Notes under the pieces: generated by a model
What the model saw: only the letters and a program-made list of their open reading frames with translations
Told to the model about the DNA's origin: nothing
Database searches by the model: none
Assembly: GCF_014899185.1 (NCBI RefSeq)
Contig: NZ_CP045201.1
Span: 2,829,501 to 2,893,500 of the forward strand
Reading direction: 5' to 3'
Length of the DNA: 64,000 bases
From: Pseudooceanicola spongiae
GTDB taxonomy: Bacteria > Pseudomonadota > Alphaproteobacteria > Rhodobacterales > Rhodobacteraceae
Translations under genes and position numbers: made by a program
Part shown: positions 1 through 64,000 of the stretch, one piece after another
Layout: each line of letters begins with the position of its first letter
How positions within the stretch are numbered: the stretch's first letter is position 1

Positions 1-1
1 C

Positions 2-634
2 GTGCCGCTGTTCGTGCATGGCCAGCACTGGCATGTCTGGGAAGAACGCGGACGGCTGGTGTTTCAGGACGAGACCGGGCTGCTCGATCTGCCGCTGCCG
101 CGCCTGCTGGGCGCGCATCAGGTGGCCAACGCCGGGGCCGCCATCGCCGTGCTGCGCCAGCTGGGACAGACCGAGGCCGCCTGCGAAGCCGCCGTGCTGA
201 ACGCCGAATGGCCCGCGCGCCTGCAACGGCTTCGCAAGGGCCCCCTGGCCGAGATCGCGCCGTTGGCGGAGATCTGGCTGGACGGTGGCCACAATCCCGC
301 TGCGGGCGAGGCACTGGCCCTGCATCTGAGCGGGCTGGCCAAACGTCCGACGCATATGATCTGCGGCATGCTGAACACCAAGGACGTGCGCGGCTATCTG
401 CGCCCGCTGGCGCCGCATGTCGAAACGATGACCGCCGTGTCGATCCCCGGTGAGGCCAACACGCTGAGCGCCGAGGACACCGCCACCGCCGCGCGCGACA
501 GCGGCCTTGAGGCCTTTACCGCCGAAAGCGTCGAGAGCGCGATGCGCCGCATCACCGCGACCTGCCCCGATGCGCGAGTTCTGATCGGTGGATCGCTGTA
601 TCTGGCGGGAAGGGTGCTGCAAACCAACGCCTGA
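2..634 (+). CDS. folC: Folylpolyglutamate synthase / dihydrofolate synthase, C-terminal part
   Basis: The gene is cut by the left edge; only the last 210 residues are present. FolC adds glutamate to dihydropteroate and to folates using ATP in the cytoplasm. The segment contains the family pattern GAHQVANAGAA (residues about 37-47) at the end of the ATP-binding domain. It also has the C-terminal-domain signature LDGGHNPAAG (about 93-102), where family members have LDGAHNP. The stop is followed by a 345-base gap, so it is probably the last gene of its transcript; in related bacteria folC usually follows accD, but that lies outside the window. Identification is firm; only the N-terminal ATP site cannot be inspected. 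Confidence 0.93.
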   Translation: MPLFVHGQHWHVWEERGRLVFQDETGLLDLPLPRLLGAHQVANAGAAIAVLRQLGQTEAACEAAVLNAEWPARLQRLRKGPLAEIAPLAEIWLDGGHNPAAGEALALHLSGLAKRPTHMICGMLNTKDVRGYLRPLAPHVETMTAVSIPGEANTLSAEDTATAARDSGLEAFTAESVESAMRRITATCPDARVLIGGSLYLAGRVLQTNA

Positions 635-777
635 CACAGGGCGCCTTGCACCCGTTCCGACAATTGCGATCTTTTTTTGACATGAGCTGCTGCGGCTAAG
701 CGCCTGTTCCGACTCGGTATTGACGAATCACCCCGGTGAACTGTGGCGAAACTGCGTCGAAATCGATTCGTGCGCTC

Positions 778-807
778 TTGACCGATTCGCGAAATATCGC
801 CTAATGT
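778..807 (+). promoter_or_regulatory. Sigma70-like promoter candidate
   Basis: TTGACC at 778-783 and TAATGT at 802-807 are separated by 18 bases. No open reading frame with a ribosome site follows, so if active it would transcribe the structured stretch up to the hairpin near 930. Confidence 0.25.
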
Positions 808-903
808 CCCTTTAGATACAGGCATTCTCAGACATCTTACCCATCGCATCGGCAGCCTATCACCGCGATTCGCAAGATGTCACTCAGGCTTGGGACCAAC
901 GGG

Positions 904-933
904 CAAAAACAGGGGGTCGGTTCAACGACCCCC
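904..933 (-). terminator. Rho-independent terminator of zapE
   Basis: An 8-bp perfect stem GGGGGTCG (912-919) / CGACCCCC (926-933) with a six-base loop is followed on the minus strand by TGTTTTTG. It sits about 47 bases past the zapE stop codon. On the plus strand it lacks a T run. Confidence 0.75.
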
Positions 934-979
934 GCTCCGTTTCCCGGCCCCGCCTATCGGTTCGCAGAGAGTGGCAAAC

Positions 980-2053
980 CTACTTCCCTTCACCCCAGCG
1001 CTTGTCCTGCATTTCGCGCAGACGGCTGGCGGTGCGTTCAAATTCAAACACCCCCTCGCCTTCGAGATAGAGCGTTTCCGGCTCTGACGCGGCAGAACAG
1101 ATCAGGCGCACATGGGCCTCGTACAGCGCGTCGATCAGGGTGACGAAGCGCTTGGCTTCGTTGAAGTTGGAGCGTGACAGCGAGGGAATATTCTCAAGGA
1201 TCAGCACCTTGACCGCATCCGCCACGGCGAGGTAATCGCCCGGCCCCAGCATCGCCCCGCAGAGATCATGAAACCGTGCGCGCCCGACGCCGTTGCGATA
1301 GGCGGGGATCACGACCTCGCGGCCCTTGACCTTGAGCACCAGCGGTTTCGCATCGCCCCCCGTCAGATCCTGCCAGATCGCCTCGATCGCGGCGCGGGCC
1401 TCGGCATTCACCGGCGTGAAATAGACCGGCGAGCCGGAGAGACGGTTCTGGCGATAATCGTTCGGGCTGGCGAGTTCGTGGACCACCAGCCGGTCCTTGA
1501 TCTGGGCGATGAAGGGCAGGAAGAGCTGACGGTTCAGGCCGTTTTTATACAGATCATCGGGCACCCGGTTGGAGGTGGTGACGATGACGACTCCGGCGGC
1601 GAACAGCGCCTCGAACAGGCGTCCGACGATCATCGCATCGGTGATATCGGTGATCTGCATCTCGTCAAAGGCCAGCACCTTGACCTCGGCGGCAACCTTG
1701 GCGGCGACGGGGGCGAGGGAGTCTTCGGTATTGGCCTGACGCGCGGCATGCAGGCCTTCGTGGATTTCCTGCATGAAGGCGTGGAAGTGTACCCGGCGGA
1801 CCGGCACATCGAGGGTTTCGACAAACAGGTCCATCAGCATGGATTTGCCACGCCCGACCCCGCCCCAGAGATAGAGGCCCTTCGGCGGCTCAGGCTCTTT
1901 CGCGCGACGAAAGAAGCCGCGCTTCTGCGGTTCGGCCTGCAGGCCTTCGCAGATGCGGTCGAATTCGGGCAGCACGGCCTGCTGGGCATCATCAGGCTTG
2001 ATGGTGCCATCGGCCACGCGGGCGGCGTAAAGTTCGGACATAAAGACGCTCAT
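980..2053 (-). CDS. zapE: Cell division protein ZapE (AFG1-like ATPase)
   Basis: This 357-residue AAA-type ATPase belongs to the ZapE/AFG1 family, which acts with the divisome in bacteria; the mitochondrial relatives assist protein turnover. The Walker A motif GGVGRGKSML is visible near residue 67 and a Walker B LAFDEMQ in the middle. The family pattern VVIVTTSNRVPDDLYKNGL is intact, followed by FLPFI. The open frame extends 114 residues further upstream, but that extension runs antisense into the MFS gene. The ATG used here has a CGAGGT ribosome site. It is divergent from the MFS carrier gene, with 127 bases between the two starts. Confidence 0.93.
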   Translation of the reverse strand: MSVFMSELYAARVADGTIKPDDAQQAVLPEFDRICEGLQAEPQKRGFFRRAKEPEPPKGLYLWGGVGRGKSMLMDLFVETLDVPVRRVHFHAFMQEIHEGLHAARQANTEDSLAPVAAKVAAEVKVLAFDEMQITDITDAMIVGRLFEALFAAGVVIVTTSNRVPDDLYKNGLNRQLFLPFIAQIKDRLVVHELASPNDYRQNRLSGSPVYFTPVNAEARAAIEAIWQDLTGGDAKPLVLKVKGREVVIPAYRNGVGRARFHDLCGAMLGPGDYLAVADAVKVLILENIPSLSRSNFNEAKRFVTLIDALYEAHVRLICSAASEPETLYLEGEGVFEFERTASRLREMQDKRWGEGK

Positions 2054-2180
2054 ACCTCGGGTGATACCCCGGCCCGCGCGGCGGGGAAAGGTCACGATTG
2101 CGAATGGTGCAGGCCACAAACGCTGAATTGACGGTTTCGTGAGGACGGCTAATGTCGCGCGGTCTGACCGGAGGACCGAC

Positions 2181-3425
2181 ATGCCCGTTTCCGCCCGCCT
2201 TTTCACCCCTGTCCTGATCGCCGGGTGCTGCATTATCGTGGTGAACTTCGCCATTCGCGCGTCCTTCGGGGTGTTCCAGATCCCCATCGCGTCCGAATTC
2301 GGCTGGCTGCGCGCCGACTTCTCGCTGGCCATTGCGATCCAGAACCTGGCCTGGGGGATCGGGCAGCCGATCTTTGGCGCGCTGGCCGAACGCATGGGCG
2401 ACCGGCTGGCCGTGGTGCTGGGGGCGCTGACCTATGCGGCGGGGCTGGTGCTGTCGTCCTTTGCCGTGACGCCCGAGGCGCATTGGGCGATGGAGGTGCT
2501 GGTGGGCTTTGGCATCGCCGGCACCGGCTTTGGCGTGATCCTGGCCGTCGTGGGGCGCACCGCAGCGCCCGAGAACCGGTCGATGGCGCTGGCAGTCGTC
2601 ACGGCGGCGGGCAGCGCGGGGCAGGTCTTTGGCGCGCCCGTGGCCGAATGGCTGCTCGGGCTGATGCCATGGCAGTCGGTCTTCTTGGTCTTTGCCGGCG
2701 CGATCCTGTGCACGCTGGTGCTGCTGCCCTTCCTGAAGTCCGAAGCCTCGCCCGCGACAAAGGCCGAGCTGGAGGAGAGCCTTGGCCATATCCTGACACG
2801 CGCCGCGAAGGATCCGAGCTTCACCCTGATTTTCCTCGGCTTTTTCTCCTGCGGGTATCAGCTGGCGTTCATCACGGCGCACTTTCCGGCCTTCGTGACC
2901 GAGCTGTGCGGGCCGATTGCGACGGGAGGCATTCTGGCGGGGCTGGGGATCACGACGACCTCGGCGCTCGGAGCGATCTCGATCTCGCTGATTGGCGTGA
3001 TGAATATCGTCGGCACACTGTTCGCGGGCTGGCTGGGCAAGCGGTATCAGCGGAAATACCTGCTGGCGGGGATCTATACGCTGCGCACCATCGTGGCAGG
3101 GACGTTCATCCTGATGCCGATCACCCCGGCTTCGGTGCTGCTGTTTTCGGCGCTGATGGGGGGGCTGTGGCTGGCGACGGTGCCGCTGACCAGCGGGCTG
3201 ATCGCGCATCTTTACGGGATGCGCTACATGGGCACGCTCTACGGGATCGTGTTCCTGAGCCACCAGATCGGTGGCTTCATGGGCGTCTGGCTGGGCGGCC
3301 GGATGTACGATATCTACGGCAATTACACGCTGGTCTGGTGGATCGGCGTCGGCGTCGGGGCGTTCAGCGCATTGGTGCATCTGCCGATCAGAGAGCGGCG
3401 TGCCGCCCCCGCCCTCCCCGCCTGA
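2181..3425 (+). CDS. MFS transporter, monocarboxylate/oxalate-formate type
   Basis: A 414-residue hydrophobic protein with about 12 predicted membrane segments. The first membrane segment includes CCIIVVNFAIRASFGVF, and an early loop has FGALAERMGDRLAVVLG, the usual MFS loop 2-3 pattern. The C-terminal half contains a second copy of the fold (FAGWLGKRYQRKYLLAG). The length and the N-terminal pattern fit the oxalate/formate antiporter and monocarboxylate groups, but the substrate cannot be read from the sequence. The ATG is chosen because GGAGG lies seven bases upstream; an in-frame start 42 bases earlier has no such site. A perfect hairpin follows the stop. Confidence 0.85.
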   Translation: MPVSARLFTPVLIAGCCIIVVNFAIRASFGVFQIPIASEFGWLRADFSLAIAIQNLAWGIGQPIFGALAERMGDRLAVVLGALTYAAGLVLSSFAVTPEAHWAMEVLVGFGIAGTGFGVILAVVGRTAAPENRSMALAVVTAAGSAGQVFGAPVAEWLLGLMPWQSVFLVFAGAILCTLVLLPFLKSEASPATKAELEESLGHILTRAAKDPSFTLIFLGFFSCGYQLAFITAHFPAFVTELCGPIATGGILAGLGITTTSALGAISISLIGVMNIVGTLFAGWLGKRYQRKYLLAGIYTLRTIVAGTFILMPITPASVLLFSALMGGLWLATVPLTSGLIAHLYGMRYMGTLYGIVFLSHQIGGFMGVWLGGRMYDIYGNYTLVWWIGVGVGAFSALVHLPIRERRAAPALPA

Positions 3426-3432
3426 GAACCGG

Positions 3433-3457
3433 GGGCGAGGCCGCCGTGGCCTCGCCC
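3433..3457. terminator. Hairpin between convergent MFS and HAD genes
   Basis: A 10-bp perfect stem GGGCGAGGCC / GGCCTCGCCC with loop GCCGT lies between two converging genes. Neither side has a T run, so termination may be Rho-assisted; it could serve both directions. Confidence 0.5.
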
Positions 3458-3473
3458 AGCTCAGCAAAGGGGC

Positions 3474-4103
3474 CTAGGCCGCTTCCTCGGCCGTCAGATA
3501 GCCATCTGCGACAAGGCGCTCGGCCCAGCCCTCAGGCCCGGTGAAAGTATGCGTCTGCCAGCCACGGGCGGCCGCGGCCTCGATATTGTTGGTACGATCG
3601 TCAGTGAAGATCAGCTCGGCACCGGAGAGGCCCGAGTCCTCCTCAAGCATCTGATAAATCTGGGCATCGGGCTTGATCACCTGCATGTGCCCCGAGACAT
3701 ACTTGCGGTCGAATTCGGTCAGCACCGGATAGGCCTGACAGGCAATGTCAAAGGTGCCGATGCCGAAGTTGCTCAGGGCAAAGACGGGGATGCCCTTGGC
3801 GCGCAGCGCGCGCAGCAGACGCGCCGAATGCGGGATCGCAGGTGCCGCCATCTTGAGCCAGTCGCTGTGCCACATCAGGATCTCGTCGCGCCACTGCGGC
3901 GTCGCCTCGGCCAGCTCTGATGTCAGCGCGGCCATGTCGCCGCCAAGATCGACCTGATCGTTCATGGCGTGCAGATCAACCTCGGCAAACAGCGCCTTGC
4001 GCCGGTCCGCGCCGATCACCGCGTCATAGTGCTGCTCAGGGTTCCATCCAATCAGCACGTTGCCGATGTCGAAGACGACGGCCTTGGCCAGTTCTGTCTG
4101 CAT
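3474..4103 (-). CDS. HAD-family hydrolase, YihX-like
   Basis: A 209-residue cytoplasmic hydrolase of HAD subfamily IA. Motif I is FDIGNVLIGW near residue 11: the nucleophile Asp is present and the second acidic position is Gly, as in YihX-type phosphatases and haloacid dehalogenases. Motif II is ALSNFG (about 115), motif III involves KPDAQIYQ and motif IV is FTDDRTNNI. Members act on small phosphorylated metabolites or haloacids; the substrate here is unknown. It is followed 33 bases upstream by the YaiI-type gene on the same strand, so the two may be co-transcribed. Confidence 0.85.
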   Translation of the reverse strand: MQTELAKAVVFDIGNVLIGWNPEQHYDAVIGADRRKALFAEVDLHAMNDQVDLGGDMAALTSELAEATPQWRDEILMWHSDWLKMAAPAIPHSARLLRALRAKGIPVFALSNFGIGTFDIACQAYPVLTEFDRKYVSGHMQVIKPDAQIYQMLEEDSGLSGAELIFTDDRTNNIEAAAARGWQTHTFTGPEGWAERLVADGYLTAEEAA

Positions 4104-4136
4104 ATTCTCTGCCTATGTCCTGTTCTGGAGGGCGGC

Positions 4137-4601
4137 CTATTCCTTGGGTGGCCGGCTTTTCGCTGTGCGCAGGGCCCGCTCAAGCGCATCCAGAAAACGG
4201 GAGCGGTCGGCCTTTGTAAAGCCCTTGCCGCCGCCCTGACGAAAAGGATCGGCGGCGCGCAGATCGGTCATCAGATCGCGCATCGCCAGCTGCTGGCCGA
4301 TGTTGGCAGCGGTAAAGCGGTCGCCGTTGTGACGCAGGGTTTCAGCCCCTGCCGCGACGCATTTCGCCGCCAGAGGGATATCCCCGGTGATCACAACATC
4401 CTGCGGGCCGCAGCGGTCGGCAATCCACATGTCAGCCTCATCCGGGCCGGCAGAGACGATGACATGTTCGACATAGGGGTTGGGCGAGGGGCGCAAGCCG
4501 CCGTTCGACACCATGATGACGGGCAGTTTGTGCCGCGTCGCCACCTTTTCCGCCTCGTCCTTGACGGGGCAGGCATCGGCGTCGACGTAGATCGTGGTCA
4601 T
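4137..4601 (-). CDS. YaiI/YqxD family protein (UPF0178, DUF188)
   Basis: A 154-residue protein with the family start [11 protein letters not shown] and the later [10 protein letters not shown] and DPFRQGGG blocks that mark UPF0178/DUF188. The fold is thought to be PIN-like with clustered Asp residues, but no reaction is established for the family. It starts with ATG, has a full-length C terminus rich in basic residues, and lies just upstream of the HAD gene on the minus strand. Family assignment is firm; function is not known. Confidence 0.88.
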
Positions 4602-4881
4602 GGGCTGTTCCTGTCTGTGGGGTCGGCTGGTCTGGCAGAGCGCGGATCCTGCCCTGTGCGGATCATCGCAGAGTGGCGGGGGCCGTCAACCGGGGGGGTG
4701 CCGTGCAGTTAGCGGCCCCTGTTGCCAATTGGCGTCTGGACATTGCCGCCTTAGGGCAGTTTGTTTGGGCCGCGCCTGCGGGTCAGGAGACACAGGCGCA
4801 TGCTGGGGTAGGGAGAACCACGGGATCACTGCGCAATGTCGGCACATTCCGGCAGCGCGATCCTATCGGGACGGGCAAAAC

Positions 4882-5508
4882 ATGAATGATTTGACGCCAA
4901 AAGTGCGCAAGGGACGCAAGTATGACCAGGTTCTGGAGGGCGCGCGTCAGGCGTTTCTGCAGGACGGGTTCGACGGGGCCGGTGTCGACGACATCGCCCG
5001 GAATGCTGGTGTGTCGAAGGCGACCCTCTATAGCTATTTTCCCGACAAGCGCCTGCTTTTCATCGAGATTGCCCGGCTGGAATGCCATCGTCAGGCCGAT
5101 GAGGCCGAACGCATCATGCCGCAGGACCTGCCGGTGCGCGATATGCTGAGCTTTATTGCGACGCGGATGGTGACCTTCTTCAACTCTTCGCTGTCGCTGT
5201 CGATCTTCCGTCTGTGCGTCGCCGAGGCCGAGCGGTTTCCCGATCTGGCCGAGGAATTCTATCGAAATGGCCCGTTGCTGGCGCAGACCAAGATGAGCGC
5301 CTATCTGCGCGAGGCCAACGAAAACGGCGAGCTGGACGTTGCGCATCCCGAATTGGCCGCGAACCAGTTTGCCGAGCTCTGCAAGGCGGGGATTTTCGCA
5401 CGGCTGGTCTTCGGCATCGAGAAACGCATCCCGCAGGAAGAGCTGAATTTCGTGGCCAGCGAAGCAGTTGAGATGTTTTTGGCCCGCTATGGTGTCAAGC
5501 AGGTCTGA
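4882..5508 (+). CDS. TetR/AcrR family transcriptional regulator
   Basis: A 208-residue one-component repressor type protein. The N-terminal helix-turn-helix runs over about residues 14-60, including FDGAGVDDIARNAGVSKATL and YSYFPDKRLLF, both diagnostic for TetR. The C-terminal half (TetR_C type) is alpha-helical and would bind an unknown ligand. A longer in-frame start 288 bases upstream would add unrelated residues, so the ATG before NDLTPK is preferred. The 280-base gap before it has no gene but contains the 10-bp palindrome GCCAATTGGC at 4724-4733, a possible operator. The target genes are not evident from the neighbours. Confidence 0.88.
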   Translation: MNDLTPKVRKGRKYDQVLEGARQAFLQDGFDGAGVDDIARNAGVSKATLYSYFPDKRLLFIEIARLECHRQADEAERIMPQDLPVRDMLSFIATRMVTFFNSSLSLSIFRLCVAEAERFPDLAEEFYRNGPLLAQTKMSAYLREANENGELDVAHPELAANQFAELCKAGIFARLVFGIEKRIPQEELNFVASEAVEMFLARYGVKQV

Positions 5509-5607
5509 TTGGTTTGCGATAGTGCGAAGGGGTGTATTGAAACCGCGCCGCCCGTGCTTAGGTTCGCGGAAACGAGCGCTCCGGTGCTCCTCAACCGGAG
5601 ATGCGTC

Positions 5608-5913
5608 ATGCCCCGTCACGCCCTGTTTACCCTGATCTCTGTCGCGGCGCTGAGCGCCTCATCCGCGCTGGCCGGGGGTGCCCCCGAGCCGGAGAAGACG
5701 CGGCCCCTGCCGCCTGTGACAGACACCGCCTGTGGCGCAGAGACCCATCAATCGCTGATCGGAAAGATCTGGTCCTCGGATCTGCTGGCCGGATTCGAGG
5801 GCAAGGTCCGCGTGCTGGAGAAGGATTCCGTGGCGACGATGGATTACCTGTTCAACCGGCTGAACGTCCTGCTGGACGAGGACGGCCGTGTCGAGGCGCT
5901 GACCTGCGGCTGA
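5608..5913 (+). CDS. Periplasmic peptidase inhibitor I78-like protein
   Basis: A 101-residue protein with a Sec signal peptide (MPRHALFTLISVAAL..., likely cleaved after ALA-GG). The mature part matches the I78 inhibitor family: a Cys-Gly-Ala-Glu block, then LIGKIW, RVLEKD, TMDYLFNRLNV and a terminal CG, with two cysteines that could form a disulfide. Family members inhibit serine proteases of the subtilisin group. GGAG precedes the chosen ATG; the frame is open a further 99 bases upstream but without a signal sequence at that start. It converges with the cytochrome c' gene. Confidence 0.8.
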   Translation: MPRHALFTLISVAALSASSALAGGAPEPEKTRPLPPVTDTACGAETHQSLIGKIWSSDLLAGFEGKVRVLEKDSVATMDYLFNRLNVLLDEDGRVEALTCG

Positions 5914-5923
5914 GGGCGGATCA

Positions 5924-5959
5924 CCGGCGGCGCGGGTCAAAGGGCTGACGCGCCGCCGG
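5924..5959. terminator. Bidirectional terminator hairpin
   Basis: An 11-bp perfect stem CCGGCGGCGCG / CGCGCCGCCGG with a 14-base loop is followed on the plus strand by ATTTATC. It lies between the converging I78 and cytochrome c' genes. Confidence 0.55.
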
Positions 5960-5981
5960 ATTTATCAACGTTGGCAGCGCC

Positions 5982-6419
5982 TTACTTGGTGCGATACGCC
6001 TGATGGCAGCCACCGCAGGACGCACCGATCGGGCCAACACCGGCCTTGATCGTGTCGAGCGAGGACGGGTCGAGCGCGTCTGCCGCACCTTCCAGCGCCG
6101 TGGCGTGGATGACGAAATCATCCCAGTTGTCCCAGATCGCCGGCAGCGCCTTGGACTCGGGGTCCATCTCGTTCGGCTCAAAAGCGGCGGGGATCTTTGC
6201 CGCAGCCTCGACCAGAGTCGCCTGCGCCGCAGAAGCCTTTTCGGCGTCGAAATCGACCTTGCCCTGCGCCATGCCGCCAAGGGTCGCGAAACTGCCGCGA
6301 ATCGTGTCCATCAGCTCCATACGGTCTTTCACCACCGGATTGCTGACCTCGGCGTGGGCGAAAGCCACGCCCGCAAGGCTCAGAGCGCCGATCGTCGTCG
6401 TCAGGATGAAATGCTTCAT
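5982..6419 (-). CDS. Cytochrome c' family protein
   Basis: A 145-residue periplasmic c-type cytochrome. A signal peptide covers about residues 1-23 (MKHFILTTTIGALSLAGVAF, then AHA). The single haem site CGGCH is at residues 135-139, ten residues from the C terminus, as expected for class II cytochromes (cytochrome c', cytochrome c-556), whose four-helix bundle binds haem near the end. The C-terminal lysine-rich tail follows directly. These proteins bind NO or CO or act as electron carriers; which one applies here is not visible. A good ribosome site (GGGAGAAGACG) precedes the ATG. Confidence 0.88.
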   Translation of the reverse strand: MKHFILTTTIGALSLAGVAFAHAEVSNPVVKDRMELMDTIRGSFATLGGMAQGKVDFDAEKASAAQATLVEAAAKIPAAFEPNEMDPESKALPAIWDNWDDFVIHATALEGAADALDPSSLDTIKAGVGPIGASCGGCHQAYRTK

Positions 6420-6593
6420 CGTCTTCTCCCAATTGTCATTGCGACCACATTACCTGCATCCTTGCCTGCGCCAAGATGCCGCGAGTCATGATCACGAAAA
6501 GGTCAGAGGGATGAAAATTTCGTGAACCCGAGGAGGCTTAACCGCCCAGCAAATCGCCACACGCCGCGCATGGTTAACATGGGTCGGGGCGCA

Positions 6594-6641
6594 AAACGGC
6601 ATGTCGGTATCTGGTCGGTATCTGAACGGTATCCGGGCGGT
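6594..6641 (-). repeat. 11-bp-period ACCG array, copy A
   Basis: Four CGGT tetramers (ACCG on the minus strand) start at 6605, 6616, 6627 and 6638, exactly 11 bp apart. Read on the minus strand, three of the four units have the form ATACCG, followed by ACATGCCGTTTTG. Related arrays lie at 37045 and 60860. The array sits inside the 346-base gap between the cytochrome c' start and the DUF2794 start; nothing else in that gap looks like a gene. Confidence 0.75.
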
Positions 6642-6765
6642 GGCGCTGGCGCAAAAAACAACAGGTTAACGCAGCCTGCACAGCCAGACTGCAAACGGCG
6701 GAACTGCACACAATGTGATGCGAATGCCGCTTGATTTTGACGGCAGGCGGGCGCAGGATTCGGGG

Positions 6766-7143
6766 ATGACGCTTCAAGGCCCTCCCCCCGTTCCGGCACA
6801 TGCGCCCCCTCAGGTGGCCTTTCAGAGGAGCGAGATGAACGTGATCCTGTCGCTGTATGGCAGAATGGTCGCAGCGGGTGAGTGGCGCGATTACGGCATC
6901 TCGAACCTGAGCGAGGTCGCGGTCTTCTCGATCTTTCGCCGCACCGCCGAAAACCCGCTCTACCGGATCGAGAAGCGCCCCAAGCTGCGCGCCAAGCAGG
7001 GGATGTACACCGTGCATGGCATGGACGGTCAGGTTCTGCGGCGCGGCCACGATCTGAAGACCGTGCTGCGGGTGCTGGAGCGTAAGCTGATCCGCGCCGT
7101 AGATTGCCCCCTTACAGATAGGGCAGACGCCGCCGCGCGATGA
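6766..7143 (+). CDS. DUF2794 domain protein
   Basis: A 125-residue conserved alphaproteobacterial protein. The family core is LYGRMVAAGEWRDYGIS, then VFSIFRRTAENPLYRIEKRP and GQVLRRGHDLKTVLRVLERK. The proline-rich N terminus is variable in the family. An earlier in-frame ATG (6715) exists, but the family normally begins close to the chosen start. No function is established. Its last 32 bases overlap the 3' end of the converging NlpC/P60 gene. Confidence 0.8.
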   Translation: MTLQGPPPVPAHAPPQVAFQRSEMNVILSLYGRMVAAGEWRDYGISNLSEVAVFSIFRRTAENPLYRIEKRPKLRAKQGMYTVHGMDGQVLRRGHDLKTVLRVLERKLIRAVDCPLTDRADAAAR

Positions 7144-7951
7144 TCGGACCATCGCCTGCAGTGGAAATGCGGGCAATCGCGCCCTGCAGATCCTCGAAAG
7201 CGGTGCTCATCGAGCCGGCATTGGCGTGCAGGATGCGGGTGGCGTCCGCCACCCAGGCCACGTGGCCCTTCCAGAACAGCAGATCGCCGCGTTGCAGGGG
7301 CGCGTCCTCGCTCAGCGGATCGCCAAGCTCGGCCGCCTGCATGTCGCTGTCGCCGGGGCAGTCGTGGCCAAGCATCTGCAGCGGCCCTTGCACGAGGCCC
7401 GAACAATCAATGCCAAAGCCCGAATTGCCGCCCCAGAGATAGGGCGTGCCGAGCAGGCCTTCGGCCAGCGTCACCGGATCGCGCGCGACGGCCCCGAGCG
7501 GCGTGACATGCTGCGAGGGGACGAAGCCATGGGCGGTTTCGGCAAAGCCGTTGTGAACCCTCGTGACGGTGAGGCGGCTGCCGATCGACAGCGCCATGAG
7601 GTCAGGGGTTTTCAGGTTCGCCGCCTGGTAGGCCTGCGTGAAGCGGTTGGTGACGATATGCGTCGCGGGCGTCACGGGGCCGAGCGCGTCGGCCACGACA
7701 TAGCCGGTGTAGCCATCGGCCTGCGCCTCGACAAAGGACCAGCCGTCGCGGGTATCAAAAACGGTGACCTCGGCCCCCAGCAGCAGCTGGCGGTCGCGCG
7801 CGCCGCCGGGGCTGGCGCAGAGGTTGGCGACGGGCGTGACCAGCTGCGCCGGGGTGCCGTCGCTGTAGGTTTCGGCCTGCGCGCGGTCGCGCAGGCGGGT
7901 GGCGGCGACATGGGCGTTGGCGGGCCAGCGGCGGCGGTCAGGGGTGCTCAT
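7112..7951 (-). CDS. NlpC/P60 (C40) cell-wall endopeptidase with SH3 region
   Basis: A 279-residue cysteine peptidase expected to cleave peptide stems of peptidoglycan. Residues about 30-155 form bacterial SH3-like segments (WSFVEAQADGYTGYVVADAL and a second copy ending HGFVPSQHV). The catalytic domain follows: Cys in GIDCSGLVQ, His in WKGHVAWV, and a later polar residue near ILHANA. No signal peptide is visible, which is common in this dipeptidyl-peptidase-VI-like group. The ATG overlaps the end of the aminopeptidase gene (TGAGGATG), so translation is probably coupled. A GTG two codons earlier is an alternative start. Confidence 0.88.
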   Translation of the reverse strand: MSTPDRRRWPANAHVAATRLRDRAQAETYSDGTPAQLVTPVANLCASPGGARDRQLLLGAEVTVFDTRDGWSFVEAQADGYTGYVVADALGPVTPATHIVTNRFTQAYQAANLKTPDLMALSIGSRLTVTRVHNGFAETAHGFVPSQHVTPLGAVARDPVTLAEGLLGTPYLWGGNSGFGIDCSGLVQGPLQMLGHDCPGDSDMQAAELGDPLSEDAPLQRGDLLFWKGHVAWVADATRILHANAGSMSTAFEDLQGAIARISTAGDGPIIARRRLPYL

Positions 7952-7953
7952 CC

Positions 7954-9369
7954 TCACAACCCCAGCAGCAGCGGCAGGGCCGAGAACAGCGCCCGAGCGC
8001 CCTGCCCCGTGCCGCCCTTGGTCCGGGCGGGCGCGGCGGCGGGGTTCCAGCCGTATATGTCGAAGTGGGTGTAGCGGCTGTCGGTCCCGGCAAAGCGGCG
8101 CAAGAACAGCGCCGCGGTGATCGAGCCTGCGAACCCGCCCGAGGGGGCGTTGTCGAGGTCGGCGATGCCGGGCTCGATCATGCTCTCGTAGGGCTCCCAG
8201 AAGGGCATGCGCCAGACCGGGTCGGCGACGACACCGCCGGTGTTCTGAAGGGCGGTCGCGATCTCGGAATCGTCGGTGAAGAAGGGGGCGAGGTCGGGGC
8301 CGACGGCGACCCGCGCGGCGCCGGTCAGCGTCGCCATGGAGATCATAAGGTCGGGGTTTTCCTCGGCCCCGAGGGCCAGCGCGTCGGCCAGCACGAGGCG
8401 GCCTTCGGCGTCGGTATTGTTGATCTCGACCGTCAGGCCGTTGCGCGCGGTCAGGATGTCCTGCGGGCGGAAGGCATCGCCGGAAATGGCGTTTTCCACC
8501 GCCGGGATCAGCACGCGCAGCCGCACCGGCAGGTCGCGCGCCATGATCATATGGGCGAGGCCGAGCACGGTGGCCGCGCCGCCCATGTCCTTTTTCATCA
8601 GGCCCATGGAAGACCCGGGCTTGATGTTCAGCCCGCCGGTGTCAAAGCAGACGCCCTTGCCAACCAGCGTCAGCGTCGGGCCATTGCCGCCCCAGCGGAT
8701 GTCGATCAGGCGCGGCGCGCGGTGTGGTGCGGCGGCGCGGCCAACCGCGTGGATCATCGGAAAGTTCTGCGCCAGCAGGTCGTCGCCGGTGATGACGGTG
8801 GTCTCGGCCCCGAAACGATCCGCGAGGGTGCGCGCGGCGGCCTCAAGCTCGGCCGGGCCCATGTCGGAGGCGGGAGTGTTGATGAGGTCGCGGGTCAGCG
8901 CCTCGCCCGCGGCAATCGCTTCAAGCCGGGCGATGTGCAGGCCCTCGGGAGCGACGAGGCGCGCAAGGAGAGGCGATTGCGCTTTGTAGCGGTCAAAGCG
9001 GTAACCGGCGAACAGCCAGCCAAGCGCCTCGACCTCGGCGGTGTCGTCGTGCAGGCCGGAGGCGATGCGATAGGTGGCTTTGGGCAGTTTCTCGGCGGCG
9101 GCGGCCAGCCAGAAGCGGCCACGGGCGCGGGTGGCGGCACTGCCATAGCCCGCCAGCGCCATGACCGGCGCGCCATCGGTCCCGGGCACAACGCAGGCCT
9201 GACGCAGCGCGCCGGTGAAGCCGGAGGCGGCGACCCAGGTGCCGACGTTTTCCGGCTGATCGGCGAGGAAGGCCGCAAGCGCGGCGCTTTCCACGATGTG
9301 CAGCGGCAGCGCATCCGGCGTGTCAGGGGCGAAGGTCAGGGCGTTTGGTTGGGCGTTAGTCTCGGGCAT
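7954..9369 (-). CDS. Leucyl aminopeptidase family protein (M17)
   Basis: A 471-residue cytosolic di-zinc aminopeptidase that removes N-terminal residues from peptides. The catalytic domain shows VGKGVCFDTGGLNIK, with the metal-binding Lys and Asp, and NTDAEGRLVLAD, the family signature. The N-terminal macro-like domain is divergent, as in the PepB/YwaD-like alphaproteobacterial group. The ATG is preceded by AGGAA; the frame is open 57 bases more without a good site. It is followed immediately by the NlpC/P60 gene, making a two-gene peptide/cell-wall turnover operon. Confidence 0.9.
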   Translation of the reverse strand: MPETNAQPNALTFAPDTPDALPLHIVESAALAAFLADQPENVGTWVAASGFTGALRQACVVPGTDGAPVMALAGYGSAATRARGRFWLAAAAEKLPKATYRIASGLHDDTAEVEALGWLFAGYRFDRYKAQSPLLARLVAPEGLHIARLEAIAAGEALTRDLINTPASDMGPAELEAAARTLADRFGAETTVITGDDLLAQNFPMIHAVGRAAAPHRAPRLIDIRWGGNGPTLTLVGKGVCFDTGGLNIKPGSSMGLMKKDMGGAATVLGLAHMIMARDLPVRLRVLIPAVENAISGDAFRPQDILTARNGLTVEINNTDAEGRLVLADALALGAEENPDLMISMATLTGAARVAVGPDLAPFFTDDSEIATALQNTGGVVADPVWRMPFWEPYESMIEPGIADLDNAPSGGFAGSITAALFLRRFAGTDSRYTHFDIYGWNPAAAPARTKGGTGQGARALFSALPLLLGL

Positions 9370-9441
9370 GGGGGCATTCCTGCTGTGGTCTGACCCATAG
9401 GGTAGACCTGTGCCGCCCAGCCGCAAGCCCCGGAGTGGAGC

Positions 9442-9822
9442 CTATACGGTCACATCCTGTAAATCCCACACGGCGGTGAGAGAGCGTTCGCCGACGCGCA
9501 GCAGCCGCGCCAGCGTCGCGGCCAGCGCCACCGGGTCGCCCGTGTCGATGCAGCGCGTCACATCCCCCGAAACCCGCGCCAGAGCGTTCATGCCGATCTG
9601 ATCGGCAATCGCCACCAGTGAGCGCGCCGATTTGCGCATGTCGCCCATCCGGTCCTGCCGGTAGAGGCGTTCAGTATGGCTGAGACGCACGGCGACCTCC
9701 TCCATCGCGCGACAGACCACGTCTTCGGCCCCGGACTCGCCCAGTTGCAGATACAGCGCTTCAAGCCGGTCAGGGTCCAGACGGACGACCTCTTGCTGCG
9801 CCAGAACCAATACATGTTCCAC
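9442..9822 (-). CDS. Conserved hypothetical helical protein
   Basis: A 126-residue soluble protein that I do not recognise by name. It is predicted all-helical, with a heptad-like N terminus (LDPDRLEALYLQLGE), a segment of charged helices (ERLYRQDRMGDMRKSARSL), and no signal peptide or cysteine-rich motif apart from two separate cysteines. The start is a GTG with AAGGGTGAG upstream. The overall helical layout could suggest a phosphotransfer (Hpt-like) or four-helix module, but no clear active His is placed in such a motif. It lies between the aminopeptidase and the divergent carbonic anhydrase. Confidence 0.6.
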   Translation of the reverse strand: MEHVLVLAQQEVVRLDPDRLEALYLQLGESGAEDVVCRAMEEVAVRLSHTERLYRQDRMGDMRKSARSLVAIADQIGMNALARVSGDVTRCIDTGDPVALAATLARLLRVGERSLTAVWDLQDVTV

Positions 9823-10029
9823 GATACACTCACCCTTGTTTCATAGCCCCCACGGCCAACAGAGAAGATGCACCCTCGACCTTCCCAAATCCTTGCGGAA
9901 ACAGCGGAACAGCGCGGCAAACTAATGTGTATTTGCAAAGGTTTTTCAGGCAATTCGCTGTTAATACGTTTCACCAACCGCGACACAGGCCTATAAGACC
10001 TTGAGCCTGACGCATCCGAGGAGCCTTCA

Positions 10030-10680
10030 ATGGACAGAGCCAAGCCACTCCCCTCCCTTCTGGTGCAACGCTATCACGGGTGGAAGGCCACGGCCTTTGC
10101 CGAAAACCGAGCGTGGTACAAACGCCTTGCCGACGAGGGCCAGCGCCCCAAGACGATGGTCATTTCCTGCTGTGACAGCCGCGTGCATGTCACCGGCATC
10201 TTCGGAGCCGATCAGGGTGAATTCTTCATTCACCGCAATATCGCCAACCTGATTCCGCCCTATCTGCCCGACGGCCAGCAGCACGGCACATCCGCCGCGC
10301 TGGAATATGCCGTGACCGCGCTGAAGGTCGCCCATGTCGTCATCATGGGGCATTCGGGCTGCGGCGGCGTGCAGGGGTGTCTGGACATGTGTTCGGGACG
10401 CGCGCCCGAGCTGGAGGAAAAGTCCAGCTTTGTCGGCCGCTGGATGGATCTGCTGCGCCCCGGCTATGACCGGATCAAGGATCTGGACGGCTATGACGCA
10501 CAGCGCAACGCGCTGGAGCGTGAGGCCGTGCTGGTGTCGCTGGAAAATCTGATGACCTTCCCCTTTGTCGAGGAACGCGTCGCCTCGGGGGATCTGTCGG
10601 TGCACGGTCTCTGGCACGACATCGGCAATGGCACGGTCGAACAGTACCTGCCGTCGTCGAAGGTATTCGAGCCGATCTGA
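10030..10680 (+). CDS. Beta-class carbonic anhydrase
   Basis: A 216-residue zinc enzyme that interconverts CO2 and bicarbonate in the cytoplasm. The zinc ligands and catalytic dyad are visible: Cys and Asp-Arg in SCCDSRVHV (about residues 38-46), His and Cys in MGHSGCGGVQ (about 107-116). The family block FFIHRNIANLIPP follows the first motif. The length is normal for the class. The gap before it contains an AT-rich promoter region, and it stands alone, converging with the DUF4139 gene. Confidence 0.95.
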   Translation: MDRAKPLPSLLVQRYHGWKATAFAENRAWYKRLADEGQRPKTMVISCCDSRVHVTGIFGADQGEFFIHRNIANLIPPYLPDGQQHGTSAALEYAVTALKVAHVVIMGHSGCGGVQGCLDMCSGRAPELEEKSSFVGRWMDLLRPGYDRIKDLDGYDAQRNALEREAVLVSLENLMTFPFVEERVASGDLSVHGLWHDIGNGTVEQYLPSSKVFEPI

Positions 10681-10710
10681 GGGTCTGGTCCGAAGGCAAG
10701 AGCCGACCCA

Positions 10711-10748
10711 TAAAAAAAGCCAGCCCCGGCCAATGGCACGGGGCTGGC
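10711..10748 (-). terminator. Rho-independent terminator of DUF4139 gene
   Basis: A 9-bp perfect stem GCCAGCCCC (10719-10727) / GGGGCTGGC (10740-10748) is followed on the minus strand by TTTTTTTA. It lies 60 bases beyond the minus-strand stop codon. Confidence 0.85.
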
Positions 10749-10808
10749 GGACTGAGACGGGGGCGCGGCGGGGATGTCCGGCACCCGGCTCAGATCACTC
10801 AAATATGA

Positions 10809-12446
10809 TCAGTTGAGGAATTTTCCCTCGGGCCAGGTGATCTTGTGGTCGAGTGCCACCTCGCGGCTTTCACCGGCGGCCAGCGGCAGGCGCCATTCCA
10901 GAATGCCGCGTTTGCCATCGACATCGGTGACTTCGGGCATCGGCTCGGCACTCCATTCGATCTTGAGGTCTTCCTGTTCGGAATAGGGCACGCGGTCGGT
11001 CAGACGCACATCCCAATCGCGCGAGGTCAGGTTGTCGAGCGTGATCGTGACCGCTTCGCTGCGTTCGTTGGTGCGCGAGATGATGCCACGGTCGCCCTCG
11101 ATCCGGTCATTGACCCGGCGCTCAAGGCGCAGGCCGTCGATGGGACCGAAGGCATATTCGGCCTCCTCGCCATCGGGCAGCAGGGCGATGCTGCGGCGGC
11201 CAACAAAGGTGCCGTCCAGGAACAGCTGCACAGCGTCGGTCGGCAGCAGCATTTCGCCCGTATCATTGGTGAAGCTGGCGACGAGGTAGGCAGTCGGGTC
11301 CAGCATCGGCACGGCGCGCGCGAACACCTGCGGTTTGACGTCCAGCGTGCCGAGGTCGAGCTTGACCGCCTCGGCGGCGCTGGCGACCGAGACCTTGCGC
11401 GGATAGTCATAGGTGAAGGTGACACCGTTCAGCGTGCCGGTGCTGGCGGTGATCGGCGCAGGCGCATCCATCAGCATCGCACCTTCCATATCCGTCTCGA
11501 TCTTGGCGCTGCTGAGGCCACGGGCCATCGGCATCGGGCGCGGCGCTTCGTCGAGCATCTGGCGGAAGTCGGGCCAGAGATCGCTGGGCTGCACCTGCCC
11601 CGAGGGGCGCGCAGTCGACAGCGTCAGCGCCACATCGGTCCAGTTTTCGCCGGTCGACTGGTGGATATAGGCGGCACGCTCAACGCTGAGCGCAGGCGCG
11701 TCGCCGGTGGTGGTCAGCGACATGTCGTAGGCGGGCTGCCAGCCGGCGTCGTAGCTGGTGTAGGTCAGATCCAGCGTGCCGGTGGCCGCGGCGTCGGATT
11801 CAACCTCGATCGTCAGGTAGCTGCGCTGCTTGTTCTCGTTCTGCACGGATTTCAGCGCCGCTTCGGCGAGGTCGAGGTCATCGTTCAGCGGCTTGGCCTG
11901 CTTGCGGATCTCGGCGGCGCGGTCCATCGCGGCGGCGGCATCCTTGCGGGCCTGCAGGCCTTCGGTGCCGACCAGCGCCAGCAGATCGCGCAGACGCGCA
12001 GGATCGGAGGCGCCGGTGCCGTCGGAGCGGCCCAGCTGCACGAGGAAGTCGATGCGGGCATTGGCGGCATCGGCCTCAAGCTCGGCGTCGCGGGCGCGGC
12101 GCTCAACTTCGGCGATCTGCTCCTTGATGGAGTCGATGCGCGCCTTGGCGGCCTCGATCGCGGCGGTCTCGGCATCCGAGCGGGGCGGCACGAAATCATC
12201 GCGATAGGCGACGGCCCCGATGCTGGCCGCCGAGGTCGACAGGCGCAGGCTGGAGGGGTCGACGAAGGGCATGTCGGTCAGAATCAGGCGGTGCGATCCG
12301 GCGGGGATGGCGTAGCTGGCACTGCGGTGCACCGAAGCCCCGTCGGGAAACACGGTGACATCGCTGACAGCACTGGAAACAACAACGTCCTCGGCCAGAA
12401 GCGCATTCGGCGCGAGCAGGCAGAGGGCGATAAAAGCGGAGCGCAT
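10809..12446 (-). CDS. DUF4139 (MuiA-like) secreted protein
   Basis: A 545-residue exported protein with a signal peptide (MRSAFIALCLLAPNALLAED, cleaved near residue 18). The N-terminal domain (DUF4140) includes VTVFPDGASVHRSASY. A coiled-coil stretch at about residues 80-200 contains repeated Glu/Ala/Arg helices (AKARIDSIKEQIAEVERRA). The C-terminal DUF4139 domain includes LTYTSYDAGWQPAYDMSL and TGENWTDVALTLSTARPSG. The family is sometimes called mucoidy inhibitor A but has no proven biochemical role. The start is set by the signal peptide and the CGAGG ribosome site; the frame is open upstream. Confidence 0.85.
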   Translation of the reverse strand: MRSAFIALCLLAPNALLAEDVVVSSAVSDVTVFPDGASVHRSASYAIPAGSHRLILTDMPFVDPSSLRLSTSAASIGAVAYRDDFVPPRSDAETAAIEAAKARIDSIKEQIAEVERRARDAELEADAANARIDFLVQLGRSDGTGASDPARLRDLLALVGTEGLQARKDAAAAMDRAAEIRKQAKPLNDDLDLAEAALKSVQNENKQRSYLTIEVESDAAATGTLDLTYTSYDAGWQPAYDMSLTTTGDAPALSVERAAYIHQSTGENWTDVALTLSTARPSGQVQPSDLWPDFRQMLDEAPRPMPMARGLSSAKIETDMEGAMLMDAPAPITASTGTLNGVTFTYDYPRKVSVASAAEAVKLDLGTLDVKPQVFARAVPMLDPTAYLVASFTNDTGEMLLPTDAVQLFLDGTFVGRRSIALLPDGEEAEYAFGPIDGLRLERRVNDRIEGDRGIISRTNERSEAVTITLDNLTSRDWDVRLTDRVPYSEQEDLKIEWSAEPMPEVTDVDGKRGILEWRLPLAAGESREVALDHKITWPEGKFLN

Positions 12447-12560
12447 GGGAAACCTCGTCTGAACAATTTCCCCATGATGCTCATGTCGGCAGGGCGGGGC
12501 CAAGAGGCGACGCAAAACCGCACCGCAATCGGCGGGTTTCGGCAGTTCGCAGCGCCGAAA

Positions 12561-12592
12561 ATGCAAAACGGGCGCCCCCTGAGGGACGCCCG
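12561..12592 (-). terminator. Rho-independent terminator of asd
   Basis: On the minus strand, CGGGCG / CGCCCG arms enclose CCC-TCA-GGG with single mismatches, followed by TTTTGCATTTT. It lies 24 bases past the asd stop codon. Confidence 0.8.
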
Positions 12593-12615
12593 CTTGTCGC
12601 TTAACCGACTGAAGA

Positions 12616-13638
12616 TCAGCCTTTTTTCAGAACCTTCTGGCCCAGGACTTCGGCGATCTGAACGGCGTTCAGGGCCGCGCCTTTGCGCAGGTTGTCAGAC
12701 ACGACCCAGATGTTCAGGCCGTTGTCGATGGTGCTGTCCTGGCGGATGCGGCTGATGAAGGTCGCATAGTCGCCGACGCATTCGATCGGGGTGACGTAGC
12801 CACCGTCTTCGCGCTTGTCGATGACCATGCAGCCGGGCGCTTCGCGCAGGATGTCACGGGCTTCGTCTTCATCGAGGAAATCCTCGAATTCGATGTTGAT
12901 CGCTTCGGAGTGGCCGACGAACACAGGCACGCGCACGCAGGTCGCGGTGACCTTGATCTTGGGGTCGATGATCTTTTTCGTCTCGGCGACCATCTTCCAT
13001 TCTTCCTTGGTCGAGCCGTCTTCCATGAAGACGTCGATATGCGGAATCACGTTGAAAGCGATCTGCTTGGGATAGGTTTCGGACGAATAGTTGTCGGTCG
13101 GGTTGTAGATCGCCTTGGTCTCGTCCCAGAGCGTGTCGATGCCCGCCTTGCCCGAGCCGGACACCGACTGGTAGGTCGAGACGACAACGCGCTTGATGCG
13201 GGCGCGGTCATGCAGCGGCTTCAGCGCCACGACCATCTGCGCGGTCGAGCAGTTGGGGTTCGCGATGATGTTCTTCTTGTGATAGCCGAGGACCGCGTCC
13301 GCGTTCACTTCCGGCACCACCAGCGGCACATCCGGGTCGTAGCGGTAGAGCGAGGAGTTATCGATCACGATACAGCCCGTTGCAGCCGCTTTCGGCGCAT
13401 ATTCCTTGGTCGCGGTCGAGCCGACGGCGAACAGGGCGATATCCCAGCCGGTGAAATCGAAGGTGTCGAGGTCCTTGGTCTTCAGGGTCTTGTCGCCAAA
13501 GCTGATCTCGGTTCCCAGCGACTTGCGCGATGCCAGTGCGGCGATCTCGTCAATCGGGAACTCGCGTTCAGCCAGAATGTTCAGCATTTCGCGGCCCACG
13601 TTACCTGTGGCACCTACGACGACGACTTTGTAACCCAT
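12616..13638 (-). CDS. asd: Aspartate-semialdehyde dehydrogenase
   Basis: A 340-residue cytosolic enzyme that reduces aspartyl phosphate to aspartate semialdehyde with NADPH, the branch point to lysine/diaminopimelate, methionine and threonine. The nucleotide-binding motif GATGNVGREM is at residues 9-18. The catalytic Cys130 is in NPNCSTAQ, and QSVSGSGKAG marks the substrate region. The length and motifs fit the Gram-negative-type long form with the helical insertion (YNPTDNYSSETYPKQ). It is a single-gene unit with its own terminator. dapA, the next step toward lysine, is in this window at 55.3 kb but not linked. Confidence 0.96.
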   Translation of the reverse strand: MGYKVVVVGATGNVGREMLNILAEREFPIDEIAALASRKSLGTEISFGDKTLKTKDLDTFDFTGWDIALFAVGSTATKEYAPKAAATGCIVIDNSSLYRYDPDVPLVVPEVNADAVLGYHKKNIIANPNCSTAQMVVALKPLHDRARIKRVVVSTYQSVSGSGKAGIDTLWDETKAIYNPTDNYSSETYPKQIAFNVIPHIDVFMEDGSTKEEWKMVAETKKIIDPKIKVTATCVRVPVFVGHSEAINIEFEDFLDEDEARDILREAPGCMVIDKREDGGYVTPIECVGDYATFISRIRQDSTIDNGLNIWVVSDNLRKGAALNAVQIAEVLGQKVLKKG

Positions 13639-13795
13639 AGTGGAAGACTCCTATCAATCGGGACGTGGGTGCATACCCTATGTCCGGTCCGGTTGAAAGG
13701 GGGTGTGCTGTGATGCCCCATATCAACCAAAATCATGGAACAGCGGCTGGAGGCGTCCCGGCGGGGTCGCCGGAACGCGGATCCTGACGTGCAGA

Positions 13796-14536
13796 TCAGA
13801 TGCAGCGGCCGCCGTCGACGGTCATGCACAGGCCCGTGACCATCCCCGCCTCGTCCGAGCAGAGATAGAGCGCGGCATCGGCGATGTCTTTCGGCGTGGT
13901 GAACCGGCCCATCGGGATCGAGGATAGGAACTTGGCGCGCACCTCGGGGGTATCCTCGCCCATGAAGCTTTGCAGCAGGGGGGTTTCACCCGCGACGGGG
14001 TTCACCGCGTTGACGCGGATGCCGAAGGGGGCAAGCTCAACCGCCATGGAGCGTGTCGCCGTGTTCACCCAGCCTTTCGAGGCATTGTACCACGTCAGGT
14101 TCGGACGCGGGCTGATCCCGGCGGTGGACGAGATGTTGAGGATCGCGCCGCTGCCCTGCTGCTTCATGCGCGGCACAAGGATCTTGGCGGCGCGGTAGAT
14201 GGCCTTGACGTTGACGGCATAGATCAGGTCGAAGTCTTCCTCCGAAACGTCCTCCATCCGCTGCGGCAGATGGGTGACGCCCGCGTTGTTGACGAGGATG
14301 TCGATCGGCCCAAGCTCGGCTTCGGCGCGGTCGAACATGGTCAGCAGGCTGTCGGGATCGGTGATGTCGATGCCATGCCCGAGGCCGCCGATCTCAGACG
14401 CGACGTTATGCGCCAGCTCGCCCTTGAGGTCGGCGACCATGACGTGCGCGCCCTCTTCGGCAAAGCGGCGTGCGATGCCTTCGCCAAAACCCTGTGCGGC
14501 GCCGGTGACGATGGCGGTCTTGCCCTGAAGTCTCAT
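13796..14536 (-). CDS. SDR family oxidoreductase
   Basis: A 246-residue classical short-chain dehydrogenase. The dinucleotide motif TGAAQGFG is at residues 11-18, NNAG at 83-86, and the catalytic Ser137, Tyr150 and Lys154 (YNASK) are all present. The C terminus ends DGGRCI, as in 3-oxoacyl-reductase-like and glucose-dehydrogenase-like members. The substrate is not identifiable. It is the last gene of a minus-strand cluster that begins with an M20 deacylase and includes an ABC transporter and an aldehyde dehydrogenase. A role in oxidising the same imported compound is likely by context. Confidence 0.88.
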   Translation of the reverse strand: MRLQGKTAIVTGAAQGFGEGIARRFAEEGAHVMVADLKGELAHNVASEIGGLGHGIDITDPDSLLTMFDRAEAELGPIDILVNNAGVTHLPQRMEDVSEEDFDLIYAVNVKAIYRAAKILVPRMKQQGSGAILNISSTAGISPRPNLTWYNASKGWVNTATRSMAVELAPFGIRVNAVNPVAGETPLLQSFMGEDTPEVRAKFLSSIPMGRFTTPKDIADAALYLCSDEAGMVTGLCMTVDGGRCI

Positions 14537-14563
14537 GTGGTATTCTCCGATAATATCAGCGTG

Positions 14564-16018
14564 TCAGCCGTGAAAGGCCGCGACGGTCTTGAGCGTGGTA
14601 AAGCCATAGAGGGCCTCGAAGCCCTTTTCGCGGCCATGACCGGATTTGCCAATACCGCCAAAGGGCAGTTCGACCCCGCCACCGGCACCGTAGTTGTTCA
14701 GGAACACCTGACCGGCGCGGATTGCCTTGGCCAGACGCATCTGACGTGCGCCGCTGTCGGTCCAGACAGAGGCGACAAGGCCGTAGTCGGTGCCGTTGGC
14801 GATGGCGATGGCCTCGGCCTCGTCCTCGAACGGGATGACGACCTGCACGGGGCCAAAGACCTCGTTCTGGGCCAGCGTGTGATCGGGCGAAACCCCGGCG
14901 AAGAGGGTCGGCGGCACGTAATAGCCGCCCGAGGGCAGATCGCCCAAGGTCGCCTGGCCTGCCAGTTGCAGGTCATGCCCCTGTTCGATGAAGCCCGAGA
15001 CCAGCCCCTTTTGCTTGGCCGAGATCAGCGGCCCGACGTCGAGGTCATCGACCGCAGGGCCGACCCGCAGCGCGCCGTAACGGGCGGCCATCTTCTCGAC
15101 CACCTCATCGTAGCGGGCGCGCTGCACAAGGATGCGCGAGGAGGCAGAGCAGGTCTGGCCCGCGTTCTGAATGCCCGCGTTGACCAGAAACGGCAGCGCC
15201 GCGTCGAGGTCGGCATCGTCAAACACCACCTGAGGGCTCTTGCCGCCAAGCTCCAGCGTGACCGGGATGACATTGGCCCCAGCGGCGATCTGCACCGCAG
15301 CGCCCGTCGCCACCGAGCCGGTGAACGAGATGTGGTGCAAGCCGGGATGGGCGGTCAGTGCGGCACCGGCTTCGGCGCCGAGGCCCGGCACCACGTTCAG
15401 CACGCCATCGGGCAGACCGGCCTGCTTGGCGAGGTCGGCAAAGGCCAGCGCAGTCAGGCAGGCATCCTCGGCCGGTTTCAGCACGCAGGCATTGCCCGCC
15501 GCCAGAGCCGCGCCGACAGAGCGCCCGATGATCTGCATCGGATAGTTCCAGGGCACGATATGGCCCGTCACGCCATGCGGTTCGCGCAGGGTGTAGACGG
15601 TGTAGCCATCCATATAGGGAATGGTCTGGCCCAGCAGCTTGTCCGCCGCGCCGCCGTAGAATTCCATGTAGCGGGCAAGGGCCACGGCATCGGCGCGGGC
15701 CTGCTTGTAGGGCTTGCCGACATCGCGGGCCTCGATCATCGCCAGCGCCTCGACACGCTCCAGCACCAGCTGGCCGAGACGGGTCAGGATGCGGCCACGC
15801 TCGACTGCCGGGGTGCGGTGCCAGACGCCGTGAAAGGCCTCGGTCGCGGCCGTGACGGCGGCGTCGATTTCGGTCGCGCCCCCACGGGCGATGGCGCCGA
15901 TTTCGGCCCCGGTCGAGGGATCATAGAGCGGCAGCGTGCCGGCGGCGGCTTTCACCCATTCGCCGGCAATCAGGCAACGGGACGGGTCGAACCAGAGTTC
16001 GGGGATCGCGGTCATCAT
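14564..16018 (-). CDS. Aldehyde dehydrogenase family protein
   Basis: A 484-residue NAD(P)-dependent aldehyde dehydrogenase. Visible features are PWNYP (Asn158), Lys181 of VLKPAE, SFTGSVATG, Glu256 in ELGGK and the catalytic Cys290 in NAGQTCSASSR. It belongs to the betaine/aminobutyraldehyde-like broad group; the exact aldehyde is unknown. GGAGGAAT sits just before the first of two consecutive ATG codons. The SDR gene follows after 27 bases and the ABC ATPase gene precedes it, which suggests a shared transcript for uptake and oxidation of an imported amide or peptide-like compound. Confidence 0.92.
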   Translation of the reverse strand: MMTAIPELWFDPSRCLIAGEWVKAAAGTLPLYDPSTGAEIGAIARGGATEIDAAVTAATEAFHGVWHRTPAVERGRILTRLGQLVLERVEALAMIEARDVGKPYKQARADAVALARYMEFYGGAADKLLGQTIPYMDGYTVYTLREPHGVTGHIVPWNYPMQIIGRSVGAALAAGNACVLKPAEDACLTALAFADLAKQAGLPDGVLNVVPGLGAEAGAALTAHPGLHHISFTGSVATGAAVQIAAGANVIPVTLELGGKSPQVVFDDADLDAALPFLVNAGIQNAGQTCSASSRILVQRARYDEVVEKMAARYGALRVGPAVDDLDVGPLISAKQKGLVSGFIEQGHDLQLAGQATLGDLPSGGYYVPPTLFAGVSPDHTLAQNEVFGPVQVVIPFEDEAEAIAIANGTDYGLVASVWTDSGARQMRLAKAIRAGQVFLNNYGAGGGVELPFGGIGKSGHGREKGFEALYGFTTLKTVAAFHG

Positions 16019-16081
16019 ATTCCTCCGGGCCCCAGCGGGGGCCTCTCTTTCTCAGACGTATTCTCTTAGGGCGTTTTCGGC

Positions 16082-17683
16082 TCAGACGTTCTCGGGCAGG
16101 CGCGGCGCGGCTGCAACAAGTTGCTGTGTATAGGGATGCTGCGGCGCATCAAGCACCTGTTCGGTCTGCCCCTGCTCGACAATCTCGCCCAGCTTCATCA
16201 CCAGCACCCGGTCGGTGATCGAGCGCACGACCGACAGATCGTGGCTGATGAACAGATAGGTCAGCCCGAAACGTTCCGACAGATCCGCCAGCAGGTCGAG
16301 GATCTGGGCCCGCACCTGCACGTCGAGGGCACTGACGGCCTCGTCCAGAATAATCAGATCGGGCCGGGTGATCAGGGCGCGGGCAATGGCGATCCGCTGC
16401 CGCTGGCCACCGCTGAATTCGTGGATGTACTTGTGCTGATCCTCGGGGCTCAGACCCACGGCGGTCAGCGCCTCGGCAATCGCGGCGGCGCGGGCGGCGC
16501 CTTGGGGCGGGTTTTCCGACAGATGGAACGGCTCGGTCACAAGGCGCGCGACCCGGTGGCGGGGGTTGAAGCTGCCATAGGGGTCCTGGAAGACCACCTG
16601 AAGGCGGCGGCGCACCTCGGGGTTGGGCCTGTGGCCGGTAAAGACCGGCTGGCCGCCCAAAGTGATCTCGCCCGACTGGACCTTTTCCAGCCCCAGAATG
16701 GCGCGGGTCAGGGTGGATTTGCCACAGCCGGACTCCCCCACCAGCCCGAGGCTTTCGCCGCGCCGGATCTGGAATGACACGCCGCGCACCGCCTGAATGA
16801 CACGCGGCGCGCCGAACAGCGATTTGCGCGGCAGGGTATAGCTGCGCACCACATCCTGCACGACCAGCAGAGCGTCGTCGTTGATGCCGGGCGTGCGGTC
16901 GGGCGCATGGGTCGAAGCCGCCAGCAGCGCGCGCGAATAGGGGTGCTGCATGGTCTGGAACAGGGTCTTGGCAGGGCCACGTTCGACCACGCGGCCGCGT
17001 TGCATGATCGCGATCTCATCCGCCATATCGGCCACAACGGCGAGGTCGTGGCTGATGATCAGCAGGCCCATGCCATCCTCACGCACCAGCCGCGTCAGCA
17101 GCTTGAGGATCTGCGCCTGCGTGGTCACATCCAGCGCCGTCGTCGGCTCATCCGCGATCAGCAGCGCCGGGCGCAGGGCGATGGCCATGGCGATGACGAC
17201 CCGCTGGCGCTGGCCGCCCGACAGCTCATGCGGATAGCGCGTCATGGGAAAGCGGTCTTCGGGCAACTCAGCGCGGGCAAGGGCGTCGCGGGCCCGGGTC
17301 ATAGCGTCGCGACGGGAGATCTTCTCGTGCATGAGGATCGTCTCGGCCACCTGATCGCCGATGGTCTTCAGCGGGTTCAGCGCCGTCATAGGCTCCTGAA
17401 ACACCATGCCGACGGCCTTGCCGCGCAGACCACACATCTGCGCCTCCGTGAGGCTCAGCACCTCATGCCCGGCGAGAGAGATGCGCCCGGTGCAACGCGC
17501 ACCCTCGGGCAGCAACTGCATCGAGGCGAAGGCCGTCATCGACTTGCCCGAGCCGCTTTCGCCAATGACACCAAGGATTTGCCCCGGCGCGACGCTGAGC
17601 GAGACATCATGCAGGATCGCCGTGCCGTGGATCGACAGCGACAGGTTCTCGATGGTCAGCAAGCTCATGTCTGTTTCCGTCAT
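16082..17683 (-). CDS. Dipeptide/oligopeptide ABC transporter, fused double ATPase (DppD-DppF type)
   Basis: A 533-residue protein with two complete ABC ATPase domains in one chain, as in YejF/GsiA. The first domain has Walker A GESGSGKS (about residues 39-46), signature LSGGQRQRV and Walker [14 protein letters not shown]. The second has [18 protein letters not shown] and [13 protein letters not shown]. Between them lies the oligopeptide-transporter C-terminal segment (QHPYSRALL). All catalytic motifs are intact. The ATG overlaps the stop of the upstream permease by four bases, so it is translationally coupled to its membrane partners. Confidence 0.93.
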
Positions 17684-18552
17684 GTCCGGCCCCTGCGCAG
17701 TTTGGGATCAAAGAGGTCGCGCAGGCCGTCGCCCATCAGGTTCAGCCCCAGCACGGTCAGCAGGATGGCAAGGCCGGGAAACAGCGCCATATGCGGCGCG
17801 AAGGAGATGAAAGTCTGACTGTCCGCCAGCATCCGCCCCCAGCTGGCCGTGGGCGGCTGCGCGCCCAGACCGACATAGCTCAGCCCCGCCTCGGCCAGAA
17901 TGCCGAGCGAGAACTGGATGGTGCCCTGCACGATCATCATGTTGGTGATATTGGGCAGGATATGTTCCCAGCTGATCCGCGCCGCGCCCTTGCCCGCCAC
18001 CCGCGCCGCCAGAATATAGTCGCGCTGCCACAGGCTCAGCGCGCTTGAGCGGGTCAGCCGGGCAAAGACGGGGATGTTGAAGATGCCGATGGCAATGATC
18101 GCATTGGTCGCGGAAGGGCCAAAGGCCGAGGTGATCATCACCGCAATGAGCAGCGACGGAAAGGCGAAGACCAGATCGTTGGTCCGCATGATGACCTCGT
18201 CCAGCAGGCTGCCCCGCCGCGCGGCCGCCCAAAGGCCCAGAGGCACGCCGATCAGCATCCCGATGCCGACCGCCAGCACCGCCACGGCGATCGAGGTGCG
18301 CGCACCCTGCATGATCATCGACAGGATATCGCGGCCATAGTGATCGGTGCCGAGCCAATGCAGCGCGCTCGGCCCCTTGATCTTGTTGGCAATATCCAAG
18401 GTCGTGATGTCATAGGGCACCCAGACAAAGCTGATCAGCGCGGCGGCGACAAAGGTCAGCGTCAGCACCAGCCCGAGGATCAGACTGCGCGAGCGCAGGG
18501 CAATCCAAAGGGTCGATGACGCTTGCACAGGGGACAGGGATTGGTCGCTCAT
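17680..18552 (-). CDS. Dipeptide-type ABC transporter permease (DppC-like)
   Basis: A 290-residue inner-membrane permease with an N-terminal membrane helix (residues about 25-50), the OppC N-terminal segment HWLGTDHYGRDI, and a five-helix binding-protein-dependent transport domain. The EAA-type loop is AARVAGKGAARISWEHILPN. Its ATG overlaps the end of the upstream permease gene and its stop overlaps the ATPase start, both as ATGA, so the three are one translational unit. Confidence 0.92.
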   Translation of the reverse strand: MSDQSLSPVQASSTLWIALRSRSLILGLVLTLTFVAAALISFVWVPYDITTLDIANKIKGPSALHWLGTDHYGRDILSMIMQGARTSIAVAVLAVGIGMLIGVPLGLWAAARRGSLLDEVIMRTNDLVFAFPSLLIAVMITSAFGPSATNAIIAIGIFNIPVFARLTRSSALSLWQRDYILAARVAGKGAARISWEHILPNITNMMIVQGTIQFSLGILAEAGLSYVGLGAQPPTASWGRMLADSQTFISFAPHMALFPGLAILLTVLGLNLMGDGLRDLFDPKLRRGRT

Positions 18553-19496
18553 CTGCGCACCCTCAGTCTGGGGTCAACGAAGGCATAGGCCAGCTCGACC
18601 ATGAAATTGACCATGACGACGGCAAAGACCAGCAGCATGACGACGCTCTCCACCACGATCAGATCGCGGGCCGAGATCGCCTGAAAGATCAGCCGGCCAA
18701 GACCGGGCAGATAGAAGACGTTCTCGATGATGATGCCGCCTGCCAGCAGAAAGGAAAACTGCATGCCGATGATGGTCAGCACCGGGATCATCGCATTGCG
18801 CAACGCATGCCGCCACAGCGCCTGCCGCCGTGTCAGCCCCTTGGCACGGGCTGTGCGGATGAAGTCCTCAGACAACGTGTCCAGCAAGGCCGAGCGCATG
18901 ACTCGCGCCAGGATCGACGCCTGCGGCAGTGCCAGCGCAATCGCCGGCAGTGTCAGAGACTTGATCGCCAGCAGAGGCCCCTCGCCCCAGCCAGTAAAGC
19001 CCCCGGCGGAAAACCACTGCAGATTGATGGCAAAGACCAGCACCATCAGCATGGCAAACCAGAAGTTCGGAATAGCGACGCCCAGCTGCGTCAGCCCCAT
19101 GACAGAGACATCCGCAAAAGACCCCCTCCGAGATGCCGCCCAGATCCCGACCGGAAACGCGATCAGCACCGTCAGCGCCAGCGCATAAAGCGCCAGCGGC
19201 AGAGAGACCTGCAAACGATCCACGATCATCTGCGCGACAGGTGTACGATAGGTATAGGAGACCCCGAAATCCCCATGCACCATGCCCGAAACCCAGGTCA
19301 GGTAGCGCTCGACCGGCGCCTGATCCAGCCCCAGTTCGGTGCGCAGCGCCGCCAGCGTGTCTTCCTGAGCGTTCACCCCCAGCATGACCGAGGCCGGATC
19401 GCCCGGCAGCACCTCGATCGCGGCAAAGATCACGACCGAGGCCGCCACCAGGCTGAGGATCAGCGATGTCAGTCGTGTCAGTGTGTAACGAATCAT
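18549..19496 (-). CDS. Dipeptide-type ABC transporter permease (DppB-like)
   Basis: A 315-residue permease with the DppB-family N terminus (LTRLTSLILSLVAASVVIFAA, then EVLPGDPAS), a periplasmic segment with LGLDQAPVERYLTWV, and the conserved EAA loop TARAKGLTRRQALWRHALRN. Six membrane segments are expected. It is separated from the binding-protein gene by 246 bases that hold a hairpin-rich repeat, which may lower expression of the permeases relative to the binding protein. Confidence 0.92.
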   Translation of the reverse strand: MIRYTLTRLTSLILSLVAASVVIFAAIEVLPGDPASVMLGVNAQEDTLAALRTELGLDQAPVERYLTWVSGMVHGDFGVSYTYRTPVAQMIVDRLQVSLPLALYALALTVLIAFPVGIWAASRRGSFADVSVMGLTQLGVAIPNFWFAMLMVLVFAINLQWFSAGGFTGWGEGPLLAIKSLTLPAIALALPQASILARVMRSALLDTLSEDFIRTARAKGLTRRQALWRHALRNAMIPVLTIIGMQFSFLLAGGIIIENVFYLPGLGRLIFQAISARDLIVVESVVMLLVFAVVMVNFMVELAYAFVDPRLRVRR

Positions 19497-19550
19497 AAAT
19501 GTCTGTCCTGACCCAGTGTCATCTCGATCTCAGCGCCCTCTGGCACCTTC

Positions 19551-19668
19551 GGAAGGGGGCTCTGCCCCCGCCGCGCGTGCCGCGCGACTCCCCCGGGATA
19601 TTTCCAACAGGGAAACGAATTGGGGCGCCGCTCTTTGTCATCTTGCCAAAAATACTTCCGCCGGAGGC
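19551..19668. repeat. Mosaic palindromic intergenic element, copy R1 (rearranged halves)
   Basis: The stretch contains the hairpin GGGGGCTCTGCCCCC, the module CCGCGCG-TGC-CGCGCG followed by ACTCCCCCGGGATATTT, and the element end TCATCTTGCC from 19638, which continues AAAAATACTTCCG. The same modules occur in the copies at 26.5, 33.0 and 50.3 kb. Here the right-half module precedes the left-half module, so the copy is not a simple full-length unit. It lies inside a transporter operon, between the binding protein and the permeases. Confidence 0.65.
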
Positions 19669-19710
19669 ACCCGGACGCGCCAGAAGCACGCCCCCTGACA
19701 AGCGAAGCCC

Positions 19711-19731
19711 GCCGGAGCCATTCGCTCCGGC
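19711..19731 (-). terminator. Hairpin after binding-protein gene
   Basis: An 8-bp perfect stem GCCGGAGC / GCTCCGGC with loop CATTC lies 12 bases past the binding-protein stop codon. There is no T run, so it is more likely a partial terminator or RNA-stabilising stem than a full stop. Confidence 0.4.
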
Positions 19732-19742
19732 AGGCGGTGGTT

Positions 19743-21233
19743 TTAGTCGACCCAGTGCACTGCCGTCAGATCGGCGGCCTGTGTCGGCTGGTTGACCCAG
19801 AGGCCTTCGATCTTGGCGTTGGCCACCGTCTGCATCGGCAGCTCGAACATGAACCCGCTGACATAGTCCTCAGCAAGGATAGTCTGGGCCTGTTTCAGCA
19901 TCTCCGAACGCTTTGCTGCATCCGTGGTCAGGTTGAGGTCGGCCATCAGCTTCTGGAAGTCGGGGTTGTTGTACTGAAAGTAGTACTCCGGGTTGGCGTA
20001 GATGCCGATGTCCATCGGTTCGGTATGCGAGATGATGGTCAGGTCATAGTCGTGGGCGCCCTTGAACGTCGTCTCAAGCCACTGCGACCATTCGACGTTT
20101 TCGATCTGGGCCTCGATGCCGACGGCGCGCAGTTCGGCCGCGACAATCTCGCCGCCGCGACGGGCGTAGGAGGGTGGCGGCAGGGTCATTTTGACGCGCA
20201 ATGGCAGGGTGACGCCAGCTTCTTCCAGCAGGGCCTTGGCTTTCTCGGGGTCGTACTCCGACAGGCCGGTCAGATCGACATAGTCGGGGTTGTGCGGCGC
20301 GAAGAAGGTGCCGATCGGCGTGCCGTAGCCGAACATTGCGCCGTCGATGATTTCCTGGCGGTTGATGGCATGGGCGACAGCTTCGCGCACCAGCTTGTTG
20401 TCGAAGGGTGGGCGGCCGTTGTTCATTGCCAGGATCGTCTCGCCCTCGGTCGAGCCGATCAGCACCTTGAAGCGGGGATCGGCCTCGAACTGCGGCAGGT
20501 TTTCCGGCGCGGGGAAGGCACCAAAGGCGTCGACGTCCCCGGCCATCACCGCCGCGAAAGCGGCCGTCGGATCGGAGATGAACTTGATCGTCGCACTGTC
20601 GAGCTCGGCCGGCGTGCCCCAGTAGTCGGGGTTCTTCACCATGGTGACCGAATCGCCCTGCACCCATTTGGAGAACTTGAAGGCACCGGTGCCGACGGGG
20701 GTGTTGGCGATGCCGTCGATGCTTTCAGGCGCCACGATCACCGCATCGCCCCAGGCCATCTTGAACGGGAAGGCGCCATCGGGCGCGGAGAGCGTCACCT
20801 TGACGGTCGCCGGGTCCACCACATCGACCGACGCGATCCCGGCGAACAGCGGTTTCTGCGCATTGGTGCTGTCGTCGGCGCGGGCACGGTCGAGCGAGAA
20901 CTTGACGTCCGTTGCCTCGAAATCCGTGCCGTCGTGGAACTTGGCGCCCTCGACCAGGTGGAAGGTGTAGGTCAGACCATCGTCCGAGATGTCCCAGCTT
21001 TTCGCCAGACCCGGATTGATCGATCCATCGGGGCCAAAGCGGGTCAGGCCCTCGAAGATGTTGGAATAGACCACCTGATCGATCGCCCCGGCGGCCGAGG
21101 AGGTAGGGTCGAGGTTTGGCGGCTCAAGCTGCAGGCCGAGGGTCAGGTCCGTCTTTTGCGCAAAGGCCGCCCCGGTGGTCAGCGTCAGTGCCAGCACTGA
21201 GGCCAGACCGGCGGCAGAAATCTTGGCAATCAT
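19743..21233 (-). CDS. ABC transporter periplasmic substrate-binding protein (family 5, peptide type)
   Basis: A 496-residue periplasmic protein with a signal peptide (MIAKISAAGLASVLALTL..., cleaved after AFA). It belongs to the SBP_bac_5 family (DppA/OppA). The family patterns are LEPPNLDPTSSAAGAIDQVV, then YSNIFEGLTRFGPDGSINPGLA (with the canonical WxIS-like SWDISDDGLTYTFHLVEGAKFHDG) and later REAVAHAINRQEI. The ligand cannot be named; family members bind peptides, nickel, glutathione or amides. The start is fixed by the signal peptide and a GGGAGAACGAC site. Confidence 0.92.
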   Translation of the reverse strand: MIAKISAAGLASVLALTLTTGAAFAQKTDLTLGLQLEPPNLDPTSSAAGAIDQVVYSNIFEGLTRFGPDGSINPGLAKSWDISDDGLTYTFHLVEGAKFHDGTDFEATDVKFSLDRARADDSTNAQKPLFAGIASVDVVDPATVKVTLSAPDGAFPFKMAWGDAVIVAPESIDGIANTPVGTGAFKFSKWVQGDSVTMVKNPDYWGTPAELDSATIKFISDPTAAFAAVMAGDVDAFGAFPAPENLPQFEADPRFKVLIGSTEGETILAMNNGRPPFDNKLVREAVAHAINRQEIIDGAMFGYGTPIGTFFAPHNPDYVDLTGLSEYDPEKAKALLEEAGVTLPLRVKMTLPPPSYARRGGEIVAAELRAVGIEAQIENVEWSQWLETTFKGAHDYDLTIISHTEPMDIGIYANPEYYFQYNNPDFQKLMADLNLTTDAAKRSEMLKQAQTILAEDYVSGFMFELPMQTVANAKIEGLWVNQPTQAADLTAVHWVD

Positions 21234-21407
21234 GTCGTTCTCCCTGTTTTTGCCCACGTTGGGGCTATTGCCGGTGCGGTACATCGGGCCGTGGCCCGCC
21301 GCAAAGCCGGGATCATCATCACTGGAAACTCCGCGCCCGTCCAGATGTCGCACGCGCAGCATACCGGGACAGTTGGCCCCCATATCGCAGGGGGCGCAAG
21401 GGCGGCC

Positions 21408-22697
21408 TCAGCGATCCACCAGCAGTTCCGCCAGCGACAGCGCCATGACTTCGGCGGACTGCATCATTTCCTCGACCCCGACGTATTCGTCGGGCTTGTG
21501 GGCAAGGTCCAGAATGCCGGGGCCATAGGCGATACAGTTCTTCAGCTTGCCGATCCGGTCGATGTGCTTCTGGTCATAAGTGCCGGGCGAGACAACATAT
21601 TGCGGATCGCGGCCCAGCGTATCGCTGATGGCGCGCGATACGGTCTGCACCACGGGCGAATTCTGGTCGGTCATGCTGGGCAGCACGCGCATCATCTCGC
21701 GCATGTCGTAGCTGAAGGTCGGGCGGCGGGCCGAGACGCGGTCGAGCACGCCTTGGATCTCGCCCATGACCTCTTCGATGCTTTCCTCGATCAGGAAGCG
21801 GCGGTCGAGCACCATGCGGGCGCTGTCGGGCACGCAGGGGCTGGGCAGGCCGGTTTCGGCGCGCGAAATCTCAGCCTGACCGCCGTGCAGCGAGTTGATG
21901 TTCAGCGTCGACTGCTTGGCGCCTTCGGGCACCACGGGCATGGCGGTGTGTTTCAGCGCCAGCGCCGGGAACAGCGTCTCTTCCATCTCGTGCATCACGG
22001 CGCCCATGTGGCGCACGGCGCAGTCGCCGAGGAAGGGCATGGAGCCATGGGCGATTTCGCCGTGAGTCTCGATCTCGGCCCACCAGACGCCGCGGTGACC
22101 GAGGCAGATGCGGTCTACGTTCAGCGGTTCGGGGATGATGACGTGGTGCACATTGGCGAAATGGCCCTTTTCGGCGAGGTAGGCCACGCCCCCAAAGCCG
22201 CCCGACTCCTCGTCCGCGGTGCCGGAAATCTCGATCGCGCCGGCCCAGTCGGGCACCACGGCGAGGAAGGCTTCGGCGGCGATGATGCTGGCGGCGAGGC
22301 CACCTTTCATGTCGCAGGCCCCCCGGCCATAGATCTTGCCGTCCTTCAGCTCTCCGCCGAAGGGGTCCGTCGTCCAGCCTTTGCCGACATCGACCACGTC
22401 GATATGGCTGTTGAAGTGGACGCATTCACCGGTGCGCGCCCCGTCACGCCGCGCGACGATGTTCCAGCGCGGGTACTTGTCGCTGTCGCCCGGCGCGCCA
22501 AACGCCCGGATCAGCTGCGTGTCAAACCCTGAGGCCGACAGACGCCGGTCGAGGTAGTCGCAGATCTCACGGTAGTTGTCGCCCGGCGGGTTCAGCGTCG
22601 GGATACGGATCAGATCCTGGGTCAGCGCGATCAGGTCATCGCGCCGATCGGCAATGGCGGCGTGCAGCGAAACGTGCAGGGGGGTGCGTTCTTTCAT
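21408..22697 (-). CDS. M20 family deacylase (ArgE/DapE type)
   Basis: A 429-residue cytosolic zinc amidohydrolase. The first metal motif is FNSHIDVVD (residues about 93-101), the bridging Asp is in GACDMKGG, and the catalytic Glu is in TADEESGG. A dimerisation domain interrupts the catalytic domain, as is usual. It removes acyl groups from amino acids or related amides; the N-acyl substrate is unknown. It is the first gene of the minus-strand cluster and shares its promoter region with the divergent PAS-LuxR gene, which probably controls it. Confidence 0.88.
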   Translation of the reverse strand: MKERTPLHVSLHAAIADRRDDLIALTQDLIRIPTLNPPGDNYREICDYLDRRLSASGFDTQLIRAFGAPGDSDKYPRWNIVARRDGARTGECVHFNSHIDVVDVGKGWTTDPFGGELKDGKIYGRGACDMKGGLAASIIAAEAFLAVVPDWAGAIEISGTADEESGGFGGVAYLAEKGHFANVHHVIIPEPLNVDRICLGHRGVWWAEIETHGEIAHGSMPFLGDCAVRHMGAVMHEMEETLFPALALKHTAMPVVPEGAKQSTLNINSLHGGQAEISRAETGLPSPCVPDSARMVLDRRFLIEESIEEVMGEIQGVLDRVSARRPTFSYDMREMMRVLPSMTDQNSPVVQTVSRAISDTLGRDPQYVVSPGTYDQKHIDRIGKLKNCIAYGPGILDLAHKPDEYVGVEEMMQSAEVMALSLAELLVDR

Positions 22698-22722
22698 CCT
22701 TTTATGCTGCGCGCGTCGGCAC

Positions 22723-22752
22723 TACGGTGCCAATACCGTATGATTACGGTAT
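22723..22752. promoter_or_regulatory. Candidate operator with three alternating half-sites
   Basis: ATACCGTA (22733-22740) and TACGGTAT (22745-22752) form an 8-bp perfect inverted repeat with a four-base spacer. A further TACGGT at 22723-22728 forms a second inverted pair with ACCGTA (22735-22740). The site lies between the divergent M20 and PAS-LuxR genes, ending nine bases before the LuxR start, which suggests autoregulation as well as control of the transporter cluster. The assignment to that regulator is inferred. Confidence 0.6.
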
Positions 22753-22761
22753 GAGGGGCCG

Positions 22762-23304
22762 ATGGACAATATGGAACAGATCGCCTGGGATCAGGCACCG
22801 GTGGGACTTGTCCTTTCAGAACAAAGGGTTATCCGCGCCTGCAACGCCACATTCGCCACTATGGTGGGGCGGGTGCGCGAGACGATGATCGGGCAGTCTT
22901 TCCGCGTGCTCTATGCCAGCGATCAGGAATTCGACACTTTGCGCGACGTCGGCATGACCGCGCTGCGCGACCACGGCGTCTATAGCGACGAACGGATGAT
23001 GCACCGGGCGGGCGGCGGCACCTTCTGGGTCCGCTTTCGCGCCCGCACCCTGACGCCCGAGGCGCCGCTGGCACGTGTGGTGATGAGCTACGCCCCGCTG
23101 GGGCGCGCCGAAACCAGCCGCCTGACGCCGCGGGAACGCGATGTCGTCGCGGGGCTGGCGCGCGGTCTGACCAGCAAGGAAATCGCCCGCTCGCTCGGCC
23201 TGTCGCCCCGCAGCATCGAGGACGTCCGCGCCCGCCTGCTGCGCAAACATCAGGTGCGCAATGCGGCCGAGCTGATCCGCAGACTGGCCGGCCCGGGTCT
23301 TTGA
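22762..23304 (+). CDS. PAS-LuxR transcriptional regulator
   Basis: A 180-residue protein with one PAS-like sensor domain (residues about 8-110, including NATFATMVGRVRETMIGQSF) followed by a LuxR-type helix-turn-helix (about 115-175: LTPRERDVVAGLARGLTSKE, then IARSLGLSPRSIEDVRARLL). There is no receiver or autoinducer domain. It sits divergent to the M20/dipeptide-transporter cluster, with a palindrome directly upstream, and is the obvious candidate regulator of that cluster. The signal sensed by the PAS domain is unknown. Confidence 0.87.
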   Translation: MDNMEQIAWDQAPVGLVLSEQRVIRACNATFATMVGRVRETMIGQSFRVLYASDQEFDTLRDVGMTALRDHGVYSDERMMHRAGGGTFWVRFRARTLTPEAPLARVVMSYAPLGRAETSRLTPRERDVVAGLARGLTSKEIARSLGLSPRSIEDVRARLLRKHQVRNAAELIRRLAGPGL

Positions 23305-23480
23305 CTCTGCGGTTAATTAACTTGCTGAATTTTAAAGATTTTGACTCAAGTTAACCATACTTTCGAAAGATGGCGCGGGCCGCCTGTTCGTATTTGCAAC
23401 GGCAGGTTTGCATGTCTATACCCCTGCCATTGCATCGCCGGCCTGCCCTGCGACCTCCGTCTCTTCTCGAAAGCACGATC

Positions 23481-24617
23481 ATGAAAGCGCCCCAGCACCC
23501 TGACGAGGCCAAACGTCTGGCCGAACTGAACTCCTTCGAGGTGCTCGACACCGACCCCGAGGAACCGTTTGACGATGTGGTCAAGCTGGCCTCAGCGCTC
23601 TGCGGCATGCCGATTTCGCTGATCTCTCTGGTCGACGGCGACCGCCAGTGGTTCAAGGCCAAGACCGGGCTTGAGAATGCGCAGACCTCGCTTGAGGAAT
23701 CCATCTGCGCCCATGCGATTCTGGCGGAAGAGGGCTTTCTTGAGGTGACCGATGCCTCCATAGACCCGAGAACAAAGGACAATCCCCTCGTCACCGGTGA
23801 GATGAACCTGCGCTATTACGCCGGGGCCGTGCTGAAAACCGAGGATGGCTTTCCCATTGGCTCGCTCTGCGTGCTCGACACCCAGCCCAACAAGCTGACG
23901 CCGCTGCAGCGCGATGCGCTGAAGGTGCTGGCCAAGCAGATCATCGTCCAGATGGAGCTGAAACGCGCCCTGCGTCAGGCCGAGCTGATGCGCCGCGAAG
24001 TCGATCACCGGGTGAAGAATTCGCTGCAGTCGGTCTCCGCTCTGACCCGGATGCAGGCCCGCGACGTCAAGGGAGAGGAGGCCCGCGCCGCCCTCGAACA
24101 CGTCCGGCGGCGAATCGAGACTGTGGCTGCCCTGCACGAACAGCTCTACCGCGCGGAACAGAGCGAAACGATCAATCTGAATCACTTTGGAACCAGCGTT
24201 TGCCGTCTGATCGGTGGCTCTGCGCCCCATAACGTGCGCATCGAATCAAGCTGGCCGGTGGTCGATGTCGATGCAAATGTCGCGGCGGCCCTCGGGGTGA
24301 TCCTGAACGAATTCGCCGCCAATGCCTTCAAGCACGCTTTCCCCGACGGCCGCGATGGCGTCGTCAGCTGCCTCGTACAGACCGAGGTCAATGGTCGCTG
24401 TGAATTGCAGCTCTCGGACAATGGCGTCGGCCTGCCGGGCGGCGTGACGGCGCAGCAGGGCCTCGGCATGCAGGTGATCGAAGCCTCAGCGCGTCAGCTC
24501 GGCGGCGCCTTCTCGCTGGAATCGGGGCCCTCGGGCACCCGGATCACGCTGGATTTCCCGCTGCAGGACGCCGACTACGACGGCCCGGACGAAAACGGCG
24601 CCCTCGCCCGCATGTAA
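23481..24617 (+). CDS. GAF-domain sensor histidine kinase, HisKA_2/HWE type
   Basis: A 378-residue soluble kinase. Residues about 20-155 form a GAF domain (VDGDRQWFKAKTGL, ESICAHAILAEEGFLEV, GSLCVLD), as in many alphaproteobacterial light or redox sensors. The phospho-acceptor His176 is in REVDHRVKNSLQ, and the ATPase region has NEFAANAFKHAF and DNGVGLPGG. Such kinases often feed the general stress response, but no PhyR or EcfG is nearby. The frame is open 111 bases upstream; the ATG before KAPQHPDEA fits the usual domain start. Its promoter region (23305-23480) is AT-rich, with an inverted repeat TTAACTTG / CAAGTTAA. Confidence 0.88.
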   Translation: MKAPQHPDEAKRLAELNSFEVLDTDPEEPFDDVVKLASALCGMPISLISLVDGDRQWFKAKTGLENAQTSLEESICAHAILAEEGFLEVTDASIDPRTKDNPLVTGEMNLRYYAGAVLKTEDGFPIGSLCVLDTQPNKLTPLQRDALKVLAKQIIVQMELKRALRQAELMRREVDHRVKNSLQSVSALTRMQARDVKGEEARAALEHVRRRIETVAALHEQLYRAEQSETINLNHFGTSVCRLIGGSAPHNVRIESSWPVVDVDANVAAALGVILNEFAANAFKHAFPDGRDGVVSCLVQTEVNGRCELQLSDNGVGLPGGVTAQQGLGMQVIEASARQLGGAFSLESGPSGTRITLDFPLQDADYDGPDENGALARM

Positions 24618-24623
24618 GCGCGC

Positions 24624-24645
24624 GGCGCGCGGTACCCCGCGCGCC
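24624..24645. terminator. Hairpin between convergent kinase and rpe genes
   Basis: A 9-bp perfect stem GGCGCGCGG / CCGCGCGCC with loop TACC lies in the 36-base gap between two converging genes. There is no T run. Confidence 0.45.
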
Positions 24646-24653
24646 AAAAGCCT

Positions 24654-25343
24654 TCAGACCAACGTATCGCAGGCCGTGCGAAGGGCGCGGATATTCTCGC
24701 CATAGGGCGCGGGCGTGCTGACACTCCCGCCCTTGAACACGGCCGAGCCCGCCACCAGCACATCCGCCCCCGCCGCGCGCACCAGAGGCGCGGTTTCCGG
24801 CGTCACGCCACCATCAATCTCGATATGGATAGGCCGGTCGCCGATCATCGCGCGCAGGCGTTTCACCTTGTCGATCTGGCTGTGAATGAACTTCTGCCCG
24901 CCGAAACCGGGGTTCACCGTCATCACGCAGACCAGATCCACCATATCCAGCAGAGTGTCCACCGCCTCGACCGGCGTGCCGGGGTTCAGCGCCACGCCGG
25001 CCTTGCAGCCCGCAGCGCGAATCGCCTGCATGGTGCGATGGCTGTGCGGCCCCGCCTCGACATGCGCGGTCAGGATATCCGCCCCCGCCGCCGCATAGGC
25101 CTCGATATAGGCATCGACGGGCGAGATCATCAGATGCACATCCATCACCGTCTTGATGTGCTTGCGGATCCCGGCACAGAGCGGCGGCCCGAAGGTCAGG
25201 TTGGGCACGAAATGCCCATCCATCACATCGACATGGACCCAGTCCGCGCCCTGCGCCTCGATGGCCTCGATCTCGGCACCGAAATTGGCAAAATCCGCCG
25301 ACAGGATCGACGGAGCTATCTTCAGCTCACGGGAAAACGACAT
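24654..25343 (-). CDS. rpe: Ribulose-phosphate 3-epimerase
   Basis: A 229-residue TIM-barrel metalloenzyme that interconverts ribulose 5-phosphate and xylulose 5-phosphate in the pentose phosphate and Calvin cycles. Family motifs are [13 protein letters not shown] at the N terminus, [31 protein letters not shown] and IEIDGGV, covering the metal His/Asp ligands and the phosphate loop. It lies just downstream of fbp on the same strand. The pair could be coordinately expressed, although a repeat element lies between them. No RuBisCO gene is in the window. Confidence 0.96.
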
Positions 25344-25426
25344 GATGCAGACTCCTCAAGGATCACTTGCCCGCCGATATAGGCGCAGGCGCGGCGCAGC
25401 AAAAGCACGCAGTTCACCGCACCCGC

Positions 25427-25480
25427 CTTCTTCTTGCCCCATATTCCCGCCGGAGGCTCCCCCGGCCCCCAGACAGAGGG
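25427..25480. repeat. Mosaic palindromic element, partial copy R5
   Basis: Begins with CTTCTTCTTGCCCC (the same end as copy R3), continues ATATTCCCGCCGGAGG and then CTCCCCCGGCC. It has only one end; the opposite TIR and most inner hairpins are missing. It lies between fbp and rpe. Confidence 0.5.
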
Positions 25481-25490
25481 CCGCGCGCCC

Positions 25491-26432
25491 CTAGCCGTGC
25501 AACGCCGCAATCCGCGCCACTTCCTCGGCCGAGCCGAACACCAGCGGGCAGCGCTCATGCAGCGCGCCGGCCTGCAACGACAGGATCGGCGTCTTGCCAT
25601 CCGTCGCCTGACCGCCGGCCTGCTCGACCAGGAACGCCATCGGCGCAACCTCGTAGACCATCCGCAACCGGCCCTTCTCATAGCCCTTGCGCGCATCCGA
25701 AGGGTAAAGGAACGTCCCGCCCCGCGTCAGGATCCGGTGCGTCTCCGCCACCAGCGACCCGACCCAGCGAAAGTTCATGGTCTTGCCCTTGGCGCCGGTC
25801 TCTCCCGCCTCGCATTCCTCGACATAGGCCAGCACGGGGGCCGTCCAGTGCCGCCGGTTCGAGGCATTGATCGAGTATTCCTTGGCCGCGACAGGCAGCA
25901 CCATCGCCTCGCTCGCCAGCACAAAACGCCCGGTTTCCGGATCCAGCACATACAGCAGGGTCCCGGCACCAAAGGTCACGGCCAGCAGGGTCTGAGGACC
26001 ATAGGCAATATAGCCAGCGGCAATCTGCTCTGACGCCGGGCGCAGGAAACTCGCCGTCGGATCTGCAACAGCGTCAAAGATCGAAAAGATTGTACCGATG
26101 GTGACATTGACGTCGATATTCGACGACCCGTCCAACGGATCAATCGCCAGCGCATAGGGCCCGGCCGCGTCCAGAGTCAGCACGACCTCCTGCTCTTCCG
26201 AGGCGTAATGGCGCACACCAGCAGGCTTCAGCGCCGCTTCGAACATCTCGTCAGCCATGACATCCAGCGCCTTCTGCTGGTCGCCATCAGAGTTCTCGCC
26301 CACGCCTGCACCAAGCGATTGCCCCAAAGGCCCCCGCGCGATCACAGCCGAAAGCTGCGCGCCCGTGGCACAGAGCGCGTCGATGACAGGAAAAAGGTCT
26401 GCGGGAATGAGATCGGGATCAATGGCGGGCAT
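25491..26432 (-). CDS. fbp: Fructose-1,6-bisphosphatase class I
   Basis: A 313-residue sugar phosphatase of gluconeogenesis and the Calvin cycle. The metal and substrate motif is DPLDGSSNIDVNVTIGTIFS; FLYPSDARKGYEKGRLRM forms the substrate-binding part, with VEQAGGQATDGK near the end. It is slightly shorter than the common 330-340 residues, mostly at the N terminus. The open frame extends 93 bases upstream, but AGGAG before this ATG and the family's start support the shorter form. It is upstream of rpe on the same strand. Confidence 0.94.
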   Translation of the reverse strand: MPAIDPDLIPADLFPVIDALCATGAQLSAVIARGPLGQSLGAGVGENSDGDQQKALDVMADEMFEAALKPAGVRHYASEEQEVVLTLDAAGPYALAIDPLDGSSNIDVNVTIGTIFSIFDAVADPTASFLRPASEQIAAGYIAYGPQTLLAVTFGAGTLLYVLDPETGRFVLASEAMVLPVAAKEYSINASNRRHWTAPVLAYVEECEAGETGAKGKTMNFRWVGSLVAETHRILTRGGTFLYPSDARKGYEKGRLRMVYEVAPMAFLVEQAGGQATDGKTPILSLQAGALHERCPLVFGSAEEVARIAALHG

Positions 26433-26522
26433 GAAATACTCCTGAGGTTTGATCCGAGTTATTCCACAGTCCGCGTCACAGCAAAACGCCTTTCGGCGGT
26501 CCCGTGACATTGTGAGCGTTAA

Positions 26523-26687
26523 CACCCCCGGAGATCCCCGAATGGGGCGCTGCCCCCGTCTCCCTGCGGGAGCCTCCCCCGGAGTATAAAAGCAAGAAGA
26601 AGCCCGATGACCTCGACCGCCAGCTCTTTCATCTTGCCAGAAATACTTCGGGGGAGTCGGCGCCAGCCGACGGGGGCAGAGCCCCCG
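26523..26687. repeat. Mosaic palindromic element, copy R2 (rearranged halves)
   Basis: Contains a right half (GGGGCGCTGCCCCC, then GCCTCCCCCGGAGTAT and GCAAGAAGAAG at 26592-26602) followed by a left half. The left half is TCATCTTGCC at 26629, AGAAATACTTCGGGGGAG, the hairpin TCGGC-GCCA-GCCGA at 26657-26670, and GGGGGC-AGA-GCCCCC at 26672-26686. The order right-then-left matches R1. It lies between fbp and the acyl-CoA dehydrogenase gene, both on the minus strand. Confidence 0.7.
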
Positions 26688-26696
26688 CCTGGTGCC

Positions 26697-27917
26697 TCAG
26701 TTGCGATATTGCTTCAGTTCCAGTTTCGCGATGGTTTCGCGGTGCACCTCATCGGGGCCGTCCACCAGACGCATGGTGCGGGCATTGGCGAAGGCCGCGG
26801 CGAGGAAGGTGTCCTGACTGACACCCTGCGCCCCATGGAACTGGATCGCGCGATCGACGACGCGCTGCACCATGTTGGCGCCCACGACCTTGATCATCGC
26901 AATCTCCTTGCGGGCCGCCTTGTTGCCCACGGTGTCCATCATGTAGGCGGCATGCATCGTCAGCAGGCGGGCCTGTTCGATCTCGCAGCGGCTTTCGGCG
27001 ATCCAGTGTTTGTTCACGCCCATCTCGGCAATCGGCTGACCGAAGGCGGTGCGTTGCAGCCCGCGTTCGCACATGGATTGCAGGGCACGCTCCGCCTGAC
27101 CAATGGAGCGCATGCAGTGGTGGATGCGGCCAGGCCCCAGGCGGCCTTGGGCGATTTCAAATCCACGGCCTTCGCCGAGCAGGATGTTGGAGGCCGGCAC
27201 GCGCACATTGTCATAGCGGATCTCGGCATGGCCGTGCGGCGCGTGGTCATAGCCGATCACATGCAGCGGGCGCACGATGGTGACGCCCGGAGTGTCCAGC
27301 GGCACCAGAATCATGCTCTGCTGGCGGTGTTTTTCCGCGGTCTTGTCGGTCTTGCCCATGACGATCGCGATCTTGCAGGCCTTGTCCATCGCGCCCGAGG
27401 ACCACCATTTTACGCCGTTGATCACGTAGTCATCGCCGTCGCGGCGAATCTCTGTCTGGATGTTGGTCGCATCGGACGAGGCCACATCGGGCTCGGTCAT
27501 CGAAAAGCACGACCGGATCTCGCCATCCATCAGGGGGCGCAGCCATTTGGCGCGCTGATCGGCATCCCCATAGAGAAACAGCGTCTCCATGTTGCCGGTG
27601 TCGGGGGCGGAGCAGTTGAACGGCTCGGACCCGATGAAGGATTTGCCCATCTGTTCGCAGAGCATGCCATATTCGACGTTGCTCAGCCCCATGCCCTCGT
27701 AGCCCTCTTTCGAGTGCGGCAGGAACATGTTCCACAGGCCGGCCTCGCGCGCCTTGACCTTCAGCTCTTCCATGATCGGCGGATGGGTCCAGCGGTCACC
27801 CGCAGCGTGCTGTTCGGCAAAGACTTTCTCGTTCGGAAAGATATTCTCTTCCATGAACGCGATCAGCTTTGAGCGCAGCTCCCGCGCCCGGTCCGATATC
27901 GGGAAATGGTCGTACAT
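26697..27917 (-). CDS. Acyl-CoA dehydrogenase, ACAD10/11 (LvaC)-like
   Basis: A 406-residue FAD enzyme. Its sequence follows the C-terminal dehydrogenase half of animal ACAD11 closely from memory: [66 protein letters not shown] and the terminal DGPDEVH. In the ACAD10/11 and LvaC group the enzyme acts on phosphorylated 4-hydroxyacyl-CoAs instead of simple alpha-beta oxidation. The matching kinase type is at 48.8 kb. GGAGGATGCCA precedes the chosen ATG; earlier in-frame ATGs lie inside or upstream of that site. It is divergent from an acyl-CoA ligase operon, with a TTCCG-N5-CGGAA palindrome between. Confidence 0.9.
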
Positions 27918-27989
27918 TGGCATCCTCCTCATCATCCTCCCCCACTTGATGCCCGGCGAAAGCCGAACGGTCAATAGTGTGGAAGACTT

Positions 27990-28008
27990 TTCCGTTAAGC
28001 GGAATATT
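27990..28008. promoter_or_regulatory. Candidate operator TTCCG-N5-CGGAA (divergent acd/ligase promoter)
   Basis: TTCCG (27990-27994) and CGGAA (28000-28004) flank TTAAG, followed by TATT. The related half CTATTCCGCAA lies at 28035-28045. The same palindrome architecture occurs at 34291-34305 in the other divergent promoter of this catabolic region. The IclR-type protein encoded at 32.2 kb is the nearest candidate binder; this is inferred. Confidence 0.5.
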
Positions 28009-28073
28009 GACGAGGCCTTCCGCTTCGTGGCAGGCTATTCCGCAAGTACACCCCTTTGGGAGGAGGGTCAGCC

Positions 28074-29609
28074 ATGGCGAAAAACGAGCTTCGCCTGCGC
28101 GCGCCGCAGGTGGAAGATGAACAGTTCAATGATTTCGGGCAGATGATCCGGGAGGTGGCACAGCGCACCCCCGACAGCACCGCCGTCATCGACGAGCACG
28201 GCAGCCTCAGCTGGCGCGACTTTGCCGCCCTCGTGGCGTGCATTGCCGGGCGGCTGGCCGAACGCGGCATCGGCCCCGGCGCGCGCGTCATGTCGCTGTC
28301 GGAAAACTCGGCGGCGCATCTCGCGCTTTATGCCGGGGTGCTGAGTAGCGGGGCCTGCATGGTGCCCCTGCCCTGGTCCGCCAGCCCCGAGGCGCTGGTC
28401 AAGATGCGCGCCGATTGTGGTGCCGAGCTGCTGTTTGCCAGCAAGACCCACCGCGCCGTCGCCGATACGCTGGGGGCCGAGGTCATTGCGCTGGAAGACC
28501 TCGATGCCTTCGCGGAAGGCCCTGAGGGCGCGCCTGTCAGCGTCAGCCCGGATGATTTCTTCGACATCATCTATTCGTCGGGCACCACCGGCACGCCCAA
28601 GGGAATCGTGCACGAACACCGCTTCCGCTCGCGTCAGTTTGGCCGCTTCGGCGATCTGGGGCTTGATGGCGACGCGGTACAGATCATGTCGACGCCGCTC
28701 TATTCCAACACCACGCTGGTCGCGGTGCTGTCGGGGCTGGCGGGCGGCGGCTGCATCGTCAGCATGGCCAAGTTCAACACCATCGGCTTTCTCGACCTGT
28801 CGCAGCGCCACCGTGCCACCCATGCCATGCTGGTGCCGGTGCAATACATGCGCCTGATGGCCGAGCCGACGTTCGATGACTACGACCTGTCGTCCTACGC
28901 GTGCAAATTCTCCACCTCCGCGCCGCTGCCCGGGCCGCTGATCGCCAAGATCATGGACCGCTGGCCCGGCAATCTGGTGGAGTTCTACGGCATGACCGAG
29001 GGGGGCGTTTCCACCGTGCTGAACTGCGCCGCCAACCCGACAAAATGGGACACCGCCGGCAGTATCTCCGAAGGCAGTGAGGTCAAGATCATCGGCGAGG
29101 ACGGTCAGGAGCTGCCCCCCGGCAGCTATGGCGAGATCGCCGGGCGCTCCGGCTCGATGATGCCGGGCTACCTCAACGCCCCCGACAAGACGGCCGAGGC
29201 GATGTGGCGCGACGCCAACGGGAATGACTTCATCCGCACCGGCGACATGGGGCGGCTGGACGAGGACGGCTTTCTGCATCTGCTCGACCGCAAGAAGGAC
29301 ATGATCATCACCGGCGGCTTCAACGTCTATGCCGCTGATCTTGAGGCCGTGTTGCGCGCCCATCCCGCCGTCGCCGACGTCGCCGTCATCGCCGTGCCCA
29401 GCGCCGACTGGGGCGAGACTCCTCTGGCGCTGGTGGTCCCGCAAACCCCGACCGAAGCCGAAGAGCTCCGCCTCTGGGCCAACGAACGTCTGGGCAAATT
29501 GCAACGCCTCAGCGCGGTGGAATTCCGCGAAGACCTGCCACGCAGCGAGATCGGCAAGATCCTGAAACGAGAGCTGCGCGCCCCCTACTGGAACAAGGAA
29601 ACGGCATGA
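28074..29609 (+). CDS. AMP-dependent acyl-CoA ligase
   Basis: A 511-residue adenylate-forming ligase that activates a carboxylic acid to its CoA thioester via an acyl-AMP. The P-loop is IIYSSGTTGTPKGIVHEH (about residues 163-180), the adenine motif is VEFYGMTEGG, the hinge region is DRKKDMIITGGFNVYAADLE and the catalytic Lys is in RSEIGKILKREL. A strong ribosome site (GGGAGGAGG) precedes the ATG; an in-frame start 18 bases earlier overlaps that site. It is first in an operon with an SDR and a second ligase, each overlapping the next. Confidence 0.92.
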   Translation: MAKNELRLRAPQVEDEQFNDFGQMIREVAQRTPDSTAVIDEHGSLSWRDFAALVACIAGRLAERGIGPGARVMSLSENSAAHLALYAGVLSSGACMVPLPWSASPEALVKMRADCGAELLFASKTHRAVADTLGAEVIALEDLDAFAEGPEGAPVSVSPDDFFDIIYSSGTTGTPKGIVHEHRFRSRQFGRFGDLGLDGDAVQIMSTPLYSNTTLVAVLSGLAGGGCIVSMAKFNTIGFLDLSQRHRATHAMLVPVQYMRLMAEPTFDDYDLSSYACKFSTSAPLPGPLIAKIMDRWPGNLVEFYGMTEGGVSTVLNCAANPTKWDTAGSISEGSEVKIIGEDGQELPPGSYGEIAGRSGSMMPGYLNAPDKTAEAMWRDANGNDFIRTGDMGRLDEDGFLHLLDRKKDMIITGGFNVYAADLEAVLRAHPAVADVAVIAVPSADWGETPLALVVPQTPTEAEELRLWANERLGKLQRLSAVEFREDLPRSEIGKILKRELRAPYWNKETA

Positions 29610-30379
29610 AACGCTATGATGGAAAGGTCGCCGTGGTCACCGGCGCCGCCAGCGGCATTGGCCGCGCCACGGCGCATCGCCTCGCAGCCGAGGGCGCGCG
29701 CGTCTGCCTGATCGACCTGAACGAAGACGCCCTGCGCGCCGCCGCGCCTGCGGGCGATCACATGATCCACCCCTGCGATATCGCGGACGAGGCGCAGGTC
29801 GAGGCCGCCGTCGCCGCCGTTGTCGCCCGCTTCGGTCGCATCGACGCGCTGGCCAACAATGCCGGCGTGATCTGCGACAAGGAACCGATCACCAACAATT
29901 CCATCGAGATGTGGCACAAGGTGCTGGGCGTCAACCTGATCGGCCTGGCGATGATGCTCAAGCACACCGCCCGCGTCATGGTCGGGCAAGGCAGCGGCGC
30001 CATCGTCAACACCGCCTCGGTTGCGGGCATCCGCTCCGGTGCCGGGGGCAATGCCTATTCCGCCTCCAAGGCCGGGGTCATCAACCTGACGATGACGGCG
30101 GCCTGTGACCTTGGCGGGCATGGCGTGCGCGTCAACGCCGTCTGCCCAGGGCTGATCGAAACCGGCATGACCAAGTTCGTCTTTGACTACGCCCGCGAGG
30201 CCGGGAAAGAGGCAAAGCTCGGTTCGCGCTGCGAGCTGCGCCGCTATGGCCGCCCCGAAGAGATCGCCGCCGCCATCGCCTTCCTCGCCTCTGACGATGC
30301 CAGCTATATCACCGGGCAGGCCCTGCCGGTGGATGGCGGCAACACCGCCTCGCTGAACCTGCCGGGGATGAAGGTCTGA
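29606..30379 (+). CDS. SDR family oxidoreductase
   Basis: A 257-residue classical SDR with TGAASGIG (residues about 12-19), NNAG, the catalytic YSASK and a typical C-terminal DGGNTASLNLPG. The reaction is probably NAD(P)-linked oxidation of a hydroxyacyl-CoA or alcohol, inferred from its position between two acyl-CoA ligases. It overlaps the upstream ligase by ATGA and the downstream ligase by one base (TGATG), so the three proteins are translationally coupled. Confidence 0.9.
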   Translation: MKRYDGKVAVVTGAASGIGRATAHRLAAEGARVCLIDLNEDALRAAAPAGDHMIHPCDIADEAQVEAAVAAVVARFGRIDALANNAGVICDKEPITNNSIEMWHKVLGVNLIGLAMMLKHTARVMVGQGSGAIVNTASVAGIRSGAGGNAYSASKAGVINLTMTAACDLGGHGVRVNAVCPGLIETGMTKFVFDYAREAGKEAKLGSRCELRRYGRPEEIAAAIAFLASDDASYITGQALPVDGGNTASLNLPGMKV

Positions 30380-32070
30380 TGCCCAACACACCCAACCACA
30401 TGCTGCACATGAAATACTGGCCTCCGGGCCTGCCGACCGACCTGCACCTGCCGACGCACTCCGTCGCGCAGAACCTGATCGACAGCGCCACCCGCGTCCC
30501 CGATCAGATCGCCATCCGCTTTCACGGGGTCACCCTGACCTATGCCGAGATGCTGTCTCAGGTCGAACGCCTTGCCGGGTGGCTGCAGGCGCGCGGCGTG
30601 GTGCGCGGTGACCGGGTGCTGCTCTACATGCAGAACGCGCCGCAGTGCATGATCGCCTACTACGCCATCCTGCGCGCCGATGCCGCCGTCATCCCCGTCA
30701 ACCCGATGAACCGCCACGCCGAGCTGGAGCACCTTGCCCGCGACACCGGCGCCCGCATCGTGATGTGCGGCACCGAGCTGGTCGAGCATCTGACCCCGCT
30801 GGTCACCGAAGGCCTGCTCGACCACATCGTCGCTGCCGCCTATGCCGACATGACCGACCCCGCCTATGACATCCCCCTGTTTGAAGCCCTGCAAGGCCAG
30901 AGCGATGTGCTCTGCGATGGTCCCGGTGTCACGCCGTTCCGCGCCGCGCTGGCCGAGGGGCACACCCCCGGTCCGATCACCGCAGGGGCCGAGGATCTGG
31001 CCGTCATCCCCTACAGCTCCGGTACCACAGGCAATCCCAAAGGCTGCGTGCACACCCATGCCAGCGTGCAGGCCACGATCCACGGCGGCGCCGCCTGGAA
31101 CCCCTCGGGGGAGCCGAACGCCGTGCACCTCGTCTCGCTGCCGCTGTTTCACGTCACGGGCATGCAAAGCTCCATGTCGATCCCGATCCTGCTGGGGCAG
31201 GAGATGGTGATCCTGACCCGCTGGAACCGCGAAACCGCCTGCCAGCTGATCGAGCGCCACCGCGTCACCCGCTGGCGCAATATCGCGACCATGGCGATCG
31301 ACCTGCTGAACACCCCGGGGATCGAGGGCTACGACCTCTCCAGCCTGCGCGGCATCGGCGGCGGTGGCGCTGCCATGCCCGAAGCGGTGGCCGACCGCCT
31401 GCACACCCTCACCGGCCTCGACTATATCGAAGGCTACGGGCTGTCCGAGACCATGGGCGGCAGCCACATCAACCCGGTGCACCGCCCCAAGCGGCAATGC
31501 CTCGGCATCCCCGTGATCAACGTCGACTCGCGCATCCTCGACCTGCAAACGGGCGCCGAGCTTGGGCCCAACCAGCCCGGCGAAGTCATCATCCACGCCC
31601 CGCAGGTGTTTCGCGGCTACTGGCAGCGCCCCGAGGAGACGGCCGAGGCCTTCGTGCAGATCGACGGCAAGGCGTTCTTTCGCACCGGCGACATCGCGCA
31701 GTATGACGAAGATGGCTATTTCTTCATGGTCGACCGGGTCAAGCGCATGATCAACGCCTCCGGCTTCAAGGTCTGGCCGGCCGAGGTCGAAGCCCTGATG
31801 CACCGCCACCCCGAGCTGACCGAGGTCTGCATCATCGGCACCTCCGACCCCCGCCGCGGCGAGAGCGTCAAGGCCATCGCCGTGCGCCGCGCCGGATCGC
31901 AGGTGACCGAGGCCGAGGTGATCGAGTGGTGCAAATCCGAAATGGCCGCCTACAAATGCCCGAAAGAGGTCGAGTTCACCGACAGCCTGCCGAAATCCGG
32001 TGCCGGCAAGGTGATGTGGCGGGCGCTGGCGGAAAATGAGGCGAAGCGCACCCGCGCCGAGACCGTGTGA
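30379..32070 (+). CDS. Long-chain-type AMP-dependent acyl-CoA ligase
   Basis: A 563-residue adenylate-forming ligase. Motifs: [19 protein letters not shown] (about residues 212-230), GYGLSETMGG, the hinge DRVKRMINASGFKVWPAEVE and the catalytic Lys in KSGAGKVMWRAL. The domain arrangement is that of fatty-acid and aromatic/branched acid CoA synthetases; the acid is not identifiable. It is the third gene of the operon and is followed by an 11-bp hairpin, so the downstream IclR gene may have its own promoter. Confidence 0.92.
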   Translation: MPNTPNHMLHMKYWPPGLPTDLHLPTHSVAQNLIDSATRVPDQIAIRFHGVTLTYAEMLSQVERLAGWLQARGVVRGDRVLLYMQNAPQCMIAYYAILRADAAVIPVNPMNRHAELEHLARDTGARIVMCGTELVEHLTPLVTEGLLDHIVAAAYADMTDPAYDIPLFEALQGQSDVLCDGPGVTPFRAALAEGHTPGPITAGAEDLAVIPYSSGTTGNPKGCVHTHASVQATIHGGAAWNPSGEPNAVHLVSLPLFHVTGMQSSMSIPILLGQEMVILTRWNRETACQLIERHRVTRWRNIATMAIDLLNTPGIEGYDLSSLRGIGGGGAAMPEAVADRLHTLTGLDYIEGYGLSETMGGSHINPVHRPKRQCLGIPVINVDSRILDLQTGAELGPNQPGEVIIHAPQVFRGYWQRPEETAEAFVQIDGKAFFRTGDIAQYDEDGYFFMVDRVKRMINASGFKVWPAEVEALMHRHPELTEVCIIGTSDPRRGESVKAIAVRRAGSQVTEAEVIEWCKSEMAAYKCPKEVEFTDSLPKSGAGKVMWRALAENEAKRTRAETV

Positions 32071-32072
32071 CA

Positions 32073-32106
32073 GGAGGGGCCGGCCACAAGCTTGACCGGC
32101 CCCTCC
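32073..32106 (+). terminator. Hairpin ending the ligase-SDR-ligase operon
   Basis: An 11-bp perfect stem GGAGGGGCCGG / CCGGCCCCTCC with a 12-base loop starts just after the stop codon. It is followed by CCAATAGG, without a T run. Confidence 0.55.
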
Positions 32107-32165
32107 CCAATAGGTAGCTGCGCGGAAACCAGACGCCCGCAAGGCGCGGAATAAGGAATAAACAT

Positions 32166-32984
32166 TTGCGCAAAAGAGCAAGCGAACCAGCGACAGACCT
32201 CGACCGGGGCGACAGCGACCGCCAGTTCGTCACAGCGCTGCACCGGGGCCTTGAAATCCTGCGCGCCTTCCGCCCCTCCGACAAGGCGGGCCTCGGCAAT
32301 TCCGAACTGGCCGAGCGAACCGGCCTGCCCAATTCCACCGTCTCCCGCCTCACCTTCACGCTGCTGAAATCGGGCTACCTCGTCTATGACGACGGCACCG
32401 GACGCTACCGTATGGGCGTGCCGGTCCTGTCGCTCGGCTATGCCTGCCTCGCCGGCATGCAGGTGCGCGAAACAGCGCAAGTCTACATGCAGAAACTGGC
32501 CGATGACTGCGGCGACGGCGTGCTTGTGGCCTTGGGCGGGCGCGACGACATGGCGATCACCTATATCGCGGCCGCCCGCTCCGAAGGGGTGATCTCGCTG
32601 CAACTCAACGTCGGCTCACGCATCTCGCTGGCCCGCTCGGCCATGGGCCGCGCCTATATCGCCGGCACGACCGAGACCGAACGCGCCGAAATCATCGAGC
32701 GCATCCGCGACCGCTACCCGGCTGAGCGCGTCAACGAAGTGCTCGAAGGCATCCACGACGCCCAGGAACAGATCGCGGCCAAGGGCTTTTACGCCAATAT
32801 CGGCGGCTGGCAGAAAGACGTCCACGCCGTGGCAGTCCCCTACGCCAGTCAACAGCCCAACACCCCGATGCTGGCCTTCAACCTCGGTGGCTACGCATTT
32901 TCGCTGACGAAAGAACGTATGGAAAATGAACTCGGCCCCAAACTGGTCGAGCTTGCCCGTATGGTCAGCCGCGTCGGCTACTAA
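32166..32984 (+). CDS. IclR family transcriptional regulator
   Basis: A 272-residue regulator starting at TTG with AAGGAATAAACAT upstream; no ATG occurs before the DNA-binding domain. The winged HTH covers about residues 20-90 (LHRGLEILRAF, ELAERTGLPNSTVSRLTFTL), and the C-terminal IclR effector domain follows (SRISLARSAMGRAYIAG, then an AKGFY segment before GGWQKDVHAVAVP). The effector is probably an acyl compound handled by the neighbouring ligases. Two direct CGGAA motifs lie in its leader (32123-32127, 32147-32151). It is the natural candidate for the TTCCG-N5-CGGAA palindromes near 28.0 and 34.3 kb. Confidence 0.9.
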   Translation: MRKRASEPATDLDRGDSDRQFVTALHRGLEILRAFRPSDKAGLGNSELAERTGLPNSTVSRLTFTLLKSGYLVYDDGTGRYRMGVPVLSLGYACLAGMQVRETAQVYMQKLADDCGDGVLVALGGRDDMAITYIAAARSEGVISLQLNVGSRISLARSAMGRAYIAGTTETERAEIIERIRDRYPAERVNEVLEGIHDAQEQIAAKGFYANIGGWQKDVHAVAVPYASQQPNTPMLAFNLGGYAFSLTKERMENELGPKLVELARMVSRVGY

Positions 32985-32990
32985 GCCGGG

Positions 32991-33153
32991 CTTCTTCTTG
33001 CCCTGAATACTCCGGGGGAATTGAGGCCGCAGGCCTCAAGGGGGCAGCGCCCCACTGCGACCTCACCCACCCTTGAGAGGTCAGAGGGGGGCTGTCTGCC
33101 CCCCACCGCGCGTGCCGCGCGCCTCCCCCCGAGAATATGTCAGCAAGAAGAAG
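32991..33153. repeat. Mosaic palindromic element, full copy R3
   Basis: A 163-bp unit with imperfect terminal inverted repeats: the left end starts CTTCTTCTTGCC and continues CTGAATACTCCGGGGGAA; the right end is CCTCCCCCCGAGAATAT ending GCAAGAAGAAG. Inside are the hairpins TTGAGGCC-GCA-GGCCTCAA and GGGGGCAGCGCCCC, then GGGGGGCTGTCTGCCCCCC and CGCGCG-TGC-CGCGCG. It separates the convergent IclR and quinone oxidoreductase genes and could act as their shared terminator. Confidence 0.8.
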
Positions 33154-33165
33154 GCGTAGCCCGAC

Positions 33166-34134
33166 TTAGGGCACCAGGGCGATCTTGCCGGTTGCGCCGC
33201 GTCCCAGAACCCGGCTCAGAACTTCGGCGGCTTTCCCCAGTCCGTAGCGGCCTTCGATGTAGGGGCGGACCGCGCCGGACTGATGCCAGGCGAACAGCTC
33301 TTTCATGTTCTCCTGGTAGGCGTCCGGTTCGTGCCGGGTCCAGTTGCCCCAGAAGACGCCAACGACCGAGTATTCCTTGACCAGTGTCAGGTTCACCGAC
33401 AACTTCGGGATCTCGCCACTGGCAAAACCGATCACCAGCAGGCGCCCGTTGCGCGCCATGAAGCGCGAGGCCGCCGCGAAGGCGTCGCCGCCGACGCTGT
33501 CATAGACCACATCCGCGCCATGGCCTTCGGTCAGCCGCTTGATATCGTCCTTCAGCGTGTCGTAGCCGATGGCGTGATCCGCACCGTTTTCCAAGGCAAT
33601 GGCGCGCTTTTCCTCGGTCGAGCAGACGGCGATCACCTTGGCGCCCATCGTCTTGCCGATCTGGATCGCGGCGATTCCGGTGGCGCCCGCCGCGCCGAAG
33701 ATCACCAGCCACTCGCCTGCTTTCAACGCCGCGCGTTGCTTGAGCGCATGGTGCGAGGTGCCATAGGCGACCAGCAGCGCACAGGCTTCGGCCGCGTCCA
33801 TCCCCTCCGGCAGGGCGAAACAGCGCTCGGCGGCGCAGATCGCCAGCTCCGCGTAGCCGCCGCCCGAGACCGCCGCCAGCACCCGGTCGCCGATGGCAAA
33901 GCGCGTCACGCCCGCGCCGAGCGCCACGATCTCGCCCGCGACTTCATTGCCCGGCGTAAAGGGCCGGTCGGGTTTCGCCTGGTAGAGCCCCTGGACCAGC
34001 AGGCCGTCGGGATAATTCACCCCTGCGGCCTGCATGCGGATCAGGACTTCGCCGTCGGCGGGGGTGGGATCGGGCAGATCCTCCAGTGACAAATCCTCCA
34101 ACGGGCCGAATTCATGGCAGACAATGGCTTTCAC
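33166..34134 (-). CDS. Zinc-type NADPH:quinone oxidoreductase family protein
   Basis: A 322-residue medium-chain dehydrogenase/reductase of the quinone oxidoreductase group, expected to use NADPH and to lack the catalytic zinc. The cofactor-binding motif is VIFGAAGATGIAAIQIGK (about residues 145-162), and the N-terminal GroES-like domain includes AAGVNYPDGLLVQGLY and PGNEVAGEIVALG. The start is GTG with GGAGGAGCCCCAG upstream. Relatives reduce quinones or enoyl-CoA/acryloyl-CoA; in this setting an enoyl-thioester reductase role is possible. It is divergent from a ligase gene. Confidence 0.88.
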   Translation of the reverse strand: MKAIVCHEFGPLEDLSLEDLPDPTPADGEVLIRMQAAGVNYPDGLLVQGLYQAKPDRPFTPGNEVAGEIVALGAGVTRFAIGDRVLAAVSGGGYAELAICAAERCFALPEGMDAAEACALLVAYGTSHHALKQRAALKAGEWLVIFGAAGATGIAAIQIGKTMGAKVIAVCSTEEKRAIALENGADHAIGYDTLKDDIKRLTEGHGADVVYDSVGGDAFAAASRFMARNGRLLVIGFASGEIPKLSVNLTLVKEYSVVGVFWGNWTRHEPDAYQENMKELFAWHQSGAVRPYIEGRYGLGKAAEVLSRVLGRGATGKIALVP

Positions 34135-34290
34135 CTGGGGCTCCTCCTCATCGATTCGCGGGGCGATTTTGCCGCGCGTGCTTGGTCCTGCCCAGACTAG
34201 GGAAAATGCGCATTTACGCTAGGGAAATCAGTCTGTTAAGCCCATTTCCGCCACTCATTTAAACGCCGCAGCGCAGCATCTCCCGACGCC

Positions 34291-34326
34291 TTCCGACCTG
34301 CGGAATTTCAACGGAAAAATATTCCG
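34291..34326. promoter_or_regulatory. Candidate operators TTCCG-N5-CGGAA and CGGAA-N5-TTCCG
   Basis: TTCCG (34291-34295), ACCTG, CGGAA (34301-34305) repeat the palindrome found at 27990. A second pair, CGGAA (34312-34316), five bases, TTCCG (34322-34326), follows. The sites lie in the 267-base divergent region between the quinone oxidoreductase and the ligase genes. Shared regulation with the operons at 28 kb is inferred. Confidence 0.5.
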
Positions 34327-34401
34327 CAGATCAGCGGATTCCCTTGGGTCCGCGCGCAATCGGGACTATCTTTCGAACAGGAGAATTTGGGAGGAGACGA
34401 C

Positions 34402-36042
34402 ATGGACGGCATGATGATGCACCGGCCATTGCTGGTGAAGGAAATCCTAGAATACGGCATTGGCGCCCACCGCCGCAGCGAGATCATCTCGCAGCGCACC
34501 GAGGGCGACATTCACCGCTACACCTACCCCGAAGCGGGCAAGCGAATCGCGCAGCTGGCCCATGCGCTGACCGCCCACGGCGTCGAGATGGGCGACCGCG
34601 TCGCGACTCTGGCCTGGAACGGCTATCGCCACTTTGAGCTGTATTACGCGATTTCCTGCATGGGTGCGGTCTGCCACACGATCAACCCGCGTCTGGCCGC
34701 CGAGCAGCTGATCTATATCGTCAACCATGCCGAGGATAAGCTGATCTTCCTCGACACCACCTTCGTGCCGGTGATCGCCGCCGTGCAGGACCAGCTGCCC
34801 GCCGATGTGACCTATGTGATCATGACCGATCGCGCGCATATGCCCGAAACCCCCTTTCCCGCGCTCTGCTATGAAGAGCTGATCGAGGGTCAGCCGGAGC
34901 AGTTCGCCTGGCCGGACTTCCACGAAGATACCGCCTGCAGCCTCTGCTACACCTCCGGCACCACGGGCAATCCCAAGGGCACGCTCTATTCGCACCGCTC
35001 GACCGTGCTGCATGCGATGATCAGCGCGCTGATGCTGAACGGCAGCTTTGGCGAGGGCAAGAAAGTGCTGCCGGTCGTACCTTTGTTCCACGTCAACGCC
35101 TGGGGCCTGCCCTATTCGGCGTTGCTGGCGGGCGTGTCGCTGGTGATGCCGGGTGCCGCGCTCGACGGGCCCAGCCTGTTCCGCCTGATGGACGCCGAAG
35201 CGGTGCATTCCGCTTGGGGTGTGCCGACCGTCTGGATGGGTCTGCTGGCCGAAATCCGCGCCCAGGGCCGCAAGCCTGAAGGCTTTGTCGAGGTGGTCAT
35301 CGGCGGCTCTGCCGCGCCGAAGTCCATGATCGAGGCGTTTGAGCGTATGGGCACCACCGTCAGCCACGCCTGGGGCATGACCGAGATGTCGCCCGTTGGC
35401 ACCCATGGCGCGCTGCCCTTCTGGATGAACACCCTGCCGTTCGAGGACAAGCTGGCGCAAAAAGCCAAGCAGGGCCGTCGCTGCTTTGGCGTCGACCTCA
35501 AGATCGTGGACGAGGCCGGCGCCCGCCTGCCCCATGATGGCAAGGCCGTGGGCGAGCTGTTCGTGCGCGGCAATACCGTCGCCGCCGGTTACTTCCGCAA
35601 CGAGGAGGCCAGCGCCAAGGCTCTCGACGCTGAGGGCTGGTTCGGCACCGGCGATGTGGCCAGCATCTGCCCCGAAGGCTTTCTGACCGTGCAGGACCGC
35701 GCCAAGGATCTGATCAAGTCGGGCGGCGAATGGATCTCCTCCATCGACCTTGAAAACGCCTGCCTGTCGCATCCCGGCATCGCCAATTGCGCCGCCATCG
35801 GTGTGGCGCATCCGCGCTGGGATGAACGCCCGGTGCTGGTCGCCGTCGCCTCGGGCGAGGCGCGGCCCTCGCTGGACGAGATCAACGCCCATATCGCCGA
35901 GCATTTTGCCAAATGGCAATTGCCCGACGACGTGATCTGGGTCGATGCGCTGCCGATGACCGCCACCGGCAAGGTGTCGAAGCTGAAGCTGCGCCAGCAA
36001 CTGGGCGAGTATAAGCACCCCGAGCTGCGCGAAGCCGTCTGA
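34402..36042 (+). CDS. Medium/long-chain acyl-CoA ligase
   Basis: A 546-residue adenylate-forming ligase. Visible are [20 protein letters not shown] (about residues 181-200), [14 protein letters not shown], the hinge [20 protein letters not shown] and the Lys of [11 protein letters not shown]. This pattern (GGEWISS) is typical of the medium/long-chain FadD-like and alkK-like synthetases. GGAGGAGACGAC precedes the ATG. It is transcribed away from the quinone oxidoreductase, with candidate operators between, and ends at a strong hairpin. Third ligase within 8 kb, so the cluster probably activates several related acids. Confidence 0.93.
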
Positions 36043-36048
36043 CACGAC

Positions 36049-36073
36049 TCGGGGCGCTGGATCGGCGCCCCGA
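36049..36073. terminator. Hairpin between convergent ligase and VHL-like genes
   Basis: A 9-bp perfect stem TCGGGGCGC / GCGCCCCGA with a seven-base loop starts a few bases past the ligase stop codon. There is no clear T run. Confidence 0.5.
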
Positions 36074-36129
36074 CCGCCACGTCTCCTCGTGCTTTGTCAA
36101 GCATCCAGAGCCGTCCAAAGGCGGCACTG

Positions 36130-36942
36130 TCACCGGATGTGGATCTGCTGGGACTCCTCGCGCACCTCCAATGGATCGCCAAGGCAGTGCCCGCTGAGGT
36201 CGGTCGCGACATAAAGTGTGCCAAGCGCCGATTGCAGAACATGCTGGCGCTGCAAGGTTCCCAACAGCTCTGGCCTCTCCTTGTATTGCGACAGCAGATA
36301 CAGTTGCACCGGCGCATCGCGCTCATTGATCAGGGTAACCTCGGCCTCAGCGCCATACCCCGGCTCATAGTCTGTCAAATCAGGGCAATCGGCCGCAAGG
36401 CTCGGCACCGGAGACGGCGCGGGGTCGGGCATTCGGCCCGATGCCCCCTCACAGAGCGCAACCATCTTCATCGCCGCGACGGACTGGTGCAGCGAAAACG
36501 CCCCGGTCTGCGCCTGCGGGGCAAAGCTGATATAGCTGCCCTCGGTCTGCAGCGCCTCTGTCACGCTGGCGTCCGCAGCAAATTGCGGCAAACCCTGGTC
36601 CTGCGCAAAGCGCACCACCTGCTGGAGTCCGTTCAGCACAATCGCATGCGACCCGGACACCCCGAACAGCGCATCCGTGCCCAACCGCCACCCGCCGTCC
36701 TGCACCGACAGATAGAGCGAGACACCCCATTCCTGACGCACCGCCGTGCAGCCCGGCGGATCATGCCCGGGGTTTCGCGCATAGACGAACCAGTCGCCGA
36801 CCGTGGCCGCGAAATCCGCACGATAGCCGGTCGCTTCGCGATCCTCCTCCGCCAGACCCGCGCGCACCTCGCCAATCTCTGCCACGGCTGGCGCACAGAT
36901 CAGCAAAAGTCCGAACACCCCTGAGAGGAGTCTGAAAAGCAT
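36130..36942 (-). CDS. Exported protein with C-terminal VHL-beta-like domain
   Basis: A 270-residue protein with a signal peptide (MLFRLLSGVFGLLLICAPAV, cleaved near residue 21). The first 180 residues contain cysteines at about 65, 164 and 186 but no domain I can name. Residues about 200-260 look like a bacterial von Hippel-Lindau beta domain: EVTLINERDAPVQLYLL, a GTL turn, then LYVATDLSGHCLG, as in small secreted proteins that pair this fold with other modules. Function unknown. It is downstream of the array at 37.05 kb and converges with the ligase gene. Confidence 0.6.
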   Translation of the reverse strand: MLFRLLSGVFGLLLICAPAVAEIGEVRAGLAEEDREATGYRADFAATVGDWFVYARNPGHDPPGCTAVRQEWGVSLYLSVQDGGWRLGTDALFGVSGSHAIVLNGLQQVVRFAQDQGLPQFAADASVTEALQTEGSYISFAPQAQTGAFSLHQSVAAMKMVALCEGASGRMPDPAPSPVPSLAADCPDLTDYEPGYGAEAEVTLINERDAPVQLYLLSQYKERPELLGTLQRQHVLQSALGTLYVATDLSGHCLGDPLEVREESQQIHIR

Positions 36943-37044
36943 CGCAGCTGTACCCCGGTTCCGGTCAGGCACCAAACCTGACCGCTGACTGAGGCGCAGC
37001 CTATCGCGGCGCGCGTTAACAACCGGTTCCCGGGCAAAAGGCGC

Positions 37045-37098
37045 ACCGTTCAGATACCGACCGGATACCGGCGCAATACCGACAGGCCGTTTCGGGCC
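37045..37098 (+). repeat. 11-bp-period ACCG array, copy B
   Basis: ACCG starts at 37045, 37056, 37067 and 37078, exactly 11 bp apart; the last three are ATACCG. It is followed by ACAGGCCGTTTCGG. The preceding GGGCAAAAGGCGC resembles the start of copy C. It lies in the 246-base gap between the VHL-like gene and livF. Confidence 0.75.
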
Positions 37099-37138
37099 GT
37101 TTCGGCGATTAACCTTTCGCGCCCGGCAGACATGCAAA

Positions 37139-37166
37139 CCCCGCCCGGATGTCTCACCGGACGGGG
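37139..37166 (-). terminator. Terminator hairpin after livF
   Basis: CCCCGCCCGG and CCGGACGGGG pair with one mismatch around an eight-base loop. The minus strand continues GTTTGC. It lies 22 bases past the livF stop codon and would end the five-gene liv operon. Confidence 0.55.
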
Positions 37167-37188
37167 GCATGCGGGCCGAAAGAGGCGT

Positions 37189-37911
37189 TCAGACCTCCAG
37201 CCACTCCTTGCGGATGTCGTCACGGGTGGCGAAATCCTCGGGCGTGCCGCCATAGACAATCTCGCCGTGGCCCATCACGTAGACCCGGTCGGCAATCCTC
37301 AGCGCGATCGACAGCTTCTGTTCCACCAACAGGATCGAGACCCCGGCCTTGGCGATTTCCGCAATCATATCACCGACTTGCTGGACGATCAGCGGGGCGA
37401 GGCCCTCGGTCGGCTCGTCGATGATGATGAGGTCGGGGTCGCCCATCAGCGTCCGGCACATCGTCAGCATCTGCTTTTCGCCGCCCGACAGCACCCCCGC
37501 CGGGTTGTCCGCACGCCGCGCCAGGTTGGGGAACATGTCGAGCATTTGCTGAATGGTCCACTTGCCCGGCCGCCGCATGTCCTTGATCCCCAGCAGCAGG
37601 TTCTGGCGCACCGTCATCGCCGGGAAAATATCCCTGCTTTCAGGCACATAGCCCAGACCCAGCCGCGCGATCTTGTGGTTGGGCATGCCGGAAATCTCTT
37701 GCCCCTTGAACCGGATCGAGCCGACTGGCGCGACCTCGCCCATGATCGCCTTGGCGGTGGTCGAGCGTCCGACCCCGTTGCGCCCGAGCAGCGCAATCAC
37801 CTCACCCGGCATGATCTCCATGTTTACACCGTTGAGAACATGGGACTTTCCGTAGTAGGCGTGCAAGTCCTTGATCGCCAGCATCGGCTCGATCGTCGTC
37901 GCCATGTTCAT
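37189..37911 (-). CDS. livF: Branched-chain-amino-acid-type ABC ATPase LivF
   Basis: A 240-residue ATPase of the HAAT (LivF) group, powering import across the inner membrane with LivG and LivHM. The Walker A region reads LLGRNGVGRST: the usual Lys is Arg at residue 49. The signature VLSGGEKQML and Walker B LIIIDEPTEGLAP are intact. The start overlaps the end of livG by ATGA. Neighbouring acyl-CoA genes suggest that the cargo is an organic acid or amino-acid-derived compound rather than leucine as such; that part is inference. Confidence 0.93.
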   Translation of the reverse strand: MNMATTIEPMLAIKDLHAYYGKSHVLNGVNMEIMPGEVIALLGRNGVGRSTTAKAIMGEVAPVGSIRFKGQEISGMPNHKIARLGLGYVPESRDIFPAMTVRQNLLLGIKDMRRPGKWTIQQMLDMFPNLARRADNPAGVLSGGEKQMLTMCRTLMGDPDLIIIDEPTEGLAPLIVQQVGDMIAEIAKAGVSILLVEQKLSIALRIADRVYVMGHGEIVYGGTPEDFATRDDIRKEWLEV

Positions 37912-38675
37912 GCCGGAACTCCCTCTTCGACTTCTTCACCCAGATAGGCTTCACGCACCTTCGGATCGCCGCGAATTTCCTCCGGCGTGCCGGTCGCGAT
38001 GATCTCGCCATAGACCAGAACACTGATCCGGTCGGCGAGGTTGAAGACCACGCCCATGTCATGTTCGACAATCAGCAAGGTCTTGCCATGGCTGGCTTTT
38101 TCGATCAGCGCCACGGCGCGATCCGTCTCCGAATGGCTCATGCCCGCGGTCGGTTCATCCAGCAGGATAACCTCTGCCCCACCCGCGATGGTGATCGCGA
38201 TTTCCAGCGTGCGCTGGTCGGCATAGGGCAGCAGCGTCGCGGGCAAATGCGCCTTGTCGATCAGCCCGACGTCCTCAAGAATTGCGGCTGTCTTTTCAGA
38301 CACTTCGCGCAGGTTGCCGATATTGCGCCAGAAGGAATAGCCGTAGCCCATCGAATAGAGCACACCACACCGCACGTTCTCGCGCACCGTCATATTGGTG
38401 AAGATGTTGGAGACCTGAAAGCTGCGCGACAGTCCCATACGGTTGATCTCGAACGGTTTTTTCCCCGAGATCTTGTCGCCATTCAGCCAGATTTCCCCCG
38501 AGGTCGGCAGGAACCGCCCCGAGATCAGGTTGAACAGCGTCGACTTGCCCGCGCCATTCGGCCCGATGATCGCGTGGCGTTCGCCTTTTTCGATCTGCAG
38601 ATTAACGCCCTGAATGATCTTGGCAGGCCCGAAAGACTTTTTCAGATCAATCAGTTGCAGTGCTTCCCCGGTCAT
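37908..38675 (-). CDS. livG: Branched-chain-amino-acid-type ABC ATPase LivG
   Basis: A 255-residue ATPase with Walker A GPNGAGKSTL (about residues 37-46), signature in the LPYADQRTLEIA variant usual for LivG, and Walker B VILLDEPTAGMS. The frame is open 81 bases upstream, but AGGTGACGAC before this ATG and the ATGA overlap with livM support this start. It pairs with LivF, whose Walker A lysine is altered, so LivG may be the main hydrolysing subunit if that change is harmful. Confidence 0.94.
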   Translation of the reverse strand: MTGEALQLIDLKKSFGPAKIIQGVNLQIEKGERHAIIGPNGAGKSTLFNLISGRFLPTSGEIWLNGDKISGKKPFEINRMGLSRSFQVSNIFTNMTVRENVRCGVLYSMGYGYSFWRNIGNLREVSEKTAAILEDVGLIDKAHLPATLLPYADQRTLEIAITIAGGAEVILLDEPTAGMSHSETDRAVALIEKASHGKTLLIVEHDMGVVFNLADRISVLVYGEIIATGTPEEIRGDPKVREAYLGEEVEEGVPA

Positions 38676-39940
38676 GTCGTCACCTCGTTTTCTGCCCGTG
38701 CCGCCTGGCGCAGCAACAGCGCGCCAAGGGCAAAGGGCACCACAACCACGATCCATGTCAGCAGCGAGCCGTGATGCAACGCCAGCCCGAACGGTTCAAA
38801 CACCTCGCCGTAGCCATCCGACCAGCGGAAGGCGACTTCGACCAGCGTGATGGTTGAGACGGCCATCAGCGCCAGCCCCAGCAGACGGATTGCCCAACTG
38901 CCTGCAACTTCACGGAATTTTCCGCCACTGATGATGTCCCAGGTGCCATAGACCACACCCGCGATGCCATCCGGCACAAACATCACCACACCAACGAACA
39001 TCAGGCCGAGGTACAGCAGCCAGCCCGCCGTATAGTCGCTGAGGTTGCTGCCCATGTAGGTCATCACTATGGCCCCCATGATCGGCCCGGTGAAGTAGCG
39101 GATGCCGCCCACGTAAGCCGCGATCAGGATCGCACCTGAAGGCACCAGCGACAGGTTCTCCGGCGTGAAGATCTCGTCCTGCACGGCGGACATGCCCCCA
39201 GCAAGGCCCGCGAAAGCCCCGGCGAAGATGAACACCAGATAGCGCACACGCTGCGGATTATAGCCAACGAACTCAACACGTTCGGGATTGTCACGCGTCG
39301 CCTCGCTCAGCTTTCCCAGTGGTGTGCGGGTGAAGGCGTACATGCCGACGACGCCGACAAAGGTCCAGAAGGCGATGTACCAATAGACGTCCTCCAACGG
39401 GCCCAGCGTCAGGCCCAGGAACTCATGTCCGCCCATGCGGTCGGCCGAGATCCCCATTTCGCCGCCGAACAGGCTGTCGAACATGAAGCCCGCCGCCGCC
39501 ACCAGCTCGGCCACGCCGAGCGAGATCATTGCAAACGGTGTCCCCGCCCGGCGGCACGACGGCCAGCCGATGACGGCCCCCGCCAGCGCACCAGCCGCAA
39601 AGCCGAAGGCGGGCATCGAGAAGACAGGCACCGCGCCCCAGATCCCCGACCCGGCGGCGATCCAGTTCATCACGTGCACACAGAAGTAGCCGCCAAGCCC
39701 AAGGTAGACCGCATGCCCAAAGGACAGCATCCCCGCGCGCCCCAGCAACATGTTGAACGACAAGGCGAAAACAATGTTGATGCCCATGTGGTTCATCAGC
39801 GTCAGCGTCGTGCGCGACGGCCCGAACAGCGGGATCACCGCCAGCGCCAGCGCGAACAGGATCATCGGCAGAACGCGCTGACGGAATTTCTCGGCCCGGC
39901 TGGGCGCGAGGTTGACGTAAGTTGTTGTCATGTCGGTCAT
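38672..39940 (-). CDS. livM: Branched-chain-amino-acid-type ABC permease LivM, extended
   Basis: A 422-residue inner-membrane permease. The family core has NIVFALSFNMLLGRAGMLSFG, a GYYSRLI-like loop region represented by TPLGKLSEATRDN, and YFTGPIMGAIV. The final 100 or so residues add about two more membrane helices (AIRLLGLALMAVSTITLVEV and LLTWIVVVVPFALGALLL) beyond the usual length of about 320-350. Both ends overlap neighbours by ATGA (livH before, livG after), so the operon is tightly coupled. Confidence 0.92.
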   Translation of the reverse strand: MTDMTTTYVNLAPSRAEKFRQRVLPMILFALALAVIPLFGPSRTTLTLMNHMGINIVFALSFNMLLGRAGMLSFGHAVYLGLGGYFCVHVMNWIAAGSGIWGAVPVFSMPAFGFAAGALAGAVIGWPSCRRAGTPFAMISLGVAELVAAAGFMFDSLFGGEMGISADRMGGHEFLGLTLGPLEDVYWYIAFWTFVGVVGMYAFTRTPLGKLSEATRDNPERVEFVGYNPQRVRYLVFIFAGAFAGLAGGMSAVQDEIFTPENLSLVPSGAILIAAYVGGIRYFTGPIMGAIVMTYMGSNLSDYTAGWLLYLGLMFVGVVMFVPDGIAGVVYGTWDIISGGKFREVAGSWAIRLLGLALMAVSTITLVEVAFRWSDGYGEVFEPFGLALHHGSLLTWIVVVVPFALGALLLRQAARAENEVTT

Positions 39941-40869
39941 ACCTCACGGTCTCCCATCAATCCGGTCGGTCGCACCATCAGCACCAGCACCAGCAACAGG
40001 AATGGCAGCATCGGCGCCATTGAGGCGATGGTGATTCCACCAACCTCGGATGTGCCTGCGAGCCCCAGAAAGCCGAAGATATCCGCCAGAGAGGCGTTGA
40101 TCGACACGGCCGAGGTCTGCAGCAGGCCAATCAGCATCGCGGCGATAAAGGCGCCCTCAAGGCTGCCAAGCCCGCCGACGACCACGACCACGAAGACAAT
40201 CGGCCCCATCTGCACCGCCATCGCCGGATCGGTGATGAAGTAGTTGCCCCCGATAACCCCCGCGAGTCCCGCCAGCGCACAACCGGCGCCAAAGACCATC
40301 ATGAAGATCATCGGCACGTTATGCCCCAGGTGTCCGACCATATGCGGATGCGTCAGCGCCGCCTGAATGATCAGCCCGGCGCGGGTGCGACGCAGCAGAT
40401 ACCACAGCGCCACCAGCATCAGGATGGCCACCAGCAGGATAAAGATCCGATACGCCGGATATTGCGCACCGTAGAGGGTGAACAGCGGAAAATCCAGCAA
40501 TTCCGGCACCTTGTAGTTCACGGCAGTGCGGCCCCAGAAGATCTTGACGACTTCGTCGATCAGATAGGCCAGCCCGAAGGTGAACAGCAGCTCGGCGACA
40601 TGGCCACGGGCGTGGACCTTGCGCAGCCCATACCGCTCGACCACCATGCCCGCCAGTCCGACAAGAACCGGGGCAATGAACAGCGCGATCCAGAAGTTGG
40701 ACCCCTCCATGAGCGTATAGGCGAAATAGGCGCCCAGCATGTAAAAACTGGCATGGGCGAAGTTCAGAACCCCCATCATCGAAAAGATGAGCGTCAGCCC
40801 ACTGGACAGCATGAAGAGCAGAAGCCCGTAAATCACACCATTCAGCAAGGCAAAGACAACCGTTTCCAT
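39937..40869 (-). CDS. livH: Branched-chain-amino-acid-type ABC permease LivH
   Basis: A 310-residue permease with the family opening LLNGVIYGLLLFMLSSGLTL, then IFSMMGVLNFAHASFYMLGAY, and GLGSLEGAFIAAMLIGLL near the C terminus. About eight membrane helices are expected. It is the first of the four tightly overlapping transporter genes after livK. A 100-base gap with a hairpin separates it from the binding protein. Confidence 0.94.
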   Translation of the reverse strand: METVVFALLNGVIYGLLLFMLSSGLTLIFSMMGVLNFAHASFYMLGAYFAYTLMEGSNFWIALFIAPVLVGLAGMVVERYGLRKVHARGHVAELLFTFGLAYLIDEVVKIFWGRTAVNYKVPELLDFPLFTLYGAQYPAYRIFILLVAILMLVALWYLLRRTRAGLIIQAALTHPHMVGHLGHNVPMIFMMVFGAGCALAGLAGVIGGNYFITDPAMAVQMGPIVFVVVVVGGLGSLEGAFIAAMLIGLLQTSAVSINASLADIFGFLGLAGTSEVGGITIASMAPMLPFLLLVLVLMVRPTGLMGDREV

Positions 40870-40910
40870 GGTGTCCCCCCTGGTCTGAGCCGCCCCGATC
40901 AGGGGACGGA

Positions 40911-40940
40911 GGGCGTCACACCCCGAAAGGAGTGACGCCC
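40911..40940 (-). terminator. Intra-operon hairpin between livK and livH
   Basis: A 9-bp perfect stem GGGCGTCAC (40911-40919) / GTGACGCCC (40932-40940) with a 12-base loop lies 28 bases past the livK stop codon. There is no T run; it is likely an RNA-stabilising or partial-termination stem that raises binding-protein mRNA over the permeases. Confidence 0.5.
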
Positions 40941-40968
40941 GGATTGCGGTGAAGAGAGGAGCCCGAGG

Positions 40969-42204
40969 TTACTCGGGCCGTTCCATTTTGCAGGTCGTCG
41001 GCGTCGAGGCGGCCTCGGCGGAAATCGCGCCGCCATCCACCAGGCGCCAGCCCAGATCGGTGTTGTCCACACCATATTTCTGGTCTTTCGCGACCGTGGT
41101 CACGAACAGGTTCTGCTGCAGCTGGTGATCTTCTGCACGCATGGTCGCAGGACCATAGGCGGCCTGAACTTCAAGGCCTTCCATGGCTTTTGCCACGGCG
41201 ATCGGCTCGACGCTGCCGGCTTTTTCGGCTGCGGCATCGAACATTTCCAGCGTCGTGAAGGCGCGGTCGTAGTAATAGTCGTACTGCGGGAACCGCTGCT
41301 TGTACTCTTCGATCATCGCGTACTGCTCGGGCGAGGCGTCGAGGTTCGTGACCCCTTCGCTGACCTGATACAGCGTGTCGATGGCCCCTTCACCCAGCGC
41401 GGCAACCGCGCCGTTCGAGCCGCCGTAGAAAGTCAGGTATGGAATCTTCTGCCCGGCGTCTGCTGCGGCTTTCACCAGCAGCGTCATGTCCTGACCCCAG
41501 TTGCCGGTGATCACGGCATCGGCCCCGGACGAGATGATCTTCTGCACGTAGGGGGTGAAATCCTTCACCTTGGCCAGCGGGTGCAGCTCGTTCCCGACGA
41601 TCTCGATGTCGGGGCGTTTTTCCTTCAGCTGCGCCACGGCGGCGGCAGCAACGGCCTCGCCATGCACATAGTCCTGGCCGATGATGTAGACCTTCTTGAT
41701 GTCATCCCGCTTGGCAACCCAGTCGGTGATGGCATTCATTTTCATGTCCGTATGGGCATCAAAACGGAAGTGCCAGAAGGAACAGGCTTCGTTCGTGAAA
41801 GCGGGTGTAACGGCGGCATAGTTGAAGAAAAGGACTTCTTCGCCGGGGTTACGGGCGTTGTGCTTGCTGACCGCCTCGATGATGGCCGAGGCCACGGACG
41901 ACCCGTTGCCCTGCAGGATGTAGCGCGCGCCGCTGTCGATCGCCTTCTGCAACTGGACCAGCGATTCTTTCGGGCTGACCTTGTTGTCGTAGGGCACGAT
42001 TTCGATGTCGTCGCCATTCACGCCGCCGTTGGCATTGATATGCTCGGCTGCCAGCATGAAGGATTGCAGGGCGGGTTCGCCCGATGACGCCATCGCACCC
42101 GAAAGCGGGTCGATGAAGGCCATCTTGATCGTATCCGCATGCGCCGCCGTTACGGCAATCGCAGAAACGGCAGCCGCGAGAACGGCAGTCCTAGTTGATC
42201 GCAT
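40969..42204 (-). CDS. livK: ABC transporter substrate-binding protein, LivK/HAAT family
   Basis: A 411-residue periplasmic binding protein. The signal peptide is MRSTRTAVLAAAVSAIAVTA followed by AHA-DT. The mature part begins IKMAFIDPLSGAMASSGEP, typical of the HAAT family, and has MKMNAITDWV and VIIGQDY-like segments of the periplasmic-binding fold (YIIGQDYVHGEA). The ligand cannot be read off; members bind branched-chain amino acids, amides, urea, aromatic acids and short acids. The in-frame frame extends 390 bases upstream antisense to the dehydrogenase gene; the signal peptide and GGGAGGAGACAACG fix this start. Confidence 0.93.
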   Translation of the reverse strand: MRSTRTAVLAAAVSAIAVTAAHADTIKMAFIDPLSGAMASSGEPALQSFMLAAEHINANGGVNGDDIEIVPYDNKVSPKESLVQLQKAIDSGARYILQGNGSSVASAIIEAVSKHNARNPGEEVLFFNYAAVTPAFTNEACSFWHFRFDAHTDMKMNAITDWVAKRDDIKKVYIIGQDYVHGEAVAAAAVAQLKEKRPDIEIVGNELHPLAKVKDFTPYVQKIISSGADAVITGNWGQDMTLLVKAAADAGQKIPYLTFYGGSNGAVAALGEGAIDTLYQVSEGVTNLDASPEQYAMIEEYKQRFPQYDYYYDRAFTTLEMFDAAAEKAGSVEPIAVAKAMEGLEVQAAYGPATMRAEDHQLQQNLFVTTVAKDQKYGVDNTDLGWRLVDGGAISAEAASTPTTCKMERPE

Positions 42205-42261
42205 CGTTGTCTCCTCCCAAAGATGGAAAACAGGGTATGCTGTTCCCGTCCTCCTGCCTAG

Positions 42262-42290
42262 ATGAAAAGGTTTCCGTCGCGGGTTGTCAA
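42262..42290 (-). promoter_or_regulatory. Promoter candidate for livKHMGF
   Basis: On the minus strand, TTGACA (42285-42290) and TTTCAT (42262-42267) are separated by 17 bases, 58 bases before the livK start. The -35 box is perfect; the -10 box matches the consensus in four of six positions. Confidence 0.45.
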
Positions 42291-42346
42291 GCAAACTGTG
42301 AAATTCTATTCTGCAATGCAAAACATCAACCGTAGGGGAGGACGGG

Positions 42347-43540
42347 ATGCTTGACTTTTCTGAGGAACCGGAGCGTTTCCGCGCAGGAATCACAGCCTGG
42401 ATCGAGGCGCATTGCGCCGCTGAGCTGCGCAACCCCGCATCTGGCGAGGCTGAAATCTGCTGGGGCGGCAAGCGCTGGACCTTTTCCAGCGACGCACAGC
42501 GCGACTGGATGCAGGCCGCCGCCGCTGAAGGGATGACCGCCCCGCGCTGGCCGGTCGAGTATGGCGGCGCCGGTCTGACCCGCGCCCAGGACAAAATCTA
42601 CCGCGAGGAGCTTGCCCGCCTGAACGCCCCGACCCCGCTGGAGAGCTTCGGCCTCTGGATGCTCGGCCCCGCTCTGCTGGCCTTCGGCACCCACGCGCAA
42701 AAACTCCACTACCTGCCCCAGATCACCCGAGGAGAGATTCGCTGGTGTCAGGGCTATTCCGAACCCGGCGCTGGCAGTGACCTCGCCTCCGTCCAGACGC
42801 GGGCCGAGGACAAGGGCGATCACTGGGTTGTCACCGGCTCCAAGATCTGGACCTCCTACGCCGACCGCGCCGACTGGATTTTCGCCCTCGTGCGCACCGA
42901 CCGCGACGCGCCCAAGCACAAGGGCATCTCCTTCATGCTGATCGACATGGAGGCGGCGGGCGTCACGACCCGCCCCATCCGTCTGATCTCCGGTGCCTCG
43001 CCCTTCTGCGAGACCTTCTTTGACGGTGTGATCGTCCCCAAGGTGGATGAAAACGGCAATTCCCGCATCGTGGGAGAGCTCAATCGCGGCTGGGATGTCG
43101 CCAAACACCTGCTGACGCACGAGCGTGAGATGATCGGCGGCGGTGCGCGTGGCCTGCTCGGCGGGCGCTCCCTCGGGGCGTTTCTTGAGTCGCAGGAGCC
43201 CGGCATCATGGCCGATCCGATCCTGCGGGCCGAGGCGATGACGCTGGAAATCGACAGCCTCGCCACTGCCATGACGCTGGAACGCTACGGCGATATGGCC
43301 AAGCAGGGCGGCGTCGGTGATGCCAGCGCCATGCTGAAATACGCCGGAACCGAGCTGAACAAGCGCCGGTACGAATTGCTGATGTCGATCACAGGCAGCG
43401 ATGGCGTCGCATGGGACGGCCCTCAGGGGGCGCTGGCCCCCGACTGGCTGCGCACCAAGGCGAACTCGATCGAGGGCGGCACCAGCGAGGTGATGCTCGA
43501 CATCCTGTCCAAGCGCGTCCTGCAACTGCCGACTCAATAG
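42347..43540 (+). CDS. Acyl-CoA dehydrogenase, catalytic-subunit type
   Basis: A 397-residue FAD enzyme with CQGYSEPGAGSDLASVQT, then SKIWTSYADRADWIFALVRT, and the C-terminal IEGGTSEVMLDI block, where the Glu is in the position of the usual catalytic base. It is followed nine bases later by a second, shorter dehydrogenase that lacks that Glu, as in the heteromeric acyl-CoA dehydrogenases of steroid side-chain oxidation. The ribosome site GGGGAGGACGGG is strong. It is the first gene of an eight-gene plus-strand operon and is divergent from livK. Confidence 0.92.
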   Translation: MLDFSEEPERFRAGITAWIEAHCAAELRNPASGEAEICWGGKRWTFSSDAQRDWMQAAAAEGMTAPRWPVEYGGAGLTRAQDKIYREELARLNAPTPLESFGLWMLGPALLAFGTHAQKLHYLPQITRGEIRWCQGYSEPGAGSDLASVQTRAEDKGDHWVVTGSKIWTSYADRADWIFALVRTDRDAPKHKGISFMLIDMEAAGVTTRPIRLISGASPFCETFFDGVIVPKVDENGNSRIVGELNRGWDVAKHLLTHEREMIGGGARGLLGGRSLGAFLESQEPGIMADPILRAEAMTLEIDSLATAMTLERYGDMAKQGGVGDASAMLKYAGTELNKRRYELLMSITGSDGVAWDGPQGALAPDWLRTKANSIEGGTSEVMLDILSKRVLQLPTQ

Positions 43541-43549
43541 GAATTTCCC

Positions 43550-44674
43550 ATGACGCAAAGTCTGATCCCCACGCCGGACGAAGTGATGCTGCGCGACGCG
43601 GCCCGGGGCTTTCTGGCCGACGCCAGCCCCGTCTCTGCCCTGCGCGCCAACCGCGCCGCGGGTCGCCCCTATGACCCCGGCCTCTGGCGCGACATGGCGC
43701 AGATGGGCTGGGCCGGTGTGCTGGTGCCTGAGGAGGCAGGCGGCTCCGATATGGGTCACCGCGCCGCCGGCATCCTGGCCGAGGAAATGGGCGAAGTCCT
43801 CGCCGCCTCGCCCTATCTCTCCACCGCCGTGATTGCCGCCACCGCCCTGCGCGCCGCCGCGCACGCGCGCCTGTCCGACATTGCGGGCGGCGATGTCACC
43901 TATGCTCTGGCGGTCGATGAGGGCACCAAGCACGCCCCCGAAGCCACCGCCCTGCGCGCCGAGGCCAGCGGCAACGGCTTTCGCCTGACCGGCCAGAAAC
44001 GCTTTGTTGCCGATGGCGCCAGCGCGACCCGCCTGCTGGTCCTCGCCCGCACCTCTGGCAATCCGGGTGATGCGCAGGGCCTGACCCTGTTCGACCTCGG
44101 GGCCGAGCGCGACGGCCTGACCCGCACCGCCCGCGCCACCATCGACAGCCGCGACCACGCGCATCTTGACCTGCACGATGTCGCCGCCACCGGCGCGGAT
44201 GTGGTGGGCGAGGTCGACGATGCCATGACCATCCTGCGCCCCGCCCTCAACGCAGGGCAAGCAGCTCTGGCGGGCGAGATGCTCGGCCTTTCGGCAGGCG
44301 CGTTCGGCATGACCGCCGCCTACCTGAAAGAGCGCAAGCAGTTCGGCCGCACCATCGGCAGCTTTCAGGCCCTGCAACATCGCGCCGCCCACCTGTGGAG
44401 CGAGATCGAGATCACCGCCAGCGCCATCGCCAACGCAGGCCGCGTGCTGGACGAGACCCCGAGCGAGGCCGCGCTTGCCGTCTCCGTCGCCAAGGCCCGT
44501 GCCACGGCGACCGCGAAACTGGCGGTCAGCGAAGGCGTACAGATGCATGGCGGCATCGGCATGACCGATGATTTCGACATGGGATTTTTCATGAAACGCG
44601 CCCGCGTCGGCGCGGAATGGCTGGGCGATTACGGCTATCACGCCGCCCGCGTCGCAGCCGCAAGGGGCTTTTGA
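43550..44674 (+). CDS. Acyl-CoA dehydrogenase, probable non-catalytic partner
   Basis: A 374-residue protein with the dehydrogenase fold (LKERKQFGRTIGSFQALQHR in the C-terminal helical domain; GGIGMTDDFDMGFFMKRARV at the end). Where the paired enzyme has a Glu near the C terminus, none is seen in a comparable block. The N-terminal two-thirds are divergent and rich in Ala/Arg. This fits the smaller subunit of an alpha2-beta2 acyl-CoA dehydrogenase. It sits nine bases after the larger subunit gene and one base before the SDR gene. Confidence 0.87.
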   Translation: MTQSLIPTPDEVMLRDAARGFLADASPVSALRANRAAGRPYDPGLWRDMAQMGWAGVLVPEEAGGSDMGHRAAGILAEEMGEVLAASPYLSTAVIAATALRAAAHARLSDIAGGDVTYALAVDEGTKHAPEATALRAEASGNGFRLTGQKRFVADGASATRLLVLARTSGNPGDAQGLTLFDLGAERDGLTRTARATIDSRDHAHLDLHDVAATGADVVGEVDDAMTILRPALNAGQAALAGEMLGLSAGAFGMTAAYLKERKQFGRTIGSFQALQHRAAHLWSEIEITASAIANAGRVLDETPSEAALAVSVAKARATATAKLAVSEGVQMHGGIGMTDDFDMGFFMKRARVGAEWLGDYGYHAARVAAARGF

Positions 44675-44675
44675 T

Positions 44676-45503
44676 ATGCAGATGACACCACAGACCCTCA
44701 ACGACCTCTCGGGCAAGGTCGCCCTTGTCACCGGCGGGGCCACCGGCATCGGGCGCATGGCCGCCGAGGGCCTCGTCGCCGCTGGCGCCCGCGTCCTGAT
44801 CGCCTCGCGCAAGGGCGAAGCCTGTGAGGCCGTGGCCGACGAGCTCAACGCCCTCGGCCTGCCCGGCACCGCCGAAGGATTCGGCGCCGATGTCGGCACA
44901 GAGGACGGCATCAAAGCCCTCTCCGAGGCCCTGCGTGCCCGCACCGACAAGCTGCACATCCTGATGAACAACGCAGGCCGCACCTGGGGCGCGCCGATGG
45001 GGAATTTCCCTTACGAGGCATGGGGTAAGGTCCTCGGCCTCAACGTCACGGGAATGTTCCACGTGACACAAACCCTGCTCGACCTGCTGCGTGCTGCGGC
45101 CACCGATGACGATCCGGCGCGCATCGTCAACGTAGGCTCGGTCATGGGCGAAATCCCGAAAGGCCAAGGTGCCTATTCCTACGCCGTATCGAAAAGCGCC
45201 GTGCACCACATGACCCGCGTGCTGGCCAATGAACTGGCCGCCGACCGCATCACCGTCAACGCCATCGCACCGGGGCCGTTCATGTCCAAGATGATGGCCT
45301 TTGCGATCGGTCATGAGGAAGGGCGTCGCAAGACCGCCGCCTCGGTCCCGCTGGGCCGGGTCGGGCGCGAAGAGGACATCGCCGGCACCCTGCAATTCCT
45401 CTGCGGGCGCGGCGGCAGCTATATCACCGGCGCAATCATCCCGCTCTCGGGCGGCATGCAGGTCGCCACCGCGCAGGCAGCTTTTCTGGAGGACGACGCA
45501 TGA
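44676..45503 (+). CDS. SDR family oxidoreductase
   Basis: A 275-residue classical SDR with TGGATGIGR (residues about 19-27), MNNAG, and the YAVSK catalytic pair. The C-terminal half includes PFMSKMMAFAIGHEEGRRKT. The substrate is probably a hydroxyacyl-CoA or related alcohol, inferred from the operon. Its start codon is one base after the stop of the dehydrogenase and its end overlaps maoC by ATGA, so it is translated with them. Confidence 0.9.
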   Translation: MQMTPQTLNDLSGKVALVTGGATGIGRMAAEGLVAAGARVLIASRKGEACEAVADELNALGLPGTAEGFGADVGTEDGIKALSEALRARTDKLHILMNNAGRTWGAPMGNFPYEAWGKVLGLNVTGMFHVTQTLLDLLRAAATDDDPARIVNVGSVMGEIPKGQGAYSYAVSKSAVHHMTRVLANELAADRITVNAIAPGPFMSKMMAFAIGHEEGRRKTAASVPLGRVGREEDIAGTLQFLCGRGGSYITGAIIPLSGGMQVATAQAAFLEDDA

Positions 45504-45964
45504 CCACCCTGACCCGCGAAGAATATCAGGCCAAGCTCGGTCAGCCCATCGGCACCAGCCGCTGGTACGAGATCACGCAGGACCGCATCGACCAGTTCGC
45601 CGGTTGCACCGAGGATCACCAGTATATCCACATTGATCCCGCGCGTGCGGCGGACAGCCCCTTTGGCGGCACCATTGCGCATGGCTTCCTGACCCTCTCG
45701 ATGCTCTCGGCGATGGTCTATGAAATGCCCAGCATCGAGGGCGTCGTGATGGGCGTGAACTATGGCCTGAACAAGGTGCGCTTCATCAGCCCGGTGCGTT
45801 CCGGCGCGCGCATCCGGGGGCATTTCACCCTGACCCAGATCGACGACATCCGCCCGACCGAAATCCAGACCACGATGACCGTCACGGTCGAAATCGAGGG
45901 ACAGGAAAAACCGGCCCTTGTCGCCGAATGGCTGGGACGGCGCTATTTTGGAGAGACTGCATGA
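45500..45964 (+). CDS. MaoC-type (R)-enoyl-CoA hydratase
   Basis: A 154-residue hotdog-fold hydratase. The catalytic motif is [18 protein letters not shown] (Asp and His present), followed by [17 protein letters not shown]. It would hydrate an enoyl-CoA to a 3-hydroxyacyl-CoA in the pathway encoded by the operon. Start and stop both overlap neighbouring genes by ATGA. Length is normal for the single-hotdog family. Confidence 0.92.
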
Positions 45965-48120
45965 CGATCAGATTTGACGGCCGCGTGGCCATTGTCACCG
46001 GCGCAGGCGTTGGCCTTGGCCGCAGCCATGCCCTCGGCCTTGCCGCGCGTGGGGCAAAGGTCGTGGTCAACGACCTCGGTGTCGCCACCGACGGCACCGG
46101 CACCTCCTCCGCTCAGGCCGACGCGGTGGTTGAGGAGATCCGCGCCGCAGGTGGCGAGGCCATCGCCCATGGCGCCAACGTGACCGACGCCGGGCAGGTG
46201 CAGGACATGGTCGACACCGCCATCGCCACATGGGGAAAGGTCGACATCCTCGTCTGCAACGCCGGTATCCTGCGCGACAAGACCTTCGCCAAGATGGAGC
46301 TGTCGGACTTCGCCAAGGTCGTCGATGTGCACCTCATGGGCTCGGTCGTGCCGACCAAGGCGCTCTGGGATCATTTCCGCGAAAACCAATACGGGCGCAT
46401 CGTCTACACCACCTCCGCCTCCGGGCTCTACGGCAACTTCGGCCAGTCGAACTATGGCGCGGCCAAGGCCTCGCTGCTCGGGCTGATGAACGTGCTGTCT
46501 CAGGAAGGCGCCAAGTTCAACATCCGCGCCAACCTGCTGGCCCCCACCGCCGCGACCCGGATGACCGAAGGCCTGCTGCCCGAACAGGTGCTGGCGCTGC
46601 TGCGCCCGGAAACCATCACCCCCGGCCTGCTGGCCCTGCTGCATGAGGACGCGCCGAGCCGCATGATCCTCGGTGCAGGTGGCGGCTGCTTTGCCGAGAC
46701 CCGCGTCTATGAAACCGAAGGCGTCGCCTTCGCGGACGCTAACCTCGACCCCGACACGATCTTCGCCGCGATGGAGCAGATCCGCGCGACAGACGGCCAG
46801 CAGATCATGCCCGGCGCCTTCGCCCAGACCCGCAAATACGCCCAGATGGCCGCCAAAAAGCGCGGCATCGACCTGCCTGAATCCCGATTTTCCCGAACAT
46901 TACCAAGGAATACCCCCATGCGTGACGCAGTCATCGTCTCCACCGCCCGCACCCCCATCGGCAAGGCCTTTCGCGGCGCTTTCAACAACACTCAGGCGCA
47001 GGAACTGATCGGCCATGCCGTGAAACACGCCGTCAGCCGCGCCGGTCTCGACGGCTCTGAAATTCAGGACTGCCTGATCGGCGCCGCCCTGCAACAGGGC
47101 TCGACCGGCGGCAATATCGGGCGGCAGGCGGTGATCCGCGCCGGGCTTCCCAACACCATCGCGGGCATGTCGATGGACCGCCAGTGCGCCTCGGGCATGA
47201 TGGCCATCGCCACGGCGGCGAAACAGGTGATCCACGACGGCATGCAGATCGCCATTGGCGGCGGCGTCGAATCGATCTCGCTCGTGCAGAACCAGAACAT
47301 GCGCACCGACCGCGCCCGCGATCCTTGGATCAACGAACACATGCCCTCGCTCTACATGTCGATGCTCGAAACGGCCGAGATCGTGGCCGAGCGGTACAAC
47401 GTCAGCCGTGACGATCAGGACGCCTACGCCCTGCGCAGCCAGCAACGCACCGCCGCCGCACAAGAGGCCGGCAAGTTCGATGACGAGATCGTGCCCCTGA
47501 CCACCACCATGGGCGTGATGGACAAGGAAACCAAAGAGATCTCCTTCAAGGAAGTCACGCTGAGCAAGGACGAAGGCAACCGCCCCTCCACCACGCTGGA
47601 AAGCCTGCAAAGCCTCGCGCCCGTGTTCAAGGACGGCCAGCAGGTCGCCCAGGGCAAGTTCATCACCGCAGGCAACGCCAGCCAGCTCTCTGATGGGGCC
47701 TCGGCCTGTGTCATCATGGAGGGCAAAGAGGCCGAAAAACGCGGCCTCGCGCCGCTGGGCCGCTACATCGGCGTCATGGCTGCGGGTCTGAACCCGGACG
47801 AAATGGGCATCGGCCCGATCTATGCGGTTCCGAAACTGCTGGAGGCACACGGCCTGAAGGTCGACGACATCGGCCTCTGGGAACTGAACGAGGCCTTCGC
47901 CTGCCAGGTCCTGCAATCGGCCCGCGTCCTCGGCATCCCGGACGAGATCCTCAACGTCAACGGCGGCGCCATCTCGGTCGGCCACCCCTATGGCATGTCC
48001 GGCGCCCGCATGGTCGGCCACGCCCTGATCGAGGGCAAGCGGCGCGGCGCGAAATACGTCGTCTGCACCATGTGCGTCGGCGGCGGCATGGGCGCGGCTG
48101 GCCTGTTCGAGGTGCTCTGA
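45961..48120 (+). CDS. In-frame fusion of SDR (hydroxyacyl-CoA dehydrogenase type) and thiolase
   Basis: One open frame of 719 codons carries two enzymes. Residues 1 to about 305 are an SDR of the multifunctional-enzyme type ([20 protein letters not shown]). From residue 320 there is a complete thiolase: Cys at [10 protein letters not shown] (Cys90 of the module), [11 protein letters not shown], and [10 protein letters not shown]. The linker, [15 protein letters not shown], reads like translated intergenic DNA. AAGGAA lies seven bases before the ATG at 46918, so the thiolase may also start on its own as a 400-residue protein. Shifting one base earlier in the linker (CCTGAATC) would give a TGA stop. 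A real fusion and a single-base deletion or sequencing error are both possible. Confidence 0.85.
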
Positions 48121-48122
48121 GG

Positions 48123-48785
48123 TTGGGCATTCTCTACCTTATCCGTCACGGCCAGGCCTCTTTTGGCGCTGCGGACTATGACGTGCTCTCCGACATCGGG
48201 CACGAACAGTCCCAAGCCCTCGGGGCCTGGTTCGCGGCGCAAGGCGTGCGGCCCGATCGCACCGTCCACGGCGGGCTGCGCCGGCAGCGCGAAACGCTGG
48301 AGGGCATCCTGCGCGGCATGGGGCAAAGCGCCGAGCCCGAAATCCACCCCGGCCTGTCGGAGTTCGACTTCAAGGCCCTGCTCGACGCCCGTTTTGCGGG
48401 CGGCGACGCGCCAGAAGGCCTGCACGACGACCGCAAGAGCCACTTTCGCACCCTGCGCGACACCGTCGACCTCTGGCAGCGGGGCGAGATCGCCGACGCC
48501 CCCGAACCCTGGCCGGATTTCGTGGCAAGGGTCGAGGCCGCCCGCGCCCACCTGATGCGCGACGACGCGACGGTCTTCGCCGTCTCCTCGGGCGGGGCGA
48601 TTGGCCAGATGACCGCCGCCGTCCTCGGCGCGCCGCCCCAGACCCAGACGGCGCTGCAACTGCAAACCAAGAACTGCGCTGTCACCCGCTTTGTCTTCTC
48701 GCCGCGCCGCTGCGCCCTGCACGGCTTCAACGACACCCCCTTCATCACGGCGGCCAACGCAGACCGCCTGCTGACCTACAGCTAG
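48123..48785 (+). CDS. Histidine phosphatase family protein
   Basis: A 220-residue protein of the phosphoglycerate-mutase-like group. The catalytic motif LIRHGQASFGAAD is at residues about 6-18, with the second Arg in RRQRETLEG and a later His in FSPRRCALHGF. The start is TTG, three bases after the fusion stop, with GAGGTGCTCTGAGG upstream. Its presence between a thiolase and an ACAD10/11-type kinase is suggestive of a phosphoacyl-CoA step or a repair role, but generic phosphatase activity is equally likely. Confidence 0.85.
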   Translation: MGILYLIRHGQASFGAADYDVLSDIGHEQSQALGAWFAAQGVRPDRTVHGGLRRQRETLEGILRGMGQSAEPEIHPGLSEFDFKALLDARFAGGDAPEGLHDDRKSHFRTLRDTVDLWQRGEIADAPEPWPDFVARVEAARAHLMRDDATVFAVSSGGAIGQMTAAVLGAPPQTQTALQLQTKNCAVTRFVFSPRRCALHGFNDTPFITAANADRLLTYS

Positions 48786-48793
48786 AGGCCGCC

Positions 48794-49825
48794 ATGACCC
48801 AAGATGCCAACCAGCTGGACCTGCCCGCCGTCGAACGCTGGCTGAGCGAGCATTTGCCCGGCTTCCAGGGTCCGGTCCGGGCCGAAAAGTTCGATGTCGG
48901 CCAGTCCAACCCGACCTACCGGCTGACCACACCGACGCACCGCTACGTGCTGCGCCGCAAACCGCCGGGCGTGCTGCTGAAGTCCGCCCACGCGGTCGAG
49001 CGTGAATTTCGCGTGCAAAAGGCGCTCGCCGGCACCGACGTGCCGGTCGCGAAGATGCATGTGCTCTGCGAGGATGACAGCGTCATCGGCTCGCCCTTCT
49101 ACATCATGGACGAGGTGCCGGGCCGCCACTTCAACCTGCCCGACCTGCCCGAACTGGCAATCGAGGACCGTCGCCCCATCCACCTCGAAATGGCCCGCGT
49201 CCTCGCCGCCATCCATGGCGCCGACCTCGACGCGACGGGCCTTTCGGACTACGGCCCCACCGGCAACTACTACCGTCGCCAGATCGACCGCTGGATCAAG
49301 CAATACCGCGCGTCCGAGACCGACCGCATCGACGCGATGGAGGAGCTGATCCCCTGGCTCGACACCAACATCCCCGCCGATGACGGCCGCCGTACGCTGG
49401 CGCATGGCGACTACCGCATCGACAACATGCTGTTCGAAAAAGAGCGCCCCCGCATCGCCGCCGTGCTGGATTGGGAGCTCTCGACCATCGGCCACCCCTT
49501 CGCCGATGTCGCCGCCGTCATCATGCAATGGAACATGCCTGCAGGCCCCGACGGGCGCGGCCTCGCCGGTCTGGACCGCGACGCGCAAGGCCTGATGAGC
49601 GACGCCGAGTTCATCGAGACCTACTGCCGCCACGCCGATATTCCCGGCATCGAAGGCTTCGGCTTCTATCAGGCCTTCACCCTGTTCCGCATGGCGGGCA
49701 TCATCCAGGGCGTTTACAAACGCGCGCTCGACGGCAACGCCTCGAACCCGGAACGTGCCCTGAAAATGGGCGAGCTCGTCCCCCGCTTCGCCAAAGCCGG
49801 CCTCGATGCCGCACGCACCGTCTGA
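48794..49825 (+). CDS. Aminoglycoside-phosphotransferase-like kinase, ACAD10/11 (LvaA) type
   Basis: A 343-residue APH-fold kinase very close to the N-terminal half of ACAD11: DVGQSNPTYRL, RYVLRRKPPGVLLKSAHAVE, KQYRASETDRIDAM and the catalytic loop AHGDYRIDNMLF followed by VLDWELSTIGHPFADV. In the ACAD10/11 and LvaA systems this enzyme phosphorylates the 4-hydroxyl of a 4-hydroxyacyl-CoA, after which an ACAD removes phosphate. The ACAD of that subfamily is at 26.7 kb. The assignment to family is firm; substrate is inference. Confidence 0.88.
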   Translation: MTQDANQLDLPAVERWLSEHLPGFQGPVRAEKFDVGQSNPTYRLTTPTHRYVLRRKPPGVLLKSAHAVEREFRVQKALAGTDVPVAKMHVLCEDDSVIGSPFYIMDEVPGRHFNLPDLPELAIEDRRPIHLEMARVLAAIHGADLDATGLSDYGPTGNYYRRQIDRWIKQYRASETDRIDAMEELIPWLDTNIPADDGRRTLAHGDYRIDNMLFEKERPRIAAVLDWELSTIGHPFADVAAVIMQWNMPAGPDGRGLAGLDRDAQGLMSDAEFIETYCRHADIPGIEGFGFYQAFTLFRMAGIIQGVYKRALDGNASNPERALKMGELVPRFAKAGLDAARTV

Positions 49826-49835
49826 AAGAGGCCCC

Positions 49836-50267
49836 ATGACGAACTCAAAGATCGACCCCGCCCAAAAGATCGACCCAGACCTGATCGAAAGCCCCTACCC
49901 GCTGCAAAAGCACATCGGCTTCTACATCACCGACTGGCGCGAGGGCTACGCCCGCTTCGAACTGCCGATGGAGCACTTCCTGATGAACCGCTACGGCATC
50001 CTGCATGGCGGCGTGCACTCCCTGATGTGCGACACCGCCATGGGCTACGCCGGCGCCTATACGGGCGATCCGCAGAACCGCAACCTCGCCATGACCCTGA
50101 ACCTCAGCGTCAACTTCATCGGCCAGATGAAGGGCAAGACCCTGATCGCGGAAGGCCGGCGCACCGGGGGCGGCGCCAAGACCTTCTTCGCCGAAGCGAC
50201 GATCACCGATGACCTCGCCACCCTCTCCGCCCGCGCCACCGGCGTCTTCCGCCTGCGCGCCAGCTGA
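49836..50267 (+). CDS. PaaI-type hotdog thioesterase
   Basis: A 143-residue single-hotdog thioesterase. The core is NRYGILHGGVHSLMCDTAMG, where the Gly-Ile-Leu-His-Gly-Gly segment carries the usual catalytic region, and later TLNLSVNFIGQMKGK. It would hydrolyse stalled acyl-CoAs. An in-frame ATG ten codons earlier overlaps the kinase gene's end; the start used here has GAAAGAGGCCCC upstream. It is the last gene of the operon, followed by repeat R4. Confidence 0.88.
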   Translation: MTNSKIDPAQKIDPDLIESPYPLQKHIGFYITDWREGYARFELPMEHFLMNRYGILHGGVHSLMCDTAMGYAGAYTGDPQNRNLAMTLNLSVNFIGQMKGKTLIAEGRRTGGGAKTFFAEATITDDLATLSARATGVFRLRAS

Positions 50268-50282
50268 TCAAGGACCGCTCTC

Positions 50283-50419
50283 TCATCTTGCCGGAAATAC
50301 TTCGGGGGAATTGAGGCCGCCAGGCCTCAAGGGGGCAGAGCCCCTTGCTGTCGGGGGCATGGGGGCGCTGCCCCCGTCAGGCTATGCCTGCCTCCCCCGA
50401 AGTATTTATCGCAAGATGA
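50283..50419. repeat. Mosaic palindromic element, full copy R4 with near-perfect ends
   Basis: A 137-bp unit. The left end starts TCATCTTGC, then CGG, then AAATACTTCGGGGGA. The inverted right end (50392-50419) reads TCATCTTGC, GAT, AAATACTTCGGGGGA on the minus strand, so the 27-base ends differ at only three positions. Inside lie TTGAGGCC-GCCA-GGCCTCAA and GGGGGCAGAGCCCC, then a second hairpin with GGGGGCGCTGCCCCC. It separates the convergent thioesterase and FAD oxidoreductase genes. Confidence 0.85.
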
Positions 50420-50436
50420 CAGGGAGGCGGGACGCC

Positions 50437-51471
50437 TCATAACAAGGTTTCGGCGCGAAATCCGTCGGGGATGGTATCGTGATCCTCAAGCACCAGCTCG
50501 GCCATGACCTCGGCGATTTTCGGAGCCATGCCGAAGCCGATCTTGAAGCCGCCGTTGGCGATGAAATGGCCTGCGCGCCCCGGCCATATGCCCAGCATTG
50601 GCGCGCGGCTTTTGGTGCGGGGGCGCAGGCCTGCCCAGCGGGCGATGATTTTTGCGTCGCCCAAGGCTGGCATCGCCGCGCGCGCCGCGGCGATCACCTC
50701 GTCGAGCTGCGCGTCCGTCTCGAGGCCTTCGAAGTCACGTTCGCTGGTGGAGCCGATGGCCGTGGTCCCGTCGGCATGCGGGACAATATGCACGCCGCCC
50801 GCAAAGACCTGAGGCGAGGCGCGGAAATCAAAGGCCAGCAGCGCAGCCTGGCCTTTGACGGGGACGCCGACCATATGGCCTGCGATGCGGCTCATCTCCT
50901 CCAGCCCGGCAGCACCTGTCGCCCAGATCACGGCGCCTTCGTCGGGGGCGTCGCCGGTGATCTCTCCCCCCTTCGCGCGGATCGCGGCGGCGAGCGAGGC
51001 GCAAGCCTGTTGTGGGTGCATACGGCCTGTCAGCGTGTCGCGGATCAGCAGGCCCGTGGGGGAGATCGGCTCCCACGCGGCGCCGGTCGCCTCGATGACG
51101 CGCCATTCAGCCCGCCCCTGCCAAAGCTCGGCCGCCGTCGTCTCGCGCCCACGGGCCAGTTCAACCGCGCGGTCGTCGAGGAGGGGTTGCAGCCGGCCGG
51201 TGCGGCCATAGCCGGAGGACATCCCAGAGGTGGCATCGACGTCGGCCCAGAAGGCCTCGGCCATCAGCAGGCTCTCCAGCTGGAAGGCCTTCTTGTCGTT
51301 CCAGTTCTCCGGCACATGCGGCGCAAGCGCGCCGACGATCCCGCCTGAGGCTCCTGCCCCAACGCCGAACGGGTCGACCACGCGCACGCGCGCGCCCCTT
51401 TGCAGGCACGCCCAGGCGCAGCTGAGGCCGAAGATCCCCGCGCCCCGCACTGTCACGTCCATTCTTGCCAT
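50437..51471 (-). CDS. FAD-dependent oxidoreductase, DadA/MnmC C-terminal type
   Basis: A 344-residue flavin enzyme of the D-amino-acid-oxidase fold. The FAD motif is VRGAGIFGLSCAWACLQRG (near the start), followed by GASGGIVGALAPHVPE, which resembles the FAD-loop of MnmC's C-terminal oxidase; GLRPRTKSRAPMLG and GGFKIGFGMAP close the cofactor site. It is divergent from mnmD, so it may supply the second half of the tRNA wobble-uridine modification (removal of the carboxymethyl group). Glycine-oxidase-type activity is the alternative. The upstream ATG with GGAGGGCGCGGA is preferred over another nine bases later. Confidence 0.75.
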   Translation of the reverse strand: MARMDVTVRGAGIFGLSCAWACLQRGARVRVVDPFGVGAGASGGIVGALAPHVPENWNDKKAFQLESLLMAEAFWADVDATSGMSSGYGRTGRLQPLLDDRAVELARGRETTAAELWQGRAEWRVIEATGAAWEPISPTGLLIRDTLTGRMHPQQACASLAAAIRAKGGEITGDAPDEGAVIWATGAAGLEEMSRIAGHMVGVPVKGQAALLAFDFRASPQVFAGGVHIVPHADGTTAIGSTSERDFEGLETDAQLDEVIAAARAAMPALGDAKIIARWAGLRPRTKSRAPMLGIWPGRAGHFIANGGFKIGFGMAPKIAEVMAELVLEDHDTIPDGFRAETLL

Positions 51472-51544
51472 TCCGCGCCCTCCGCTGCATGGTCGCCGCG
51501 TCCGCGCGACCACCTTCCAGACCCCGTACCTAAAGGATCCCCCC

Positions 51545-52210
51545 ATGCAGGGCCAGCCACCTGACCTTGAGTGGAAAGACGGCGATGTCCCCGTCGCCAC
51601 CCGCTTTGACGACCCCTATTTCAGCCTCGGCAACGGGCTGTCGGAAACCGCGCATGTCTTTCTGGCGGGCAATGGCCTGCCCGAGAGGTTCCGCGATGGC
51701 TTTCACATTGCGGAACTCGGCTTTGGCACCGGGCTGAACCTGCTGGCCGCGCTGAAGCTCTGGCGCGACACAAACCAGACCGGCACACTGCATTTCACCA
51801 CTTTCGAGGCCTATCCCATGGCCCCCGCCGACATGGCCCGCGCTCAGGCTGCCTTCCCCGAGATCGCCACGCTGGCCGAGGAGATGGCGCCGCACCTTGG
51901 CAAGACCGCCTTTTCGCTGCCGGGGCTGGCGTTCCAGATGCAACAGGGCGATGCGCGCCAGACCCTTGCCGCCTGGGACGCACAGGCCAACGCCTGGTTC
52001 CTCGACGGCTTTTCCCCCGCCAAGAACCCCGAGATGTGGGAGGAGGCGTTGATGCAGGCCGTCTTTGACCATACCGCGCCGCAGGGCACCGCCGCGACCT
52101 ATACCGCCGCAGGGCACGTGCGCGCCAAGCTGGCGAGTGCGGGGTTCACCGTGACCCGCGCCCCGGGCTTCGGGCGCAAGCGGCACATGACGCAGGCGCA
52201 AAGGCCATGA
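51545..52210 (+). CDS. mnmD: tRNA 5-methylaminomethyl-2-thiouridine methyltransferase MnmD
   Basis: A 221-residue SAM-dependent methyltransferase that makes mnm5s2U at tRNA position 34. The SAM motif is ELGFGTGLNLLAAL (about residues 58-71), and the family signature is WFLDGFSPAKNPEMW (about 151-165). It corresponds to the N-terminal half of the E. coli bifunctional MnmC. The ATG has AAAGGATCC upstream; the longer open frame lies over the divergent oxidoreductase. It overlaps the DMT transporter gene by ATGA. Confidence 0.92.
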   Translation: MQGQPPDLEWKDGDVPVATRFDDPYFSLGNGLSETAHVFLAGNGLPERFRDGFHIAELGFGTGLNLLAALKLWRDTNQTGTLHFTTFEAYPMAPADMARAQAAFPEIATLAEEMAPHLGKTAFSLPGLAFQMQQGDARQTLAAWDAQANAWFLDGFSPAKNPEMWEEALMQAVFDHTAPQGTAATYTAAGHVRAKLASAGFTVTRAPGFGRKRHMTQAQRP

Positions 52211-53073
52211 CCGAGCAGAACACCAGGCTCGGGATCTGGCTGATGATCCTGACGACCTTCATCTTTGCCATTCAGGACGGGCTGTCGCGTCACCTCGCGG
52301 GCGAATACAACGTCCTGATGGTGGTGATGATCCGCTACTGGTTCTTTGCCGCCTTCGTCATCACCGTCGCGACGCGCAAGGCCGGGGGCATCCGCGCCGC
52401 CGCCAAGACCTCCCAGCCGATCCTGCAGGCCACGCGCGGCGTGCTGCTGGCGCTGGAGATCTGCGTCATGGTGCTGGGCTTCACCTACCTCGGGCTGATC
52501 GAGAGTCAGGCCGTCTTCATCGCCTATCCGCTGATCATCGCCGCCCTCTCTGGCCCGATCCTTGGCGAAAGCGTCGGCTGGCGACGCTGGAGCGCCATCG
52601 GCGTCGGCTTTGTCGGCGTCATGATCATCCTTGAGCCGGGCTTTGGCGTCTTTGCGCCCGCCGCCATCCTGCCGCTGATCTCGGCCTTCATGTTCGCCAT
52701 CTACGGCCTGCTGAACCGCTATGTCTCGCGCAAGGATACCGCCGCCACGTCGTTCTTCTGGACCGGCTGGACCGGGGCCGTCGTCATGACCGCCCTCGGC
52801 GTCTGGTTCTGGGAACCGATGAGCGGCCCTGACTGGGCGCTGATGAGCACCCTCTGTGTCACCGGCGCCATCGGGCACTACATCCTGATCCGCGTCTATG
52901 AACTGGCCGAGGCCAGCGCGGTGCAGCCCTTCGCCTATTTCCAGCTCGGCTTCGGCTCGCTGGTCGGGATCTTTGCATTCGGCGAGAGCATCCGCACCAA
53001 TGTCGCCATCGGTGCGGGTCTGATCATCGCGGCGGGCCTATTCACTCTCTGGCGCGAGCGGCAAAAGCGTTGA
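52207..53073 (+). CDS. DMT superfamily (EamA) transporter
   Basis: A 288-residue membrane protein with ten predicted helices arranged as two EamA repeats (ILTTFIFAIQDGLSRHLAGEY in the first; NRYVSRKDTAATSFFW at the second). Such proteins usually export small metabolites such as amino acids or cofactors. The ATG overlaps the end of mnmD, and its last 36 bases overlap the converging lytic transglycosylase gene, an unusual overlap of coding ends. Confidence 0.87.
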   Translation: MTEQNTRLGIWLMILTTFIFAIQDGLSRHLAGEYNVLMVVMIRYWFFAAFVITVATRKAGGIRAAAKTSQPILQATRGVLLALEICVMVLGFTYLGLIESQAVFIAYPLIIAALSGPILGESVGWRRWSAIGVGFVGVMIILEPGFGVFAPAAILPLISAFMFAIYGLLNRYVSRKDTAATSFFWTGWTGAVVMTALGVWFWEPMSGPDWALMSTLCVTGAIGHYILIRVYELAEASAVQPFAYFQLGFGSLVGIFAFGESIRTNVAIGAGLIIAAGLFTLWRERQKR

Positions 53074-55149
53074 GCCTTTCAGCTCGGCGCTGAAGGGCAC
53101 CGGCAGCGGATCACGCCCCAGCCGCGCGCGATAGATCGGCAGGCTTTCGGCGACCCGCTGCACGTAGTTGCGGGTTTCGCTATAGGGAATTCCCTCGACC
53201 CAATCGACGATATCGACAGTGGGGTCGCGCGGATCGCCGAACTGGTCGATCCACTGCCCGGCGCGCCCGGGCCCCGCGTTATAGCCGATCGACATCAACA
53301 CCACATTGCCCGAAAACCGCTGCGCCAGCTGTGCCAGGTAAGCCGAGCCGAGCGTCGCATTGTGCTGCCAGTCGCCCAGCAGCTTTTCCTGATCGTGGTC
53401 GTCGATGCCGAGCTTTTGCGCCACTTCCTTCGCCGTCGCGGGCATCAGCTGCATCAGACCGCCCGCCCCCACGCCCGAGCTGACGCCGGCGGCAAACTCG
53501 CTCTCGCGCCGGGCAATCGACAGCGCCAGTTCCGGCGGCACCGGCAGCGGCAACTGCGCCATGGGGTGCAGAGGATAATAATGGCGCGGCAGCACGATGC
53601 CCCGGCTGGCGGCGCGCTTGCCCAGCATGACCTGCATATGCGCGTCGCCCTTGGCCTCCAGCATCGCGCCGACCCGGTTCAGCACCTCCGGGCTTTCGAC
53701 ATCCGCCATCTGCATCAGGAACATGTCCGCCTGCGCCGGTTGCCCCGACGCCATCAGCAGCGCGCTCGCCTGGCGCAGCAGCGAATCCGTGACCTCGGGC
53801 ACCCGCCAGTCCACCGGATCGCCCTGCCCGCCAAGGCTCGCATCGAACGGCACGCCGCCGCGCTCTGCCGCCAGCAGGCCGTAATAGCTGCTCTGATAGC
53901 GGCCGCCCTCGGTATAGGCGGCGGTGGCGTGATCGGCCTCGCCCAGCGCCTCATAGGCGCGGCCCATCCAGTAATAGGCACGACCGAGCGAGATCGGGGT
54001 CTCCACCCCATCGGCCAGCTTCAGGAAATGGTTCAGCGCCACGCGCGGCTGATCCAGCTTGCGCAGCGCAATGAACCCCGCCAGCCACTCCAGATCGGCG
54101 AAGGCGCTGCCCTCGCTCAGCTGGTGGTGCGCGGCAAGGTCATAGGCCAGCTTGAGATCGCCCCGGCGCAGCTCCTCACGGACATAATTGCGTCGCTCGC
54201 CCGCCCAGGCCTCGGGGTTGCCGAGGCCCTCGGGAATGCGACTTTGCACACGCATCAGCAGGCGCGCCTGTTCGGTCTTGCCCACCGCCACCAGCGCCTT
54301 GAAGCGGCCATAGACCAGCGCGCCGTCCTTGCGATCGGCCACCGGCATCGCGGCAATCGCCTCCGCCGTGCCGGGCGCGCCGACCCGCGCCAGCCGTCGC
54401 GCCTGCGTCAGCGCCCAGTCGCGGTCACTGACGCGCGGGCGCATCCGGTCCAGATCCTCCTGCTCGCCTTCCCAGAACAGCATCTCCATCCGGTCGCGGT
54501 TGAAGATCCTCAGCAGATCGCCCTGTTCGTCATAGAGCGTGGTTTCGTCGCGTTCCGTCAGCGGCATGGTCTGCCAGGCCTGAACGATGATCCCATCCGC
54601 CTGCGTTGCCGCCCCCCGTGCCCGTAAAGCTGCGGCGAGCGAGATCACCCCCGTCCCGGTCTGCGGCATCTCTCCGTCGTAAAAGGCGATGATCTCATCG
54701 GGTGAGGCATTCGCCATCGACGCCTCGTTGCGCAGTCGCAACAGCGCCAGCCCCGGCCAATCGGGATGGGCGGACAGAAACGCCTGCACTTCCTGCGGCG
54801 TGCCGAGGCCATCACGCAGCCGCATCCACTCGATCAGCACCACCGCAGCGGGGCCGTCGCGCGGCGCAATTTCCGCCGCCAGCGCCCAGTTGCCCGCTTG
54901 CCCCGCCTGCATCGCCCACGTCAGCGGACGGGGCGGCATCCGGCGCAGCGCGCCCTCCGGATCGACCACGACAGTGCCCAGATCCCCGACAACCGAAGGT
55001 CTCTCGCCCGTGCCCTCCTCAGGTGCACCCGTCGCGTCAGACGGCTGCCTCTTTTCGCCCTGCCGCGTCAGCGCAACCAGCCCCAGGGCAAGGGCCGCGC
55101 AGAGCGCTATGGAAAGGGCGAAATGCGCCGAATAACGCGGTAGTGTCAC
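53038..55149 (-). CDS. Soluble lytic murein transglycosylase (SLT family)
   Basis: A 703-residue periplasmic or membrane-anchored glycan-cleaving enzyme. A hydrophobic segment near the N terminus ([19 protein letters not shown]) is a signal or anchor. A long alpha-superhelical region of short helical repeats follows. The C-terminal SLT domain has the catalytic Glu in [11 protein letters not shown], then [17 protein letters not shown] and [11 protein letters not shown]. The start is GTG with GGGGTAAAACAA upstream; a GTG 34 codons earlier would enter the divergent dapA promoter. It uses the same 141-base gap as dapA. Confidence 0.92.
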
Positions 55150-55290
55150 TTGTTTTACCCCAATCTTCTGGTTAGACGCTGCAAGGATAACCTCCCGCAG
55201 CCTGCCCTCAACACACTTTACCGGCAGCGCGGTTTCCCCCTCGGGGCGCACGCGGATGTCCGCCGCCCTTCGTACGATAAGGAGCGTGTC

Positions 55291-56166
55291 ATGTTCAAAG
55301 GGTCAATTCCCGCCCTGGTCACGCCGTTCAAGGACGGCGAGCTGGATCTTGCCACGCTGAAGACGCTCGTCGACTGGCATATCGAGCAGGGCTCGACCGG
55401 GATCGTTCCCGTCGGCACCACCGGCGAATCCCCCACGCTCAGTTTGCGCGAACACGAGATCGTCGTCGAGGAAGTCGTGAAATACGTCGCAGGTCGCGTG
55501 CCCGTCATCGCCGGTGCCGGGGCCAACAACACGGCCGAGGGCATCCGCCTGATCACCCACGCGGCCGAGGTCGGCGCCGATGCCGCGCTTGTCGTCACCC
55601 CCTACTACAACAAGCCGACGCAGCGCGGGTTGATCGCGCATTACACCGCGATGCACGACTCCTGCGATCTGCCGATCATCATCTACAACATCCCGGGCCG
55701 CTCCGTCGTCGACATGACCCCCGCCACCATGGGCGCGCTGGCCAAGCTGCCGCGCATCGTCGGCGTCAAGGATGCCACCGCCAAGCTGGAGCGTGTGCCC
55801 CTGACCCGCATGGCCTGTGGTCCTGACTTCATCCAGCTCTCGGGCGAGGACGCCACCGCCGTCGGCTTCAACGCCATGGGCGGCACTGGCTGCATCTCGG
55901 TCACCGCCAACGTCGCCCCCGCGCTCTGCGCCCAGATGCAGGCCGCGACGCTGGCTGGCGACTACAAGCTGGCGCTGGAATATCAGGACCGCCTGATGCC
56001 CCTGCACGAAGCGATCTTCATCGAGCCGGGCCTGTGCGGCGCGAAATTCGCCATGTCCGAGCTCGGCCTCTGCTCGGCTGAGGTGCGCCTGCCCCTGACC
56101 GCGTTGGAAGACAGCACGAAAGAGCGTATCCGCCACGGTATGCGCCACGCCGGTCTGATCAACTAA
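55291..56166 (+). CDS. dapA: 4-hydroxy-tetrahydrodipicolinate synthase
   Basis: A 291-residue TIM-barrel enzyme condensing pyruvate with aspartate semialdehyde in diaminopimelate/lysine synthesis. The Schiff-base Lys160 is in [19 protein letters not shown] (43-51) holds the catalytic Thr, IIYNIPGRS has Tyr132 and Arg137. AAGGAGCGTGTC precedes the ATG. It is divergent from the lytic transglycosylase, a plausible pairing because both concern peptidoglycan. A hairpin follows the stop. Confidence 0.96.
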
Positions 56167-56195
56167 GACCGCGCACCACACCTCCAGACAGTTCA

Positions 56196-56221
56196 GAAGG
56201 CCGTCCTCCGGGGCGGCCTTC
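56196..56221 (+). terminator. Hairpin after dapA
   Basis: An 8-bp perfect stem GAAGGCCG / CGGCCTTC with a ten-base loop lies 30 bases past the dapA stop codon, followed by CTGCATAG. The T run is poor, so it is a weak terminator. Confidence 0.45.
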
Positions 56222-56222
56222 C

Positions 56223-56236
56223 TGCATAGATATGCA
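56223..56236. promoter_or_regulatory. Palindrome upstream of TbpB-like/Slam genes
   Basis: TGCATA-GA-TATGCA is an inverted repeat with 6-bp perfect arms, 44 bases before the first cargo gene and just after the dapA hairpin. It does not match the MntR boxes nearby. Possible operator; binder unknown. Confidence 0.35.
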
Positions 56237-56279
56237 ACGCCCGGCACATGCCCCGCCCCTTGGAACTCTGGTTAGATCA

Positions 56280-56750
56280 ATGACATACAAGCTGTATCCA
56301 GCGCTCGCGCTGTGTGTGCTGGCAGGCGGTGGCGGCATGACGACAGCGCCATGGGACGGCGAAACCGGCTCTGGCCAGGAACAGCCCGCCACCTTCGTGC
56401 TGACCAACGCCGCCGGCAAGGGCGTCGCATCCGGCCTGATGACCTCGAACGCCGGTGTCCCTTCGGCCATAAGCTCGAAAATCTACGTCCACACCGACTT
56501 CAGCACCTTGACGCTGGAAAGCTACGACACCATCCTCGCCGTTCCCGAAACCGGCAACATCGCCGCAACGCCGGGGCTGAACTTCAAAGGCAGCGTCAGC
56601 GGCACAGCATTCTCGGTGCCGCTGGACGGTAACATCCTGCACGGCTCAGCCAGCGGTGCCTTCTACGGCCCCAAGGCCGAGGAGCCGGGCGGCACCTTCC
56701 AGACCAGTGGCAGCGGCTACGACGATATCGGAGCCTTTGGCGCGGACTGA
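56280..56750 (+). CDS. TbpB-like (Slam cargo-type) exported protein, lipobox lost
   Basis: A 156-residue exported protein. A hydrophobic N terminus (LYPALALCVLAGGGG) is followed by a TbpB-type small beta-barrel domain (residues about 55-156) with FYGPKAEEPGGTF, the hallmark of transferrin-binding-protein-B-like barrels. The last 95 residues align with the next gene's C terminus. Where a lipobox would read LAGC, residues 14-17 are LAGG; codon 17 is GGT, one base from TGT. It is therefore probably secreted but not lipidated, or degenerate. It is much shorter than its paralog, lacking most of the N-terminal handle. Confidence 0.75.
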   Translation: MTYKLYPALALCVLAGGGGMTTAPWDGETGSGQEQPATFVLTNAAGKGVASGLMTSNAGVPSAISSKIYVHTDFSTLTLESYDTILAVPETGNIAATPGLNFKGSVSGTAFSVPLDGNILHGSASGAFYGPKAEEPGGTFQTSGSGYDDIGAFGAD

Positions 56751-56827
56751 CTGACACGACACCAGCACATATCCCCATCCGCGCCGCAAACCCTGCTGCG
56801 CGGCATTTCCCATTAAAGGCCCTGCAC

Positions 56828-57688
56828 ATGAAAAAATTACTCTGCCCGACCCTTGCCCTGACCCTGCTGGCGGCCTGTGGCGGCGGCGGTTCCGGCACAT
56901 CGGGCACGCCCGGTTTTCGGGGCTTCAGCTCGGCACCTGCGAACGGCAATTTTGCCATCAACGGTCAGGCCGTGACCGCAAACTATGCCTCTGACGCTTC
57001 GGGCCGCGTGGTGACCTCGGCGCTCTCCGGGCCCAAGGGCGCGACGGTCAGCGTGGCGAATTCCAATGGCGACACCTACGCCGAACGCATCGACACCTCC
57101 GGCGGCGGTGCTGCCTTTGACCTCAGACAGGGCGGCAGGGTCAACAGAACGGCCGCGTTCGACGCGATCACCTCCGCCGATGGCAAGACGCTTGTCGTCC
57201 AGTCGAACCCGGCAGGCGCCGGCTACGAATACCAGACCTTCGGCGCATGGCTGACGGGCTATGGCACCGGCTCGGGCACCCTTGGCGCTGGCAGCTTCGG
57301 CGCCAGAACCCCCGCCTCTGCCCTGCCAAGAGGCGCGCGGGCGGCCTATTCCGGGCAAACCGCAGGTCTCGCCAAAGATCCCTACGGCAACCCCAATGTG
57401 ACCTCGTCGAATGCCTATGTCGAGACCGACTTCAACACCGCCTATGTCGAGACGACCCGTACCGTTATGGCCGATCTGAACACCGGTTACACCCGCTCCG
57501 CCCCCGAGCTCGACTTTGCCGGCAGCGGTCCGGTGTCGGGCGCGGACTTCTCCGCCAATGTCTCCGGCACGGCGGTTTCGGGCGTGGCCAATGGCACCTT
57601 CTACGGCCCGCAGGCACAAGAAGCCGGCGGCACCTTCCGCACCAGTGGCAACGGCTACACATATGCAGGCGCCTTTGGCACAAATTAA
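56828..57688 (+). CDS. TbpB-like surface lipoprotein (Slam cargo)
   Basis: A 286-residue lipoprotein. The lipobox is LLAAC with Cys17, followed by a Gly-rich tether. The C-terminal domain (about residues 190-286) is a TbpB-like barrel ending GTFYGPQAQEAGGTF, then GNGYTYAGAFGTN. The middle contains repeats rich in Gly, Ala and Ser. This layout is that of Slam-dependent surface lipoproteins. Ligand is not known; relatives bind haem, transferrin or other host proteins, which does not fit a marine or soil organism directly. AAAGGCCCTGCAC precedes the ATG. It overlaps the Slam gene by 26 bases. Confidence 0.82.
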   Translation: MKKLLCPTLALTLLAACGGGGSGTSGTPGFRGFSSAPANGNFAINGQAVTANYASDASGRVVTSALSGPKGATVSVANSNGDTYAERIDTSGGGAAFDLRQGGRVNRTAAFDAITSADGKTLVVQSNPAGAGYEYQTFGAWLTGYGTGSGTLGAGSFGARTPASALPRGARAAYSGQTAGLAKDPYGNPNVTSSNAYVETDFNTAYVETTRTVMADLNTGYTRSAPELDFAGSGPVSGADFSANVSGTAVSGVANGTFYGPQAQEAGGTFRTSGNGYTYAGAFGTN

Positions 57689-58961
57689 GCTCAGCCGCGG
57701 CCGTCGCGTCCTCAGGGGTCTCCTGTTCGCCAGCTTGCTGGCGGCAGCACCTGCCCTGTCGACGGCCGCAGATGCCCCCGCACCCAATCCTGTCTCGGAC
57801 CCTGCCGCGATCAACGCCCGGTTCGAGGGCGCCCTGTCCGCCCTCGGGCAGGGCGACGCCCGCGCGGCCATCGTCCAGCTGACGCAGATCCTTGCGCGCG
57901 ATCCCGACCTCGTGCGCGTCCGGCTTGAGCTGGCCCGCGCGCTGTTCCTCGCAGGCGATCTGCGGCAATCCAAGCAGCAGTTCCTGCGCGCCCTCTCGGC
58001 GCGGGATCTGCCCGCCCCGGTGCGCGCCACGGTGCTGGGCTTCATCCGTCAGATCGACGACCAGCGCGGCTATTCCAGCGCCTTCCGTCTGGCCCTGACA
58101 CAGCCCGAGGGCGCCGGGCGCAACTACAAGACCGACACGCTCTATTTCGACCCCTTCGGCACCGGCACCGCCCTGCCCTTCACCCTGACCCGCCCCGACT
58201 CCCCCGGCATCGCGCTGGAGGTCGAGGGCGATCTGCGTCAGCTCTGGTCCCTTGGCAGCTTTGGCGACACGGCCCGCCTCTCGGCCTATCTGCGCGGCCA
58301 CCTGCGCCTGCTTGAGGCGCGCGGTGACGACTACGACGAGGGCCGCCTCGACTTCGCCCCCGGCGTGCAGCTGTCCTGGCCCCTGTCGACCCTGGCGCTT
58401 GAGGTCCGCACAAGCGCGCTCTCCGCCGCTGCCGACCTCACCCAGACCCGCGCGGGCCTCGGTGTGACCTACCAGTCGCGCAACACCCGCGGCCTGTCCT
58501 GGAGCGGTGATCTGGCAGTCAGCCACCTTGCCAGCCGCATCGACGACCGCGCCAGCGGCACCCTGACCGAGGCGACGGCCACCCTGCAGCAAAGCTTTCG
58601 CGGCAACGGCTATCTCGCGGCCTCGCTGCGCGGCGAGACCCTGCAAGCCCATGCCGGCAGCGCCAGCTACACCCGCACCGCCCTGCGCCTGACCCGGGCT
58701 CTGGATGTGCGCGGCGGTCTCTCGCTCCGGGCCTCGGCCTTTGCCGAAACCACCCGCCAGCAGGACGCCTCACCGGGGTTTCAGCGCCGCCGCATTGACC
58801 ACGACCTCGGGGTCGAGATGACGGTGCAGAAGAACGACCTGATCCTGTTCAACCGATTCACGCCCTTCGTGACCCTCGGCAAAACCCGCCACGACAGCTC
58901 CATCGCTGCCTTCTCCTATGCGGAGTATCGCCTGCAACTGGGGGTCGAGAGCCTGTTCTGA
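57663..58961 (+). CDS. Surface lipoprotein assembly modifier (Slam), type XI secretion outer-membrane protein
   Basis: A 432-residue outer-membrane protein. After an N-terminal signal region (RVLRGLLFASLLAAAPALST, then A-ADA) there is a TPR-like periplasmic domain (about residues 45-125: LTQILARDPDLVRVRLELAR, then FLAGDLRQSKQQF). A C-terminal beta-barrel follows, with alternating hydrophobic/polar strands and a final Phe (VESLF), the outer-membrane assembly signal. This is the DUF560/SLAM arrangement. Members move lipoproteins with TbpB-like barrels to the cell surface, and two such cargoes lie directly upstream. The ATG overlaps the second cargo gene. Family is well supported. Confidence 0.85.
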   Translation: MQAPLAQIKLSRGRRVLRGLLFASLLAAAPALSTAADAPAPNPVSDPAAINARFEGALSALGQGDARAAIVQLTQILARDPDLVRVRLELARALFLAGDLRQSKQQFLRALSARDLPAPVRATVLGFIRQIDDQRGYSSAFRLALTQPEGAGRNYKTDTLYFDPFGTGTALPFTLTRPDSPGIALEVEGDLRQLWSLGSFGDTARLSAYLRGHLRLLEARGDDYDEGRLDFAPGVQLSWPLSTLALEVRTSALSAAADLTQTRAGLGVTYQSRNTRGLSWSGDLAVSHLASRIDDRASGTLTEATATLQQSFRGNGYLAASLRGETLQAHAGSASYTRTALRLTRALDVRGGLSLRASAFAETTRQQDASPGFQRRRIDHDLGVEMTVQKNDLILFNRFTPFVTLGKTRHDSSIAAFSYAEYRLQLGVESLF

Positions 58962-58965
58962 TCGC

Positions 58966-59394
58966 CTAGCCGCGCTTGGCCAGAAACGTCTCAAAAGCTT
59001 TAAGCGTGCGGTCCGAGACGTGGTGCTCGATCCCCTCGGCGTCCATTTCGGCGACGTCGCGGGGCACACCCGTCGCGATCAGCAACGCCACCACCGTGCG
59101 ATGGCGCGCGCGCACCCGTTCGGCCAGCGCCGCGCCCTCCTCGGTCAGGAACACCCCGCGATAGGGCCGCGCCGTCGCCAGCCCGGCCCGCTTCAACCGA
59201 GAGATCGTCTTCGTCGCCGTCGGTTGCGCCACGCCCATACGCTCGGCAATATCGGCCACACGCGCCTCGCCCATCTCCTCCAGAAGATCGCCGATCAGCT
59301 CGACATAATCCTCCAGCAGCGCCACGGACTGCACTTCACGGGCGCGGCCAAACCGGTCGGCCTGCACTTGGGTCTTGGGGGTCGCCTCGGGCAT
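58966..59394 (-). CDS. mntR: Manganese-responsive transcriptional regulator MntR (DtxR family)
   Basis: A 142-residue metal-dependent repressor. The winged HTH covers about residues 25-80 (RVADIAERMGVAQPTATKTI, then SRLKRAGLATARPYRG). The metal site includes an acidic pair in EDYVELIGDLLEE and the His/Glu cluster in DAEGIEHHVSD. In enterobacteria and other alphaproteobacteria, MntR with Mn2+ represses mntH. It is divergent from mntH, with two matching palindromes between, and its stop is four bases from the Slam stop (converging). Confidence 0.92.
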   Translation of the reverse strand: MPEATPKTQVQADRFGRAREVQSVALLEDYVELIGDLLEEMGEARVADIAERMGVAQPTATKTISRLKRAGLATARPYRGVFLTEEGAALAERVRARHRTVVALLIATGVPRDVAEMDAEGIEHHVSDRTLKAFETFLAKRG

Positions 59395-59428
59395 CGCGTC
59401 CGCTTTCGCTTATCTGTTGAGCAAACTC

Positions 59429-59444
59429 TATAGCCAAGGCTTAA
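59429..59444. promoter_or_regulatory. MntR box 1 (mntR side)
   Basis: TATAGC-CAAG-GCTTAA matches the known MntR-box core ATAGC-N4-GCTAT except for two positions in the second arm (GCTTA). It is 35 bases upstream of the mntR start and fits autoregulation. Confidence 0.65.
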
Positions 59445-59509
59445 CCATGTCACAATCCAGAGATCCCGGCCACAAGCACCGGCAAATATAATTCGCCTGT
59501 TGTAAGTCG

Positions 59510-59525
59510 TATAGCACTGGCTATA
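59510..59525. promoter_or_regulatory. MntR box 2 (mntH side)
   Basis: TATAGC-ACTG-GCTATA is a perfect inverted repeat with the ATAGC-N4-GCTAT core of the established enterobacterial MntR operator. It ends 29 bases before the mntH start. Confidence 0.75.
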
Positions 59526-59554
59526 AATCTGCGCTGAACACGACAGAGGCGCAT

Positions 59555-60844
59555 ATGGTGGACCTGACCCTCAAGACCAAAGCGGGCATTGCCAAGGTCC
59601 TGAACGGACAACGCGGCGGGCTGCGTGGCTTTGTGCTGTTCGCCGGGCCCGCGATCATCGCCTCCGTCGCCTATATGGACCCCGGCAACTACGCGACCAA
59701 CATTCAGGCGGGCGCGGGCTATGGCTATACGCTGCTCTGGGTCGTGGTGCTGGCCAACCTGATCGCGATGCTGTTTCAGGCGCTCTCGGCCCGCCTCGGC
59801 ATTGTCACCGGCAAGAACCTGGCCGAGCTGTCGCGCGACCATTTCCCGCGCCGCGTCGTCTGGGTGATGTGGGTGGTCAGTGAAATCGCCGCCATGGCCA
59901 CCGACCTTGCCGAGTTTCTCGGCGGTGCCATTGGCCTGTCGCTGCTCTTCGGCCTGCCGCTGATGGCCGGGATGATCATCACCGCGATCATCACCTATGC
60001 CATCCTGATTTTCGAGCGCTACGGCTTTCGCCCAATGGAGCTGATCATCGGCGCGCTCGTCGGCCTGATCGGCCTCTGCTACTTCGCCGAACTGCTGGTC
60101 GCCCCGGTTGACTGGAGCGCGACGCTGATGGGCATGACCACCCCCGGTCTGCCCGACAACGCCGCCCTGATGATCGCCGTCGGCATCATCGGCGCCACGG
60201 TCATGCCACATGCGATCTACCTGCACTCCGGCCTGATGCAGGGCCGCGCCGAAGTGCACAGCGACAAGGACCGCCGCAAGGTCCTGAAGTATTCCAATAT
60301 CGAGGTGGTGATCGCCCTCGCCATCGCCGGGATGGTCAATATGGCGATGGTGATGATGGCCGCCAGCGCCTTTCACCAAGGCCACTCCGAGGTGGCCGAG
60401 ATCGAGACCGCCTATCACACCCTGACGCCCCTGCTCGGCGCGGCAGCGGCGGGGATGTTCCTGACCTCGCTGATCGCCTCGGGCATCTCAAGCTCGGTCG
60501 TCGGCACCATGGCGGGGCAGATGATTATGCAGGGCTTCCTGCGCTTTCACGTCCCGATCTGGGTGCGCCGTCTTGTCACCATGGTGCCCGCCTTTGCCGT
60601 GGTCGCCGCCGGGGTGAACACGACGCAGGCGCTGGTCGCCAGTCAGGTGGTGCTGTCGATTGCGTTGCCGGTGCCGATGATCGCGCTGATCATCTTCTCG
60701 GCGCGGCGCGACATCATGGGTGCCTTCACGGTCGGGCCAGTGCTGCGCATCCTCGCCGCCCTCGCGGCGACAATGGTTCTGGGGCTGAACTTCGTGCTGC
60801 TCGCCGGAGTCTTCGGCCTCAGCGTGCCGTTTCTGGGCGGCTGA
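59555..60844 (+). CDS. mntH: Mn2+/Fe2+ transporter MntH (Nramp)
   Basis: A 429-residue inner-membrane divalent metal symporter of the Nramp family with about 11 helices. The metal-coordinating DPGN motif is in AYMDPGNYATNI (Asp42, Asn45). The helix-6 motif is VMPHAIYLHSGLMQGR, and LIASGISSSVVGTMAGQMIM is typical of later helices. It imports Mn2+ with protons. Regulation by the adjacent MntR is indicated by the perfect box upstream. GACAGAGGC precedes the ATG. Confidence 0.95.
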   Translation: MVDLTLKTKAGIAKVLNGQRGGLRGFVLFAGPAIIASVAYMDPGNYATNIQAGAGYGYTLLWVVVLANLIAMLFQALSARLGIVTGKNLAELSRDHFPRRVVWVMWVVSEIAAMATDLAEFLGGAIGLSLLFGLPLMAGMIITAIITYAILIFERYGFRPMELIIGALVGLIGLCYFAELLVAPVDWSATLMGMTTPGLPDNAALMIAVGIIGATVMPHAIYLHSGLMQGRAEVHSDKDRRKVLKYSNIEVVIALAIAGMVNMAMVMMAASAFHQGHSEVAEIETAYHTLTPLLGAAAAGMFLTSLIASGISSSVVGTMAGQMIMQGFLRFHVPIWVRRLVTMVPAFAVVAAGVNTTQALVASQVVLSIALPVPMIALIIFSARRDIMGAFTVGPVLRILAALAATMVLGLNFVLLAGVFGLSVPFLGG

Positions 60845-60859
60845 TCCGGGCAAATTCGC

Positions 60860-60906
60860 ACCGTTCAGTTACCGTTCAGATACCGACGCAATACCGACAT
60901 CCCGAT
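60860..60906 (+). repeat. 11-bp-period ACCG array, copy C
   Basis: ACCG starts at 60860, 60871, 60882 and 60893, exactly 11 bp apart. Preceded by CCGGGCAAATTCGC and followed by ACATCCCGATT, both shared in form with copy B (and the downstream part with copy A). It lies in the 121-base gap between converging mntH and the VOC gene. Confidence 0.75.
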
Positions 60907-60933
60907 TCCGGCGATTTGAGCGGTTCAGAGGCG

Positions 60934-60959
60934 GTCGGCACCGCCGTCACGGTGCCGAC
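60934..60959. terminator. Hairpin between convergent mntH and VOC genes
   Basis: A 10-bp perfect stem GTCGGCACCG / CGGTGCCGAC with a six-base loop lies next to array C. There is no T run; it may serve both directions. Confidence 0.5.
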
Positions 60960-60965
60960 AATCGT

Positions 60966-61553
60966 TTACGCAGGATAGGGGTTCGCAGGGGCCCGGCTGT
61001 CCGACAGCGTCTGGGTCGAGCGTTCGATGATCCGCTGGATGGCATCGGCCAGATGCTCCTCAGCGATGTTGTAATCGCCGCGTTCCACCCGGATCTTGTG
61101 GGCTTCCAGCAGGACGGCAGCATGGCTCGATCCTTCGGGCGGGAAGAACTTGTAGCTTGCCAGTTCGATCAGCAACCCCAAGGGATCCTTGAAGTAAATC
61201 GAGTCCATGAAGCCCCGGTCCTTGACGCCGGAGTGCTTGATCCCGCGTTCATCCAGCCGCGTCACGACCTGTTTGAAGCTGGCCGCGCTGACGTTGAAGG
61301 CAATGTGGTGCACACAACCCGGGTCCATCGGAGTCCGGTCGTGCATCGGTTTGCGCTTTTCGTTGGTGAAGATGGTGATCAGACGGCCATCGCCGGGGTC
61401 AAAGTACAGGTGCCCCTCATCCGGATTGTCCAGATTGGGCTGGTCGAAAACGAAAGGCATGCCCAGCACACCTTCCCAAAAGTCTATACTTAACTGGCGG
61501 TTAGCACCGGTGATGGTGATGTGGTGCACGCCCTGGACCTGAAGCTTACGCAT
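60966..61553 (-). CDS. VOC family (glyoxalase/extradiol dioxygenase-like) protein
   Basis: A 195-residue metal-enzyme-fold protein. Two VOC beta-alpha-beta-beta-beta units are visible: GVHHITITGANRQLSIDFW, then YLYFDPGDGRL, and later VHHIAFNVSAASFKQVV with KDPLGLLIELASYKF. Metal ligands His, His and Glu are in the expected places (VHHIT, HHIAF, IELAS). Relatives include ring-cleaving dioxygenases and fosfomycin-type enzymes; the substrate is not known. The C-terminal tail of about 40 residues is unusual for a bare VOC domain. Confidence 0.82.
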   Translation of the reverse strand: MRKLQVQGVHHITITGANRQLSIDFWEGVLGMPFVFDQPNLDNPDEGHLYFDPGDGRLITIFTNEKRKPMHDRTPMDPGCVHHIAFNVSAASFKQVVTRLDERGIKHSGVKDRGFMDSIYFKDPLGLLIELASYKFFPPEGSSHAAVLLEAHKIRVERGDYNIAEEHLADAIQRIIERSTQTLSDSRAPANPYPA

Positions 61554-61655
61554 GATGTGACCTCCGTTTGCGTTGAGGTCAATCTGTGCTCACCCGGTCA
61601 TTGGGTCAACTGTGGCGGGCGCACAGCCATGGTGCGCCCGCTGGTCTTTGGGGCC

Positions 61656-62840
61656 TCAGACGCCCGCGTCGATGATCGCTTTTGCAAGGATCGGAACGGT
61701 GGTCGAGTTCAGCCCGGCGATGTTCATCCGGCTGTCACCGACCATGTAAATGCCGCTCTCAGCACGCATTTTTTCCACCAGCTCCGGCGTGGTGCCGAGG
61801 CGGGAGAACATGCCACGGTGCTGACCAAGGAAGGCAAAGCGGTCCGACCCGGACAGCTTCTGCAGCTCATCCGCAAGTTGTTTGCGCAGACCCAGCATCG
61901 ACAGACGCACATCCTCCAGCTCGCCCGCCCAATCCGCGCGCAGCGCCGGATCGTTCAGAATCGTCGCGACAATCCGCGCGCCATGGTCCGGCGGGAAGGA
62001 ATAGTTCTGACGGTTCAGGTAGGCCAGAGTGCCTTGGGTCAGCTTGGTCTTGCCGGCATCCGCGCTGACAGCCATCAGCAGACCAGTCCGCTCACGGTAG
62101 ATCCCGAAGTTCTTCGAGCAGCTCGCCGCGATCAGCAATTCCGGAACGTTTTCAGCAACGTAGCGGGTGCCTGCCGCGTCTTCGTCCAGCCCGTCGCCAA
62201 AGCCCTGATAGGCGATGTCGATCATCGGCAGCGCGCCCTTGTCGTTGAGGATCGAGACAACCTCTTTCCACTGCGTCATGTTCAGGTTGGCGCCGGTCGG
62301 GTTGTGGCAGCAGCCGTGCAGCAGCACGACGTCGCCCGCTTTCAGGCCCTTCAGATCCTCGAGCATGCCATCAAAAGCGACGCCGCCGGTCTCGCTGTCG
62401 AAATAGCGATAGGGCACGACGTCCATGCCGAGGTATTTCAGGATCGACAGGTGGTTCGGCCATGTCGGATCAGAGACGAAGACCCGCGCTTCCGGGTTAC
62501 CCATCTTAATCATTTCAAAGGCTTGACGCACGGCGCCGGTGCCGCCGGGGGTGGCAACAGCGGCCACCTGTTCGCGTGCGACAGCGTCGCCCAGCACAAG
62601 GTTGATCAGCGCATCAGCATAGTCAGGATCACCCGCGAGGCCAGTGTAGGCCTTGGTGACCTGCTCTTCCCAGATCTTCTGCTCGGCGGCTTTGACCGCG
62701 CGCATGACCGGGGTTACGCCTTCGGCGTTCTTGTAGACGCCGACGCCAAGATCGATCTTGTCGTCCCGCGGATCGGCTTTGAACATGCCCATCAGCGCCA
62801 GAATTTTGTCGGCCGGTTGCTCTTTCAGGTTCTCGAACAT
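61656..62840 (-). CDS. Aromatic/aspartate aminotransferase, class I (TyrB/AspC group)
   Basis: A 394-residue PLP enzyme. Its N-terminal LKEQPADKILALMGMFKADP is typical of the TyrB/AspC group, and GVGVYKNAEGVTPVMRAV follows. The PLP Lys243 is in SCSKNFGIYRERTG; HGCCHNPTGANL supplies the cofactor-binding Asn. The Arg of the C-terminal region binds the substrate carboxylate. It transfers amino groups between aromatic amino acids or aspartate and 2-oxoglutarate. The frame is open upstream, but the family start is at this ATG. It overlaps no gene but is seven bases from the sulfurtransferase stop. Confidence 0.92.
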   Translation of the reverse strand: MFENLKEQPADKILALMGMFKADPRDDKIDLGVGVYKNAEGVTPVMRAVKAAEQKIWEEQVTKAYTGLAGDPDYADALINLVLGDAVAREQVAAVATPGGTGAVRQAFEMIKMGNPEARVFVSDPTWPNHLSILKYLGMDVVPYRYFDSETGGVAFDGMLEDLKGLKAGDVVLLHGCCHNPTGANLNMTQWKEVVSILNDKGALPMIDIAYQGFGDGLDEDAAGTRYVAENVPELLIAASCSKNFGIYRERTGLLMAVSADAGKTKLTQGTLAYLNRQNYSFPPDHGARIVATILNDPALRADWAGELEDVRLSMLGLRKQLADELQKLSGSDRFAFLGQHRGMFSRLGTTPELVEKMRAESGIYMVGDSRMNIAGLNSTTVPILAKAIIDAGV

Positions 62841-62847
62841 TTTTCTC

Positions 62848-63699
62848 TTATTCTCCCACGGCGACGGGCAGGGTGGGGAACGCGCCCCATTCCGCCCAGG
62901 AGCCGTCATACAAGGCATGGTCGGTCTTGCCGATCCGCTCTAGGGCGAGGCAGACAACAGCGGCGGTCACACCCGACCCGCAGCTGGTAATGGCAGGTTT
63001 GTCCAGATCGACTCCGGCGGCCTTGAAGGTGGCGCGGAGGTCGTCGGGGGTCTTGAGGGTTCCCTTGGCGCTCAGCAGATCCGTGAAGGGTACGTTCTTC
63101 GAGCCGGGGATATGGCCTTTGCGCAGACCCGCGCGAGGTTCATCCACCTCGCCGCGAAAGCGTGGGCCGCCACGGGCGTCGATGATCTCGTAATCGCCGA
63201 GCTTGCTGGCAGCGCTGACCTGCGTGACGTCCTTCACCATCTGGTTCTGGCGGCGCACGGTCATGTGGCGGTCGCGGATCACCGGCTCCAGATCCTCGAT
63301 CTCGCGGCCCTCGACTTGCCACTTCGGCAAACCACCGTCGAGCACGGCGATATCGAACTGCCCCATCAGGCGGAACAGCCACCAGACGCGAGCAGCAGAA
63401 AAGATGCCGGTGGAGTCGTAGACCACGACCTGATGCCCGTCACCGACCCCCATGGCGCGCAAGCGCGACATGAATTTCTCGATCGGCGGTGCCATATGCG
63501 GCAGTTCGGAGCGGTGGTCGCTGATCTCGTCGATGTCAAAGAATCGGGCGCCGGGGATATGGGCCTGCGCGTATTCGACCTTCGCGTCACGCCCGGAACC
63601 GGGCATGAACCAGCTTGCATCAAGCAAGCGCAGGTCGGGGTCTTTCAGATGTTGGGCCAACCAGTCAGTTGACACGAGAACCTTGGGATCATCCTGCAC
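62848..63699 (-). CDS. sseA: 3-mercaptopyruvate sulfurtransferase
   Basis: A 283-residue two-rhodanese-domain enzyme that moves sulfur from 3-mercaptopyruvate to cyanide or thiols. The catalytic Cys240 is in SCGSGVTA, the MST-type active loop (thiosulfate sulfurtransferases differ here). The N-terminal inactive domain includes LLDASWFMPGSGRDA and FFDIDEISD. The start is GTG with AAGGCGCAATCCC upstream; the longer open frame upstream lies across smpB. It precedes the aminotransferase on the same strand, forming a likely two-gene unit. Aminotransferases can make mercaptopyruvate from cysteine, so the pairing is biochemically sensible. Confidence 0.92.
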   Translation of the reverse strand: MQDDPKVLVSTDWLAQHLKDPDLRLLDASWFMPGSGRDAKVEYAQAHIPGARFFDIDEISDHRSELPHMAPPIEKFMSRLRAMGVGDGHQVVVYDSTGIFSAARVWWLFRLMGQFDIAVLDGGLPKWQVEGREIEDLEPVIRDRHMTVRRQNQMVKDVTQVSAASKLGDYEIIDARGGPRFRGEVDEPRAGLRKGHIPGSKNVPFTDLLSAKGTLKTPDDLRATFKAAGVDLDKPAITSCGSGVTAAVVCLALERIGKTDHALYDGSWAEWGAFPTLPVAVGE

Positions 63700-63770
63700 G
63701 GGATTGCGCCTTTCGCATGGAAACCGCTGATTCCCTAGCCTTCCCCACCCGTTTTCGCAAGGGTCAGGGG

Positions 63771-64000
63771 CTAGTGATGCTCTTTCAGCAGCCGCTGTTT
63801 CTGACGACCCCAGTCCCGTTTGGCCTCGGTCGCGCGTTTGTCGTGGTTCTTCTTGCCCTTGGCGATGCCGATCTTGATCTTGGCCATGCCGCGGTGGTTG
63901 AAGTACATCACCAGCGGCACAAGTGTCATGCCCTCGCGCTGCGTCGACTTCCACAGGTTTGCCATTTCCTTCTTGGAAACCAGCAGCTTACGTCGCGCAC
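63771..64000 (-). CDS. smpB: SsrA-binding protein SmpB, C-terminal part
   Basis: The C-terminal 75 residues of SmpB, cut by the right edge of the window. SmpB carries tmRNA to stalled ribosomes. Visible family features are [10 protein letters not shown], then [20 protein letters not shown] and the basic tail [20 protein letters not shown], which becomes helical on the ribosome. An internal Met (63963-63965) is not the start; the frame stays open to the window edge with typical SmpB residues. Confidence 0.95.

Follow-up and report, generated by a model that had tools for sequence, protein, structure and literature searches.

Intergenic ACCG arrays with an 11-bp period as candidate oriented sites on the chromosomes of Pseudooceanicola and related bacteria

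Arrays of ACCG units, usually four, repeated head to tail in 11-bp steps and followed by a conserved tail, were found between genes over the whole chromosome of the Pseudooceanicola (Roseobacter group) from which the analysed DNA was taken (genome G000, a single contig of 4,365,781 bp). Their strongest property is an orientation that, in three genomes, follows the replication arms. With confidence falling a little short of even, we read the arrays as oriented sites, spread chromosome-wide, for a candidate oligomeric DNA-binding protein that would use them as an optional signal of direction or architecture.

Three arrays (A, B, and C) were present in the window, i.e., the whole stretch of 64,000 nucleotides that was analysed, at 2,829,501-2,893,500 of G000. 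For array A, a preliminary description had reported four minus-strand ACCG units with the tail ACATGCCGTTTT, which we confirmed exactly, and the two further arrays of like design that it mentioned are B and C. Its statement that nothing matched outside the unit and tail was only partly right: other sequence differed, but many copies share an A/T tract and CGC ahead of the array and phased A/T tracts behind it, and a minority, including A and B, carry TTAAC(C) on either side at a distance of about 28 bp. The Pfam-named neighbors of the three arrays were cytochrome c', DUF2794, an ABC transporter, Nramp, and a glyoxalase. A consensus scan of positions 6400 to 6850, around array A, returned neither a promoter nor a terminator. 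No Rfam family matched within the window at the gathering threshold, and the single-strand fold z-scores of the arrays (-0.46 for A, 0.31 for B, and -1.03 for C) were not unusual; together, these results ruled out an RNA element. Two other sequences in the window were noted. The strings GTTAAC, TTAACC, and GGTTAA gave 13 matches at 10 places, all between called genes (which cover about 91% of the window), and form an intergenic motif in their own right, one that is found beside arrays A and B as well. The sequence ATACCGTATGATTACGGTAT at 22733-22752, which separates two divergent genes, is a palindrome whose 8-bp arms match perfectly; it has ATACCG, yet it is an ordinary operator-like site and not an array.

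Table 1. Arrays and associated elements in the window
Feature	Position	Strand	Remark
Array A, four ACCG units in 11-bp steps	6605-6641	-	Units at 6605, 6616, 6627, and 6638
Array A tail, ACATGCCGTTTTGCGCCCCGA	6584-6604	-	Corresponding region in other copies conserved to about +21
GTTAACC, 5' flank of array A	6664-6670	-	
GTTAACC, 3' flank of array A	6572-6578	-	
Array B, four ACCG units	37045-37081	+	Equivalent gap of P. antarcticus (L291) has an array
Array B tail	37082-37102	+	
GTTAAC, 5' flank of array B	37015-37020	+	
TTAACC, 3' flank of array B	37109-37114	+	
Array C, four ACCG units	60860-60896	+	Convergent gap
Array C tail	60897-60917	+	

A three-unit pattern with at most one mismatch matched 7 times in the window versus 0.62 times expected, and 7 matches were reached in none of 100 shuffles. 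Six of the seven were exact and together form arrays A to C. Throughout G000 the three-unit pattern occurred 229 times versus 5 times for a reversed control, and the four-unit pattern occurred 104 times versus none. A genome-wide search had been set in the preliminary description as the test that could refute it; the pattern occurred above the chance rate and beyond a single window, and the claim stood. Chance was ruled out as the origin of the arrays by the window shuffles and the genome-wide reversed control. Our list for G000 holds at least 115 arrays, being near complete below 3.19 Mb and confined to four-unit arrays above that position. Two pairs of arrays in this genome (L080/L086 and L082/L088) have flanks that appear similar by eye and were perhaps copied within larger duplications.

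The distribution among genomes was patchy, with 15 or more three-unit matches in 13 of 292 genomes and 7 of 112 genera (recounted by eye). Within Pseudooceanicola, a stricter pattern was present in 4 of 22 genomes and missing from 18 (completeness was below 80% for two of the 22); its absence from so many congeners indicates that the function is not essential. At least 93 loci lay on named contigs with titles of Rhodobacterales or unclassified Alphaproteobacteria, and the matches listed included Salinihabitans, Roseovarius, Sulfitobacter aestuariivivens, Shimia, Silicimonas, Thiosulfatihalobacter, and Boseongicola. In genomes G061 and G139 the reversed control (GCCA at 11-bp steps) was itself abundant, with 47 and 21 matches, perhaps because of another periodic repeat. 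Two BLAST searches of public plasmids, in which short repetitive queries may be filtered, found no array: one gave no match, and the other gave a single weak match (E value of 0.1) that covered only the tail and lay inside a Rhizobium gene. Among the viral contigs of the collection, seven had a match to a three-unit pattern, and the surroundings of two of these appeared Roseobacter-like by eye. A plasmid or phage origin was rejected. The arrays resemble plasmid partition or replication iterons, such as R1 parC with its 11-bp repeats, in that direct repeats of 11 bp follow one another along one face of the DNA, but they are dispersed singly over the chromosome rather than collected at one rep or par locus. 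The earlier term iteron, in the sense of a single replication or partition locus, was not supported: the arrays lie chromosome-wide between unrelated genes, and none appeared in the two plasmid searches.

The anatomy of the motif was nearly constant. Among 80 arrays of G000 read with their flanks, 76 had four units, three had three, and one had five; in a set of 314 arrays the corresponding numbers were 213, 78, and 23. The 76 four-unit copies were conserved from about -11 to +21 and flat beyond about -13 and +33, with the order A-or-T tract, CGC, four ACCG units, ACATCNCRATTT, and a second T tract. Each unit reads ACCGN5WT, so that A or T followed by T precedes each following unit, and in the 5' tract A and T were interchangeable, with no fixed letter. 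The sole feature that stood out beyond the conserved core was TTAAC(C) on both sides in 14 of the 76 copies, at -29/-30 and at +26 to +29. For 78 arrays taken from named contigs, most of them from other genera, the unit was ACCGACGYRAT and TTAAC peaked near -28 and +28/29; the spacer flavor was TTCAG in G000 and ACG elsewhere. A/T content across the 314 arrays peaked near +10, +20, and +30, and 69 of 113 TTAA occurrences between +10 and +60 occupied two neighboring phases of the 11-bp register. The upstream TTAA kept a constant distance but stood outside this register. The exact period had been taken from the beginning to imply a protein along one DNA face, and such binding is probable on the evidence of the 11-bp period, the near-constant unit number, the A-or-T 5' tract, and the retention of place without that of the spacer. 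On these sequence features, the arrays look like a protein footprint rather than a mobile element.

As judged with a simple home-made gene caller whose start sites are uncertain, 77 of the 80 G000 arrays were free of gene overlap, as were 230 of the 239 arrays in a larger set. Of 231 genes on the 5' side, 146 ended toward the array, as did 116 of 227 genes on the other side. Classified gaps from three genomes (n = 149) were convergent in 53 cases, divergent in 16, and codirectional in 80, which is not the location of promoters, divergent gaps being the rarest class. This bears on whether the arrays are operators of an OmpR/PhoB-type response regulator of the CtrA or PhoP kind, acting on 11-bp direct repeats, which we regard as quite unlikely. 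CtrA and PhoB do have 11-bp head-to-tail direct-repeat operators, a repeat present in the arrays, and the downstream TTAACC, which we take to be a CtrA-like half-site, lies in the same register as the units. The period also agrees with that of PhoP, for which PMC4832192 gives 7-bp repeats with 4-bp spacers. However, the arrays usually have four units, avoid promoter gaps, and extend chromosome-wide, the genes flanking A to C have no common theme, and an orientation dependent on the replication arm is not expected of operators. Neighbors shared between arrays looked by eye like dnaJ/radC, cysS, murD, transporter, or sarcosine-oxidase genes, plus regA, and among them there was no clear candidate for a reader gene recurring beside the arrays.

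Some arrays have kept their place across species and genera. A gap was counted as shared when both flanking 1.5-kb halves matched. Comparison of P. atlanticus (G296) with the 80 G000 arrays gave a shared gap in 5 of 40 queries, all with the same orientation. Entries from other loci, a set of 205 that includes a few arrays fetched twice, shared a gap with G000 in 10 cases (nine in the same orientation and one inverted) and with G296 in 9, from which one P. atlanticus array fetched twice (L249/L125) is to be discounted. Pairs with only one flank shared numbered 21 (G296 versus G000), 83 (others versus G000), and 36 (others versus G296). Array B was among the conserved arrays, with its counterpart in P. 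antarcticus, and for some arrays the spacers changed while gap and orientation persisted across species and genera. At the 3' end of regA, where G000 also has an array, 27 of 28 genomes were readable: an array was present in four (G296, G226, G256, and G196), an eroded array in three (G001, G093, and G041), and none in 20, several array-rich genomes included. This array has been kept in Pseudooceanicola and a second genus, and we read the pattern as old sites probably retained by some lineages and lost from others.

Such persistence with changed spacers argues against a dispersed REP- or MITE-like repeat that would owe its orientation bias to one-strand insertion at the fork. REP/BIME elements occur as many genome-specific intergenic copies near gene ends, and the arrays are likewise intergenic, numerous, near gene ends, genome-specific in flavor, and patchy in distribution. 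However, they keep a strict 11-bp period, the 76 copies have no common sequence beyond the motif, the three window arrays showed neither a hairpin nor unusual folding, and the GTTAACC flanks appear by eye too constant between loci for target duplications. A dispersed repeat is already a strained reading, and we consider it very unlikely.

The polarity of the arrays was determined in three closed genomes, with the origin placed by parS near 3.22 Mb (G000), 1.38 Mb (G170), and 2.93 Mb (G283). The terminus was placed near 0.95 Mb by sampled GC skew in G000 and at the antipode of parS in G170 and G283, and in the latter two the array strands switch at this antipode. The ACCG strand was oriented toward the origin in 73 of 115 arrays (G000), 38 of 47 (G170), and 30 of 41 (G283). 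Pooled, 141 of 203 arrays pointed toward the origin (P = 3e-8) and 62, about 30%, pointed the opposite way; three of these entries belong to lists that are complete for just one strand, and their removal leaves 138 of 200. The bias increased by quarter from origin to terminus (25/44, 36/58, 41/54, and 39/47, or 57, 62, 76, and 83%; permutation P = 0.007), and the origin half of G000 had little bias (36/65). Abundance showed no such rise, with 31, 33, 27, and 24 arrays per quarter in G000, 5, 14, 15, and 13 in G170, and 8, 11, 12, and 10 in G283. Among 167 arrays with fetched flanks, those pointing toward the origin made up 42 of 53 in convergent gaps and 36 of 47 in '+ +' gaps, and there was no bias in '- -' (20/33) or divergent (8/16) gaps. 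Gene direction is balanced in convergent gaps, where the polarity of 42 of 53 was seen.

Most of the known direction signals of bacterial chromosomes are abundant octamers, such as KOPS. The arrays differ in being four-unit 11-bp structures with a structured tail, in numbering about 115 listed intergenic copies rather than thousands, and in an abundance that is flat along the arm. They resemble KOPS/AIMS, for which PMC5993296 gives a definition by strand bias relative to replication that rises toward the terminus, in being biased with respect to replication, increasingly so toward the terminus, with P. atlanticus showing alternation instead. The rising bias fits selection of the AIMS type as presented in PMC5993296.

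The same gaps could suggest a polar roadblock at gene ends, at which bound protein would slow or stop RNA polymerase or a wrong-way fork from one side only, the oncoming fork being shielded from head-on transcription in a Tus-Ter-like action. Gene 3' ends are favored, as seen in the 5'-side neighbors, as are convergent over divergent gaps; in 42 of 53 convergent gaps the ACCG side faces the lagging-strand gene, and flanking genes were lagging in 175 cases and leading in 138, versus 198 and 186 for other genes of the same loci. Like Ter, the arrays are long, low-copy, polar chromosomal sites. However, they extend over both whole arms, the reversed sites, 62 of 203, would be intolerable to a hard fork barrier, and collisions alone do not predict a bias gradient toward the terminus. 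The Pfam profile of Tus matched in none of 17 genomes (14 array-positive and 3 not), with a positive E. coli control, and Tus was rejected. The roadblock seems unlikely to us.

FtsK gamma was also considered as the reader. It is single copy in 30 of 30 genomes, and its recognition helix did not set 14 array-positive genomes apart from 16 that were array-poor or -negative, the one variable position (A/G) differing within each group. The helix is thus essentially the same whether or not arrays abound, a further point of difference from KOPS, and on this sequence comparison FtsK gamma is unlikely to be a genome-specific reader. Gyrase is a general protein, and arrays are missing from most congeners, which weighs against arrays that act as a curvature element, or as a site wrapped by a general topological protein of this kind, where supercoils collect at gene ends. 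A/T tracts kept in phase for about 100 bp and the preference for gene ends would suit such a site; the replication-arm polarity would be left unexplained, and we give this reading a very low probability.

Under our preferred reading of the arrays as oriented protein sites, we infer that a putative oligomeric protein would dock head to tail on one DNA face and bend the phased A/T region. The resulting polar complex would present two faces for a machine travelling along the chromosome arms to distinguish, in the way that FtsK reads KOPS, and its likeliest use would be in orienting or loading a segregation or condensation machine, mainly on terminus-proximal DNA. The system would be optional; several lineages seem to have lost it, and their sites then may erode. 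A more specific proposal, which we hold only tentatively and as somewhat doubtful, is that the arrays are a previously undescribed direction signal of the Roseobacter group, consisting of long, oriented nucleoprotein sites, multi-unit and intergenic, with a lineage-specific, repeatedly lost reader, and serving arm organization or segregation independently of FtsK. We found no description of such arrays in the open-license literature. If the proposal is true, an optional, low-copy, multi-unit polar signal can be rich in one species and missing in most of its congeners, the natural losses could be used to ask what direction signals do, and the reader would be a new chromosome-organizing protein in an ecologically major marine group.

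The spacing and strand order of the arrays differed between genomes. The 86 arrays of G000 below 3.19 Mb had a mean gap of 36 kb and a coefficient of variation (CV) of 0.70 versus 0.98 for random placement (0 of 2,000), and those of P. atlanticus had a CV of 0.65 versus 0.89 (P = 0.02). Even spacing was not seen in G170 and G283, which ruled it out as a general rule. Strand agreement between neighboring arrays was 20 of 32 in G176 and 7 of 11 in G018, neither being significant. In P. atlanticus, just 6 of 32 pairs of neighbors were on the same strand (P = 0.0005; contigs C1, C3, C12, C23, C34, and C44), contrary to arm polarity. Even spacing, as seen in two Pseudooceanicola genomes, and strand alternation, as seen in one of these, could indicate that the arrays mark domain boundaries.
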